Shown: one piece after another, positions 1 to 64,000 of the stretch | How positions within the stretch are numbered: the stretch's first letter is position 1 | Layout: every line of letters begins with the position of its first letter | Source of the DNA: Petrosia ficiformis | Lineage: Eukaryota > Porifera > Demospongiae > Haplosclerida > Petrosiidae | Assembly: GCA_947044365.1 (NCBI GenBank) | Contig: OX345637.1 | Coordinates: 8,142,343-8,206,342, forward strand | Length of the DNA: 64,000 nt | Direction: 5' to 3' | Notes under the pieces: model-generated | Seen by the model: only the letters and a program-made list of their open reading frames with translations | What the model was told of the DNA's origin: nothing | The model's database searches: none | Made by a program: the position numbers and the translations under genes

Positions 1-108
1 ACTCTACATGAATATATACTTATTATTGATGGTACATGTATGGATACAGTACACACTACACTTTATACATGTACATACTTATTTTTGTTATGATATTTTT
101 TAATTTAG

Positions 109-2477
109 GTATATTCTCAATTGAACAGCCCATCAGTAGAGTGGGAGTGATTGGAGTTACTATTATTGGTATCCTGTCAGGATTTGGTGCAGTGAATGCC
201 CCATATACATACATGTCATATTTTGTTAGGTGATTCTTTATGTAAGATGGATGAATAGATGGATGGAGTTAGGTAAATGAATGAATGGTTCAAAGATGAA
301 TGTATGAATTCTTTATGTATGAATGTTGAATACATGTAAAAGGATGGATTGATAGATAGACGAATGGACGGATGGATGGATGGATGGACGGACGGACGGA
401 CGGACAGACGGATCGATGGATGGACAAGTGGATGGATGAGTGAATGATTATTGATGTCTGAATTATGAATGCACTTACATGTATTGTGTTAGATGAATGA
501 TGGGTGGATGGTTGAATGCGTAGATGAATAGTGAGTGTGTGGATGGATAGATAAGGGATTGAGAATGCTCGTAGACTGACGGATATGTACATGACTGAAC
601 AGATTTATGATAATAAATTGTTTATCACAGAGAAGTAAAGGAGGTTGATATTCAAAATTCAGAGAGGAAACTCAATACAACAATAGAAATGATTATATCC
701 AAAAAGAAAAGGTAACCTTTAACTAAGTTTCAATTTATAAATAATTGACATTTCTTTATTTCATGTAGAATAGCGTTGGCAAAGAAAGAAAAGTAAGTGT
801 GTTTTGTTATATCCATTAAATTAGAAAGATGCTGTCCATTGTTTAATATTAGTAGATAATCTTAATGGCACATAGTCAGGAATTCAGCATGTGCAGTATT
901 TAGAAATGGTAATAATTACTCTATTGAATAGTCATTTTATATAATGGGTGTGGCTATAAGTTAATTAATTATTGTACCTTCTATTTCAAATTCTGATTAG
1001 AACAACAGAACAATTTGAAACCAGTATTTCAGGTGTATGTAAGTGTGTTAATACTGATTAATCATTGCTTGTGTACCCAGCATTGTAATCATTTTGTCTG
1101 TGTCTGAATTGTCTAGATATTGGGTGCTATTGTACCCTTCTATTTCAAAATTCTGTTGAGAACACAATATTGAAATAGATCACACCCTTCAATTGTATTT
1201 CTGATACTGATTGTCATTGTATTTAGCACTTCAAGATACCATACTGATATTCCAGAAGGAACAGCTGGTGGAGGAGGAAAGAAAATGATGAAAATGTGGA
1301 ATCTAATTTCAGGAATCAAATCTACAAATTCAGAAAGTAACTAGATTCTATATTAGTTGTGTATATGGAATTACCTGGTAGTGGTTTAGTGTGCTGGGTC
1401 ATAATGAACTGAGCAAATACATGTAGCTCATCAGAACCAAACCCTCCTGCACAGTAGCTACATATATTATTTTGTAAAGATCGAGATCAAACAACATCCA
1501 TTCTTCCTTAGATCCTTGTCATTAGTTTAGTACATACTATTATGTTATTTGGTTGACTGCATTAGTATTTATTATATCAAAGATTTTATGATATGCAGGA
1601 ATGAGAGAATTATAAACAGAGAAAAATCAGGAATTCAATTGGCAAATCAAATTAATGTACATCTAGATGTTTAAAGTATTGTAACTACATACTTCATTTC
1701 AGGCCTGAGGCCAGGTGTGAAGAACACCTCAAGGCACTACATGCAATAACTTCAACAGTCGATGGAATTATAAACAATACTAGTATACTACCATGGTGTT
1801 GGTTTGGTGGGGATTACTACATGTATTACTATAGACCATAATAATATATAATGTACATGTCAACTAGGGCTGCCATGTCATTGGACATTTTCTGACCAAG
1901 TTAAGTGAATATAATGTATTATATGGCTGACAGCTATTTTTAGGTACATTTTTGTGCTGTGCATGTACTTACATATATCCTGAGGTTCACAAAATTTGGT
2001 TGCTATGGTAACTTGTCCTGATAGCCAGTTCAGTATTGAGAGAACATGTACATATACATGTACATGTATTATATGTAAGGATTTTATTATACAGATATCA
2101 GTTCTCTTCAAGGTGAAGTCAGTGGTTTAGAGGAACTCAGTAGACAGTTATTTGTAGAGTATGTGGATCTAAGACAAGTCAAGGTAGAGAAACATAACTG
2201 TATTTTAAAGATGTGACTCTACATGATTTCATGTTTTTGGTCAGTATTGTTGTGATACAAGTTAAATTTGTATGTACAATGTATGACACAGTTCTGTATC
2301 AACTAATTAAATAAAAATTGTAATATTTATTAAAATTAATTTTGCATTACTCTATTTGTGTTTGTCTTGTTTGTTTGTCTATTTGTTTGTTTACTTTTGT
2401 TGTTTTGTTTATAATGTGTTGCATTATTTGCTTAGACCAGCTGATGTAATCCACCCTGTAAATATATATATATAATA

Positions 2478-2554
<77 letters not shown>

Positions 2555-5500
2555 TATATAATTATATATATATACATGTATATATATATACTTATATATA
2601 TATATATAATTATAATTATAATATTCATATTGGTTCTCATATCCTGTTCATCTATAGGATAGAATGGCTTACTCACATACTTTGAAGGGAATATATTTTG
2701 ATATTGTTGGTCGTTTCTTTTCCATATACTGTATGTACAAAATATTTATTGTAAGTTACTCTGGTCAGCATTGCTTGCAAATGTAAATACATTCAACATG
2801 CATACAGCATTACAGAAATACATGTACATGTTTGACTGTATGTACATAGTTATAATGATATATACTGATGTTTATTTCATTTAGTGCACGATAAATATTA
2901 TCTTTGAAAGAGTGGGGAAAGTAGGTGAGTTTGATAAAGGAAGCAGATTTAATTATGTATAGTTATGTTCCAATATGACTTGTTTATTATTTATTATTTG
3001 TTCCTCAGACCCTGTGACTAGAGGTTGTGATATAGTAGTCAATTGGATAGGAATTCAAGTGGATGTAAGCTAATTCTTAATAATAAATTATTGAATGATT
3101 GAGTGCTGGACCGCTGGTGTTACCAAAATTTATGAACAACTAATTATAATTATTCATGTTTAGTGATGCACTCATAATCGGATCGATAATCTGTATTGGT
3201 CATTATTGGCCATTATTTTTAGTATTGGTATCAGTTATTTCTGGCAGATATAACCGATATTGTAAAAAGTGCACCATTTCTTGTGATTATAGCATCATTA
3301 ATGATACTCATAATTATTAAGAAAATGCTGATTTTCATTGAAAGAATCAGAAGCCAGAAGGTAGATGTATAGATATAATATCGGATCAGTATTGTTTATC
3401 AGTACATATCTAAAGTAATTATCTGTTTATCAGAGTATTGTAAAATTTCTTATCAGTGCATCACTACTCGTGTTCATTTATATTCAAAATGAATATTTGA
3501 ACAAGACTCTTGTAATCGCTAGAGAAGATATAAGTATAATCAAGACCACATGATGGAAAGGATCTCTTACATTTTCCATTATGCACTTCTGGTATACTAG
3601 ATGTAGTGGCTCAGTAGCAAAATGAATAACTTATGTTGTGTTTGTGCAGAGCATTTGCTACTCTTCTGTTTTCAAAATGTTCTCGGTAATGACAAACATT
3701 TAATCCAAGGTGTTACATTATTTCACAAACAAAACATGAAACGTGTAGAAAGAACAATAGTTCGTTCATCCTTGTGTTTTAACAATAGGTCCCACCCATG
3801 AGACTTGGGGTTTCGTTTTTTTTTTGTCTATTATTTTGTCATAATTGTACATGTACATGTGTATTATAGTCCTGATATGTTATCTTTATTTCAGGTGATG
3901 TTTTGGTCTCAACATGTGTCTTTTATTCTGGTTGGTATTATCGTAATAACATCAATCAGAGGTCTATTGATCACACTAACTAAGGTATACATATACAAGC
4001 TAGAATATACAAACATGCTTTAAATTGTAATGGTATATACAATGTATCTCTGATACTGGAGAGTAATAGAAATTAACGATAATTCATGTGTTGATAGTGT
4101 GGTATTTCTTGTATTGTGAATGTGACTTCTGTACAGGAATTATAGAATGTACTTTTGCTAATAATATGTGGACAAGATCAGGGTTCTTGCTAGAAGGAAT
4201 GTAGAGTGGCAAATGAGAAAAAATGCCTAATTACTTAAGTGGGTGTTATGATTTTGTTACAGAGATTGACAAATGCCTCGTAAAAAGCCAAACTAGAGAC
4301 AGTTCACCAAACACTATCATTTGGTAACTATTCTTCATTATTCTCTTCATAAACGTTAAAGATTTTATATTAAGTAGGGAGCCAAACAGAATAAAAATGG
4401 ACAACTGTGGGCCTTCTGAAGAGTTAGGGGACCCTAATAATTATATTGTAATTACAGACCCAGTAGACTTTGAGCAGACTGCTGAGCTGTTAAAGAACTG
4501 CTAGAAGAAGGAAATTTCGTCCAGACACATAAAAAATCTTCTCAAAAATAATTATAATGAACTTGGAAGTAGTCATTGGAATACATTTTTCTCCATATAT
4601 CTTGTTATTACTAAGCATCCTAGTTCATTTTTATATACATGTAGTTGACCCAAGTTTGTATATTTGATATGACTTTTTCCATTCTATAGTTCTTTTATGC
4701 CATTTCCAGTAGCAAGTCTTCAAATGTTATTGTCTTATGTCTAGCTGAAGTTATGGTATGTTAATATCTGCATTTACAATTGAAGGATTCAGAACCATTG
4801 TGGACTAACTCAAAATCAACTACTGGAAACGTCATATTGCAGAAAAATGCATTAAAATGGGATATCTGCTCTTGAATCACATTTTGAGTAGTGTTGTTTT
4901 AGTATTACAATAATGAATACTTCTAGTTTAGTCTTAAAACAATTTTAGGGGTACTAAAAGAGTTTTAGTTTTAGTTAGCTAACAGTTATAGTTATTGCAA
5001 CATACTTGTAATTTAGTTAACTAAAAGTCAAAATGCCTTACTAAAAGGAGATTTAGTTATGGTTATAACAACACTAATTTTGAGAGTGATTCCATGTTTA
5101 CCTGGGTATATTATGAGTTAGACAACATGGTTCTTAGCCCTTCAATTGAAGTATTCAGAACTGGATAGTGTCTATAACCTCTTATTCCTCACTCTAACTA
5201 AACACTTCTATGTGCACACCGCGGTATGATTTATTATAGGATACTTCTTTAAACATTTTATATAGGGAATGTACTTTGTATCATCAGTGTTGTTAATGAG
5301 AATGAATGTTCCAGAAGGCTACAGGTAATTTAAAGACACTCATAACCTATCAGTGATCTCTGATGCAATGTGTTTAAAACATGTACATCTTTTCATAAAA
5401 CTACATAATTATACATGTTATGATTTATGTACTATTACTTGTGTTTATAGAATACTATTATGCTCTGTTTGATAGAACTATCATCACTAGTGTTCTTGGT

Positions 5501-5701
5501 CAGCTTGATTTCAGTTTCTATCATCGCTGGTTTGATGTAATCTTTCTGGTAAGTCATTAATTACTTATAGACATATCGTTTGTTGTAGTCCTACATTAAT
5601 TTTCATATTGTTAATATTTTTTTTATTTTTAGGTTAGTGCTTTGACAAGTATCGTTTTCCTGTATATTGCTCACCAGCAGTCTCCAGAGAAGAGAACATG
5701 A
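109..5701 (+). CDS. GPR89: Golgi pH regulator GPR89/GPHR (3' part, 13 exons)
   Basis: Multi-pass Golgi membrane protein; the family is described as an anion channel that acidifies the Golgi lumen. Exons (all GT-AG, phases join): 109-229, 631-711, 769-792, 1227-1336, 2095-2183, 2658-2750, 2885-2924, 3009-3064, 3895-3984, 4690-4755, 5266-5324, 5476-5548, 5633-5701. They give 323 residues, roughly the last 70% of the about 455-residue family. Family landmarks seen include [78 protein letters not shown] and [17 protein letters not shown]. The N-terminal exons lie before base 1. The first visible exon starts in phase 1. Introns carry simple repeats and a hAT-like element. Identity is from recognised family sequence and is firm; no break is seen. 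Confidence 0.95.
230..630 (+). repeat. degenerate GATG/GACG microsatellite in GPR89 intron
   Basis: The intron between the first two visible GPR89 exons is mostly a degenerate tetranucleotide repeat (gatg/gacg units, densest at about 363-425). The reverse strand stays open as a Ser/His/Pro-rich reading frame only because the unit lacks stops. No gene is supported here. Confidence 0.8.
2462..2606. repeat. (TA)n microsatellite
   Basis: Nearly pure TA dinucleotide repeat of about 145 bp inside a GPR89 intron. Similar shorter tracts occur at 31320-31360, 32097-32160, 55640-55690 and 56107-56126. Confidence 0.95.
3161..3466. mobile_element. hAT-like MITE in GPR89 intron
   Basis: A 306-bp non-autonomous element whose ends are TAGTGATGCACT and its inverted form AGTGCATCACTA. 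It is flanked by similar 8-mers (ttcatgtt before, ctcgtgtt after, 6 of 8 equal), as expected for an aged hAT target duplication. The same element lies in the opposite orientation at 15433-15729 with a perfect duplication. The interior is non-coding. Confidence 0.8.
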
Positions 5702-5864
5702 TTAGCAATTTTACGATGTTTAAAATGTCAACCTTATTTTATTCATAAGCGATTATCAACTGCTGAAAACTGGCGCCATGGCGGCAATTAATAATTATTA
5801 TAATAAATAATAATTAATTTTAATTATTATTTAAAATATTTAATTCGTCAGTTTCGTCTTGATA

Positions 5865-7337
5865 ATGGATCTTGTCGGCAAGTATGGTCATGATTCTTGG
5901 ATGGGAGACCTTATTAATAATTTCCACTTCAGAGACGTCACCATCATGAGAGATTACTGTTTAGGACAAGGCGGATATGGCATTGTGTACAAAGCTAAGT
6001 GTGATCAACTTGTTTGTGCTGCTAAATACCTTTATCCTATCTATTTTGTATCTGGTGATCCAGGTGTAGTTGATGCTGTTGCTCGCTTCAGAAGAGAATG
6101 TCAATTATTAAGCCATCTAAAACATCCAAATATCGTACAGTATCTGGGAACTCATGAAGAAGTTGGAGTCAATACAGTCATTTTGCTTATGGAGGCTATG
6201 GATCAAAGTTTACATGCTTACCTTGAGAACCATAGAGGCCATTCACTTCCTTTTCACATTGAGGTTAATTTCATGCACGATGTAGCACTTGCTCTTGATT
6301 ACCTACATACCAACAGAATCCATCATCGTGACCTTTCTTGTAAAAACATACTGCTTCTTGGAGAGGTTAGAGCTAAAGTATCTGATTTTGGTATGTCTAA
6401 GTTGCGAGAGCCCAATTCTGGTTATTCTAGCAAAACACCTTGCCCTGGTGCCATATCATACATGCCTCCTGAAGTGTTAAAGGTTCCACCAGATTTTAAA
6501 GAAACCCTGGATGAGTTTTCATTTGGTGTCGTCATGATTCAGATCATGAATCGAAGGGATCCGCAACCAACAGACCTTCATCAGGAACATAATGGGGTAC
6601 TAACAATTGTTCCAGAAAAAGAACGCCGGAGATTAGATATAGAATTATGTAACCAGCTGAATCCACTATTACAACTTGCGTTATCTTGCATAAGTAATGA
6701 ACCCAAAGATAGACCTTTGGCCACACGTTTGTGTCAAATGTTGTCTCTACTACAAACTACTACAGAATATAGAGACAGTATCGAAAATGTGCAGACTGGA
6801 ACTAAACTAGTTCCTATCGATTATGTGTCTGTAGATATTAATGACAGAGGTCAACACCTCTTGGATCGTATTGATTCTCTTAAAAGTCAACTTCATGAGA
6901 AAGACAAGATTATTCGAGATCATACCCAGCTTATTGCTCTTCGTGATCAACAGTTACGTGAAAAACATCGTCCAGTTGTTCCAGAACAAAGGGTAAATGT
7001 AACTGAAATTCAAGCTCGTGTCGTTGGTTTAGAAGGGAAGCTAATGGAAAAAGAGAGAGATGTACAGAAACTCACACAATCCATTTCTTTAAAAGATCAA
7101 AAGATTATGGATCTCCAACGTGCACTCGAGAAAGAACAAAAAGCTGTAAAACGTACATCTAAGCAACAAGAACAAGCAGATGAGCAAGTCAGTAGCTACA
7201 TATCTCAAATTGAATTACTGAAGTATCAATTAGAAGAAAGCAGGAAAGAAATTGGTGAGACAAGAAGCCGTTTGTTGGCACGGGAACATGAGCTAGCCAA
7301 AGCATCAATGAATCAATTACGTATGCTGAGAAAGTAA
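5865..7337 (+). CDS. intronless protein kinase with coiled-coil tail (TKL-like)
   Basis: Predicted cytosolic protein kinase, 490 residues, single exon. The catalytic domain spans about residues 28-310: glycine loop LGQGGYGIVY (33-42), ATP-anchoring lysine in AAK (K54), helix-C glutamate in RREC (E79), catalytic loop HRDLSCKN (D156, N161), DFG (174-176), PPE in place of APE, and DEFSFGVVM. All key residues are present, so it should be active. The HRDLSCKN loop and general look suggest the tyrosine-kinase-like group, but Tyr versus Ser/Thr specificity is not settled. Residues about 340-485 are heptad-rich and highly charged, a long coiled coil probably used to dimerise. The first ATG is at 5865; a TTG two codons upstream is not a credible animal start. 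It begins 164 bp after GPR89 on the same strand. Confidence 0.9.
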   Translation: MDLVGKYGHDSWMGDLINNFHFRDVTIMRDYCLGQGGYGIVYKAKCDQLVCAAKYLYPIYFVSGDPGVVDAVARFRRECQLLSHLKHPNIVQYLGTHEEVGVNTVILLMEAMDQSLHAYLENHRGHSLPFHIEVNFMHDVALALDYLHTNRIHHRDLSCKNILLLGEVRAKVSDFGMSKLREPNSGYSSKTPCPGAISYMPPEVLKVPPDFKETLDEFSFGVVMIQIMNRRDPQPTDLHQEHNGVLTIVPEKERRRLDIELCNQLNPLLQLALSCISNEPKDRPLATRLCQMLSLLQTTTEYRDSIENVQTGTKLVPIDYVSVDINDRGQHLLDRIDSLKSQLHEKDKIIRDHTQLIALRDQQLREKHRPVVPEQRVNVTEIQARVVGLEGKLMEKERDVQKLTQSISLKDQKIMDLQRALEKEQKAVKRTSKQQEQADEQVSSYISQIELLKYQLEESRKEIGETRSRLLAREHELAKASMNQLRMLRK

Positions 7338-8055
7338 TGATGTTTGACCTTATAAACTTGTATTTATTATAATGTGGTTTCCTGTTTGAATATACCTTGT
7401 GTAAACTTACACATTGATAAGGGTTGTACTTTACTTACAGAGAATTCTAAATACTATCAAATTAACAAGCTATGTTATTAACAATGAATTAAAGTAAGTT
7501 AACAGCAATAAAATTAATTTGTCAAACATTAAATTTTTATTCACAAAATCAAATTTGTCAAATATAATTACGTATTTCTTTTTTTATTATTAATAATAAT
7601 TTTGGAGTTATCTCGCTCGCTTGTAAATCGTTTAAATCTGTGTTGTATTTATACATTACTGAAGAAGCTTGTGTTGAAATGTTCTTTGGAATAAAACTTA
7701 TGCTCTTAAAGCTCAAATAACCACTCTATAGCATACAACATGATAGAAAATAAATTGAAACTTTATGAAATAGTCCAAAGCTTCAACATCTTATATTAAT
7801 AAGGCATTATGTTTTATAATCAACAGCAAAATTAATTAACACATTGTTTTTTTTAAAGATGCCATGATGTACTTTCCTCTGTGCACTAATAATTGCATAA
7901 TGTACACAAGCCTTACCTCCTACTTATTATTTTTGAGTACCATCATAATTATTCAAATTTTTCTTTCAAAGATAACAAGATGAATCTGTTATGCACTACA
8001 AAATCAACACTAGATTATTATACACACACAAGTTAATAACTACATATCTCTTTGG
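7338..8055. other. intergenic, converging 3' ends
   Basis: AT-rich spacer between the kinase (+) and the secreted-protein gene (-), which converge. AATAAA-type hexamers occur near 7506 and 7690 and may serve the kinase transcript. No coding or repeat structure is seen otherwise. Confidence 0.6.
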
Positions 8056-8823
8056 CTACTGGTTCCACTCTGCTCCTAATGGTGTTTCAGCTACAGTAAG
8101 AGTGTATCCTAATGTACCACTCCAGGATTCTGAGACATCATTGAAATCCAAATACCATTTTCCATTCCCTCTCCTGTAGATTGAGAATGTGTAGTCATTA
8201 GTAGTCCTCTGGTACACTGGATATCCTTCATACAGTTCCCCATTAAAAACATACAATCCACTGGTGCCAAGGTCACCATATGGGAAATTTAGAATATAGA
8301 TTTCTGTCGTAGGGATGACAACAGCAGCAGAATTGTATTTCACCAACCATGGATTAGTACCAACTGAAGTGCTGTACATTAGAGTACCACTCCATTCTTC
8401 TCCTGGGGCATTGAAATCAAGGTACCATTTTCCATCTCCTCTTCGATAGAATGAGAACGTGTAACCACCAGCAGATTTCTGATACGCAGAATAACCATTC
8501 ACCAAACTGTCCTGTAAGGTGTATTCTCCATTTGTTAGGAAAGCATATGGTGCTCCGTACACAAATAGTGAAATACCTGGTGAAAGATACTTATAACTGG
8601 AACCAGATATATGTGCAACAGATTCAGTATCCATGAGGTTTGCCAATGGGATTGGTAATGCAGTTGGAATCATTTCCTCCTTAACGGATTGATCATCTTC
8701 TTCATTTGTAAGCTTATCTTCTATATCTTCAGCAACAATGTGAGGAGGAAGGTCAGTAATACCCTGAGGAAATCCGTAGGTGAAGTGGCATAGAAGAAGA
8801 ATAATAAGTAGCTTGCTTGACAT
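8056..8823 (-). CDS. secreted protein with two internal repeats, family unrecognised
   Basis: 255 residues from the ATG at 8823; the frame runs 10 codons further upstream to a TTG, but that start is not credible. Residues 1-17 (MSSKLLIILLLCHFTYG) form a clear signal peptide, followed by an acidic linker to about residue 60. Two copies of a module of about 90 residues follow. Each has a tyrosine-rich strand, then YTFS(F/I)YRRG(D/N)GKWYLDFN, then WSGTL. The module has no cysteines and looks like a beta-rich repeat domain. There is no membrane anchor, so the product is probably secreted. I do not recognise the domain. It may be a structural or binding protein of the extracellular matrix, but that is a guess. 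It is intronless and lies between the converging kinase gene and the 3' end of SAXO. Confidence 0.8.
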   Translation of the reverse strand: MSSKLLIILLLCHFTYGFPQGITDLPPHIVAEDIEDKLTNEEDDQSVKEEMIPTALPIPLANLMDTESVAHISGSSYKYLSPGISLFVYGAPYAFLTNGEYTLQDSLVNGYSAYQKSAGGYTFSFYRRGDGKWYLDFNAPGEEWSGTLMYSTSVGTNPWLVKYNSAAVVIPTTEIYILNFPYGDLGTSGLYVFNGELYEGYPVYQRTTNDYTFSIYRRGNGKWYLDFNDVSESWSGTLGYTLTVAETPLGAEWNQ

Positions 8824-9383
8824 TTCGATATGAAATGGATTTGTAATTTTCAATTTGACAATTTGTAATTTTGTATGCTTACTTCCTTAGAACTTATTTT
8901 GTTTTTATAGCAATGTCTAATGCTATACTATTAGTGTAGTGTGTAAGTGTGTCTCTGTGTGGTTTTGCACAGCTGCAGGATTTGTCAATGGGGTTGAAAG
9001 AAGCATCTTATCAAATTATGTCATAATAATCTCCAGACATCTCTCTTGGATAAGACCTTTCAGAGGTACAGAGATGAATTATGTCTAATTGATAGCCTAC
9101 TAGTCAGAAGTCTGTTTTTATTTATAATTATAGCCTTAAAGTTTCATTATTATCATAATAATTAATGTCACTGTTTTGATATTATTATATAATTATAATT
9201 TTCTAATATTTATTGTTTTCTGCATGTATAGCTACGTAAATATAACTAATTAAAGATTGATACAGTCTCTACTGTGATCATTATTAATATTTTACTATAA
9301 TACAGCATTATTATAATACAGAAATATAATTATAGAACCCCAAAAATGTAAAACAGTCTTGTGTACATACATAAAATTCTCAC
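8824..9383. other. intergenic, AT-rich
   Basis: Upstream region of the secreted-protein gene and downstream region of SAXO, both on the minus strand. It contains only AT-rich sequence with short TAAT/ATTA runs. No feature can be supported. Confidence 0.5.
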
Positions 9384-12106
9384 TCATGAGACCAAAGGCT
9401 GGGATGGAGGTGTAGTAGGTTTAGTTTCAGGAATGTAGAATTTATGTCCTGATTTGGGATCCTCGTGTGAAAACATATACCCAGGGATAACTGGTTTATT
9501 TGGATGACCTGTTATGTAATCTGGCTTGAAACCACTTTGCGAATAGCACTCCCTATACATACTGTGGGCATCAAATTTGATACCTTTTGAATACGGCTTT
9601 AAAAGAGGTTTAGCACTAGGTGCAGGAGGAGCATATTGACCTCGGTAAGCAGTGCTTGTAGTGGAAAGTGCTTCAAATTTTTCAGTGGGTGGTTCGTATT
9701 TCTTTTCCTGTATAATTAATTGTGTACGTTGTGTAATATCAGGTGGTTTATAGTCGATACGGTTCACTGTTTCATGCTCTATGGGGGCTATTTTCTTTAT
9801 GGGTTCATGCTTTGGTTTAAAGTTGCTAACAGGTTCTGGTACACCATAGGAAACAAAATCGTCACTGAATACTGTCTTGGAGTAAAATTTTTCTTTTGGT
9901 GGCTCATAAACTGTTGGAGGACGAGAGAAACGAGGAGGCATTTCCCATTTGCGATAGCTCTGACGACTAGTAGTGAGTGAATCTAATGGAGCATGAGATA
10001 CTTTGGCATTTATTGGGGGTTTTAGACTTTGGGCTGGTTTTATACCATGGTGACCTGGAAAATCAGTAGTGAAGGTACTATAGCCTTGAAAAAGCTCTTC
10101 TGGAGGCTTATAGACTTGTTTTGGATGCTGGAATTTCTCTGGGATTTCAAATCGACGAAAGTCAACATGATAGCATGTAGTACCATTGAAACGTTCATTA
10201 GAGGTTTTGGGGTTTTGTTGAGGTTTCATACTTCGGGCTGGTTCTGTTTGCAGCAAACCTTTAAAATCAGTTTGGAAGGTAGACAATCCACTGAATGTTT
10301 CAGTTGGAGGTTCATAGACACGACGCTCACCGTAAAACTCTCGAGGAGGTAATTCGTAGCAAACAAAATCTGTTGCTTGGGTTGACTTTCCATGAAACTT
10401 TTCATCCAGTGTTCGTACTTGACTAGGCTGTGGTAAAACTGGTTTTACAGGTTCAGGTGTCTTGCTCCTGAATTCCTTTGAATATTCACTTTCACCAGAG
10501 ACTGTTCCTTCTGGTTTCTTATAAACAGTTGGAGGTCTTGGAGTATAGGGTGAAACTTGATGAGAAATAAAATCAACACGATTGGTTGTGTGACTGCTCA
10601 TAGGGGCATCTCGAGTTGTTACCCTCTGAGGTGGTTTCAGGCTTTCCCGTGGTTTTGCACTTCCATGATTTAAGAAGATAGTACGATACTCTGTTTGACT
10701 TAGTTTCACATCACCTGTTGTGTGAAAAAGGTCTGTTTTAGGTTGAACAGGTTTGGGGCAACTGTGTCGACTGAGGAAAGAAAAAAGGCAATTATACATA
10801 CACCAAAATACATGAGGCAGCTTGAAATTGTTGCATACGACATGTTGAATGGAACCTTTCTTTCTATGGCTCCATGATAGTATTCTACATGTACTTGTCA
10901 TGAAACTTTGTAGCATGCTACAGTTTCATGCTACAAATGCTACCTTTTGTATGAGGCCTTTTAATATTAAATACATAATTAGTATAATTATATATAATTA
11001 ATTTTTATCATTATAATTATGGCTGTGGCTATTTGTGCAGCAACAAGTGCACACTTTGGGCATATATTAAAAATTATTAAATACAAAACCACACTCCAGC
11101 TTGATTGCCTACAACATATAGAATTGCCATCCGAATAGCCACTACATAATTATATGCTTTATTTATAATTATATATAATAATTATATATATAGAATTATA
11201 TGTATGTAGTCTCGCGGGCCAGACTACATCCTGCATGCGAAGGAAGTAGAAAGTTCGTGACACACAAGATTGCAATGATTGCACTCAATTACTTTATAGC
11301 ATTTAATTATTAATGGCTAAACGTAGAGAAGAAGTGTGTCTTGGTTGCTCAGTTAATGTTCAGACTGAGGGAAAGAGAAGAGTACTTCATAATCCTAGTA
11401 CGTATCACATCCTATCAGTTTTACATGTTATAATGCTGTCTTCCTATCTGGAAGAAGATGTTAAACGTGTTGTGCCAGACAGTTCAACAAGTCAGAACTT
11501 TTACATTCATATGAAGTGTTTTCGAGGGATATCTAAAGCTGAAAACTGAACTAGAAGAGGGAGAGTTAAAAAAGTAGGAACCTTTTTCGCCATGAGAAGT
11601 TGCCTGGAGTCAGGAAGTGGCCCTTCATCTGCAGTCATAACACCTCAAAAACATAAGTGTAGATCTGATAGCTCTATGCCTCTAGTAAAAAGGCAGGCAA
11701 TTGTCACTCCAACCCACAACATCATTTCCAGAATAGAAGAAGACATCTTATATTAACTAATGTCTATTTATATTAACTAATGTCTACCAGACTACTTCCT
11801 TCACATGCAGGATGTAGTCTGGCTAGCAAGACTAACATATATGTATACTGTTTTGGGATTGCCTCAGGTAACTTTATCTCCACTTATATGCATAATTACA
11901 TTTCATTTATCTATCTATAATCTGTATGATAATTGGTTTGTGATGTAGGTATGTAGCTATACAAAAAATCATTTTCACAGCAAGCTGGACATGTGGATAA
12001 TATTTCATTTGTTGGGATATATATATATATACATGTATATATATATATAACAGTCTACTTACCCACACGAACATAACTGACAGATACATTTGTAGTTTTT
12101 AGTCAT
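9384..12106 (-). CDS. SAXO: SAXO-type stabilizer of axonemal microtubules
   Basis: Two exons on the minus strand: 12106-12063 (44 nt, phase 2) and 10770-9384, giving 476 residues. The tiny first exon encodes MTKNYKCICQLCSCG and joins in phase to RHSCPKP. Together they form the Cys-rich head (CxC..C.CGRH.CP) that defines SAXO1/SAXO2 (FAM154). The donor GTAAGT and acceptor TTTCCTCAG are good. The rest is a run of about 12 degenerate modules of the type (P)PxExFxxxSTxxxDF with intervening KP(P) motifs, the family's microtubule-binding repeats. The C-terminus (PGYMFSHEDPKSGHKFYIPE) matches the conserved SAXO tail. Known members bind centriolar and ciliary microtubules; here the role would be in flagella of choanocytes or larvae. 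The 1.3-kb intron holds an inverted-repeat transposon (11207-11834). The upstream side is head-to-head with SLC35F. Confidence 0.92.
11207..11834 (+). mobile_element. inverted-repeat element carrying a coding fragment
   Basis: Ends are inverted copies: 11219-11249 and 11792-11822 match at 30 of 31 positions (start CCAGACTACATCCTGCATG), and weaker similarity extends to 11207 and 11834. Inside, 11313-11549 (+) opens with MAKRREEVCLGCSVNVQTEG and a CxxC pair. After a possible intron, a second open stretch at about 11620-11755 reads SGPSSAVITPQKHKCR and ends in ILY-stop. This resembles the N-terminus of Zn-binding proteins repeated in cnidarian and sponge genomes (from memory, uncertain). It looks like a non-autonomous DNA transposon with a captured or leftover gene 5' end, sitting in the SAXO intron. 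Confidence 0.65.
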
Positions 12107-12448
12107 GCTGGTAATGGTAGGTTGCCTAGTCCAGTGGTCCTTTGTTGAATTTACAAATCGACTTCAGTGATCAGTTCATTCTAAAAGAAAAATGTTTTGC
12201 GAGTTCAGTGTTCCCATAGTAACTGATATTAGAGGGTGTGACAAGGTGTGGTCGTTAGTATACGTAGTCTATATAATCTATGGTTCAACCATGTACCATA
12301 GACTACGTATACGTATTATACGTAGTCTATATAATCTATGGTTCAACTTAGCTAACGGGCGTGGTATTGAAACTTGAAAGCTACAGGCCTAAGATCACAA
12401 CACAGGTAGATTATAATATAAGAAAGTGACATTCAATCCACTATCAGT
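12107..12448. promoter_or_regulatory. shared upstream region of SAXO (-) and SLC35F copy A (+)
   Basis: The two genes are head-to-head with 342 bp between start codons, so this stretch probably holds both promoters. Most of 12250-12346 is a palindromic repeat built from ACGTAGTCTATATAATCTAT and its inverse. The same palindrome stands alone at 33113-33178, so it is a mobile foldback rather than an ancestral control site, although its TATATAAT core could act as a TATA-like element. Confidence 0.5.
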
Positions 12449-15400
12449 ATGGACAGCAGAGCGAATACTTCTGTTACGATAAATAATGACAATGGTAAAG
12501 TTATGTTTAGTCCCCATGAGGATAACACCGATGATTCGGAGATTACAGTCACACCAGAGAGCACTTTAAGAGAATCAGGAAGTGATCATGGTTACCTTGG
12601 TGACGATGATGATGAGTCATTAGAATATAAAGAAAGGGATCGCTTATTGATAAGACAAAGTACACATAGTGTTGAAGTTAAGAATGTCGTAGGAAATGGT
12701 GAGTCAAACATTGTAAAACTCACTATTCACCACAGAAGGTTATCATGGGTGTGGCTACATTTCTAGGATCTAGAATTTAGAGTTTATTGTTCGGTATTGT
12801 AAGTCTCCCTTCACCAGCACTTGCTGTTATTGTGGGTTAGGCCACACCCTCATTCGGGATTAGTGTACTGGAACATGCTTGATAATCTACTATGGCTAAT
12901 GGCATATACATGTTGTATGTAACATACTGTGAATTAGTGTTGCCAAGATATGGAAATTTTTCATGTCATGTCATGGCAAAATGTGTCATGATATTTATGA
13001 TACATTACTGTTATAGTCACAATGGTAGAATAGAGGCTATTGCCAATGAATTGAATAAGTTTCATAAACGAAATTTATCTTACACAATGTAAAAAAAAAT
13101 TATGATATATGATATGTCATGCATAGTTATGAAACTCATGATATATGATATACATTGTATCTTTGTTATCTTACTGCATCTAGTAGGCTGATTTATACAA
13201 GTTCACTGCATCTAGTAGGCTGATTTATACAAGTTCTTACTTCGTCTCGTTGTTTGTACATTAAAACAGTTTTTATGTCCCTAGTAATAAATGCCATCAA
13301 AACCATGGTCAACACATCTGAAATATACAGGAAAACTATTACACGCTAAATTATATTACCAGGGTTGAAAGAGGAAAGTGAAAAAATGCTGGTAGTCACT
13401 GGGAATTGAACCCAGGTCCACTGTATTCAGCCACCAGTGTTTTAGCGGACTGAGCTACAACAACCAGACAACCATCAGCACCTCACAATCCTCTATATAC
13501 AATGTATTACAGTACTGAATGCTTTGATGCGAGGTGAGATCAGCAAAGCATTAGGAAAATTATTGTTTTACCTACAGAACCTTGCCCATGATAATTAATG
13601 ACTTGTGCCAGTTTGATCATATTAATTCTGATACAATGGTCGGTGATATAGATTATTTATGCACATACATGTATATGTACATGTATACATGTATGTGTGT
13701 ACATGTATAGTGTATTTATGAACATTTCTTTATGAATTCCTGAAATTATTACATTGTAGCATTTTGGAAGATCTAAGTACATGTACTATGTGTACATGTT
13801 AAAACTTTATACTCATTCTTTGTCACTTCTCTTTATTTCTCCTCTGTCTGTCTCTGTCTTTGTCTTTTTCTGTCTGTCTTTGCAGTTGGTATATTCAAAC
13901 AAGCTAGCTCTCTATCATCCACTAAGAAAGTAGTTTTTGGAATATTCATAGTGGTTGTCATAGCAACCTCATGGGTTGGTAGCACACAAACAGCACAGAG
14001 TACTTATGATGGGAAATTCAGAGCTCCCTTCTTTCTTGTCTGGTTCAAGACATCATGGATGTTGTTAGTATTTCCAGTTACTGTTCCATTATATTTCATA
14101 ATTAATAAGAAAACAGTGAATCAGGAGACTATAAATGAGCTATGGAGGTACATGTACATGTATATGTTATATGTAACACATTGTACATGTATATACTAAC
14201 ATTTAAGGGGGTTCTAGTGGCCTGCTAGTTAAAGTGCTGACCTGCAATCGAAAGGTTGCAGGTTCTAGCCCCACTAGGGTCAGGCTATTTCTCGCCTAGG
14301 AATGTACTCAGCTCTACCCTCAAAACTGAAGCGGTGTTTATCACCGCATCCTTCAGAGGGGATGTAAAGCCGTCGGTCCCAGGGAGCTGGTTACTATTAG
14401 CACTTGTGCTATTCTAGTTTCCTGGTTAAGCCACATTTGGTCAAAACACTTGTAAAAAAAAAATAGATGATAGATGATAGATGAATGTGTAGATGGATTA
14501 GTATAGTACATGACTATTAAGAGTGCATATTGTACTAAGATGGGAACTATACATGTACTTTAATAAGGTACATGTACATGTATGTGATAGCATTGTACTA
14601 AGGTGTAATACTATCTGTGTAGTACTTTGAAGTACAGTGTAAATTCACTCACAAAGTATACTGTAGTCAACGGAAGAATTGTGATAGTATGTAAACTTAA
14701 TAATGTCAAGTACTGTATATGAATAAATGTACTGTAGAATGAGATATATTACTGTGTTTACAAAAATTAACATTTTTGATCAATAAAATTTAATATATAA
14801 ATATATCATTAGATGTCTTACATACTGAATTCAATGGCTTGAAATAATATGTACTAAATGGTTGAACGTCATCCTTCCTGCCATTTTTAATTAGTATAAC
14901 ATGTAGTGATGTATTGCAACTTACCTAACCAAACTATAACTACATGTGTAAATGTCATAAACAAAAATGTATGTGACTATATACAAACTGTACATGTGTT
15001 ATATGTTTATTTATCCCTCTTTAGTCACAGCCAAGAGGTAATAACTCCGTCCACATTTCATCCTGTGTCTCTTCTCACTTCTACTGTCTTGTTCACACTG
15101 ATTTGGATACCTACTAACTATATGTACGACAGGGCACTCATTAGTATTGCTGCAACTGATGTAACAGCCATTTTCTCAACTGCACCAGCTTTTGTCTTTA
15201 TTTTTTCAATGATCATATTGAGAGAGCCACCATTATTATTAAGAGTAAGTATTTGGTTATGGAGAACATTATTAGTGAGTTCCTTGCTGGTTTACTTCAA
15301 TTTATCAAGAGCTAGAATAGATCCTTAAGGTTCAGAGAGGAATCTCTGTTCTTTCTGGTCAATCTTGAGAAGGGTTTTGACGGCACTAGAGTCTTTAGCT

Positions 15401-18400
15401 TTCTGTGTACTCTGAATACTGGGATCTAAAAGTAGTGATGCACTGATAAGAGATTTTACCAATATTCTGATAAACCGATAATTGATTTAGATATGATAAC
15501 CGATACCGATCTGATATTATATCTATACCTTCTGGCTTCTGATTGTTTCAATGAAAATCAGTAATTATGAGTATCATAAAAACAATTAATGATGCTATAA
15601 TCACAAGAAATGAAGTTATTGGTGCACTTTTTAGGTACATCTGCCAGAAATAACCTATACCATTACAAAAAAAACAATGGCTGATAATGACCAATACCGA
15701 TTACCAAATCTGATATCAGTGCATTACTATCTAAAAGTGTGACTCCAATGTAGAACCTGAAGTACTCCTTCAAAGTTCTCATTGTTAAATACATCAATAT
15801 TAATAGTGTGTTTGTGTGCTAATATTGTATACTATTGTTGAGAGTAAGTAATAATATTTGTTTGTGTGCCTAAAACAGTACATTTTTAGCAAGTACATAT
15901 TACTGGGGCAAGCCTGAGCGAGCCCAACACTAAGGAGTTGGTTGAGAATTTTCTGTACGTACATATGTACACATGTATGTGTTGTACGTGATTCTATATG
16001 TTCTATTAAACTACGTTGATTTTTCAATGAATTTCAAATAGTGTTTGCATGGTAAGTTCAAATTGTGCAGTACATAAATTAAAATTTTGTATTAAAAGCC
16101 ATGCATGATAACTATGGATCAAGAGAGATTGAGGAAAAGAAGAGAGAGGAACATAGCTATACAAGCTGCAGAGACTACAGAGGAGAGAGAAGAGAGATTG
16201 AATTGATGGTACTGATAATCTGGTCTACATAATTTTTGAGTTCCTGTTGTGCTCTGCTAGTGTCATCAGGTGAAGAAGCTAATACTTACTCAACTTTAGG
16301 AGCATTTCAGGTGACACCACAAAAACAAAACCGAGAACTGTTGCATTTTGCTCTTCGATCTCAAATGTTCTAAACACTTGCTTTTGCTCAGCGTCAAAAA
16401 TTTGGTTATTCTAACGACACCTTCTCAGGCTCGCCCCACAATGATTGCATGCATGCAAGCATTCTCTAATATATTTTCATTATAAGCTCATGGTTCATAT
16501 TTGATCAGAAGTTCATGTACTTACATGTATAGTCTTATACAGTACATTATTAAGTACATGTACATATATGTATTTGTGTGTGAGGATAATTAGCGATCCA
16601 AATATTTGATCTTAAGAATGATATTATTAACGTTTCACTGAATTTTTATTACTCTGTAGTTTTTTGCAGTGCTTCTTTCAATATCTGGTATTGTCCTGTT
16701 TGCTTATGTTGATGGATTTGGTACAGCTAATACATGGAGTATAGCTTTGTCAATTGGTAGTGCCATAGGAGCTGCTTTATATAAGGTACACTATATTTAA
16801 TACTTATTAGTATAGTGTTATCAATTGGTAGTGCCATAGGAGCTGCTTTATAGAAGGTATACTATTTTTAATGAATATAATACTTAATAGTATAGTGTTA
16901 TCAATTGGTAGTGCCATAGGAGCTGCTTTATATAAGGTATACTATTTTTAATGAATATAATACTTAATAGTATAGTGTTATCAATTGGTAGTGCCATAGG
17001 AGCTGCTTTATATAAGGTATACTATTTTTAATGAATATAATACTTAATAGTATAGTGTTATCAATTGGTAGTGCCATAGGAACTGCTTTATATAAGGTAT
17101 ACTATATTTAATGAATATAATACTTATTAGTATAGTGTTATCAATTGGTAGTGCCATAGGAGCTGCTTTATATAAGGTATACTATTTTTAATGAATATAA
17201 TACTTAATAGTATAGTGTTATCAATTGGTAGTGCCATAGGAGCTGCTTTATATAAGGTATACTATATTTAATGAATATAATACTTAATAGTATAGTGTTA
17301 TCAATTGGTAGTGCCATAGGAACTGCTTTATATAAGGTATACTATATTTAATGAATATAATACTTAATAGTATAGTGTTATCAATTGGTAGTGCCGCCAT
17401 AGGAGCTGCTTTATATAAGGTATACTATATTTAATGAATATAATACTTAATAGTATGGTGTTATCAATTGGTAGCGCCATAGGAGCTGCTTTATATAAGG
17501 TACACTATATTTAATGAATATAATACTTAATAGTATAGTGTTATCAATTGGTAGTGCCATAGGAGCTGCTTTATATAAGGTACACTATATTTAATGAATA
17601 TAATACTTAATGGTATAGTGTTATCAATTGGTAGTGCCATGGGCCTCTGCTACTATAATTATGTAATGAATGTAATATTGTACATGTACACAGCTAATAA
17701 TATATATAATTATATAGTATACAGGTTATGTGCTATTGTTGTTTCTAAACATTTATTTACATCAGATTTTGCTATCAGCAACCCTTATAGGCCAAGAACA
17801 TATCCTGTATGAAATATGACTTAATGGTGTGTAATTTGCAATATTTAAATACATGTAATTGTATATACTATGCTACCATGGCAACCGTTAGATGTATATT
17901 ATTTTGCATATACACCTCACCAATAATTAGATGTATATTATTTTGCATATACACCTCACCAAATAATTAGATGTATATTTTTTGCATATACACTTCACCA
18001 AATAATTAGATGTATATTTTTTGCATATACACCTCACCAAATAATTAGATGTATATTTTTTGCATATACACCTCACCAAATAATTAGATGTATATTTTTT
18101 TGCATATACACTTCACCAAATAATTAGATGTATATTTTTTGCATATACACCTCACCAAATAATTAGATGTATATTTTTTGCATATATACATCACCAAATA
18201 ATTCAATTGATATATCATAATAATTATAATAATTATAAACCATGTTTAGTTGGTATATATGCCAAATACATGTACACCACCTGCTGCTGTTCAGAGATTT
18301 ATGTGCACATACCTATGGACCTTGGGTTATATCCACCTACCTCATGTGCATATACCTATGGATCTTGGGTTATATCCACCTACCTCATGTGCATATGCCT

Positions 18401-21400
18401 ATGGACCTTGGGTTATATCCACCTACATCATGTGCATATACCTATGGACCTTGGGTTATATCCACCTACATCATGTGCATATACCTAGATGGATCTTAGG
18501 TTATATCCACCTACCTCATGTGCATATACCTATGGATCTTGGGTTATATCCACCTACCTCATGTGCATATACCTATGGACCTTGGGTTATATCCACCTAC
18601 ATCATGTGCATATACCTATGGACCTTGGGTTATATCCACCTACATCATGTGCATATACCTAGATGGATCTTAGGTTATATCCACCTACCTCATGTGCATA
18701 TACCTATGGATCTTGGGTTATATCCACCTACCTCATGTGTATATACCTATGGATCTTAGGTTATATCCACCTACCTCATGTGCATATACCTATGGACCTT
18801 GGGTTATATCCACCTACCTCAAATTAAATTGTTAAAATAACGGTTAGCACAGTTACAAAAAATAGCATAAATTTCAACTTATTTTGTCATACAGGTTGTC
18901 ATGGCTATATGCATGATGTTACTATGATACTATGTGTACCAGGTAAAAAGTTACTATAAATTACTAGAATATGTTTTTGCATCCCTTTTGTTAGCCAAAA
19001 CGGCTAGATACAATCAGGTATGAAATATGAGTAGACCCCACCATGAAATAATACTGCTTAATGACTAATTGTTGAATCCTTGTAACTGTACTAACCGTCA
19101 ATTTTGTTTTTGCAGGTGGTAGGTATATCTGGTATATATATACACCTCCTAACCATGGTTTATATATTACTTATTGCTGATCATGTGACCTGTGACCAAT
19201 CAGAGTGCAAATAATGCATCACATGATTAAAAATTTAAATCACTTATTGTACACTTTTACGTGCAATAAGTTAGTTATTGCACACTTTGCTCAATGAAGC
19301 AGCTCCAGCAACAGTAGTAGTTCACCAAATTGTCAATAAATCACTTATAACACTTGACAGTGCATTATGTGTTTCAATGTAGCACTTGGGCAGTCAATAA
19401 AGGTCTCGTTTACATAACGCACTCACCTTCGACTCATGCATTATGTAGACTCAACCTTTATTGACCCGCCCTCGTGCTACATTAAAACACATAATCACAG
19501 TAAACTGTGTTATAACTATTACTTATATACTATGCTACCATGGCAACCATTAGATTGTATATTTTTTTGCATATACACTTCAAAAATAATTAGATGTATA
19601 TTTTTTGCATCACCAAATAATTCAATTGATAAATGATATATAATAATTATAAACCATGTTTAGTTGGTACATATGCCAGAAATTGTTAAAATAACAAATT
19701 TATTGGTTAGCACAGTTACAAAGAATACATAAATTTCAAATTGTCATACAGGTTGTCATGGCTATATGCATGATGTTACTATGATACTATGTGTACCAGG
19801 TAAAAAGTTACTATAAATTACTAGAATATGTTTTTGCATCCCTTTTGTTTGCCAAAACGGCTAGATACAATCAGGTATGAAATATGAGTAGACCCCACCA
19901 TGAAATAATACTGCTTAATGACTAATTGTTGAATCCTTGTAACTGTACTAACCGTCAATTTTGTTTTTGCAGGTGGTAGGTATATCTGGTATATACACCT
20001 CCTAACCATGGTTTATATATTACTTATTGCTGATCATGTGACCTGTGACCAATCAGAGTGCAAATAATGCATCACATGATAAAAAATTAAATCACTTGTT
20101 GCACGCTTTTGCATGCAATAAGTTAGTTATTGCACACTTTGCTCACCTCTACTAACAAAGCTGCTCCAACAACAATGATAGTTCACTAGATCATCAATAA
20201 ATCACTTATAACACACTTGACAGTGCATTGTGTGTTTCAATGTAGCACTTGGGCAGGTCAATAAAGGTCTCATTTACATAACGCACTCAACTCATGCATC
20301 ATGTAAACTCAACCTTTATTGACCTGCCCTCGTGCTACATTAAATCATGTAATCACAGTAAAGTGTATTATAACTATTACATCTTTCACATGCTAATGTA
20401 ATATATCTGTTTATTAGACTTTGCTAAAATGGAGAGTCAAAGAAGCTTCTCTATTTCAAATGGCATTTTTTCTATCAACCATTGGATTGTTCACTTTACT
20501 GGTATTCTGGCCTCTAGTTGTATTACTACATTTCACACGTAAGTATTATTTAATATGTACTGATTGTATGTAGGTATGTTTTCATAAAGAGAAGGGTTAG
20601 TGGGTGGGAGGGTGTTGGGCATGGGATTTTCTTTCTTCAGATTTTAGGTTGATTTGATATGCATGTCAAACAGTGTCACAGACAGTCACCAGTGAACTGT
20701 AGTAAACCCTATATACCCCTGGGGTGTGGATTATGATGTGTATATATGCTCTTGTCAAACGTCGGCTAGTAACTCACATTGTATTTCATTGTTTCCTTCC
20801 TGCTAAATCCTGTTGTATTGTCGAAGCATTTCAACCAGACTCCTCACACTTGCCATTATTATTGGTTTTAGTCCCACCTATGCAATTATTGATTGTCCTT
20901 TTTCTAATTGGATATAGAATTCTTCATTGGATAACTAGCAGATCCAGACATCTGATGTTACTCTAGTTTTAATTATAATTTAATGTAGAAACAATTTTTT
21001 CCTGTGGTTGTGTATACATATGTCACTTATTTCATGAATGATGCTGTAATCTGGTATGTGCATTCATGACTACATGACTTCCTTTTACTGTAATATAATT
21101 ATATTCTAAGTAATCTTTATCCTCGTATTGTAATGTTTGTTCTGTATTTCCAGTATAGTTATCAATTTCATCATTTATTTTACACAGATGCTGAAGTTTT
21201 AGTTGATGTTCCATGGAGCTACCTCTGTGGAAGTTCCATTTTAGGAGTCCTGTTTAACTTTGCAATCAATTTTGGTATTGCTTATACTTTCCCATTATTC
21301 ATTTCTCTTGGAACCATCATGGGTATACCTTTGAATGCACTACTTGATGCTGTAATCAGACATGTTGATTTAGCTAACTGGAAAATTACAGCAATGGACC

Positions 21401-21504
21401 TTGTTATTGGAGGGTTCTTACTTATGCTTGTTCCTCCCTCTGTGTCTCTCTGGATAGAGGGGAAACTGTGTTGTAGAAGATGTTCCTGTCTAACAAACAG
21501 CTAA
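12449..21504 (+). CDS. SLC35F: SLC35F3/F4-type solute transporter, copy A
   Basis: Six exons with phases that join exactly: 12449-12698, 13886-14147, 15025-15244, 16660-16785, 20418-20538, 21188-21504; 431 residues. Exon 1 encodes a hydrophilic, acidic cytosolic N-terminus. Exons 2-6 encode about ten hydrophobic spans of the drug/metabolite transporter fold. Family landmarks: AQSTYDGKFRAPFFLVWFKT, WIPTNYMYDRALISIAATD, STAPAFVFIFSMIILRE, AYVDGFGTA, SIGSAIGAALYK, PWSYLCGSSILGVLFNFAIN and SLGTIMGIPLNALLD. Human SLC35F3 is linked to thiamine uptake; the substrate here is unknown. Intron 4 (16786-20417) is bloated with minisatellites, one of which is made from exon 4 itself. A near-identical second gene lies at 41.5-46.1 kb. 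Confidence 0.9.
13395..13470 (-). repeat. tRNA-like sequence, probably a tRNA-derived SINE head
   Basis: On the minus strand there is an A-box-like TAGCTCAGTCCGCTA and a B-box GGTTCAATTCC with a perfect 5-bp T-stem (CTGGG/CCCAG). The acceptor arms pair at 6 of 7 positions. D-arm pairing fails and the anticodon arm has an oversized loop, so a working tRNA is unlikely. It is better read as a pol III-type repeat in SLC35F intron 1. Confidence 0.5.
14212..14486 (+). mobile_element. tRNA-derived SINE
   Basis: The 5' head looks like a tRNA with a B-box at 14261-14271 (GGTTCTAGCCC) and a stem-loop around CAATCG before it. A body with the core GATGTAAAGCCGTCGGTCCC follows, a kind of conserved block I recall from invertebrate SINEs. 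It ends in an A-run and a (TAGATGA)n tail at 14452-14486. It is inserted in SLC35F copy A intron 2, sense strand, and is absent from copy B at the matching place. Confidence 0.75.
15433..15729. mobile_element. hAT-like MITE with 8-bp target duplication
   Basis: 297-bp element, ends TAGTGATGCACTGAT and inverted ATCAGTGCATTACTA. It is flanked by a perfect 8-bp direct repeat TCTAAAAG (15425-15432 and 15730-15737), the hAT signature. It is an inverted relative of 3161-3466. No coding capacity. Confidence 0.88.
15904..16438 (+). mobile_element. inverted-repeat element with a short coding fragment
   Basis: Ends carry TGGGGC(A/G)AGCCTGAG in inverted orientation (15904-15918 and 16424-16438). Inside, at about 16115-16206, an ATG opens a 30-codon stretch rich in Arg/Glu (MDQERLRKRRERNIAIQAAE, then stop). 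It resembles the basic leader of RERDR-type proteins encoded by transposons in sponges and cnidarians (from memory). No target duplication was recognised. It lies in SLC35F copy A intron 3. Confidence 0.5.
16786..17650 (+). repeat. 80-bp minisatellite made from the end of SLC35F exon 4
   Basis: Eleven further copies of the 3' end of exon 4 (ATCAATTGGTAGTGCCATAG onward, through the donor AAG|GTA) follow the real exon, spaced 80 bp apart (copies at 16821, 16901, 16981, 17061, 17141, 17221, 17301, 17381, about 17463, 17543, 17623). Each copy keeps a splice donor, and most keep a TTAATAG or TTATTAG acceptor-like site 46 nt upstream of it. The last copy decays into GTGCCATGGGCC. This is a tandem array of a part-exon plus intron start. 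Confidence 0.9.
17885..18205. repeat. about 43-bp minisatellite
   Basis: Seven or so tandem units of AATTAGATGTATATTTTTTG + CATATACACCTCACCAAAT in SLC35F intron 4. A shorter related piece is at 19540-19625. Non-coding. Confidence 0.88.
18295..18825. repeat. 43-bp minisatellite
   Basis: About twelve tandem units of GTGCATATACCTATGGACCT + TGGGTTATATCCACCTACCT + CAT, some with a 4-nt insertion (CTAGATGG). The unit has no stop codons in any plus frame, which creates overlapping open frames that are not genes. Confidence 0.92.
18836..20345. repeat. direct duplication of about 0.6 kb with internal foldback
   Basis: 18836-19500 is repeated at about 19690-20360 with few differences (shared landmarks GGTTGTCATGGCTATATGCA and CAATCAGAGTGCAAATAATG). 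Each copy ends in a hairpin whose arms are TGTAGCACTTGGGCAGGTCA and its inverse (19376-19483 and 20238-20337). The duplicates lie in SLC35F copy A intron 4 and look like a tandemly doubled MITE-bearing segment. Confidence 0.8.
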
Positions 21505-22890
21505 CCCATATGTATGTTCATATTCAATAATTATATTTTTATCATGTGCATTTTGTTGTGACTTGTTTCGTGTAAAATGGAAACTCAAAGCTTTTTAATG
21601 TTATTTAATTTCATGTTATTGCTCTGATCAAAGGTTTGTCCCACTTATATTCAAACATATTTTAGTTTAGTTATAATTATGAGTTACATTCACCTTATTC
21701 ATCTATTATAATTATCGTTGTATGCAATGCTCAAAATAGTTTTTGAAAGTGTCCAGCAGAAACATCTGGACAAAACAATATTTGAGGGGCAAGTTGTGAA
21801 TTTTGTTCGGAAAAACGAGTTAATCTCACAAACCCACTCTGTGCCCATTTAAGGCTTATGAGATATCCACTAGGCAGGCCCATGACCATTCTTGACTAAT
21901 AATGTATCTCACTGTGAGGTTATTGTACTTATTCTTTGTGTTCTTACAACTAATCAGACTAGTCAAATGCAATTTTGTCCGTAGGAAAAAGAAGTGAAAT
22001 GTTGTCCCATTGCTGGACATTATTTTGAGCACTGTACACATTTTGAGTATGTGTATAATAGCAGCAAGGAGCTGACATCTTGTTTGGCAACTTTTAGGCA
22101 CCCACACAGTTTAACATGATCTTAAATGGATAGAACGGGACATATAAGTATTGAATTAATTTATCCTTTATTCGAGTTAATTATCCTGTATTGTATAATT
22201 ATATATGGTCATTAGTGTGCACTTACGAAACTTGCATCATTCATCCATCTATTTTTAAATTTAATCCAGCTTTTAACAATCTGAATGATATATAACTGGC
22301 AATCTAAAGTATAAATAATACACTGTAAAAAGCAGTAGGTTATCTCAATGGTGATTTAATTTGTTTTTCCTGCTAGGTAATATTTATAAGTCACACAGTT
22401 CATTTGATCTTGATCTATATTGAATAGTACAAAGTACATGTCATAATAAAGCATAGTATTATAGATACAACCTGTGGTGTATTATTAGTATTGCCATTCT
22501 AACATCTACAAAACACTTGGTCATTCCAGTACTTATAATACCAAATAACATCCATTGTACTCCACAGATATTTGAGTCACCACATCTACATGATTATTAT
22601 GGCCAGTCGCCCACACTAATTTAGTGGTTAGTAGTATTGCTATTCAGGATACTACATCTTATACCACAGATATTTTGTACTTATATTCTATATACACATA
22701 TTACATGTCAAAGATTTAATACTAAAGTACAGGTAATTGTATCTGGTCACGAAAAGGCTTTGTTAACCTGCAAACACATAAATTAATTTATACCTTTCAA
22801 AACCTGGTGCACATCATGTCATAGTAACATCATGCATGACAATTGACAAACTAAATTGAAACTCATGCTACTGCACTAACTAATAAAATG
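21505..22890. other. spacer after SLC35F copy A
   Basis: AT-rich spacer downstream of the transporter stop codon. No convincing reading frame on either strand. 22740-22910 resembles the intron repeat at 18.8-20 kb (CATCATGTCATAGTAACATC region). Confidence 0.5.
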
Positions 22891-22894
22891 GTTA

Positions 22895-23990
22895 TTTTTA
22901 TGTTTTGCAGTGTGTGCAATAGATTGTCCTTTTTTTATCCGGATATAAAATTCTTGACTGACAGATCCAGATATCTGTTGTTTTATTTATAGAAACAATT
23001 GTTTCTGTGGTTGTGCTAACTTGTGCATAAATATGTCACTTATTTCATGTTCACAAATAGTAAGGAATGTTATGGCTACAAGTCATACTGTCATGAATCC
23101 ACATACCAGATTACACCATTGATAACTGTAATTTATATTCCAAGTAATCCTTTATCCTCATATTGTAATAATTAGCAAATACTTCTGTTTGAAACTACTA
23201 TTCTGTATTTCCAGTATAGCATTATTTATTTTACACAGATGCTGAATTAAGTTTTAGTTGATGTTCCAAGGAGTTACTTCTGCATGTGGAAGTTCCATTT
23301 TAGGAGTCATGTTTAACCTTGTAATCATTTTTTTGGTATTGCTTCCTTCACTCTAAAAACAAAATTGTTAATTTATTGGTCAGTACAGTTACAAGGAAGT
23401 GGCATATCTGCTAATTAAAGGACCCACCTTTGTGTGTAAGAGGCCACTCCACTATTTTGACAGTATAATTCATGCAACCTCCCACATACCTTCAGATAGT
23501 GGCTTGTTGGCCCACCATGCTTTTTATAGTTTAGTATTACAACTGTCTAAAGCTTCCAATAATAATTGATTATTAATTTAAAATTGCATGGCACAACAGT
23601 GCTTCAATAATAATTGATTATTAATTAACAATTGGCACAAAGTATTTTGGCATCCATGTATCCTGCAGGGCCAACTGAGTTGAACTAACTAAATTATTAC
23701 TTGCAACTGTAGTAACTAGTTACTTTAACAACTTTCTTTTTGCAGTATTATACTTTCCCATTGTTCATTTCTCTTGGAACCATGGCCTACTTGATGCTGT
23801 AATCAGACATGTTGATTTAGCTAACTGTAAAATTACAGCAATGGACCTCGTTATTGGAGGTTATGCTTGTTCCTCCATCAATGTCTCTCTGGATAGTGGG
23901 GAAACTGTGTTGTAGAAGATGTTCCTGTTTAACAAACAGCTAACCCATATGTGTGTTCATATTCAATAATTATATTTTTATCATGTGCGT
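22895..23990 (+). pseudogene. decayed SLC35F last-exon copy
   Basis: 22915-23000 resembles intron 5 of copy A (20880-20965). 23238-23345 resembles the start of exon 6 but has a frameshift after GATGCTGA and other changes. An unrelated insert at about 23346-23750 follows, then 23752-23953 resumes the exon 6 tail with deletions and an early stop (GATAGTGGGG for GATAGAGGGG keeps frame; the GGTTATGC deletion does not). 3' flank similarity runs on to about 24160. This is a non-coding relic of a local tandem duplication. Confidence 0.85.
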
Positions 23991-24475
23991 GAGACTAATT
24001 TCGTGTAAAATGGAAACTCAAAGCTTTTTAATGTTATTTAATTTCATATTATTACTCTGATCAAAGGTTCATCCTTACTTATAATATTCTAACTTTCACA
24101 AACATATTTTAGTTTAGTTATAATTATGAGTTACATTCACCTTATTCATCTATTATAATTATCATGTAACTTGTTGCTAAATAATATTATTATAATTATG
24201 TTGGCAATACAAACTATGTTGGGTCACTAAAATTAATTATTGTGTACTATAATTGTAAAATAGTAGCAAGTGGCCGGTATCCTGTTTTGCAACCTGTAGG
24301 CAGCCACAAAGTATAACAATGTTCCTAAATGGATTGTACAGAAAATAAAATTTTATTTATGGCTTTGAGATGCTATTAGAATGAACAACCATCAGTTTTT
24401 ATAGTGATAATTATAAAAACTGTTCAGGTTAATTTAACCTTATCTGGCTTTATAGTAGTGTCATTGACTAGTACA

Positions 24476-24630
24476 CAGGGGTGTGAAAACATTGAGCCAA
24501 CTGCCGGCCTATTTTCATCACTCTTGTCCTGTTCCCCATATACTTAGTATAAAGGTTTGTTTCAATTTACCGGACATTCACTAGATTTATCGGACAATGT
24601 CCTACATGACTGGCTGTTTCCACACCCCTG
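24476..24630. mobile_element. hAT-like MITE with perfect 8-bp target duplication
   Basis: 155-bp element with ends CAGGGGTGTGAAAAC and inverted GTTTCCACACCCCTG, flanked on both sides by CTAGTACA (24468-24475, 24631-24638). Non-coding; too short to encode a transposase. Confidence 0.9.
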
Positions 24631-24639
24631 CTAGTACAC

Positions 24640-25736
24640 ACCATAATAAAGTATGGTTAAAACATCAACACAAATAATTTTGCAATATGTAAAAATGTAT
24701 ATAAGGTATGAAAATGCAGAACCTGATACCAAGGTAGAAATCTACAAAAAGAACTATGTAAGTATTAAATTAATCATTGTCATAAACATGATAATAAGTC
24801 TATTATTTTAACTACAATAATATAATTATAATTATAGATATATATTGTACTGACTGCTAAGCAACTTGCATAGATATAGAATACTAGGGCTCATGGTCAT
24901 ATAAGGATAGTTTAGTGTATGATACTTATACAAACCACAAAATACAATAATTTCATACTTGAGTGAAAACTAAACATCCCTAACAATGTCAGCACTCCCA
25001 ACATAATTCTTATCCACTATGTAAATATACCAATGAGACTACAATAGAGATAAATAGAATACTAACAGACGTGATTATAACAACTAGTTTGTTCAGGATA
25101 CATACATCTAACACGTATATAGCTACTCTTTATTAATTATAAAATACGTAAATGATATATATATATACCAATTATATAATCAACTATCATGCCTAATATC
25201 TGATTTAATTGAAATCTTCTTTGTACATCTATTAGGATAGGATTATAATTACATGTATATCCATAACAATCGACACGCTTAGTTATTTTAACAATTTATT
25301 TTTGCAGTGTATACATCCATATCTGAAGGGAGGTGGGATATTGCATGGATAGTTTTCATAATTATAATTATTGTAAAAATAGTGAAGTGACCTCTTACAC
25401 AAAGGTGATTGCTAAGGAATTACACATACATGTAGGTTATATAGGCAGAATTGCCTATAAAGGTGCCTTGTTTATAGTAATTACATTGCATGATAACGAT
25501 TATGCATCTGAACATAAGTCGATAACAGTTACAGCAAAAAGTGTAATAAATGGTCGTAATCAATTATGCCCCAACCTGCTATTTACATGCATGAACACAA
25601 AAAAATGTTGAATTTCTTTTTGTAAAGAAAATATCACTACATGCAGTGACTTCACTCACTACTACTAATTATTGTTTTGAAAAAAAGCAATACATGTACA
25701 TTCTAATAATGTTCCACTTGCATAAATTGAAAGTTA
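24640..25736. other. spacer with 3' flank of DRE-TIM copy A
   Basis: AT-rich. 25330-25736 is the downstream flank of the DRE-TIM gene and is conserved with 49090-49570 and, inverted, with 30134-30420, which marks the edge of the duplicated unit. No gene supported. Confidence 0.6.
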
Positions 25737-27443
25737 TTAGAGACGGAGTTTCTTAATTTTCTCATCTCTCATGGCAGGAATGAGGCCCTTCTCAAAAACA
25801 ATAGACATCAAAACATCAGCATCTTCAGTGTCAGGATATTGATGTAGGGCCCATTTGATGTAGACAAGAAACTCATTCCAATCAATAAAGCCATCATTAT
25901 CCATGTCAAGTGCCATCAATCCTTTCTTAGTACGGCTACACCTGTAGCAACCAAAGTATGGAGCCATGAAACCATGGTAGAAAGAATCAAATTGGAGCTG
26001 CCCATCTCCTTTGCCTTCACCTTCCTCGCGGTTATCCCATTCATCCCATTCTTTACGAATCTCAGCAATTAGGTCGTCATGGTGAACTGCCTTCAATTCA
26101 GTGGCTGCAATGACTTCAGCCATTTTAGGTGTAAGTTTACCTCCAGATCGATCAAATAATATCGCAATTCCAGCCTCACTTTGGTATTCCTCCTTTCTAC
26201 CTTCGTGAAGATCTTGTAGCATTTTTTTTTTCATTTCCCCACAAATTTCATCATTGAATTGAGGATTCTCTCCAAATAGTTTTGTAAGTCTATCTTTGAG
26301 CATTTCAATAGTAGCGAGAGTTGTGATGCGATTCGGAGTTTCTACACCAAAGAATTCAGCCAAGTCAAAATCTCCAACACCCAAGAAACCAAAGACCAAA
26401 TCCACAGATCTTTCTCCATAAACTACTTGTTTGGGATGAGGTGGTTTCCCAGTTGTCAGTTTAGTAATAGCTATGGCTGCTTTCCTGAAGTAAGTGCAGT
26501 TGTACTTTTTAAGAATCTTAGTGTTACCCAAGCGAATAAGATTCATCATGGTAATGGAGGAACAGGCATGGCCCAAAGCAGCCCCCTCTTCGCACAAGCT
26601 AGCCCATACACCATCAGCTCCAGCACTGAGACAATCTAGTTGTGAGGCCGTTTGGAGATCCCACTTCTGGTGAATGTGAACCAATAGTTTACCATCTTTC
26701 CAGCCATTTTTATCCATGGTTCTTCGTAAACTGGCAGTCCATGCCTCCAGTTCTTCAGGAAGATACTCTCCGAGTGGATCTTCGAAGCAAAGAGCAAACA
26801 TACGACGGTTGGGTGGCAGTTGAGAGAGAAACTTTGTAACGGTGAGTATACGCTCAGGATACTTTTTCATTGCAATGGGAAGATCCCGGAAGTTGAGAAG
26901 GATTTTTGCATCTGGGGAGATCTTATCGAACACCCAGTTGATCCTCTTACGAAGAAGTTTACACATGTCATCAACAGTGAACTTTGTTCCCCATTCGCAG
27001 CTTTCATCAGCAAAATCGGCTTCAAAGAAGTTATTGATAAGTCCATATTTCTTGTTTTTCTTCAAACCAACAGGAATCTTGTCTGTTTCATACGTACCAT
27101 TCACAACTCCATCCTGAGATACCTCAGAGAAAGAGTAGAAGTTGGAAAAATCTTCACCTGTAGCTCTAAGGTACTCCACGAATTGGTCATCAACTCTTTT
27201 CATGTTTGCGAAAGAAGCAACAATGATGTCCTTGATGCCACACTTTTTAATTTCGTTATAAATATCGATCTTATTCTGCAAGGTGTGACTACGCAATTGA
27301 CCAACTGTACTCTCGCGAATCGAGTTGTCAAGACAGAAAAAATCGACATCTTTCAGCCTCTCTCTTTTTTGAATCCTCACATCTTCGATATGGCTTTTGA
27401 TTGTTTTTACTTCGTCACGGATGTCAGCATCGATACCAGCCAT
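25737..27443 (-). CDS. DRE-TIM metallolyase-like barrel fused to EF-hand, copy A
   Basis: 568 residues, one exon. Residues about 33-370 look like the HMG-CoA-lyase-like TIM barrel: LDNSIREST at 38-46 in the place of the (L)RDG metal/base motif, metal-type HIH at 256-258, then SAGADGVWASLCEEG and ALGHA at 273-293 in the place of the GADG..G.GN loop. Residues 420-568 form a Ca-binding tail with one canonical EF loop at 513-524 (D.D.DGFID.NE). The core Asp of RDG is Glu44 and the GN Asn is His292, so the reaction may differ from HMG-CoA cleavage; substrate unknown. No targeting signal is evident. A TATA-like TTTAAATA lies 43 nt upstream of the ATG. A broken near-copy is at 49.6-51.3 kb. I recall similar proteins in other invertebrates but cannot name them. 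Confidence 0.85.
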   Translation of the reverse strand: MAGIDADIRDEVKTIKSHIEDVRIQKRERLKDVDFFCLDNSIRESTVGQLRSHTLQNKIDIYNEIKKCGIKDIIVASFANMKRVDDQFVEYLRATGEDFSNFYSFSEVSQDGVVNGTYETDKIPVGLKKNKKYGLINNFFEADFADESCEWGTKFTVDDMCKLLRKRINWVFDKISPDAKILLNFRDLPIAMKKYPERILTVTKFLSQLPPNRRMFALCFEDPLGEYLPEELEAWTASLRRTMDKNGWKDGKLLVHIHQKWDLQTASQLDCLSAGADGVWASLCEEGAALGHACSSITMMNLIRLGNTKILKKYNCTYFRKAAIAITKLTTGKPPHPKQVVYGERSVDLVFGFLGVGDFDLAEFFGVETPNRITTLATIEMLKDRLTKLFGENPQFNDEICGEMKKKMLQDLHEGRKEEYQSEAGIAILFDRSGGKLTPKMAEVIAATELKAVHHDDLIAEIRKEWDEWDNREEGEGKGDGQLQFDSFYHGFMAPYFGCYRCSRTKKGLMALDMDNDGFIDWNEFLVYIKWALHQYPDTEDADVLMSIVFEKGLIPAMRDEKIKKLRL

Positions 27444-27485
27444 CTCTCACAGACTTTGGTCAGTAATGACTAATGAATGCGGCAG

Positions 27486-27493
27486 TATTTAAA
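27486..27493 (-). promoter_or_regulatory. TATA-like box of DRE-TIM copy A
   Basis: Minus-strand TTTAAATA, 43 nt upstream of the ATG. The second copy has TATTTAAG at 51316-51323, about 45 nt before its ATG. The conserved position suggests a core promoter with a very short leader (inference). Confidence 0.4.
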
Positions 27494-27651
27494 CCAGTGT
27501 TTTGGAAACCATACAACATTGTAGCCTGTCTGACTATCCGGATTGTTGAAAGAATTATAAGCCTGTGGGGCGTACTGTTGTAACACCCTGTTTACAATAT
27601 GGTTGCATGCGGAACCAGCCATCAAAAATTAACGTGGCCGAACATTAAAAA

Positions 27652-28112
27652 CAAGTGTATATTGAGAAAAAAAACATCCCTATGATTGCTTTACAAATTT
27701 AAGTGAAGATAAAAGTATCCCTATGACTGCTTTGTGGTGTCCATCATTCAGTAATCATGGCTAACTTTATGATGCCTGAAACACATCAGCCTATTATAGT
27801 TATTATTTTGATTATCTACTCTGTTTACCTACTTAAAAAGAATATATTTCAGGTAGGATAGCTAGCTATTTGTTCCAGTTTCTACAAAAGCTACACAGTT
27901 TCCTTTCTTCTGGCGTGTACTCTGTAGAGCTTGATCGCGCGCTCTTTTACGCGCCACGCCCATTATTGACCGAGCCCCCGGGAATGATGTAACTTCCTGG
28001 CCTTAACTACGTACTCGTGTAAAAAATAAAAATAAAAAAAAAATTATATATATATATAGTTCGAACCCGTGGAAAAGCAATCATAGGGATGGCCCTATGG
28101 GCCATAAGCCAT
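27652..28112 (+). mobile_element. TIR element family R1, copy 1
   Basis: Starts ACAAGTGTATATTGAG and carries ATCCCTATGATTGCTTT near its left end and the inverse AAAGCAATCATAGGGAT near its right end, followed by GGCCCTATGGGCCATAA. A GC-rich core (CGCGCGCTCTTTTACGCGCC) is shared by all copies. No coding capacity. Other copies: 28351-28828, 32858-33300, 44281-44742; pieces at 35236-35281 and 36295-36560. Confidence 0.75.
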
Positions 28113-28211
28113 AAAAAAATAAGGGTGTGTAGATCTACGTAACTCCGATGACGTAAAAATGGAGATTCTGCTAATCTGCTCTAAGTGTATGTAAATCATT
28201 AGTTGTCTAGA

Positions 28212-29082
28212 ACAATTTGGAGTCCAGAAGCTGGCGCTAGACTGCAATATCTTGGTAATACTTGTTTAGCAAATGCAGTTGTTCAGTCCTTACTGCATAG
28301 TCCTCAAGTTGGACATTGTTTGTTTTTATATCAAGCAATGGTAATAATAACAAGTGTAGATATAAAGAAAAAAAAACATCCCTATATTTGCTTTGTGATG
28401 ACAATGTATTAAGCATTGCTGATGGCACTAGTGTCTCCACCTTTCTATGTACTCCTGGGGCCTGAAGACGTAAAGCCTGATTGCAGTTTAAATACACAGA
28501 TGTCTGATGAACTGACTGATGTACTCCTTAAAAGGTTCTAAATGATGACTTCCTCGTGTCTGAAACTCAACAACTTATCATACTTACTTGTTAAAGATTC
28601 TTGCATAATATCTATACTGTTTCTCTGCTATATACAACAGTTATTAGCAGTTTTACATCCTTTCTGAATCTGGTCTGTAGCTCAAACGCGCGTTCTTTTA
28701 TGCGCCACGCCCATTAATGACCGAGCCCCCGGGAATGACGCAACTTCCTTAACTACGTATACAACGCATAGTCGCGCAAGTGACACAAGAATATAATACA
28801 TACTAAACCCGTGGAAAGCAATAAAGTATAATTTTTAATACTACAATAATAATTATTCTAGTATGCACAAGTGCATTTTGCATGTTCAAGAATGTTATTG
28901 CCAATGTACAGAAGAGTTCGACAGCAGTATCTCCAATAGAACTACTCAGAAATGTGAACAATATAAGTGTCTCCAGAAAATAAATAGTTTCATTTCATTT
29001 TTCTAAACAAGGAATAATGGCACAATGGCAACTGAACATCCAACAAGATGCTCATGAGTTTCTGGTGGGAGTCCTGGAATAG
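28212..29082 (+). pseudogene. ubiquitin-specific protease fragment
   Basis: Three pieces match the start of the USP catalytic domain in order. 28212-28340 encodes GARLQYLGNTCLANAVVQSL, including the catalytic-Cys box. 28862-28967 encodes CTSAFCMFKNVIANVQKSS and SPIELLRNVNNI. 29011-29082 encodes IMAQWQLNIQQDAHEFLV, the QQDAHEFL box, and then reaches a stop. The gap between the first two pieces holds an R1 transposon (28351-28828), and the phases there do not join. The His-box half of the enzyme is absent. It is most likely a truncated, inactive relic; a rewired short gene is less likely. Confidence 0.65.
28351..28828 (+). mobile_element. TIR element family R1, copy 2
   Basis: Begins ACAAGTGTAGATATAAAG and ends near AACCCGTGGAAAGCAATAAAG, with the shared GC-rich core at 28684-28790. 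It is more diverged than copy 1 and interrupts the protease relic. Confidence 0.65.
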
Positions 29083-29715
29083 AATAGAGGAAACAAATAA
29101 TTATTAGGAGAAAATAAAAAAATAAATACTTACAAATAGGAATAATAGTTCCCAGTTTCTGAATTATGCACAAATTGGCATTACACAAACAGGTAAATAT
29201 AACAGTATTGCTATATGCCTATAATCATAATCATAATTAATAAACACAGTGTACGGAATGCCATTCAATAGGAAGAAAAAAAATTATCAATCTCATCTAC
29301 AAATTGGCTTAGAGGTAACTCTGATAAAACCAATAGTTTTCACAAGACTTTAACAACTTATCCAGAGCGAAAGTATTAATATTGAAATGGAAATAAACCA
29401 AATTCAAAAAGAGCAAACACTATCAACTGTATACTGTAACAGGTATATAAGCAAATGCTTGTGTTCACATAATCATTATTGTAATAATTATTAGTTGCCT
29501 CAAGAACACTCAAGCAAGTGTAAAAGATGAGATATCCACTTTGCCTAAACGTCTTATCATACAAATCAAGAGATTAAAATTTAAACCTTCACACAAAAAT
29601 TTACACAACAAGAAAACTCCATACGATATTGTATTCATCATTAACTAACTACACGTACATTATATCATATTAATTTAGATACATTGTTACTATTGTGTAC
29701 CAAAGACATCTGGAT

Positions 29716-30133
29716 TGATCAGGAGGTAAACTTACACCTAAAATGGCTGAAGTCATTGCAGCCACTGAATTGAAGGCAGTTCACCATGACAACCTAATTG
29801 CTGAGATTCATAAAGAATGTGATGAATGGGATAACCGCGAGGAATGTGAAGGCAATGGAGATGGGTAGCTCCAATTTGATTCTTTCTACCATGGTTTCAC
29901 GACTCCATACTTTGGTTGCTACAGTTATAGCCGTACTAAGAAAGGATTAATGGCACTTGACATGGATAATGATGGATTTATTGATTAGAATGAGTTTCTT
30001 GTCTACATCAAATGGGCCCTACATCAATATCCTGACATTGAAGATCCTGATGTTTTGATGTCTATTGTTTTTGAGAAAGGCCTCATTCTTTGCCACAAAA
30101 GACGAGAAAATTAAGAAACTCCATCTCGAATAA
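29716..30133 (+). pseudogene. inverted fragment of the DRE-TIM/EF-hand gene
   Basis: Matches the last about 140 codons of the DRE-TIM gene but on the plus strand. In-frame stops occur at GATGGGTAGCTCC (about 29866) and in the EF loop (GATTAGAATGAG, about 29984), and an extra base in the CTCATTCTTTGCC region shifts the frame. Similarity continues through 3' flank to about 30420. It is an inverted, dead duplicate, ending in the same KKL.LE tail as copy B. Confidence 0.9.
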
Positions 30134-30420
30134 CTTTCAATTTATGCATGTGGAACATTATTAGAATCCAACATTTTTTTGTGTTCATGCATGTAAATAG
30201 CAGATTGGGACATAATTGATTACAACTATTTATTACACTTTTTGCTGTAATTGTTATGTTCAGATGTATAATCAATATCATGCAATGTAATTACTGTAAA
30301 CAAGGTCACCTTTATAGGCAATTCTGCCTATATGTATGTGTAATTCCTTAGTACTCACCTTTGTGTAAGAGGTCACTTCACTATTTTTACAATATAATTC
30401 AAAATTATGAAGACATATAA

Positions 30421-31326
30421 TCCTGCGTCTCATTTTTTATGTTCCCAATGTTAGCTGCACGAAGCTATCAATAACAACCTACTCATGTTTAGTAGAATGT
30501 GTTTTTTTAGTATTACATTGTGCAATTGCACATTTGATTGCATGGCTAGTCATCACATCCCTGTTTATGTAACATAGAATAGAAACAAATTGTACAAGGC
30601 TGCATATATATAATGTTCCCGCCTATTAATATTCATTTTACAGTGATACATGTGTGTTCCGTGTATATTACTACATCTCCGTAAAATATGGAGTATATCA
30701 GTGGCACTTCAATGCATGGTGACTTTTGACAGTGATATAGGTTCCAAACCTTTGTTTCATAATACTGACATATAGTGCATGGTGTTTTACTCCAAGAATG
30801 CATGTTTTTGTCTGCAGATCTTACATGATATTAATCATGCTATTCTATTGTATTTCTATTGTATATCTGTAGTCTCATTGTATATCTGTAGTCTAATCAT
30901 CTGATAAGGTATAAGCCCTATATTACATATTATAGCGACATTGTATTAATTAATGTTTGTTACCATATCAACTGTGACTTGTAAATATTTCTATTTACCA
31001 GGAAAATAAATCAGCATGGAGGAAAATATAATTGTATTGAAACTCCTGTAACCATCTGAAGGTTACAATAACCATAGATAATAGAGTAAACTTTACTCTA
31101 TTATCTATGCAATAACCTATATTACCTGATATATAACATCATGCATGTAGCTACAACATCCTCTACAACAATTGACAATCTAAACTGAAACTCAGCTATT
31201 CCATGTAACTGTACTAACCAATTTTTGCAGTGTAGTATTCTGTATCTATACTAGTTGAAATGTCAGATCAACTTTTACCGAGCAGTTAGTTACTTATTAT
31301 GAGTTATGAGTTACTACTATATATAG

Positions 31327-31360
<34 letters not shown>

Positions 31361-32097
31361 ATATATCATTATATATTAGTATAGTTGACTTATTATCATG
31401 TTTAACAGTTTAAGAGAATGATTAATACTTACATAATTATACTAAATGCAAAAAAAAAAACAATGCAATGTACTTCAAACATAAAATCCCATTAGATACA
31501 ACAGATATTATAAGTGCAAATTCGTGTACATTCTACTCTAGTAACATATGTACATGAATTTACACTTATAATAATTAAGAATATCTGTTGTACCTAATGG
31601 TTTTACATACTATATGTTTGAAGTACATTGCATTGTGTTTTTTTTTTTGTTATCGTTATTATTCATGATAACAAAAAAACATAAAGTACAGTCATAATAT
31701 TTATTAACGCATATGTACTTTATATATACTAGTCAACATAGATCAAGAATAAATTACTACTTGTAAGCATTACCTAGCAAGAAAAGAAATCAATAATTGA
31801 TTTAGTCTCATGAGGATATTATTAATTAACCTCCACCAACTCACTCTCTCCTATCTCTATGAAAACATACCTACATGTACTAACGAGAGCCGTCGGGACG
31901 GGACCCTCGCCTACGTGGCAAGGTAATACAAACTATAATTTCGAAATATAATATGCCAAAAGATTATAATTATCATTGCTCGTTTGTATGGTCATATAAT
32001 AATGAGAATGTTTACTTCAGATTGTTTAGTTTGTGTATGAAACATATTAAGTTATAAAACCGTACTGGCATGTTAGTTTTTATAATAATATTATAAT

Positions 32098-32143
<46 letters not shown>

Positions 32144-32857
32144 TTATATATATATATTTATATGTAAATTATATAAACTAACATGTCACTACTTATTACG
32201 ATTATACTAGTCTCTTCCTTGTCTATACTATAAGTCTTACATTTTAGTCTCTGTATTATCTGAAAGAAGAAAGAAAGATCCTCAATTCGTCTTGTGAAAT
32301 ATTCCACAAAGACAGCATAGACAGGTCCTCAAAACTGCTGACTTTCAAGTAACGTGCACAGCACATGACTTTGAAAAATTGAAATAGGCGGAGTTTGAAA
32401 GTAATGGAGAATGCTTGGAGCCAGTACTCGATGTTGTAGCAACCACTACCCAAATTCTGTTTGCTTTTATGTAGTGCTTTGCTAGCGATAGTCATGATAC
32501 AGGAGTAGTTATGTTTTGATGTGTTCAGATGCCTCCACGAGTCTTCTCAAGTCTGGAAACAGTAACCGTGAGTTATAAACATTGTGATAACTTTATAACC
32601 GAAAGGTTTAAGAAGAATTCCTACGTTATTTTTTTTCCTTGTATAATTTGAAGTCTACCAGTACCCCTTTTGAAATGTCAATGTTTTTATTTTTCCAGAA
32701 AAATTGCTAACACACACACACACACACACAGACACACAGACAAAACGATTACCGTACCCTTCCGCCTACGCTACGCGGCGAGGGTAATTACAATCAGTAC
32801 ATATTAAATAATACTTATATGTGAAACAACTAGTAGCCAGAATACCAATAAAGTAAA
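30421..32857. other. gene-poor, repeat-rich spacer
   Basis: No credible gene. It contains a TA tract at 31320-31360, a foldback at 31452-31640, a TA tract at 32097-32160, and at 32560-32790 a piece with a (CA)n run and CCTACGCTACGCGGCGAGGG. That last motif recurs, diverged, at 31896-31925 and 42812-42850, so it is probably a dispersed repeat. Confidence 0.6.
31452..31640. mobile_element. foldback MITE
   Basis: Long imperfect hairpin: AATGCAATGTACTTCAAACA at the left and its inverse TGTTTGAAGTACATTGCATT at the right, with arms of about 75 nt including ACAACAGATATT/AATATCTGTTGT and a short loop. Non-coding. Confidence 0.8.
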
Positions 32858-33300
32858 CAAGTGTATATAGAGAAACAAAGTATCCCTATGACTGCTTTGT
32901 GGTGTCCAGCATTCAGTAATCATGGCTGACTTTATCATGTCTGAAACACAACAGCCTACTATAGTTATTATTTCGATTATCTACTCTCCTTACCTTTTAA
33001 GGACCTTCTAGAACTTTAGAAATATATTTCAGGAAGAATAGCCAGCTATTAGTTCCAGCTTCTACATAAGCTAGTAAAGCTACAGCTTTCTTTCTGCTGG
33101 AGCTTGAGCCAAGTTGAACCATAGATTATATAGACTACGTATAATATTATACGTAGTCTATATAATCTATGGTTGAACGCGCGTTCTTTTACGCACCACG
33201 CCCATTAATTGACCGAGCCCCCCCCCGGAATGACGTAACTTCCTTAACTACGTATACAACGCATACTCACGTAAGTGACACAAACCATAAAAATGCCATT
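32858..33300 (+). mobile_element. TIR element family R1, copy 3, with nested palindrome
   Basis: Begins ACAAGTGTATATAGAG, carries ATCCCTATGACTGCTTTG, and has the shared GC-rich core after 33178. The 66-bp palindrome at 33113-33178 sits in it just before the core, so it was inserted later. The right end is truncated. Confidence 0.7.
33113..33178. repeat. 66-bp perfect palindrome
   Basis: GTTGAACCATAGATTATATA reads the same on both strands across the centre ATAATATTAT. Related arms occur at 12250-12346. It is probably the smallest form of a mobile foldback. Confidence 0.85.
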
Positions 33301-33689
33301 TGAAATATTTTAGCAAAATCTAATAAACATTATTATAGTATGTGAAATATGTTTAATACATAATATGTACTATATATTAGGATTTAACAATCGAATTTTT
33401 CATATACAACTTGAAATATATGTAGGTCTAATTGGTATAATAATGCATGCATGTCACTACATCAAACAGTTGTTATGGTATATAATTATACTTTTAACTA
33501 TTATATTCATTAAATATAGTGTACCTTATATAAAGCAGCTCCTATGGCAGTACTAATACTATACTCCATGTATTAGTTGTACCAAATCCATCAACACTAC
33601 CAGATACGAAAAGAATCAATACAAAAAACTAAAAATTGTGTTAACTTTAGTAGTCTCTAGCGGTCAGTGTTATTTCTGAAGTTAACAGT

Positions 33690-34250
33690 CCTTTTTATAT
33701 CAGGATAGTCAGCTCCACTGCATTTGTGTAGTAATCTTCATCTGGGGGCATTATAATATCAATAGAATGTGTCAAATCCACCATATATTGGAGTATATTC
33801 CCAGTTTTGCATTCCAAGATCCCATATATAATCATGTAATGACAAGAACATCAATATTTTTCTGGTTACATACCTACAGCATGAGTAGAATATCCTCCTT
33901 TTTTAAGATCCTGAGCAAGGGTTGTTCCATTGAGTCCAAGACCATAAAAATGCCCATTTGTAATAACTAAATGAGAAAAATCCTAAATAATATGGATACT
34001 ATTCTGCTATTAAAGCAGATCAAGAAAAAGACCAAAGAGACTGTACATAATACTGCTTTAAATGGATGCCTAGTAGGAGTTAGAAATTCACCACCTTGAT
34101 TGCTAGTATCATTCCAGCCTAAGTCATCAATAACAAAGAGGAGTATATTTGGCTTGCCTTTTGTTGCACATAAGAAGTGCTTTACCAACATCAGTAGAGA
34201 TATAATGCAGAGAGCATATTTAGATTCACCCTTCCCGACCCCATATAAAT
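33690..34250 (-). pseudogene. arylsulfatase N-terminal relic
   Basis: Reading the minus strand: KPNILLFVIDDLGWNDTSNQ (about 34170-34110) is the sulfatase metal-binding start. About 30 codons later comes YYVQSL, where the sulfatase CxPxR signature should be; Trp replaces the modified Cys, Phe replaces Pro, and a TGA replaces Arg. After another stop and a 1-nt shift, NGHFYGLGLNGTTLAQDLKK and GGYSTHAVG follow to a GTATGT donor near 33870. A second exon gives LGMQNWEYTPIYGGFDTFY, a TGA, and a shifted remainder. The order and motifs match arylsulfatase B-type enzymes. The catalytic residue and frame are lost, so it is dead. Confidence 0.8.
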
Positions 34251-34259
34251 TGTATTCAT

Positions 34260-36083
34260 TGCCAATCAAAAATCAGAATATTTACCTCTATGGATTCCGG
34301 ACACCTCCAAATATATTTGGATTGGATTTCAGATCAAGTGGAGGACTCATCTCTCTGAAAAAGGTATTTGTGGAATATCATTTGTTTGGGGTTTCATGCA
34401 GCCTAGATGCAATCGAACCTCAGCTCTTGGCAGTGGTAGGAGACCAGTGTCCAGTCAGCAACACCTAATCTGACTTGACTGTTCAATCTACTGCTGCAAA
34501 TGAGAAAAATAATTCAACTCATATCATTCACAGTAGCTTTTTTCCTCTCAAAGGCTACCTTTGTATTTTTGGTTAGTACTACATAATTATGATTATATGT
34601 GTTCTTGAGAAAAATCTTATCTTATTGTTTTGTTGTGCTATTTCTTTATGTGTTATATAACATCTTGATTATATTGGATCCTGGAGATGTAAAAAAGAAC
34701 TTCTGCATTTCTGTGTACTTTGGTTCATGGATCTTTGATGGAACTGAAGTAGTCTTTCAAGATTCTAACTATTGTTGTTTTAGTTTGACAAAAATGATTA
34801 CTTTTAGTTGTATTTATAGTATGCTTCATTTCTCAAGCCTCAATTAATTTAGTTTAGTTATAGTTACGATAATACTAGGCTTTCTAAAAGGAATTTAGTT
34901 TTAGTTAACTAACTACTATTGACCAATTTTCATTTTAGTTATTACAATAGAGCTAATTGTAATTTATAGTTATACTGTAGTTAACTAAAAGTCACTAACA
35001 GGGGGTTTAGTTTTAGTTAACTAAAACAACACTAATTCTAACCTAAATCTTTGCCTCATGTCTGAAACTCAACTTGTTATATTTATCACCTGTTAAACAT
35101 CTGGATCATTTTTATAATGTTTCTCTGCTACATACAACAGCTATTAGTAGTATATTATAGTTCCAGTTTTACCACAGCTTCTTCAGAATTAATATGTATG
35201 CAACACACACATATCGATTCAACCACATGGATCACAGGAAGCAATCATATAGGGCTAGAGATGGCCCTGCGGGCCATAAACATTTCTAATTTTGTCAATT
35301 CCAACAAAAAATGAGGATAGACCACTTGTTTCTATGCAGCATTGATGAATCAATTATGAAATTATGAATGTAGTATTCAAAACCTTGAACTAAAACAAGT
35401 ACATAACCAGTACATAACCAGTATTACATGATATCATTCTACAGGAGGGAAATGTACGCACTGCACTTCATGATGGTAAACCATATATTATAGAAAATTT
35501 ACCCTATTGAGTAGCTGTAAGTCAAGACTAGGAAAGTCTTATTCCTATAATTATAATGATAACTATAATAAATTATATAGGTATATAAATAGATGATAAT
35601 TAGTCAACAAAGGCTCTGTACGTGGTAAACATGTTCTTATAGTACTCAGTGAGGCTGTACATCATAGTGCCATGTTGTATAGCCACTGATATACAAGAAA
35701 AGAAAAAGTACATTAGTATTAGTATACTACTGATAAGTCAAAATAGGAACTAGAGTTGTATCACTTGTATGGATCAGGGGCAAAACTGTGACAATGAAGG
35801 TTTTACAGTTGGGATTCATGAGATCAAAACAGGAAGTAAGGTTGCAGCTGTAACAATAATGTTTTTATAGCCTCTATTAAATCTTGAGGAAGTAGGGCTG
35901 TATAGGGCTGGCATTCAGTAATAAATCTGACAATATAAAACAAACTGAGTAACATTAAAACACTGTTTTGGTTTAATTTGATGTAAAGATCTAGAATTGC
36001 AGCACTCAACTGTAAGTATGTGATTTTGTATTTATAGAAATTGTATTCATAGATTTTCATTACAGGAACATACTGATATTGAA
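34260..36083. other. intergenic spacer
   Basis: No gene supported. 34850-35035 is a repeat of TTTAGTTAACTAA-type motifs also seen at 4920-5085. 35236-35281 is an R1-element end. Otherwise plain AT-rich DNA up to the signal-peptide exon at 36084. Confidence 0.5.
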
Positions 36084-39000
36084 ATGAAGGCCATATATCT
36101 TATTTTGTTTGCAGTGTTGATCCCTGTATGGTGAGTTTGCAAGTGCAATATATGACTGCAACAATTTTGCATGCTGTCTTCAGACATTAGTCCCTGCTCC
36201 TTATAGTATTAAATATAGCCAGTATGTTGTATACTTGCATGCACTGCAGTATTATGTTTTGCATGTGTCCATAAATAACATAATTTCATATAATTATGGA
36301 GAAGAATATCTCTATGACTGCTTTGTTGCTTGATCATGAACTTTCCCTCCTAAATCTATAATCTTTGCTGAAGTGCAACAGCCTATTATAGATTGTGTAG
36401 AGTGTTTTTCCACTCTTCTTTTTAGGTTCTTAGCTGTGTAATGTTTACTTTTTAATTGATGAGCTAGAACAACTCAGTTTAAGTTGCAGTTTCTACAAGC
36501 TGCTTTCTTCCTGGTGGTACTGTATAACTTGAGTGGCAAATGATCTTTTATGTGACTTCCTTAACAATGTGACTCAACCACGTATTTGGTTGAAGCCATT
36601 TGCATGGGAGTCCATACAAATCAATGAGAGGAGGGAGTGTGGTATCACAGTAAAAATTGTTTGATTGAAGCCATTTGATTTTCTGTATGGGAGATCAATG
36701 AGAGGAGGGAGTGTGGTATACCATACCAGGCCGGCCAGCAAGACTATGTAGTATGCAATATAGTCTTGGTGGCCAGCTTGGTAATATAGGGCTGGAATGA
36801 TTAATCAATTAATCAATCAATATTGAAACTGAATTCTTCTGATTATTGATTATCAGACTGTGATATCAATTATACTATTTATTCCAAAAGACATACTTTT
36901 CAAAAATGCAACAGCAAATAATGTATGTGACAGGAAACCTTTTTGATCATCAAATGGGAGGAGTTTCCTGCATTAATTTACTTAATTGGCCTAATTACTT
37001 CCGTACTGTATAACTTGAGTGGCAAATGATCTTTTATGTGACTTCCTTAACAATGTGACTCAAATATTTAATCATAGGGATAGCCATCCTGTTGGCAATA
37101 AAAAATCCATAGTGCATCTGGTAAGTTAGTCTTACTGTCCAGCCGGGAGGGTCTTCCAAAATACAGGATGGACAGCAAGACAAGCAAATAGATTATGACC
37201 TCACCACGTATTTGGTTGAAGCCATTTGCATGGGAGTCCATACAAATCAATGAGAGGAGGGAGTGTGGTATCACAGTAAAAATTGTTTGATTGAAGCCAT
37301 TTGATTTTCTGTATGGGAGATCAATGAGAGGAGGGAGTGTGGTATACCATACCAGGCCGGCCAGCAAGACTATGTAGAGTTTCCTGCATTAATTTACTTA
37401 ATTGGCCTAATTACTTCCGCTGATTTTAATCGATTATCAGTCGATTTGAAGTTAGTGATAATCGATTTCAGAATCTCAGCTGATTCCCAGCCCTTTAAAA
37501 TATTTTGTTAAAGCCATTTGATTTCCTATATGTGAGTCCAATGAGAGGAGGGGGTGTGATATATAAATGCACAAATGCAATTAGCCATACCGTTAACTGT
37601 TCTATAACACTATATAGTATAGGCTTCATAGTTTCATTATTTTAATAGAATATTTAAGGAGTGGAAAAACAAATAGCAATAGGTGGTAGAGTTCAGTTCA
37701 GACATGAGATACATAGTCAGCAATGAATGACATCACTCAGTATAGGGATTTGGTTTCTTCATATGTCTTATTAAAGATGCAAACAACATAATGGTTATTG
37801 TGCTGCTAAAAAATATTTCCTTATATAAAAAAAATTATATTGAAGCAATTTTAATATAGTACAATTTATTTTAGTTACAGTGTAGCAGTATTTCCTCGTC
37901 TCCAAGATAAAAGTCCTTTTGCTATCAATGTTGGGACAGATGAAAAAAGTGTTACTGTTAATTTGAATGACCTACTACCACCAAGTACTCAGAAGGAAGC
38001 GGTGGACTTGGGAGATCTAAGATTAGGAATACTACACGAGTCCTTGCAGTGTGTAGAACTACTAACTGAAAATTCTATCAATTACAAGAGGGAGGATGGA
38101 CTGTATCGTCGTATTCCTGTTAAGCATGATATCACTGAAAACCAGTTTAACACTCTATTGGATGACAATCCTCTTGTCATAGTTCGTTTGGGAGAACAAG
38201 ATGATTTACACTCGAATGATAAGAAGATTTGTGGAGATAGTATTATACGATCACAAGAACAAGAATATGTGGATGTTTTAGTAAAAGAAGATTTACACCA
38301 AACAGATGAGCCAGTTGGTGTTGATCCTGATGCACGTTGTAATAGTCAAGGCTTATCTTTTGATGAAGATCCTGGAAAAGACATTCCTTATTTTGATAAT
38401 GTCCTCACACCTCCATTTTTTTCCCGTTTTGGCTTATCATCGTCAACAACAGTTGATCAAGTACCAGAAAAAGTCAAACTTTTAAAGAGGGATCCAAAAC
38501 GACCTCTATTTGGTTATGGAGCACACAAGTCCTTACAAGCTCTCCTTGTTGAACAACCTACATGCAGTCAGTCATCTTTGCGTACTAGTCTTCAAACTGC
38601 TGTAGAACTGGAATGGGCAACTCTGCCCCTATATCTAACTTCATTATATACCATAAAAAGTGGTGCCAACAGTGAAGGGGAAATTCGTGTTTTTAATGTT
38701 AGCCTTCAAGAGATGATACATTTTGGTCAAGCAAATAATCTACTCATTTCTGTTGGGGGTATACCAATCATCAATGCTTCAACAGCTCCTTCTTATCCTA
38801 CAAAAGGTCTTCCTGGTGGAGTTCTACAACATCTTCCAATCAGCCTTAAAAAACTGTCAATTGACCATGTCTATAGTACATTCATGGGAGTAGAGATTCC
38901 TCGAAACTCTAGCGCTGTCTACCCACCTATAATAAATGACTTGTACACTATAGGTGCATTTTATAAAGAAATTCTTTCTTGCATGAAATACCTCGGAAAC

Positions 39001-39552
39001 CAAATTTTTGCAAATGCTTCATTAGACAAACAGGTTGTATTTGATTGGCTTCCAAGTCGTGGTGTCTTATACCAAGTCGACAACTTGACGGTAGCTGAAA
39101 TGGCTATCAATGAAATTATTGACCAAGGTGAAGGAACAAGTCCAGTTGATCCAGTTGATGCATTGACCAATCAATATGCTCATTTCTACAAATTTGAAGA
39201 GATTGTATGTCAGAAAGGACTGATACCAGTTGGAAACATGCGTTATGCTTATCAAGGTAATCCAGTTCCCTTTAATGCAACCGGTGTATACAATATGGTT
39301 GACAACCCAAATAAAAATACTATTCCTCCAAACACTGAGTGTTACAATGCCACGAGAGAGTTCAACGTAAAGTATGTTACACTAATGAAAATGCTGGAGG
39401 AAACTTTCACTGGGAATCCGAGTCTAATTGGCAATGCTGTAAGTTACATGAAATATGTAATTCCACCAGCAGCCCAATATGTCGTGAAACTTCCCCTACA
39501 ACCTGGCAGCCCATACAATTGTGGTCCTGTATGGGATTTGGATTGGGATTGA
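36084..39552 (+). CDS. secreted protein with VioB-type ferritin-like domain
   Basis: Two exons: 36084-36130 (47 nt, phase 2, donor GTGAGT) and 37875-39552, giving 574 residues. Exon 1 supplies a signal peptide, MKAIYLILFAVLIPV, completed by CYSVA from exon 2; the frame runs open across the join. Residues about 60-235 are an acidic, unrecognised region. Residues about 245-480 match the ferritin-like domain found in VioB and related iminophenyl-pyruvate dimer synthases: AVELEWATLPLYL (E260, E262), LQEMIHFGQANNLL (E295, H298), then HFYKFEEI near residue 445, consistent with iron ligands of a four-helix bundle. Several NxT/S sites fit secretion. The reaction is unknown; an oxygenase or metal-handling role is inferred from the fold only. 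The intron contains a duplicated segment. Confidence 0.85.
36525..37420. repeat. direct duplications inside the ferritin-like gene intron
   Basis: 36579-36749 recurs at 37204-37376 almost unchanged (landmark GAAGCCATTTGCATGGGAGT). 36525-36580 recurs at 37007-37062, and 36963-37003 recurs at 37378-37418. The three blocks are shuffled relative to one another, so at least two duplication events are needed. Confidence 0.85.
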
Positions 39553-41551
39553 GAAATAACATCAATAATTAAGAAATTAATGATAATTTAGGCAATTTTT
39601 GTATTAAATTTTTTTTGCATCAATCCCTCCTTTGGCAGGGTTCATGCACTCTTGTTTCTTTTTGCTGATAAACTTTGATTTGTTACAATTGTATTTAAGT
39701 TTATCCATTGCTATGCATAGACAGTAGTTTGGTTTTCTGTTTGCAAAAGTAAAAATGCTCTGATCACGATCTAGGTACCAATTAAGAATGACAAATAAAT
39801 ATATTGGAAATATACCAAAGATGTTTGGTTCAAGTTTGTGGTCAGCTGTGGATAAAATTATGTATGCTATTATGTGTTATTGACACCTGCAGAATTTTAG
39901 TTTGCTCCATAGCCAGAACTACACCAGGCCCGTATGTAGGGTGGCCCAGGGCCCAGTTAAGCCCACCATACACTAGGCAACATTGTCAGTTATACACATT
40001 CAATGTTGCATTGTTATATGAAAGATCAAAGGAATTGTTGCATGCAACATTTAAATGTTGCCTAAGCATTACATCATCACAGTAAAAGTGAGTGGGTTGT
40101 GGTTTTGAGTTTATGTGGAGGAGTGTCCGAAATTAATTTTTAACCCTACCTGGACCCGAATAGATCTAGTGTGTGGCAAGTCTGGCTGCCACAGATTCAT
40201 TCCAATTGCATGGATAGCAGAGGAAGTACTTACAATAAAGAGAGTAAAGAACCCCCCCTGAAAGGTACTAGATCTAATTTAATAATTAACTCGTACTCTG
40301 GCTATAGACAGGCGTAGCCTGACCCTTGCCTATACATAGACAGTGTCAGTACACCAAACTTGTTTTGCACTTAGCATAGCTGCAGAGGCTGAGAGCCCGA
40401 GTAGCTATTATGCTTTGGCAATATATAGCTTTGCAGGCAATACGTTTGTTGAAGAGGGGAGGGAACGTCTGAGGAAACTGCTATAGATTTTGTTGCGTAG
40501 TGCAGTAATTTCTGTACTGATACCAATCAGATTATTTCAGTCACATTATTAAAACAGCAATTATGGGGAGTACCTGGTTGCAAGACAACAATAAAATAAA
40601 TGAAGTTAGCATTATAACTGAATCAGTGGCTATGCCGCAGTGAAAGATAACAAGAGTTTGCTATTCGATGAAATTTTGTGGACGTTTTTATTAATCTGCC
40701 AACAGGTTTTGGAAAATCTTTGTGCTACTACTGTTTGCCTTTGCTTTTGACATCTTCAACAATTGCACAAGTCTGTACTCAGTCTTTCAGCAACTGTTTA
40801 TTGAATAACATCCTTGATGGGTATGTCTAGTTCTACTCTCATTCTTTTCTGTTTGACACGTGCGTCAAAGTCAGATCCATATGAATGCTTTGATGAAGGT
40901 GTTACACTACTTGTGACTACCTTATGATGTATAAAACTATTGCTAACTTTATCGTAGTTGAATCAAGGTATATTCTTTTACTGGCAGGAAATTCTATATT
41001 GCACTAACTCGTCCAACCCTATAAATGTGCAGTTTTAATAATTACATTCCTTTCTGCTACAAAATCTATAGCAGTTACACCAGACGTTCCCTCTGGTGAA
41101 TATCTGGCACACAGGACTGCTTTGGCAACATGTTTGGTATCTGGACAATTAAGATATGCAATCTGATTAAAAAATCAAATATTTAGCTTTCTAATCAGAT
41201 GAGCACTGTCACTAGTGGCTAGAATTATTTCTTTCAATATGATATTAAGTAGTTTGGGAATGAGTATTGATGGTACTTGTGCTTGGACTTCAGTACTTCA
41301 AAAAATAAGGTGCTTGTGCTTGCACTTGACAAATCTTAAAGTACTTGTATTTGTATTTAAGTGCATTCTGAAGTACTTGGACCCATGTCTGAATTATTTA
41401 AATTACTGTAGTCTATAAAACATGTGACTATGGGGCAATGCAATATCAAAGTTCACAATACTTAATATCAAGTATAATGTCCAAGTATTGACATCGATAC
41501 TACCACACCAATTTTTCTATCTTTCTGTCTCTCCCTCCCATACCACCTTAG
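39553..41551. other. spacer before SLC35F copy B
   Basis: Holds a small foldback at about 39983-40065 (TAGGCAACATT arms), a possible short first exon for SLC35F copy B at 40210-40264 (MDSRGST..., donor AAAG|GTACTA, phase 1) and a helicase relic at 40678-40828. No other gene is supported. Confidence 0.5.
40678..40828 (+). pseudogene. RecQ-like helicase motif I fragment
   Basis: An open piece of 49 codons containing VDVFINLPTGFGKSLCYYCL, the Walker A motif of RecQ/DEAD-type helicases, then losing similarity and reaching TAG. An in-frame stop lies three codons upstream. Helicase fragments of this kind are frequent relics in sponge genomes (from memory). Non-functional. Confidence 0.55.
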
Positions 41552-44500
41552 GAAAAGGTATATTTCAGTCAGCTAGCTCTCTATCATCTACTAAGAAACT
41601 GGTCTTTGGAATATTCATAGTAGTTGTCATAGCAACCTCATGGGTTGGTAACACACAGACAGCACAGAGTACTTATGACGGGAAATTTAGAGCTCCCTTC
41701 TTTTTGGTTTGGTTTGGAACGTCATGGATGTTGTTAGTATTTCCAGTTACTGTTCCATTATATTTCATAATTAATAAGAAGACCGTGAATCAAAAGACTA
41801 TAAATGAACTGTTGAGGTACTTGTATATGGCATGCCGTTTGTCTCAAAATTCAAGCAAATCGTTACTTGTGAACTATGCGGTATTTACATTTGTACTTTT
41901 GATCAATATTTATAAATAACCGTTACTTTTGTTCGATATTTATAAATAACCGTTACTTTTGTTCGATATTTGTAAATAACTGTTACTTTTGATCGACATT
42001 TGTAAATAACAGTTACCTTTGTTCGATATTTGTAAATAACTGTTCGATATTTATAAACTGATATTTATAAATAACTGGCAACAGTTATTTACAAATATCG
42101 AACAAAAGTAAGTTATTTATAAATATCGAACAAAAGTAACAGTTATTTATAAACATCGAACAAAAGTAACAGTTATTTACAAATATCAATCAAAAGTAAC
42201 AGTTATTTACAAATATCAATCAAAAGTAACAGTTATTTATAAATATCGATCAAAAACAAGTGTAAATACCGCATAGTTCACAAGTAACGATTTGCTTGAA
42301 TTTTGAGACAAACGGCACGCCATACTTGTATAATTATGTTATTTGTAATATAGACTAGAAATATCAAAATAGGATGATGAATGGTGGTTAGATAGATAAT
42401 TGTATGGATTCATGGATTGACAGATGAATAAATTGAGATAGGTGATTGATTGATTGCTGATGGATGGATAGTTTGATGGACAAATTGAGTGATGGCCAGA
42501 TGGACAGAAAGATAAATCAATGATGAGTAGATGGTTAGCATTTAACAGTATCTTATGCTCCTTTCTCCTGTTTGTGGGAATTAAGTCATAATTAATTAAT
42601 TATAGATTTGACATTTTGTTAAGATCTTTTTGTAGTTTTATAAAAAATGTAAATTCATTACTAGCTGTAGAAGGCCTTTCGACTGAAACACTCAATGTTT
42701 TCACAACTGATTTATTTTGTTTTAGTAAAGCTCATTAAACTACTAAGAGAAACAAGCTACCAATTTCTTAGTTTTACAGAAATTTTGCTATAACAGACAT
42801 GCAAAACGATTACTATTCCCTTCTGTATATGCTTTGCAGTGAGGATAATTTACAGTTTACAGTAACTCATTCTGCCTCCAGGCAGGAGTTAATATAGTGT
42901 TGATTGTATAACAGCAAATTACTTGGTTTACACATTACATAACCTTGGATATAATATACATGTGTTTTGTATGTATCCATTCAGTCACAGCAAAGAGATA
43001 GTGTTTCCATCTAAATTCAGTCTTGTTTCTATCCTTACTTCTACTGTCTTGTTCACACTGATTTGGATACCTACTAATTATATGTATGCTAGAGCACTCA
43101 TTAGTATTGCTGCAACTGATGTAACAGCCATTTTCTCAACTGCACCAGCTTTTGTCTTTATTTTTTCAATGATCATATTGAGAGAACCACCATTATTATT
43201 AAGAGTAAGTATGTAAGTGTTTACACCAGTCACATTATCATAATTGAGAGAACACCTGTTATTTTTACATGTTTAAGATTACTGACTCAGTAGTCAGCCA
43301 TACATGTGCTTATATTGTGACTGTATTAATTAAATGATTATTTGCCCTTAGAGGACTGATGGCATATATGTGACATCTCACCCCTACGTGGTTTGGAGTG
43401 TGTTCCTAGCATTACGAAGCACTCCAAATGCTTGTAATTGGTGTCAGGCACAAGTCTGTGTAAATGGCTAAAAAAGTTGATTGTTTTTTGGCCGCTCTTT
43501 GGCCTAAATAACGACTACGGGGGAATTTTAAAGGGGGTGTCCCCCTGTTAATGGGGGTTCGAAGGGAGCTGTGCCCCTCACTGCCTACGCAAATTCTGGT
43601 TTTAGTGACCCCGCCCACATGTTCTGATGGTACCTGAAGCAAGTTGGTAGAAGTAGTACTCCAGGTCGGAAAAGGAGCCAAGTTTGGGGAAGATAAAGTG
43701 AACGGTGGCCAAAATATATGCAATAGAGGCACCAGTGTTGGAAATGGGAAGAATGTTTAAAAACAAGCTCAGTTCTCTAAGGGTTAGAGAATCTGCATTA
43801 GTGAACTATGCCACGTGTGTATTTCATTATAAATATGATCACCTTATTCGGTGTTTATCTGGACATGACATAAGAATGATGTTTCTATATAATTATGTAC
43901 AAGTATTTCTATTTTCACAAATGTTAATTTTATTCCATTTTCACGGTAGTTTTTTGCAGTGCTTCTTTCAATATCTGGTATTGTCCTGTTTGCTTATGTT
44001 GATGGATTTGGTACAGCTAATACACGGAGTATAGCTTTGTCAATTGGTAGTGCCATAGGAGCTGCTTTATATAAGGTACACTATATGTAATGAATATAAT
44101 AGTTAATAATAATACTCCAGCTATATATAATAATTACTTTAATATTGTGTATGTATAATTATCCTCTTATTCTCCTTTTTTTTTGTTTTTTCTTTTTGTG
44201 TTGTTCTTTATGTATGAGATCCCTTAATATTAGCAATGCTATTGGGATCCTACTAAACATTTTGTTTAGTTAACTATCAAACAAGTGTATATAGAGAAAA
44301 AAGTATCCCCATGACTGCTTTGTGGTGTACAGCATTCAGTAATCATGGCTGACTTTATCATGCCTGAAACACAACAGCCTAATATAGTTATTATTTCATT
44401 ATCTACTCTCCTTACCTTTTAAAGGACCTTGTAGAACTTTAGAAAGGTAGAATAGCTAGCTATTAGTTCCAGTTTCTACATAAGCTAGTAAAGCTACAAG

Positions 44501-46092
44501 CAGCTTTCTTTCTGCTGCTCTGTAGAGCAGCTAGCCTAGGGCTCGAGCGCGCGTTCTATTACGCGCTACGCCCATTAATTGATCGAGCCCCCCGGAACGA
44601 AGTAGCTTCCTTAACTACGTATACACAACATATTCGCGTAAGTGACACAAGAATATATATAATTATATATATTATATATATAAACATACTTCGAACCCGT
44701 GGGAAAGCAATCATAGGGATGGCCCTACGGGCCATAAAAATAATATAGTGTTATCAATTGGTAATGAAGGTATAGTATAATTATTTAGTGAATTATACAT
44801 ATGATAGTACATAGAGTGCAGAATTCTTGCTAGGTTTTCTTTTCTGGTGATGCTACAACACTATTAAAACTATTTCCACCACCATCTTAGATATTCGTCC
44901 CTTCAAATGACCATGCCTTTTATTTTATTTTAAATACTGAACGAAAATTGTACTTGTACAACAAGAAAACTGATGGAGTCTGATCTTATAGCAGCTGCTT
45001 TTAATTATGATATAAAATATGTTCACATTTAACTAACATTTACTGAGGTGACAACTGAATGTTCTTTAGTATGTTTACGTAAGGTTAATGATTATAAATT
45101 GCTCACTTTCTTTTCTATTAACACATTTAGACTTTGCTAAAATGGAGAGTCAAAGAAGCTTCTCTATTTCAAATGGCATTTTTTCTATCGACCATTGGAT
45201 TGTTCACTTTACTGGTATTCTGGCCATTAGTTGTATTACTACATTTCACACGTAGGTATTGTAATATACATTTGTTATTGTTCATGCATTGTGGTATTAG
45301 TCAAGTAGACCTTGACCTTTTCATGAAAGTGGAGGGTCAGGACCAGAGCATACATTAGATTTTTTATCTGCTACAGTGATGTCATAACAATTAAAACATG
45401 CCCCAACATGTTGATAGAAAGTGCTACAGGGAATTTTGAAGGACAAGCAAAGGAAAGTTGTGGTTAGTTTGTTAGTGGTGAAGATGTGTTTGGTGTATTA
45501 CTAACTGGGTATAGAAAATCATTGTGCTATACATGTTCCAGACCCACAGTATGCTCTGGTCCTGATTCTCCGCCTACACGTAAAGTCAGACTCCGCCTAG
45601 CTATTAGGAGTGTTAATGAAGGAAAATATCAATATTTTCACTAATCCATCATATTTAGCTTTCCTCCTAGTAATAAAAAGGTCTATACACAGGAACGTTT
45701 CATTTTACATATAACTTAATTTGAATACACACATCAATCCTTGTTATTTTGTATTTTAAATTACAGATGCTGAAATTTTAGTTGATGTTCCATGGAGCTA
45801 CCTCTGTGGAAGTTCCATTTTAGGAGTCCTGTTTAACTTTGCAATCAATTTTGGTATTGCTTATACTTTCCCATTATTCATTTCTCTTGGAACCATCATG
45901 GGTATACCTTTGAATGCACTACTTGATGCTGTAATCAGACATGTTGATTTAGCTAACTGGAAAATTACAGCAATGGACCTTGTTATTGGAGGGTTCTTAC
46001 TTATGCTTGTTCCTCCCTCTACGTCTCTCTGGATAGAGGGGAAACTGTGTTGTAAGAGGTGCCAGCCTAACAAACAGCTAACCATCCAATAA
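41552..46092 (+). CDS. SLC35F: SLC35F3/F4-type transporter, copy B (exon 1 uncertain)
   Basis: Exons 2-6 are intact and phase-compatible: 41552-41816, 42985-43204, 43950-44075, 45131-45251, 45767-46092. They give about 353 residues nearly identical to copy A, with a few changes (NTWSI to NTRSI, MYDRAL to MYARAL, PPSV to PPST) and a different short tail (CQPNKQLTIQ). The long acidic exon 1 of copy A was not found. A candidate at 40210-40264 starts MDSRGST, like MDSRANT in copy A, and ends in the right phase, giving a protein of about 370 residues. Transport spans are complete, so this may be a working paralogue or a copy that lost its promoter. Introns carry different transposons from copy A. 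Confidence 0.8.
41828..42322. mobile_element. Mutator-like foldback with 10-bp target duplication
   Basis: 495 bp that is almost entirely a hairpin: TGGCATGCCGTTTGTCTCAA at the left and the near-exact inverse at the right, with inner arms of 30-odd-bp tandem units (GTTATTTATAAATATCGA). It is flanked by a perfect 10-bp direct repeat TACTTGTATA (41818-41827, 42323-42332). Target repeats of 9-10 bp with long inverted ends point to a Mutator-type element. The left target repeat begins inside the exon 2 splice donor (G41817 T41818), which it leaves intact. Confidence 0.85.
43370..43740. other. GC-richer insert in SLC35F copy B intron 3
   Basis: Base composition rises here, with runs such as GGGGGTGTCCCCCTGTTAAT. 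Open frames exist on the minus strand but show no recognisable family. Copy A lacks it, so it is probably a transposon fragment. Confidence 0.4.
44281..44742 (+). mobile_element. TIR element family R1, copy 4
   Basis: Begins ACAAGTGTATATAGAG and ends GAACCCGTGGGAAAGCAATC + ATAGGGATGGCCCTACGGGC, with the shared GC-rich core. It is the best preserved copy and is inserted in SLC35F copy B intron 4. Confidence 0.75.
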
Positions 46093-49000
46093 GATTTGTG
46101 CATTTTTTAAATCATAAACTAATGCTGTTTTATTATTGTAATGATCAAAACATAGTTATACCAAGTGAAGGAGTTTAGATACAGTAAATAATCACTGTTA
46201 TCACACACAAAGAAAATTCCAAAGATATATTATACACATGCAAGCCAAGGCAGTTAAACATAACATAGCTGCAACATAGGGTATTGGTGAAGGACTGGAA
46301 ACATTTCAGTAGATGTTAACTATAGAACTCTGTGTATAATATACCTTTGCTATAAATTTAAACCCTCACTATATACTAGGTATTCAGTCACTTTGCAGAG
46401 GACAAAAATTGGTAGCATAATGAATTTACCAAACATATTGGCTTCCTGTACAAAAATTAATAATAAATATTTTGATTTTAAAAATAATTTCATTATGCAA
46501 TTTCAGATCTAAAATATTGGTCCGGCCAGACTGGCTTCTACGTTATTGTGTCATTATGATGACTCAAATTGCTAGTGCTACAAATCACTGATCGAATGAC
46601 AAATTACTCACACTTGGGTTGTAGATAAAATGTATAATAATTACATAATTGTATGTATTATTAACTGAACAATAATACACCTGTGGAAGTATTATCATTG
46701 CAGTTCATGATATACAACATAGTTTATTCTAATGTGCATGATTGTATTTGTGTGGGATTTGCTCTGGCCACTAGTCTAAATATAAAGTGAGTTAAGTCAC
46801 TCTCTTGTATATTAATAATTTGATACTAGTCCTGTATACAGACTGTGATAAAAATCATGAAGGGACAGGCTCCAGTTATATTATCTCTCCTGTATTGCAG
46901 TACTCGCATGTGTCACTACTAATTCTCTTGTATTGTTGATCACTTTACTGTATCGTGTGTGGATTAACATCAGCTAATCAAAATATCACTATATAGTTTC
47001 AAAATGATGGAATTGATGTATGGAAGGGAATGAATCTATTCTATGTAATAGGATGCTCCAGAACCGTTGAACTTACTCCTATGTGAATGTCTCTATCTCC
47101 ACTGGTAAGAATACGAAAAAATGGTAAATTTATTAGAAGAGGAGGTAGTGGACATTGGAGGTAGAGACATTCATATTGGAGTAAGTTCAACAGTTCTGGA
47201 GCATCCTATTTGCAGGAGAGAATTCCTTTAAATGATAAGTATAAGTGATAAACTGCTAAAGGTGTATTAAATTAGGGATATGATTGTAAGCATTAATAGA
47301 AAACCTCTTTGATCCTAATCTTAGTGATACTTTGTCTTTCTCATAATTGATTTGTTGTTTTAACAAATTGATTGTGTTCATTTGCTTTATAGTGCTTCTA
47401 AATAGTATTAATGAAGCTATAGGAAAATTTAATGGAAGAAATTCATGTTATATACATAATTATTATGTTCCTAATGAGAAAGTACAGATGTATTATCCAT
47501 TAGAAACATAACAATTGTTTTTACTTCCCTGTTTCTTATGTTACTAATGGGGAAGTCAAGATGTTTTATCCATTAGGAATATAACAATTGTTTTTACTTC
47601 CCTGTTTATTATGTTCCTAATGAGAAAGTACAGATGTATTATCCATTAGGAACATCTGTTGTAAACATGATTATTATGTTCTTAATGGAAAGTACACGGT
47701 GGATGGAAAACATACAATTGACAACCAAACCGAAGCCATTCCTATAATAATTGCTTAAATAATGGTTAATACAATTGCAGCTAGTGATCAAGAGGTTGGC
47801 ATCTGCATGTAAACACCTAGTTGCTTTCATATCATAACACATATTTATTCACCTATAATAATATTTATTGTATATAGATAATTATTATATGTCATATAAC
47901 CTTCTAATTTTGCTTTCCATCTATATCTGGTTATTACATCTTCCCACATGAATTATTATATTATTATAGTGGTGAAAGCCATTCCAATATGAAATACATT
48001 GTTGGTATAATTATAGTCATGACATGCAAGATTCTTTCAATTACTAAGCAACCTATTTAAGTAACCACTGTAATGAAATTTATTCTATAGGTGTATTATG
48101 AACTATAATACACCTATAGAAGTATTATTATATTAATATTATACATGCATAATACACAACATAGTTTATGCATGATTGTATTTGTGTGGGATGCCGACCA
48201 CAAGTCTAAATATAGTGAGTTAAGTCACTCTCTTGTATATTAATAGTTTGATACTAGTCCTGTATACAGACTGTGATAAAAATCTTGAAGGGACAGACTC
48301 CAATTATATTATCTCTCCTGTATCATACACTGTAAATTGGTTATATGTGTTCATTTGCTTCTAAATAATAATAATGAAGCATCTATAGGAACTTAGGAAG
48401 CCAATTTTATCATGATTTTAAATTTAATGGAAAAATTCATGTTATAAACATAATTATTAATTTTATTATGTTCCTAATGAGAAAGTACAGATGTATTATC
48501 CATTAGAAACATAACAATTGTTTTTACTTCCCTGTTTCTTATGTTACTAATGGGGAAGTCAAGATGTTTTATCCATTAGGAATATAACAATTGTTTTTAC
48601 TTCCCTGTTTATTATGTTCCTAATGAGAAAGTACAGATGTATTATCCATTAGGAACATCTGTTGTAAACATGATTATTATGTTCTTAATGGAAAGTACAC
48701 GGTGGATGGAAAACATACAATTGACAACCAAACCGAAGCCATTCCTATAATAATTGCTTAAATAATGGTTAATACAATTGCAGCTAGTGATCAAGAGGTT
48801 GGCATCTGCATGTTAACACCTAGTTGCTTTCATATCATAACACATATTTATTCACCTATAATAATATTTATTGTATATAGATAATTATTATATGTCATAT
48901 AACCTTCTAATTTTGCTTTCCATCTATATCTGGTTATTACATCTTCCCACATGAATTATTATATTATTATAGTGGTGAAAGCCATTCCAATGAAACAAAT

Positions 49001-49571
49001 TGTTGGTATAATTATAGTCATGACATGCAAGATTCTATGTTGATAGCCAATTACTAATAAGCAACCTATTTAAGTAACCACTGTAATAAAATTTATTCAG
49101 CTTTTTTCAAAATGTGCATGCATATATATGTCTCATTTTTCATTCTTCCAAGTAAAGTTATCAATAACAGTCTATTCATGTTTAGTATGTTCTTTTTTAC
49201 TGTATAGCTACAACTAAACATAAATCTCATGTTCATTTTTCTATACAAAAACATGATTGTCAGCCACTCTTCTAAGGTATTACACATGCATGTATCTCAT
49301 ATAAGCAGGATGCCTATAAAGGTGACCTTTATTACATTGCATGGCAATGATTATTATACGTTGATTACAATTACAGCAAAAGTATAGTCATAATCAATTA
49401 TAACCATATGCTTGCTATTTCCATGCATGAACACACACAAAATAAATTAGTGTTGATTTTTTTGTAAAGAAAATATTACTACAGTGAATTCACTCACTAC
49501 TACTAATTATTTTGAAAAAAAAAAGCAATACGTGTACATTCTAATAATGTTCCACATGCATAAATTGAAAG
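46093..49571. repeat. spacer with direct duplication of about 1.2 kb
   Basis: No gene. 46730-46910 recurs at 48165-48330, and 47440-47995 recurs almost exactly at 48455-49005, an offset near 1.0 kb. Inside each is a triplicated unit of about 90 bp (CCTAATGAGAAAGTACAGAT). 46260-46470 is shared with 52110-52400, partly inverted. 49090-49570 is the conserved 3' flank of the DRE-TIM gene. Confidence 0.8.
47051..47206. mobile_element. MITE with TA target duplication
   Basis: 156 bp. Ends GGATGCTCCAGAACCGTTGA and near-exact inverse, arms of about 50 bp, flanked by TA on both sides, as for Tc1/mariner-type insertion. Non-coding. Confidence 0.85.
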
Positions 49572-51271
49572 TTATTCGAGACGAAGTTTCTTAATTTTCT
49601 CGTTTCTCATGGCAGGAACAAGGCCTTTCTCAAAAACAATAGACATCAAAACATCAGCATCTTCAGTGTCAGGATATTGACGTAAGGCCCATTTGATGTA
49701 GACAAGAAACTCATTCCAATCAACAGATCCATCTTTATCCATGTCAAGTGCCATCAATCCTTTCTTAGTACGGCTACACCTGTAGCAACCAAAGTATGGA
49801 GCCATGAAACCATGGTAGAAAGAATCAAATTGGAGCTGTCCATCTCCTTTGCCTTCACATTCCTCGCGGTTATCCCATTCATCCCATTCTTTACGAATCT
49901 CAGCAATTAGGTTGTCATGGTGAACTGCCTTCAATTCAGTGGCTGCAATGACTTCAGCCATTCTAGATGTAAGTTTACCTCCAGATCGATCAAATAATAT
50001 CGCAATTCCAGCCTCACTTTGGTATTCCTCCTTTCTACCTTCGTGAAGATCTTGTAGCATTTTTTTTTTCATTTGCCCACAAATTTCATCATTGAATTGA
50101 GGATTCTCTCCAAACAGCTTTGTAAGTCTATCTTTGAGCATTTCAATAGTAGCAAGAGTTGTGATGCGATTCGGAGTTTCTACACCAAAGAATTCAGCCA
50201 AGTCAAAATCTCCAACACCCAAGAAACCAAAGACCAAATCCACGGATCTTTCTCCATAAACTACTTGTTTGGGATGAGGTGGTTTCCCAGTTGTCAGTTT
50301 AGTAATAGCTGTCGCTGCTTTCCTGAAGTAAGTGCAGTTGTACTTTTTTAGAATCTTAGTGTTACCCAAGCGAATAAGATTCATCATGGTAATGGAAGAA
50401 CAGGCATGGCCCAAAGCAGCCCCCTCTTCGCACAAGCTAGCCCATACACCATCAGCTCCAGCACTGAGACAATCTAGTGTGAGGCCGTTTGGAGATCCCA
50501 CTTCTGATGAATGTGAACCAATATTTTACCATCTTTCCAGCCATTTTTATCCATGGTCCTTCGTAAACTGGCAGTCCATGCCTCCAGTTCTTCAGGAAGA
50601 TACTCTCCGAGTGGATCTTCGAAGCAAAGAGCAAACATACGACGGTTGGGTGGCAGTTGAGAGAGAAACTTTGTAATAGTGAGTACACGCTCAGGATACT
50701 TTTTCATTGCAATGGGAAGATCCCGGAAGTTGAGAAGGATTTTTGCATCTGGGGAGATATGATTGAACACCCAGTTGATCCTCTTACGAAGAAGTTTACA
50801 CATGTCATCAACAGTGAACTTTGTTCCCCATTCGCAGCTTTCGTCAGCAAAATCGGCTTCAAAGAAGTTATTGATAAGTCCATATTTCTTGTTTTTCTTC
50901 AAACCAACAGGAATCTTGTCTGTTTCGTACGTACCATTCACAACTCCATCCTGAGATACCTCAGAGAAAGAGTAAAAGTTGGAAAAATCTTCACCTGTAG
51001 CTCTAAGGTACTCCACAAATTGGTCATCAACTCTTTTCATGTTTGCGAAAGAAGCAACAATGATGTCCTTGATGCCACACTTTTTGATTTCGTCATAAAT
51101 ATCTATCTTGTTCTTCAAGGTGTGACTACGCAATTGACCAACTGTACTCTCGCGAATCGAGTTGTCAAGACAGAAAAAATCAAGATTCTTCAGCCTCTCT
51201 CTTTTTTGGATCCTCACATCTTCAATATGGCTTTTGATCGTTTTTACTTCGTCACAGATATCAGTATCCAT
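49572..51271 (-). pseudogene. DRE-TIM/EF-hand gene copy B, frameshifted
   Basis: Nearly identical to copy A over the whole gene. One T is missing at about 50476 (CTAGTGTGAGG against CTAGTTGTGAGG), which breaks the frame just after HIHQKWDLQTAS, between the metal-type HxH motif and the GADG loop. The original ATG has become ATT; an Ile-to-Met change three codons later restores a possible start at 51271. The two halves are otherwise open (50474-51271 and 49572-50501), with the EF loop kept as D.DKDGSVD.NE. The few differences say the copy is young and recently lost. Translation would yield a 265-residue half-barrel, unlikely to work. Confidence 0.88.
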
Positions 51272-51340
51272 ACCAGCAATCTCGCAAAGACTTTGGTCAG
51301 TAATGACTAGCGCAACTTAAATAGTCGCGTATCTACCCAA

Positions 51341-51511
51341 CCAGACTTTGCCCCGTCCCCAGGCTGCCCACGCATCCACGAGAATCTGGGGACGAGGCAA
51401 AGTCTGACTAGTCTACTAGCGTCGTCACCAACACCATAATAATAACGAATGACCTAACTTGATGCATATGTAACATGTGCATGAAGTAGGTCATTCACTA
51501 TTATTATGGTG
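51341..51511. repeat. two adjacent foldbacks upstream of copy B
   Basis: 51341-51406 pairs CCAGACTTTGCCCCGTCCCC with its inverse. 51432-51511 pairs CACCATAATAATAACGAATG with its inverse. Both are short hairpin MITEs stacked directly upstream of the broken DRE-TIM copy. Confidence 0.8.
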
Positions 51512-51520
51512 ACATGTTGG

Positions 51521-51837
51521 CATAGGCGTAGCTACGTACGACCGGGGCCACCGCCAACCAGCCAGTTAATTAATTTTGATGGGTGTGTTTGTCTTACTTA
51601 TCGGCATGGATGAGCAAGTGACTGACATAAGACGAGACATAAGGAGCTTCTTTGCTACTTCTAACGAGTCTGATACTTCCGATTCTGCCTTTTCACAGCC
51701 ATGATCAGCTGCTGCTCCCGTCGCGTCGTTCCTCATCACATCGTCGGTGTAATTATTACGCAAAGTGACCACGCCTATCACAAATATAATTAGCTCCGAA
51801 AGATTTCGGCGCACTTTCAGCCCTGGCTACACCTATG
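51521..51837 (+). mobile_element. hAT-like element with CATAGGCGTAGC ends
   Basis: Ends CATAGGCGTAGC and inverted GGCTACACCTATG. The flanks (catgttgg, taacttgg) agree at 5 of 8 positions, weakly supporting an 8-bp target repeat. Inside, 51611-51705 encodes MDEQVTDIRRDIRSFFATSN and a Ser/Asp-rich stretch before a stop, resembling the leader of ZMYM1-like hAT transposases (from memory). It splits the SLC35F tail relic. Confidence 0.55.
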
Positions 51838-52060
51838 TAACTTGGCTAACTGGAAAATTACTGCAATGGACCTCATTATTGGAGGGTTCTTACTTATGCT
51901 TGTTCCTCCCTCTACGTCTCTCTGGATAGAGGGGAAAATGTGTTGTAAGAGGTACCAGCCTAACAAACAGCAAAACAGATGTGTGCATTTTTGTACAGAA
52001 TTCATAAGAACAATTAAATTTATAATAATTATATATATTATACAGAAAATACATGTTTGA
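51838..52060 (+). pseudogene. SLC35F last-exon tail relic
   Basis: 51845-51972 matches the end of exon 6 (LANWKITAMDLIIGGFLLML... to KQ) and then runs into unrelated codons. The beginning of the exon is cut off by the transposon at 51521-51837. 3' flank similarity to copy B continues, rearranged, to about 52400. It shows that another SLC35F unit once followed the second DRE-TIM gene. Confidence 0.85.
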
Positions 52061-52655
52061 CGTATAAATTGTTAGGTTGCAGAATGAGTGTGAATTTGGC
52101 TTTACAATTTTACAGTTAACATCTACTGAAATTATTCCAGTCCTTCACCACCAAGCTCAAGATGAATTAAAAATTGAATTACGTAGGTATACCCTGGCCT
52201 GAATGTACATGTAGATACTACTAACATCCGGGTGGTGTTTCTATGATCACTATAACATGTCTATAGTATGTGTGACTGTCCACACGAAAAGTACAACTTG
52301 GTGTATAATATACACTTACAAAACCTCACTATTAATATTCAGCCATTTTGCATATTAAAAAAAATGGTAGCTAAGAATACCAAGCTTCCTGCACAAACAG
52401 TGAATGTTTTGTGCTGAGTTGTATATTTTTGCACGGGCATAATGATACATTGGCATATAATGAAAATCATACTAAAAATGAGTTATCAAGTAAGTGTTTG
52501 TACATGTGTGTAATACAAAGAATGAGCTCATTGAGTGTTTAGTTACATTACAATATTTTGAAGTATATAGGCACTCTAGAACACATCAGAGTTACACATC
52601 TGAACTGTATCAACAATTGTTTTAAGTTTCCTATACTAAAATCACACAATTGATA

Positions 52656-55637
52656 CTAAGAACTCGTTGAGGTTTGTGTTGTCTTGTCATTTTCTTTTGT
52701 CTTCAGATCTTTTTGCAAGACATATGCATCAGGTGGATCAATACGTTTGTAATAATCTTTTTTTTCTCCTACAATCTTGAATCCTGATCTCTCGTAGAAC
52801 GTAATGGCCTCATCATTACTAACTTGAACATGACTAGGGGACAAATATAGCACTACATGTTTAGAGAATATCTATTACATTTATAAGTTTCGTACAGGCA
52901 ACCTCTGGGAGGGGATAAATGTCACATGTAATAAGGAATGAAGTTGTCTATTATGGCACATGTAATTTTGAAGTATACTGTAAAGTTAGTTTGGTAATCA
53001 TTTTTCATTTTATAGTTATAAATAAAGATTCTATCCTCCAGTTTGTTCAGTTGCCTCACAGATGTTTGTGACCAGAATTGATTTATCAACTTCTGGATGC
53101 TCCACATCTAAAGTACACTGTTCAGTTTTACTCTACCCACAATAAATTCTGTGTGAAACCCTTATAGATTCTATCACTCACAGATATATGCAGTCTAAGT
53201 TTCCATCTTCCTTTGCAATTTTCAATACATGATTTAACATCAAAGTACCTTAAAAAAACAGTAAAACAATATATCAATCTTTAGCTATCACACTCTATAA
53301 TTTAATATACACCCTATCATTGATGTTTTCACGATATGAAAATTGTAACAACACATTCAAATTGTACTCTCATTTATTAGTAAATAAGTCATTCATATTT
53401 TAATTTAGGCTTTACATGTAATATAGTATAATGTAGTTTAATGCCATGAAGTTAATACAATTACTGTAATACAAATACAAATACAAAGTAACTAAATAAC
53501 AAAGCAAACAATTGAAACTGACATACACCGAAAAGAATTCATAGGCGATTCTAGGATTTGACTACTGGTCAGGCACAGTAATAAAAGGAACGGTACACAA
53601 AACATGTAGAAACATTTTGAGCATAATTAATTATTTATGAGGGGTGTGGTCAATCAATAAGGTCTATAAATACCTTACATGTTGCTTATCTGGAGACATG
53701 CAAGTGATTTTTTTTGCAAGTTAGACGTTGCAATTTGTGTCTACTATAATTACGTGTTTCAGCTCCACCCAATGCGTTAACTTGGGTGGAGCCAGTAAGC
53801 ATTATTGATGAGTGGGCAAAGAAAAATGAGCTGTGTATAAATAGTCACTTATATTTAATTATATATAATTACAATAAAGTTTGTTTAGAAAATTTTAGTC
53901 AAGCGCAGACGCTACCAGGCCTGATCCTAGAACTGCCTATGGAAGAATCATATTGATATGATCATGTATGGGAAATTCATCTGATCATTCTGAACTCAAG
54001 TAATGAACACTTTTCTAAGATCTAAGACTCTAAGTGAATTTGAATGACATTTAGTTTTCTATACACCTAATCTTGTTTGTGATTTAGTTAATGGTCATAC
54101 ATATTAAAACACATCCTGCCAGACAGAATTGAAAATGGTTATTTTCATGTGCAAAAGTTGCAAATCTCCTACCTCATAGGTGACAGAAATCACAGAACCA
54201 AGGGGACCTTTGGGGGGGGGGAGGTCATGCTCCCCGCAATGTTTATTATAAACCTAAGAAATACAGAATCCGCAGAGATATCTCTTTGAGTTGTGGCCCA
54301 TCTCCAAGTGCACAAGAAGTGCTCAATCTTCCAAGTAGGCTAAATCACCGATACTGTTTATCCAGTATATACTTAAAACTGTCTCAGTAGCCTATATATG
54401 TATTATGTGAGAGGTAGTTAATTTATTTAAGAGGTGGTTAATTTATCTGAGAGGTGGTTATTCCCGACCAGTGCCAACCAGTGTGGGCAGAACACTGCAT
54501 TATAATAGCATGTAGAATCCAACCACCACTCTAAATATCCTGAGCAGAACACTGATAATGTGTAGTCTGATTACATCTTGTAATAATTATTTATTGACGC
54601 AGTTTATTATTAGTGAACATTTAATTGACCATGCTCCTCATGAATAATTAACGACTAAACATTTTTGCTTTGTCTCTATAATATGTTTCTTCGCCTATGT
54701 TCCACTTATCTCCTTAATCTCCCTTCAAAAATCACAACCATCTCCTATCCCTCTCTCCATTCATTCATTCTAAATTCCTATGCATGTATCCAACCAAGGA
54801 TAAGAAAATGGGCCATTCGGTAAATGATAATTTCAATAAAACACTACTAAATATGGTATCCAAGAGGAGTAACTACTGCCACACCTAAATACCCAATTTA
54901 GTTGTGTTCTTAAGCAGAATAGCAAGTGTTTAATAAGCAATCAATCATTTATTTAATGTTCCTTTTCACTTCCACAGCTATATATATGGTATCACTCTAT
55001 ACCTCCTGTCTTTTATTTTCATCCTCTCAACTTATCACTATCCTAAATGGTATCACTGTACATACACATATACCCTATCTTTCACTTTCATCCTCTCAAC
55101 TTATCACTATCCTATATGGTATCACTGTACATACACATATCCCCTATCCTTCACTTTCATCCTCTCAACTTATCACTATCCTATATGGTATCACTGTACA
55201 TACACATATCCCCTATCCTTCACTTTCATCCTCTCAACTTATCACTATCCTATATGGTATCACTGTACATACACATATCCCCTATCCTTCACTTTCATCC
55301 TCTCAACTTATCACTATCCTATATGGTATCACTGTACATACACATACCCCCTATCCTCTGCTCTTACCTATTCCTAATCTTCTATATGGTGCTAAACATC
55401 CCAGTGTCATAATGTATAGTTTCCTCAATTCTCCTTCAGTTTCAATACGACAACACACTCCACCAACAACAACATCATTAAAATATGCTGTGAATATGAA
55501 ATTGTATGTATGTTTGCATGACAAAAAGTATAACTTTACATATGTATGTATGTGTATCATTTTGTGTGTATAGTATGAATTTAGTATTAGCATATGTATT
55601 ATGTACATTGTACCAGTATTATATTATATACATGTAT

Positions 55638-55694
<57 letters not shown>

Positions 55695-57329
55695 TGTGTA
55701 TTGTGGTTTAGAGGTCTATATGCATTATATAAACTCGCCAAGGAGGAGGTTTGAAAATATATCACCTGAGAGCAAAAGGCCTATGCAAGGGTGATATATT
55801 TCCAAAACTTCCGAATTGGTAGGTTTATATAATGCATATCAATGAACCATGATAATTTATATATGATATAAGTTATAACTAATAATGGAGATTCGTACAT
55901 GTTAGATTTCAGTCCACCATTTTGAAAGCCACACCTTCTGAGCATACACATTGGCTTCTCTAGTACGAGGTTTATGTACAAAATTTATATTTTGTATATA
56001 AACCTTGTACTAGAGAGGAGCCAAATATGGCTACATCCCTCATTGAAAATGTATGGCTATAAATCTCATTATAAGATAATAATTATAAATTCATTATTAT
56101 ATAAGATATATATATATATATATATAATTTATATATATAATTATATAGGTGATGTCATGCCACGAGTGGTATATCAGGTTTATAACCACCGATCCCAGAG
56201 GGTGAAATGGCATGACATATTTCATGACTTCAAACTTTATACACCTTAATGAAGCAACAAACCACACATATCACACCTTGGTGCGTTTAATCACATTTAT
56301 GGCACTGTCGAAGGCTGGCTTCATCATGATATATATATAATATTATAAATTATATATATGACTATGTCTTATGTACAAAGCATATAATTAGAATATATGC
56401 ATAAGCAATTGAGCAAGTGTGCAAATGCTAAATTATATATTATATAACTTAAATAATTATAATTATTATGCACACGATTATCAGTTATGAATATGAGTTA
56501 TGAATATCACCAGCTCCACAATTAGTTAATTATAAAGACATAGTTAATACTTACCTAGTTTTGCTAAATCTCCTAACTCTAGTACATCAGAATAAAACTG
56601 TAATAGAATACAAACCTTAAATTGTTATAAATTATAATTAGTCTTGGGATGCAGATGTTGACATCTGTGGAAACTGTTTATTAATGAAGTTGGCTCTGCA
56701 CAAAACAGTGCAGACCAATCAAACTCATTGAATTGTGTGACATACATTTTAATCATAGTAACATGGATACTACCGAACTTTCAACTCTCACCTTGGTGTC
56801 TTCTTGTGACTAACAAAGTATTATGTTGGTGTCTATGACTTTTTTTGATGGTGTGCTCTCCAGCTGAGTAAGTTAGAACCTTCGTTAGTCACAGGAAGAT
56901 AGCAAAGTGAGGGTTAAACAGTTCATGTTACTAACGATTAAATGTACATCACACAGCTGCATAATTTTGTCATTTCCATTCTACCAACTTTGTACATAGC
57001 AGTTTCTCTAATTGTCACCTCATTGATCTGGCCACAAAACACTATCAATTATTTTACTCATATATGCATTGAGAAAAATAGCACAGACAAACACAACATG
57101 CCTTGAAATATAGCACATAACTATCACATGTACTACTCACCCTATCAGAATAACTAACAGGAAATATAACAGAATTGAGTTTTCTCAATTGTTTGAGGTT
57201 ATGTTGAGTTACATCGCCAAGTTCCATACGGGCACTATGAAAATTATACTAATCATTATATATCCACATGTACATGTCATAGTTATGGTACAGTATATAT
57301 TTCAACACTCACTCAACGATTTTAGGCAT
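52656..57329 (-). CDS. NAA50: N-alpha-acetyltransferase 50 (San)
   Basis: Six exons on the minus strand: 57329-57313, 57234-57141, 56597-56555, 55487-55368, 53248-53182, 52833-52656; 172 residues with all phases joining (human 169). GNAT-fold enzyme that acetylates Met-starting N-termini and supports sister-chromatid cohesion, usually with the NatA complex. Landmarks: MELGDVTQHNLKQLRKLN, IFPVSYSD, FYSDVLELGDLAKL, AYFNDVVVGGVCCR, LYIMTLGCLAPYRRLGIGT (acetyl-CoA loop R/Q-x-x-G-x-G/A as RRLGIG), LHVQVSNDEAI and YYKRI.PPDAYVLQK. The first exon is only 17 nt (MPKIV + 2 nt) and is inferred from start, donor GTGAGT and phase; an internal ATG at 57227 is the alternative start. Introns hold a 69-bp minisatellite and a foldback. 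Confidence 0.95.
53249..55367. other. long NAA50 intron
   Basis: No gene inside. 53520-54700 is ordinary AT-rich DNA with a short G-run at 54214-54222. The 3' third holds the 69-bp minisatellite described separately. Confidence 0.5.
55013..55350. repeat. 69-bp minisatellite
   Basis: Five units of 69 bp (TCATCCTCTCAACTTATCAC onward), ending 17 bp from the NAA50 exon 4 splice donor (minus strand). Because 69 is divisible by three, plus-strand frames stay open across it. Those frames are artefacts. Confidence 0.92.
55640..56260. repeat. TA tract and inverted repeats in NAA50 intron
   Basis: (TA)n at 55640-55690, then paired inverted pieces: CCTGAGAGCAAAAGG/CCTATGCAAGGGTGATATAT around 55755-55810, TATAAACTCGCCAAGGAGG-type arms, and ACCTTGTACTAGAGAG/CTCTCTAGTACGAGGTTTAT around 55953-56020. 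Probably stacked foldback elements. Confidence 0.5.
56783..56920. mobile_element. foldback MITE in NAA50 intron
   Basis: Left arm AACTCTCACCTTGGTGTCTT, right arm inverse AACCCTCACTTTGCTATCTT, each continuing into CTTGTGACTAAC/GTTAGTCACAGG. A solo left end recurs at 59047-59082. Non-coding. Confidence 0.7.
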
Positions 57330-57500
57330 TTTAATTCAGTTATTAAAGCATGTCAGCTTTCAGCCACACCTCTAATAGGGAAGCGATCGCGATCGCGACC
57401 CCGAAATTCTGGCCGGCCCAAAGGTCAGGTTGCCACGCCTGCTTTCAGTGTTGTGCGTTGGAGTGTTACAAAATTTAAAGCTATTACACAACATTCACTT
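57330..57500. promoter_or_regulatory. likely NAA50 promoter with GC-rich palindrome
   Basis: Immediately upstream of the first NAA50 exon lies a patch far richer in G+C than its surroundings, with GCGATCGCGATCGC (57383-57396) and GGCCGGCC (57411-57418). Position and composition suggest a core promoter; no TATA-like box is evident. Confidence 0.4.
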
Positions 57501-59685
57501 AGAAGAGGGAACTGGTATGATTCTGAAACTTATTTTACATTTACTTATTGATTGTTTTTATTTTAGTCATAACTTCTAGTTGTTAGGGCCTAGGCCCACA
57601 GGCCTATCTTGCAAAGCGAAGGGTGTGGCTCGCCAGACTAACCTTTGGATACACAATTACTTGGAAAAGGTATGTAATTATATTTATGCGTATTATATTT
57701 GCATAAATCTTTGCCTGATATCGTACAAACCTTTGTAACCCAAGTTGTGTTTCCCCTGAAATTCAATTGAAGGCTTTTAACATTTTTGTGTTCAGTCTTA
57801 TTGCTGTACAATGTAGCTCACCAGTCAAACCCTCATAGTGATGTAATGCCTTATTGTATACTATTAATTATTTCGAGTATATATATAAGTGTAATAATTA
57901 TACACAATGCCTAGTATTACTAACGTTCCTCTTAATGATGTTTTTAAAAATTTTAACCTATGGTTTATACTATCCATATTATAGGACATGTGAATTTGAG
58001 TAATTTGTTTTATATTATGTCTGAAATTGATGTATTGTTTTTCTGTGTTCTGAAATGATGATCATCAGGGTAATCCATAACTGTCTATTACCACTCTTAC
58101 CTTTAGTCTACTTTTAATTGCGTGTAGCAACTTTAGGCACTAACATGATAATCAATAAAATTAGTACATGTTATATATTATTTTTTAATCATTAATTTAT
58201 ATTGGGCATATTAGGCATGGCTCAGAAATTCACTAAAAATAAATGCATGCTATATCTAAATTCAAGCATATAAAAATCGCTAAATTTAATCTCTTATTAA
58301 AATTGATTTATATAATTTATTACAATTAATCAATTTTCACTGCAAAACACTTCTGCATGATTGAAACATTTTCTAAAATACTGTTTTGAGGAACCATGAA
58401 GCAGGAAAACAAGTGGTGATTTAATATTAGTTTTTATATGTAAAAGCTCTGTTTATCGCCAATATAGTAAAAATATTTGCTACAGTTTGGATAGCATGAA
58501 TATATTAAATACTGCTTTACATGTCAGCAAGTTATAATAACATTCATCTCCTTTGTAAGTACAATTTACAATGAGTATGAATACTGTTGTCTTTGTCAGT
58601 ATAATAAAGTTTTTATTGTGTCCAAATAAAGCAACAACCATTTTACAGTGCATGTCTGTAGCAATTATATATAGATCTCCTTATAATGCAGAAACACTAT
58701 AATTAGCAATTTTATCAAGGCTTGTTTGCTTCTTGTGTACTGCACATACTTCACTTTGGGCACAAAAGATAAGAGCGAGCCTAGGAATTTTATTCTGGGC
58801 CCTAAAACAAGGCCTTTCATACTAATTAATTACTCACAAATTGGTTTAGTCACATACATGTCACTTGTGTGCTTCATTAATTTGACTGTGTTGTTTTTGT
58901 GTAAATTTGACCTTCAGTTTTATATAGAATAGTCTTTCAGGCAACTGGAAACAGCAGAAATATTATTGTAGAATGGAAATGGGAAACAAATTTTGAGTGG
59001 AAATGGGAAACAAAATTTTGAAAATGCTAGCCGATACTGTACTTTCAAACACTCACCTTGGTGCTTTCTTGCAACTAACGAAGCATGGTTTTGACATATA
59101 TATATATATATAGCTTTCATAGAAGATCTTCTGTGTAACTAAATGACTTAAAATTCTGCGCTGTTTAAAAATGTGGAAGTCATACAGGTGAGTTGATCGA
59201 TTACTGCTTTCATGCTCACTCAGTATCATCTTCAAGTATAATTGGGCAGTATTGTTTAATGTCCACTGAACCCAGCCCTTTGATCCTTTCCTGTTTCCAT
59301 TCCCACATTTCTGCCTTTTCTAGTTGCCCTAGTGTCTCAACTGTGTCCTTTAAACTGATCTGACTCCAGTTTATTAGTTACAAAGGCTTAGATCTGAGAC
59401 AGTCAATTACCATTAACAGAGTATTAATGTAAGAAATGGCATTTCAATGTTGGTATACCCTGGTATTTATGGTCAGAAAGTGAATGTTATTATTATGGGG
59501 AAACATTGCTGAAGTCTAAAAGAGATCACCTTTTGTGCTAGCTACAACAAAGAGCTTCTAGAAAATATAATTTCCATAAAATGAAATTGTATTGATCAAA
59601 ATAAAAACATATACATCAGATTGTACATGTAATTGTATTATGGTTACATTTGAAAATTCAACATCATTAGTGTTCACCGACTATC
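57500..59685. other. spacer upstream of the micro-exon gene
   Basis: AT-rich DNA with no supported gene. 58955-59020 has a short repeat (TGGAAATGGGAAACAAA twice). 59047-59082 is a solo MITE end. The promoter of the gene beginning at 59686 should lie in the last few hundred bases, but no clear box is visible. Confidence 0.5.
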
Positions 59686-62600
59686 ATGGCTGCACATGTA
59701 AGTGGATATATTTCTCATTCACCTATCCATTATTATTCTACTTCACAATGTGTCCTGAATTCTGCATTTCTGTATCATAACTATGATGATGAACATTTCG
59801 TTTGTTAGTTGGTGAGTGTAATATACTATCCTTTAACTTCATGACAATACAAATTATTTATACACAAAATTTATATCTTGAAATTGGTCCTCTCCTTACA
59901 TTTCATCGTATGTATGCATGATGACATATCAATAGTGGGTGAGTTGACTGTTAATTAGTTTTCATAAGATTATGTATTTCTAATTCCAAAGAGCCTTTCG
60001 TATGATAATGTTAACTATTAATTTGTGTGTGGTTTCACTGATGCAATAATGTTGATTGAACTGTGTATTATTAGTAATATTATTTTGATCCATGGAGCCT
60101 TTGATGGTGTCATAATGAATATTTCGCATGATAGAAATTACAACGAACATTAAATTTTAATAATAGGCACATACTAGTTATGAGGGGAATCAACCACTAA
60201 TTGAGTGAAAATGACCACACCGTTAATGAATAATTAATAAGATACAAAACATTCCAGCAGCATGTTCATTTTCACCCTCAATCTGAAATATTCTCTGCTG
60301 CCTATGCTTAGTGATATTGAATAAATTATGAAAAATGCTCATAGGGATATTATATGTTATATGTTATATACCTACAAAATCATAAATTCTTTTATCTTTT
60401 ATTCTTCGGTTTTGCATGCAATATGATGACTAACAAATCACTCAATTCATTCATTAGCTGGTGAGTTTATCTTATAACTATTATTTTCCTGACATCATGC
60501 ACATAAAATTGACATATTTTTGTGTGTCTTGAATCTGTTGTCTTGTGTATATTATATATTATTTTTATTAAATAATGTGCACATACACATTACAATGTGT
60601 TCTGAAATGTACAGCATGACAACACTAGAGATGAGTGTAATTTATTCATTGCTAATTTCTTCATGACAATATTGATTTATTTATTGTTATATTTCACATA
60701 CAATGCCTCCTGAATTCTGTTCTCTTATAATACATGACTGTCACTATTAGAGAGTGAGTATAATCATTAGCTGTATTATATATTCTTAAATTCTCTCCTT
60801 TTTTATATGATTAATTATTTTGTGACTGCATTAGCAAGTGAGTATAATCATTAGATTATTAATTTCCATGATATGAATAATTTCTATCTTTATACTTCAC
60901 AATGTATCCTGAAATCTGTTCTCTCGTTCATCCTATGATGACACAGGATGTAAGTAATACTTAACATTTATTTCATTTCGTTTTATTTTTATTATTATGA
61001 TTGTGTCCTGAAAACTGAACTCTTGTGCTTAATTCCTGAATGCTTCATTAGTCTGTGAGTGTAACTTATTAATTACTCATTTTTATGACATCATGAATTT
61101 TATTTACTATACTGCAAATTGTATCCTGAAATCTGTTCTCTTCTATTTAACGGATGATAAATCTTTACATATATTAGTATGTGAGTGATTAAACAATTCC
61201 AATAAATGAGAATTTTTAATTTTATATCTCCATAATGTACATGTATATTTATGCTGCAATTTGGTTCTCTTCCACTTCTGTTATTATGATGCATTATAAT
61301 TCATTAGGAAGTGAGTCTAATCTCAATTTAATAACACTATTTTATTCTATCTTCATAATGTTTTCTAAACTTGCAATTTGGTCACATCTTGTGGTGACAT
61401 ATCACTATACAATCAATAGAAAGTGAGTATAATTGTTTTAGTTATAAATTTACAAATACTATTACTCTACTTCACAATGTGTCCTGAAATGTATTCTCTT
61501 GTACTTCTGTTTCACTACGTCATGAGGCTGTAAGTATAATTACTATTTTTATAACACATTACAAGTATCTCCATTATGTGTCCACATGCATTGATTCATC
61601 TTATAATGACATATCTTCATTAGATTGTGAGTGTATTTTCTTCATTATTAACTTTATGAAATGAATATTTCTTTTATTATACACATCACAATATGTCTTG
61701 AAATCCATTTTCTTGTACTGTATGAAAATATTACTTCACCATTTTTTCCAAAACCTTCTCTTGTATTTCTATATATAACACATCACTTCATTAGCAAGTC
61801 CAAGTGAGTTTATTTTATTTTTGATATAATGATTCACAATATTTATGTTCCATTCTATCATACTGTTGTACATTTACTCTTTCTTGTAATGGCATATCAC
61901 TATATTTTAAAGCAAGTAAGTGTGTAATCTTTTGATATATTACAGACATTTTTTACTTTATAAAATGCTTTGTGAATTGTGTTCTCTTGGATCTTGTTTC
62001 ATTTTATAATGATGGGTCACTACATTGATTAGTTGGTGAGTACACTGCAAAAACAGTTTAGTTATTTCAACCAGTCAGTTGGTTCCCTCAATTGCATTTC
62101 AAATATCCCGTTACTGCTCAATTGAGGTGTTGAAGAGTAGGCCAGCTTAACTTATGGTGTTGGAATGTTGTTCACAGTGACATGTAAATTAGTCATGATT
62201 CACAGTTTACAGTTCAGTACTTCCCACTATAAGTTTACATAATTACTGACATTGTATCACTATATAATATAGTCACTGTGAACACAACATTTTAATACAA
62301 ACTGGCTTACGTTCCAACAGCAGTATGGTGTGAAAAGGTATATTATTAAATTGGCATACAATTGAGGTAACCAACTGATTGGTTGAAATAACCAAACTCT
62401 ATTTGCAGTGTATATAATCTACATAGATGAATCATATATACATGTATAAATTATTATTATTATGCTACATGTATTATACTTTATATTATGCAAGTGTCAT
62501 GAGGAGTGGTTTTGGAGGCGAAAATCCATATAATTATTTGTATATAATTATTTGTATAATGTAATTATACTTATTTATATTTTGCATTGTGTCCTGAAAA

Positions 62601-64000
62601 TTTGTTTTGTTATGGATGACATATCTCTACTTTCTCTAGCCGGTGAGTGTGATTTATTGACTATTCATAAACAGTTCTGTTTTATATATTTTCTACACCA
62701 TTTCACACATCATTAATTCATTAGAAGGTGAGTGTGATTAATTATTAATTTCATGACATAATAATGTTTTTAACTTCACAATATTTGCTGAAATCTGTTA
62801 ACTGTTTTTTTTGCAATGACTCGTCTACATTTATCAGTTGGTGAGTATAATTTGTTAATGTCTTAATAATTATTTTCTTCTTTTACAATGTGCCTTATCC
62901 ACGATACTGAATGTTGCATTGCTACATGTTTTAGCCGGTGAGTTAAATTATTGCCTATAATTTTGTTATATTCTTCATAACCTGAAATCTCTGTTTTGAT
63001 TCCCGCCATTAATTATTTTGTGACATCATGACTTTTAGAGAGTGAGTGTTTTCTAATACCTATTAATCTTATGAAATTATTACTATTTTTACCTCACAAT
63101 GCATGCTGAAATCTATTGTACTTTCGTGCCATGTTTACAATAACGTGTCACTACATTTTGTTAGTCTGTGAGTCATTTTATGATATTAAATGATTTTTAT
63201 CATTAAACTCTAATCCATGTACTAACATCTCTTCTGGTCTATTTATAATGATATTTCTCAGAGAGTGAGTGGATGTAATTATTCATTTCATGACATTACT
63301 AATATTTTCATTATTTAATCCTAAATTTGTTCTCCAATCTGATTGAAATCTGTTTTTGCGTACCTCTGTTCCATCACATCATCACTTCAATAGCGAGTGA
63401 GTGTTTATCATTGTTACCAATTTGCATTTTTATACATCATTCTCTTCCTTTTTCTCATATGGCATTGTTATACCATCTTTATAGGAGGTGAGTCCAATAA
63501 CGTTTAACACTCTGACTATCTAAAATGTACTTTGAAAGTTGTACTTGTTCTGTTGCAAATCCTATGTGTTCTACTTTCTTTTTTTTTGGGAGAAATTTTG
63601 CTTTTCTTACTAAATATTATTGTACAACATAATGTCAGTAAGGTACATATATGCATTTAAATTTCTCTCCCCAGTATTCACTTGAAGATGAAGATTTAGA
63701 TGAAGCCGAAGATGAAATTGAAAGTAGTTGATCATTAATTTTTGTTAAAGTGTCATGTAAATACTTCCCTTTTTAATTTTCTACAATACAGCTTATCGAA
63801 GATGTCTTTCTGAAGGACAACTTGATGTCGCATATGCTCGTATCATGTTACTTGGATCTGCAGGTGCAGGGAAGACAAGTCTGAAACGTGGACTTATGAA
63901 CTTACCATTTGATTTCAAAGGCAGTAGCACCATTTTAGCTGAAATCCAGTCAGTGAGACCTGTGGGATACGAATGGGTAAAAGTTGGAGAGGAGCAAAAT
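59686..64000 (+). CDS. P-loop protein with putative micro-exon-encoded N-terminus (5' part)
   Basis: ATG at 59686 (A at -3, G at +4), exon ending 59697 at GTAAGT and encoding MAAH. Then 24 putative micro-exons, then ordinary exons 63675-63723 (YSLEDEDLDEAEDEIE + 1 nt) and 63792 onward. The latter encodes a leader and the Walker A LGSAGAGKTSLKRGLMNLPF (GxxxxGKT at about residues 68-75 if all micro-exons are used), then STILAEIQSVRPVG; it runs off the window. The P-loop part resembles GTPase/NTPase domains of ROCO- or NLR-like proteins that are multiplied in sponges and cnidarians (from memory), so signalling or immunity is possible. The large exons join in phase 1; the micro-exon part is phase 0 throughout. 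The ATG exon could also splice straight to 63675 in frame. Micro-exon use is a hypothesis; the P-loop exons are firm. Confidence 0.6.
59698..63674 (+). repeat. tandem array of intron-like units with 3-nt putative exons
   Basis: Units share GTGAGTGTAAT at the start, CACAATGTGTCCTGAAATCT and TTCTCTTGTACTTCTG in the middle, ATGACATATCACT and CATTAG at the end. Between AG and GT(G/A)AGT sit (first base): TTG 59809, TGG 59936, CTG 60458, AGA 60751, CAA 60835, GAT 60947, TCT 61052, TAT 61178, GAA 61308, AAA 61420, GCT 61527, ATT 61624, a 9-mer CAAGTCCAA 61795, CAA 61913, TTG 62033, CCG 62640, AAG 62725, TTG 62838, CCG 62935, AGA 63039, TCT 63165, AGA 63262, CGA 63394, GAG 63485. Intron lengths between them are mostly 81-129 nt; the long ones (519, 290, 168, 604) contain decayed units or a transposon. 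None of the triplets is a stop. Confidence 0.85.
62043..62410. mobile_element. MITE inserted in the micro-exon array
   Basis: 368 bp, ends CACTGCAAAAACAGTTTAGT and the near-exact inverse (arms of about 50 bp), flanked by TA at 62041-62042 and 62411-62412. It landed 5 bp after a micro-exon donor (GTGAGTA), which stays intact, and lengthens that intron to 604 nt. Confidence 0.9.

Follow-up and report, generated by a model that had tools for sequence, protein, structure and literature searches.

Arrays of putative one-codon exons upstream of Roc-COR exons in the sponge Petrosia ficiformis

Described systems with very small exons

Micro-exon genes (MEGs) of schistosomes carry many very small symmetrical exons consecutively, an arrangement proposed, in the available part of PMC4350168, as a source of protein variety. 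We analysed a window of 64,000 nt from Petrosia ficiformis (contig OX345637.1, positions 8,142,343 to 8,206,342) that bears a different arrangement. Its array exons are nearly all single codons; the introns of each array in this genome are copies of one another, and in three of the arrays read (B, D and E) the codons between them are hypervariable. In MEGs most of the coding region lies in very small symmetrical exons, whereas here only the N-terminus would be built from tiny exons (26 array codons in a predicted protein of 971 residues). The bicycle and megacycle genes of aphids consist of many small same-phase exons, the internal exons of bicycle genes being mostly in phase 2 and megacycle having more than 100 microexons, and the accessible part of that account mentions no chain of one-codon exons (PMC9168663). 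The window array exons, in contrast, are in phase 0 in the predicted reading, each consisting of whole codons. Bicycle exons also exceed one codon in size.

Single 3-bp microexons are spliced in Drosophila homothorax and troponin T and in rodent NCAM (PMC7392893, as far as available), but those are isolated while the ones described here form chains. Plants have 1-nt microexons in APC11 and VPS55, the VPS55 donors being conserved as GTRAGT; in the part of PMC8831610 at hand, plant microexons are conserved and at most two are adjacent, whereas the one-codon exons here are variable. Introner-type intron families are defined by copies that have spread as mobile elements and are flanked by target duplications; the array intron copies are tandem and common to paralogous genes. 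In coding minisatellites, TAL effectors and VLRs, array units recombine and alter the protein in frame. In contrast to all of these, it is the intron that is repeated here, and what varies is a single codon. Searches of the open-access literature on microexons, sponges, one-codon exons, exon arrays and recombination listed no study of one-codon exon chains. We consider it probable that these codons are spliced one residue per exon into a protein N-terminus, that arrays of the same make precede paralogous genes, and that the codons diversify via the intron copies.

The window array and its predicted gene

The presence of the array in the window was confirmed. An earlier note on this DNA had claimed 24 acceptor-to-donor islands, and all were recovered between 59809 and 63487 on the + strand (23 of AG-NNN-GT[AG]AGT and one of AG-9nt-GTGAGT). 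The predicted features are as follows; one-codon and three-codon exons were placed by the motif and the joined reading.

59671, +, possible alternative start of the first exon, after an acceptor-like AG
59686..59697, +, ATGGCTGCACAT, coding for M A A H, the predicted first coding exon, with GTAAGT as donor
59809..59811, +, one-codon exon TTG
59936..59938, +, one-codon exon TGG
60458..60460, +, one-codon exon CTG
60629..60631, +, decayed unit CTAG-AGA-TGAGTG, one donor G missing, within a 290-nt intron (by eye)
60751..60753, +, one-codon exon AGA
60835..60837, +, one-codon exon CAA
60947..60949, +, one-codon exon GAT
61052..61054, +, one-codon exon TCT
61178..61180, +, one-codon exon TAT
61308..61310, +, one-codon exon GAA
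61420..61422, +, one-codon exon AAA
61527..61529, +, one-codon exon GCT
61624..61626, +, one-codon exon ATT
61795..61803, +, three-codon exon CAAGTCCAA
61913..61915, +, one-codon exon CAA
62033..62035, +, one-codon exon TTG
62041..62412, no strand assigned, likely inserted element with 62-nt inverted arms (87% complementary), in a 604-nt intron
62640..62642, +, one-codon exon CCG
62725..62727, +, one-codon exon AAG
62838..62840, +, one-codon exon TTG
62935..62937, +, one-codon exon CCG
63039..63041, +, one-codon exon AGA
63165..63167, +, one-codon exon TCT
63262..63264, +, one-codon exon AGA
63394..63396, +, one-codon exon CGA
63485..63487, +, one-codon exon GAG
63675..63723, +, YSLEDEDLDEAEDEIE, a predicted acidic exon with GTAGTT as donor
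63792..64000, +, initial part of the Roc-COR exon (Pfam), which runs on to 65845 past the window end

Within 59686-63723, the other exon lengths from 0 to 30 nt gave few sites on the + strand (two at 0, three at 1 and one at 5 nt), and the - strand had no AG-to-GTRAGT site at any of these lengths. The three 1-nt sites equal the AGA triplets in number, presumably because AGAGAGTGAGT permits both readings. In 400 simulations of a second-order Markov control, one-codon sites averaged 0.18 with a maximum of 2, against 23 in the array. The strand and length counts together with this control rule out chance or composition as the source of the array. Taken singly, the motif AGNNNGTGAGT shows no excess in the whole genome (7323 forward versus 7132 read backwards); what is unusual is its clustering, not its frequency.

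The triplets and their joined reading came out as the note had given them, MAAH-LWLRQDSYEKAI-QVQ-Q-LPKLPRSRRE-YSLEDEDLDEAEDEI, running in phase and without a stop from the ATG exon into the acidic exon at 63675. A predicted mRNA with the 26 array codons would contain, for example, the junction string GCACATTTGTGGCTGAGACAAGAT. Searches of protein databases for transcript support returned none, the entries for the window gene looking like mere genomic open frames.

The predicted protein belongs to the Roc-COR (ROCO) family, both COR-A (1.5e-17) and Roc (9.6e-10) exceeding the Pfam cut-offs. After COR, the frame 66982-67386 matches the Death domain past the cut-off (1.2e-6, Pfam), and the frame 66160-66432 falls slightly below it (2.6e-4; 21.5 bits, cut-off 22.6). 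We predict that these Death-domain exons, outside the window, are joined to the Roc-COR exon, which fits the Death-domain subtype of ROCO proteins. Many of the 120 protein records of relatives that we examined start at or close to the Roc exon.

Donors in the window array read GTRAGT in 25/25 cases, compared with 1/6 in the gene's ordinary introns as we placed them, but this conservation is partly circular because the sites were chosen by that motif. We therefore built an intron model, free of this circularity, from the interiors of 20/25 window introns with the splice signals removed. Searched against the 64 kb at E<=0.5, it gave 23 matches, all inside the array and covering 21/25 introns, including introns 4, 13 and 16, which were outside the training set; introns 3, 17 and 24 were unmatched and intron 25 matched only at E 1.1. 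Around the decayed unit at 60629-60631, which the earlier site list lacked, matches lie at 60477-60540, 60558-60610 and 60659-60724. The sequence between the sites had been called a tandem repeat, but the copies are very diverged. Pairwise alignment of the window introns gave a median identity of 47% (40-42% for shuffled introns), and Tandem Repeats Finder reported no repeat with the unit of the array. An ordinary satellite is rejected, since the model finds nearly saturated copies adjoining intact splice signals.

The array might instead be a device for combinatorial splicing. Since the exons are in phase 0 and 3 nt long, any subset could be skipped to yield many isoforms per gene, and schistosome MEGs are said, in the available part of PMC4350168, to use very small symmetrical exons likewise. 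That all window array exons are whole codons fits this explanation, whereas the uniformly strong donors suit constant inclusion, and we regard it as unlikely. It can nevertheless be compatible with the one-residue-per-exon reading.

Further arrays in the same genome

We read five further arrays (A to E) in the same genome, in addition to that of the window (W). One-codon exons number 35 in A, 59 in B, 18 in D and 39 in E. Array C is a decayed copy of A, with GT lost at two donors, one exon of 4 nt and a Roc-COR exon short by about 0.6 kb. Sites greatly outnumber the Markov means (W 23 versus 0.18, A 30 versus 0.23, B 44 versus 0.35), with 0 on the opposite strand. Counting sites with exon lengths of 1-30 nt over the six loci, 164/183 have a length of 3 nt. 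Of the remaining 19, ten have a length of 1 nt, mostly through overlap with AGA triplets, and B has no site of any length from 0 to 30 nt other than 3. When donors were sought loosely, 30/35 in A and 44/57 in B were GTRAGT. The window intron model has 18 matches in D, and a model of A has 37 in E (E<=0.01); W/D and A/E share intron families.

A paralogous Roc-COR exon follows each of the arrays W, A, D and E in the same orientation, and all four arrays keep the 3-nt spacing and lack stop codons. This strengthens the reading proposed in the note, still the best one as a prediction, that the N-terminus is built of about one residue per exon. The Roc-COR parts of W and D are 78% identical, and Death-domain exons are present in both genes. 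Linking exons were placed by eye only in A and were not found between array and Roc-COR exon in D (a gap of about 3 kb) or E (about 0.5 kb); no start exons were found for B, D and E. Array B has no nearby Roc-COR match among the 65 of 512 first-look candidates that were scored; our guess is that B belongs to a frame and Death domain 3-5 kb downstream.

The Roc-COR family occupies at least 65 places in the genome. A genome-wide pattern count gave 464 places versus 378 read backwards, and another count 626 versus 610, the controls being inflated by GTGA repeats; because of the read-backwards control, and because only 100 places were listed, 464 is not usable as a number of arrays. Of these 100, 73 are followed within 10 kb by a Roc-COR match in the same orientation, and none by one in the opposite orientation. 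Of the 23 Roc-COR matches in this portion of the genome, 13 have a listed place upstream and 10 have none. A cluster at C1:2.505 Mb was rejected as an array, having only three 3-nt candidates in 0.35 kb of a stretch without a long frame. An AG-15nt cluster with spacings of 20 and 40 nt also occurs in the neighbourhood of the window.

No stop codon occurs among 153 array triplets (C left out), against 4.43 expected, a weak margin because W supplies 2.33 of the expectation, B (0.27) and E (0.00) little or none, and units are copied in blocks. The GC content of exons exceeds that of introns in W, A and B (.42-.72 versus.27-.31). Recursive splice points are a known phenomenon, and the triplets might never be retained in mRNA, the array being a long first intron or leader of AG-NNN-GTRAGT satellite that serves recursive splicing or as a decoy. 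The neighbourhood does contain a homogeneous 141-nt minisatellite with AG-11nt-GTGAGT, a cluster that we rejected as an array. However, a recursive point has its acceptor directly on the donor and needs no insert, whereas 3 nt separate AG and GT at 23 window sites; a satellite would not hold that length and the splice signals while the window introns approach saturation; and the lack of stops, the GC difference and the phase shared by window triplets and following exons also speak against it. We consider this explanation quite improbable.

Codon diversity and its possible origin

Diversity at exon positions 1, 2 and 3 was compared with the mean of the intron core, over-long introns being left out. 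Exons of 9 nt were outside the triplet counts, save the last codon of the window's 9-nt exon in the diversity count.

W: positions.77,.76,.68; core.494; core columns as variable as position 1 or 2, 2/102; introns used, 20/23
A: positions.73,.76,.00; core.291; such columns, 0/122; introns, 34/34
B: positions.74,.70,.56; core.090; such columns, 0/83; introns, 58/58
D: positions.54,.76,.62; core.042; such columns, 1/119; introns, 16/17
E: positions.65,.70,.35; core.137; such columns, 0/108; introns, 34/38

In B, D and E the introns are near-uniform and codon positions 1 and 2 far more variable, and in A, too, these two positions are far more diverse than the introns. The window array alone cannot demonstrate hypervariability because its introns are almost saturated. 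The contrast is smaller when the units are aligned without gaps (mean/maximum of the flanks.483/.76 in A,.154/.59 in B and.623/.74 in W). Where two units agree fully in both flanks (the 20 nt preceding and the 36 nt following the triplet), their triplets differ in 16/19 pairs in D, 259/327 in E and 31/117 in B; in B both whole introns are identical in 32 pairs, 23 of which also share the triplet. Such pairs are not independent because units were copied in blocks.

The same contrast could arise if the codons were old and under purifying selection, with gene conversion homogenising the introns around them. W and D belong to one intron family, yet D introns are about 96% alike (shared columns) while those of W are nearly saturated; intron homogenisation therefore acts array by array, as this account has it. 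Conversion tracts halted by codon selection should, however, produce a gradient at the flanks. In E, 20/23 columns on the acceptor side and 16/30 on the donor side, including the first seven, are invariant, and in B so are the first six donor-side columns (d+7 to d+12); the test is less clear for the acceptor side of B and the flanks of D. The codon strings of W and D are moreover unrelated by eye, unexpected of old protected codons. We hold this account to be possible but doubtful.

In the mechanism we favour, the array unit would be one intron plus one codon, so that every codon is its own exon, and the islands would be spliced as exons that build the N-terminus residue by residue. Because the introns in each array are mutual copies, whole codons could be exchanged between units: unequal crossing-over or conversion would add, remove and relocate them, always keeping the frame. 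The codons would be held apart by selection that favours change, or else by a mutational bias, and the N-terminal peptide, about 18-60 residues before the GTPase module, would therefore be quickly renewed. The Death domain is a module type associated with innate immunity, and the likely use, the weakest step of the proposal, would be recognition or regulation by a variable tip within a family resembling immunity genes. Whether the whole constitutes a codon-by-codon diversification cassette, with intron spacers, in-frame codon shuffling and selected divergence equipping an early animal with a germline- (perhaps also splice-) diversified tip on a large branch of its Death-domain-bearing Roc-COR family, we judge to be evenly poised.

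If the proposal holds, part of a protein is specified at the extreme limit of exon size, by up to 59 consecutive one-codon exons (locus B), and such exons would escape ordinary gene prediction. These chains would also probe how the spliceosome functions without exon definition. They would represent a new route to variable protein tips, in which introns serve as recombination handles and the protein changes by one residue per step with the frame kept.

Predicted one-codon exons and introns of the window gene

Between a predicted ATG exon and a predicted acidic exon we counted 23 AG-NNN-GTRAGT sites and one AG-9nt-GTGAGT site, all on the plus strand, in agreement with the 24 micro-exons (23 of them single-codon) claimed in the earlier note. 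Spacings other than these are nearly missing.

Predicted exons bordering the array (window positions)
59686-59697, plus: ATG exon, predicted first exon
63675-63723, plus: acidic exon, predicted

The pieces spliced in silico read MAAHLWLRQDSYEKAIQVQQLPKLPRSRREYSLEDEDLDEAEDEI, and the same phase runs on, via predicted joins, into the exon of the Roc-COR family (GTPase genes) and later exons; the in-phase reading from the ATG exon through the triplets, also claimed in that note, was thereby upheld. The later exons hold two Death-domain matches, one slightly below the Pfam cut-off. Among the 120 proteins listed, the sole relative with a species name is from Amphimedon queenslandica.

Introns of the array measure 81 to 604 nt, and the 604-nt intron contains what is likely an insertion, an element whose inverted arms are 62 nt long. 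A profile built from 20 of the 25 intron interiors, with splice signals taken out, matched the window 23 times at E<=0.5, always inside the array; these matches cover 21 of the 25 introns, among them introns 4, 13 and 16, which were outside the training set. The surrounding 283 kb gave no further match at E<=1. Because the matches are confined to the array and cover 21 introns, most or all units (one intron plus one codon) are, judging from their sequence, copies of one ancestral intron. These copies are old, since their aligned median identity (0.47) is near that of shuffled sequences (0.40-0.42). The splice signals outlast this divergence, with 24 sites intact and one unit decayed by eye (60629). 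Donors of the ATG exon and array are GTRAGT in 25 of 25 cases, partly owing to the choice of motif, versus 1 of 6 ordinary introns downstream, as placed. GTRAGT donors are likewise conserved at the 1-nt exons of plant VPS55, according to excerpts of PMC8831610.

Other features of the window and its neighbourhood
25737-27446, minus: 569-residue open frame
49572-51316, minus: second copy of this frame, split into two overlapping frames; both copies are partly overlain by a 247-residue frame on the opposite strand
55017-55357: 69-nt tandem repeat, 4.9 copies, 98% matches
18250-18759: open frame composed of repeats of a short motif
37855-39552: open frame that encodes a ferritin-like domain (Pfam 1.1e-42)
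C2:8267318-8267741 (stretch L007, same contig): homogeneous 141-nt minisatellite with AG-11nt-GTGAGT in every copy, a useful contrast to the window array

Further arrays and the Roc-COR family

The genome searched comprised 191 Mb in 29 contigs, and the window occupies C2:8142343-8206342. Lone AGNNNGTGAGT motifs showed no excess in a genome-wide count. The second of two genome-wide searches for paired one-codon splice motifs found 464 places, a total that means little because a control with the motif read backwards, raised by GTGA repeats, gave 378. One hundred places were listed, spanning contig C1 and contig C2 as far as 11.5 Mb; judged by where they lie and by their introns' sequence, 95 were assigned to array loci and 5 were isolated.

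Array loci outside the window
A, C1:10.8645-10.8715 Mb, minus: 30 one-codon exons with a GTRAGT donor, 35 when looser donors are allowed
B, C1:13.0988-13.1103 Mb, plus: 59 one-codon exons, separated by 58 introns of 81-93 nt
C, copy of A, C1:10.9578-10.9628 Mb (stretch L027), minus: 11 one-codon sites with a GTRAGT donor, plus a single 9-nt exon
D, C2:6.312-6.326 Mb, minus: 18 one-codon exons
E, C2:11.4883-11.4963 Mb, plus: 39 one-codon exons, GTTAGT donor in one

In locus A, exons ATGGATGAG and GAACATAAT precede the one-codon exons. Intron families are common to different genes, one to the window array and D and another to A and E; the window and A intron models, tested against each other, gave no cross-match (best E 0.43).

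A Roc-COR open frame comes after the array in the window and in A, D and E (D versus window, 78% identical over 674 residues; E versus A, 75% over 577). Over its full extent the match in A includes two TAA, which probably reflect an intron that interrupts it. Exons linking array and Roc-COR exon were looked for in D and E and not found. Searching the genome with the Roc-COR protein gave at least 77 matches at at least 65 places (65 scored among 512 candidates), and 23 places among the matches listed fall in the part of the genome covered by the pattern list. For 13 of these 23, the pattern list has entries no more than 10 kb upstream on the same strand; for the other 10 (8 on C1, 2 on C2) it has none. 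Conversely, 73 of the 100 listed pattern places lie within 10 kb upstream of a Roc-COR match on the same strand; no listed place is that close to a match on the opposite strand. The other 27 belong to B (15), C (3) and a group at C2:6.146 Mb (4), or are isolated (5). This group (6.146-6.148 Mb, minus) has the window's intron type and lies about 15 kb from the closest Roc-COR match among those listed. Locus B (C1:13.1 Mb, stretches L025-L026) has no Roc-COR match nearby among the matches listed; a ZU5-like frame (Pfam E 0.2, under the cut-off) and a Death domain (1.8e-5) are located 3-5 kb beyond it.

Locus C aligns with A in three blocks with 6.5-12% mismatches, and its Roc-COR exon is shorter by about 0.6 kb. 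Its array is shorter and partly broken, the donor GT being gone in two units and one exon having 4 nt. In A, where units were recognised by their donors, none seems lost, and not one of the 34 introns exceeds 140 nt. Decayed C against seemingly intact A makes a natural control, a single case with the units of A found by donors.

Diversity of codons and introns

Diversity was computed per site among the units of an array, for exon positions 1, 2 and 3 versus the average over the aligned core columns of the introns.

Diversity by array (positions 1, 2, 3; core mean; core columns at least as variable as the less diverse of positions 1 and 2)
D:.54,.76,.62;.042; 1/119
B:.74,.70,.56;.090; 0/83
E:.65,.70,.35;.137; 0/108
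A:.73,.76,.00;.291; 0/122
Window:.77,.76,.68;.494; 2/102

The contrast is weaker without gapped alignment (A flank mean.483, maximum.76). In A, G ends 35 of 35 one-codon exons, and bases 1 and 2 vary freely; G at an exon's third base would pair with U1. Unit pairs with identical flanks differ in their triplet in 16/19 cases in D, 259/327 in E and 31/117 in B, as do 9/32 pairs in B with both whole introns identical; such pairs are not independent because units were copied block-wise. Gene conversion homogenising the introns only, with codons looking diverse by contrast, is a less probable explanation of this pattern; it does not readily account for the fact that columns immediately next to the triplets are invariant in E and, on the donor side, in B. 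Stop codons are missing from the 153 triplets of five loci versus 4.43 expected from position frequencies, a deficit of modest margin with more than half of the expectation coming from the window.

A possible mechanism and known microexon systems

The units, their 3-nt spacing, the phase in the window gene, the family context and the codon diversity are observed features. The array units would be spliced as exons of one codon each. Recombination between intron copies may gain, lose or move whole codons with the frame kept, as suggested by the 36 array exons of A versus 12 recognisable in its copy C and by the repeated blocks of codons in E, and selection may favour the change of codons. Combinatorial skipping of the one-codon exons is another, rather unlikely, explanation.

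Excerpts of published work describe single 3-bp exons in Drosophila homothorax, Drosophila troponin T and rodent NCAM (PMC7392893), small symmetrical exons in large number in schistosome MEGs (PMC4350168) and more than 100 microexons in aphid megacycle genes (PMC9168663). In the portions of the open-access literature consulted, we found no description of one-codon exon chains between copied introns with hypervariable codons. If transcripts confirm them, the one-codon exon arrays would be a categorically new gene architecture.
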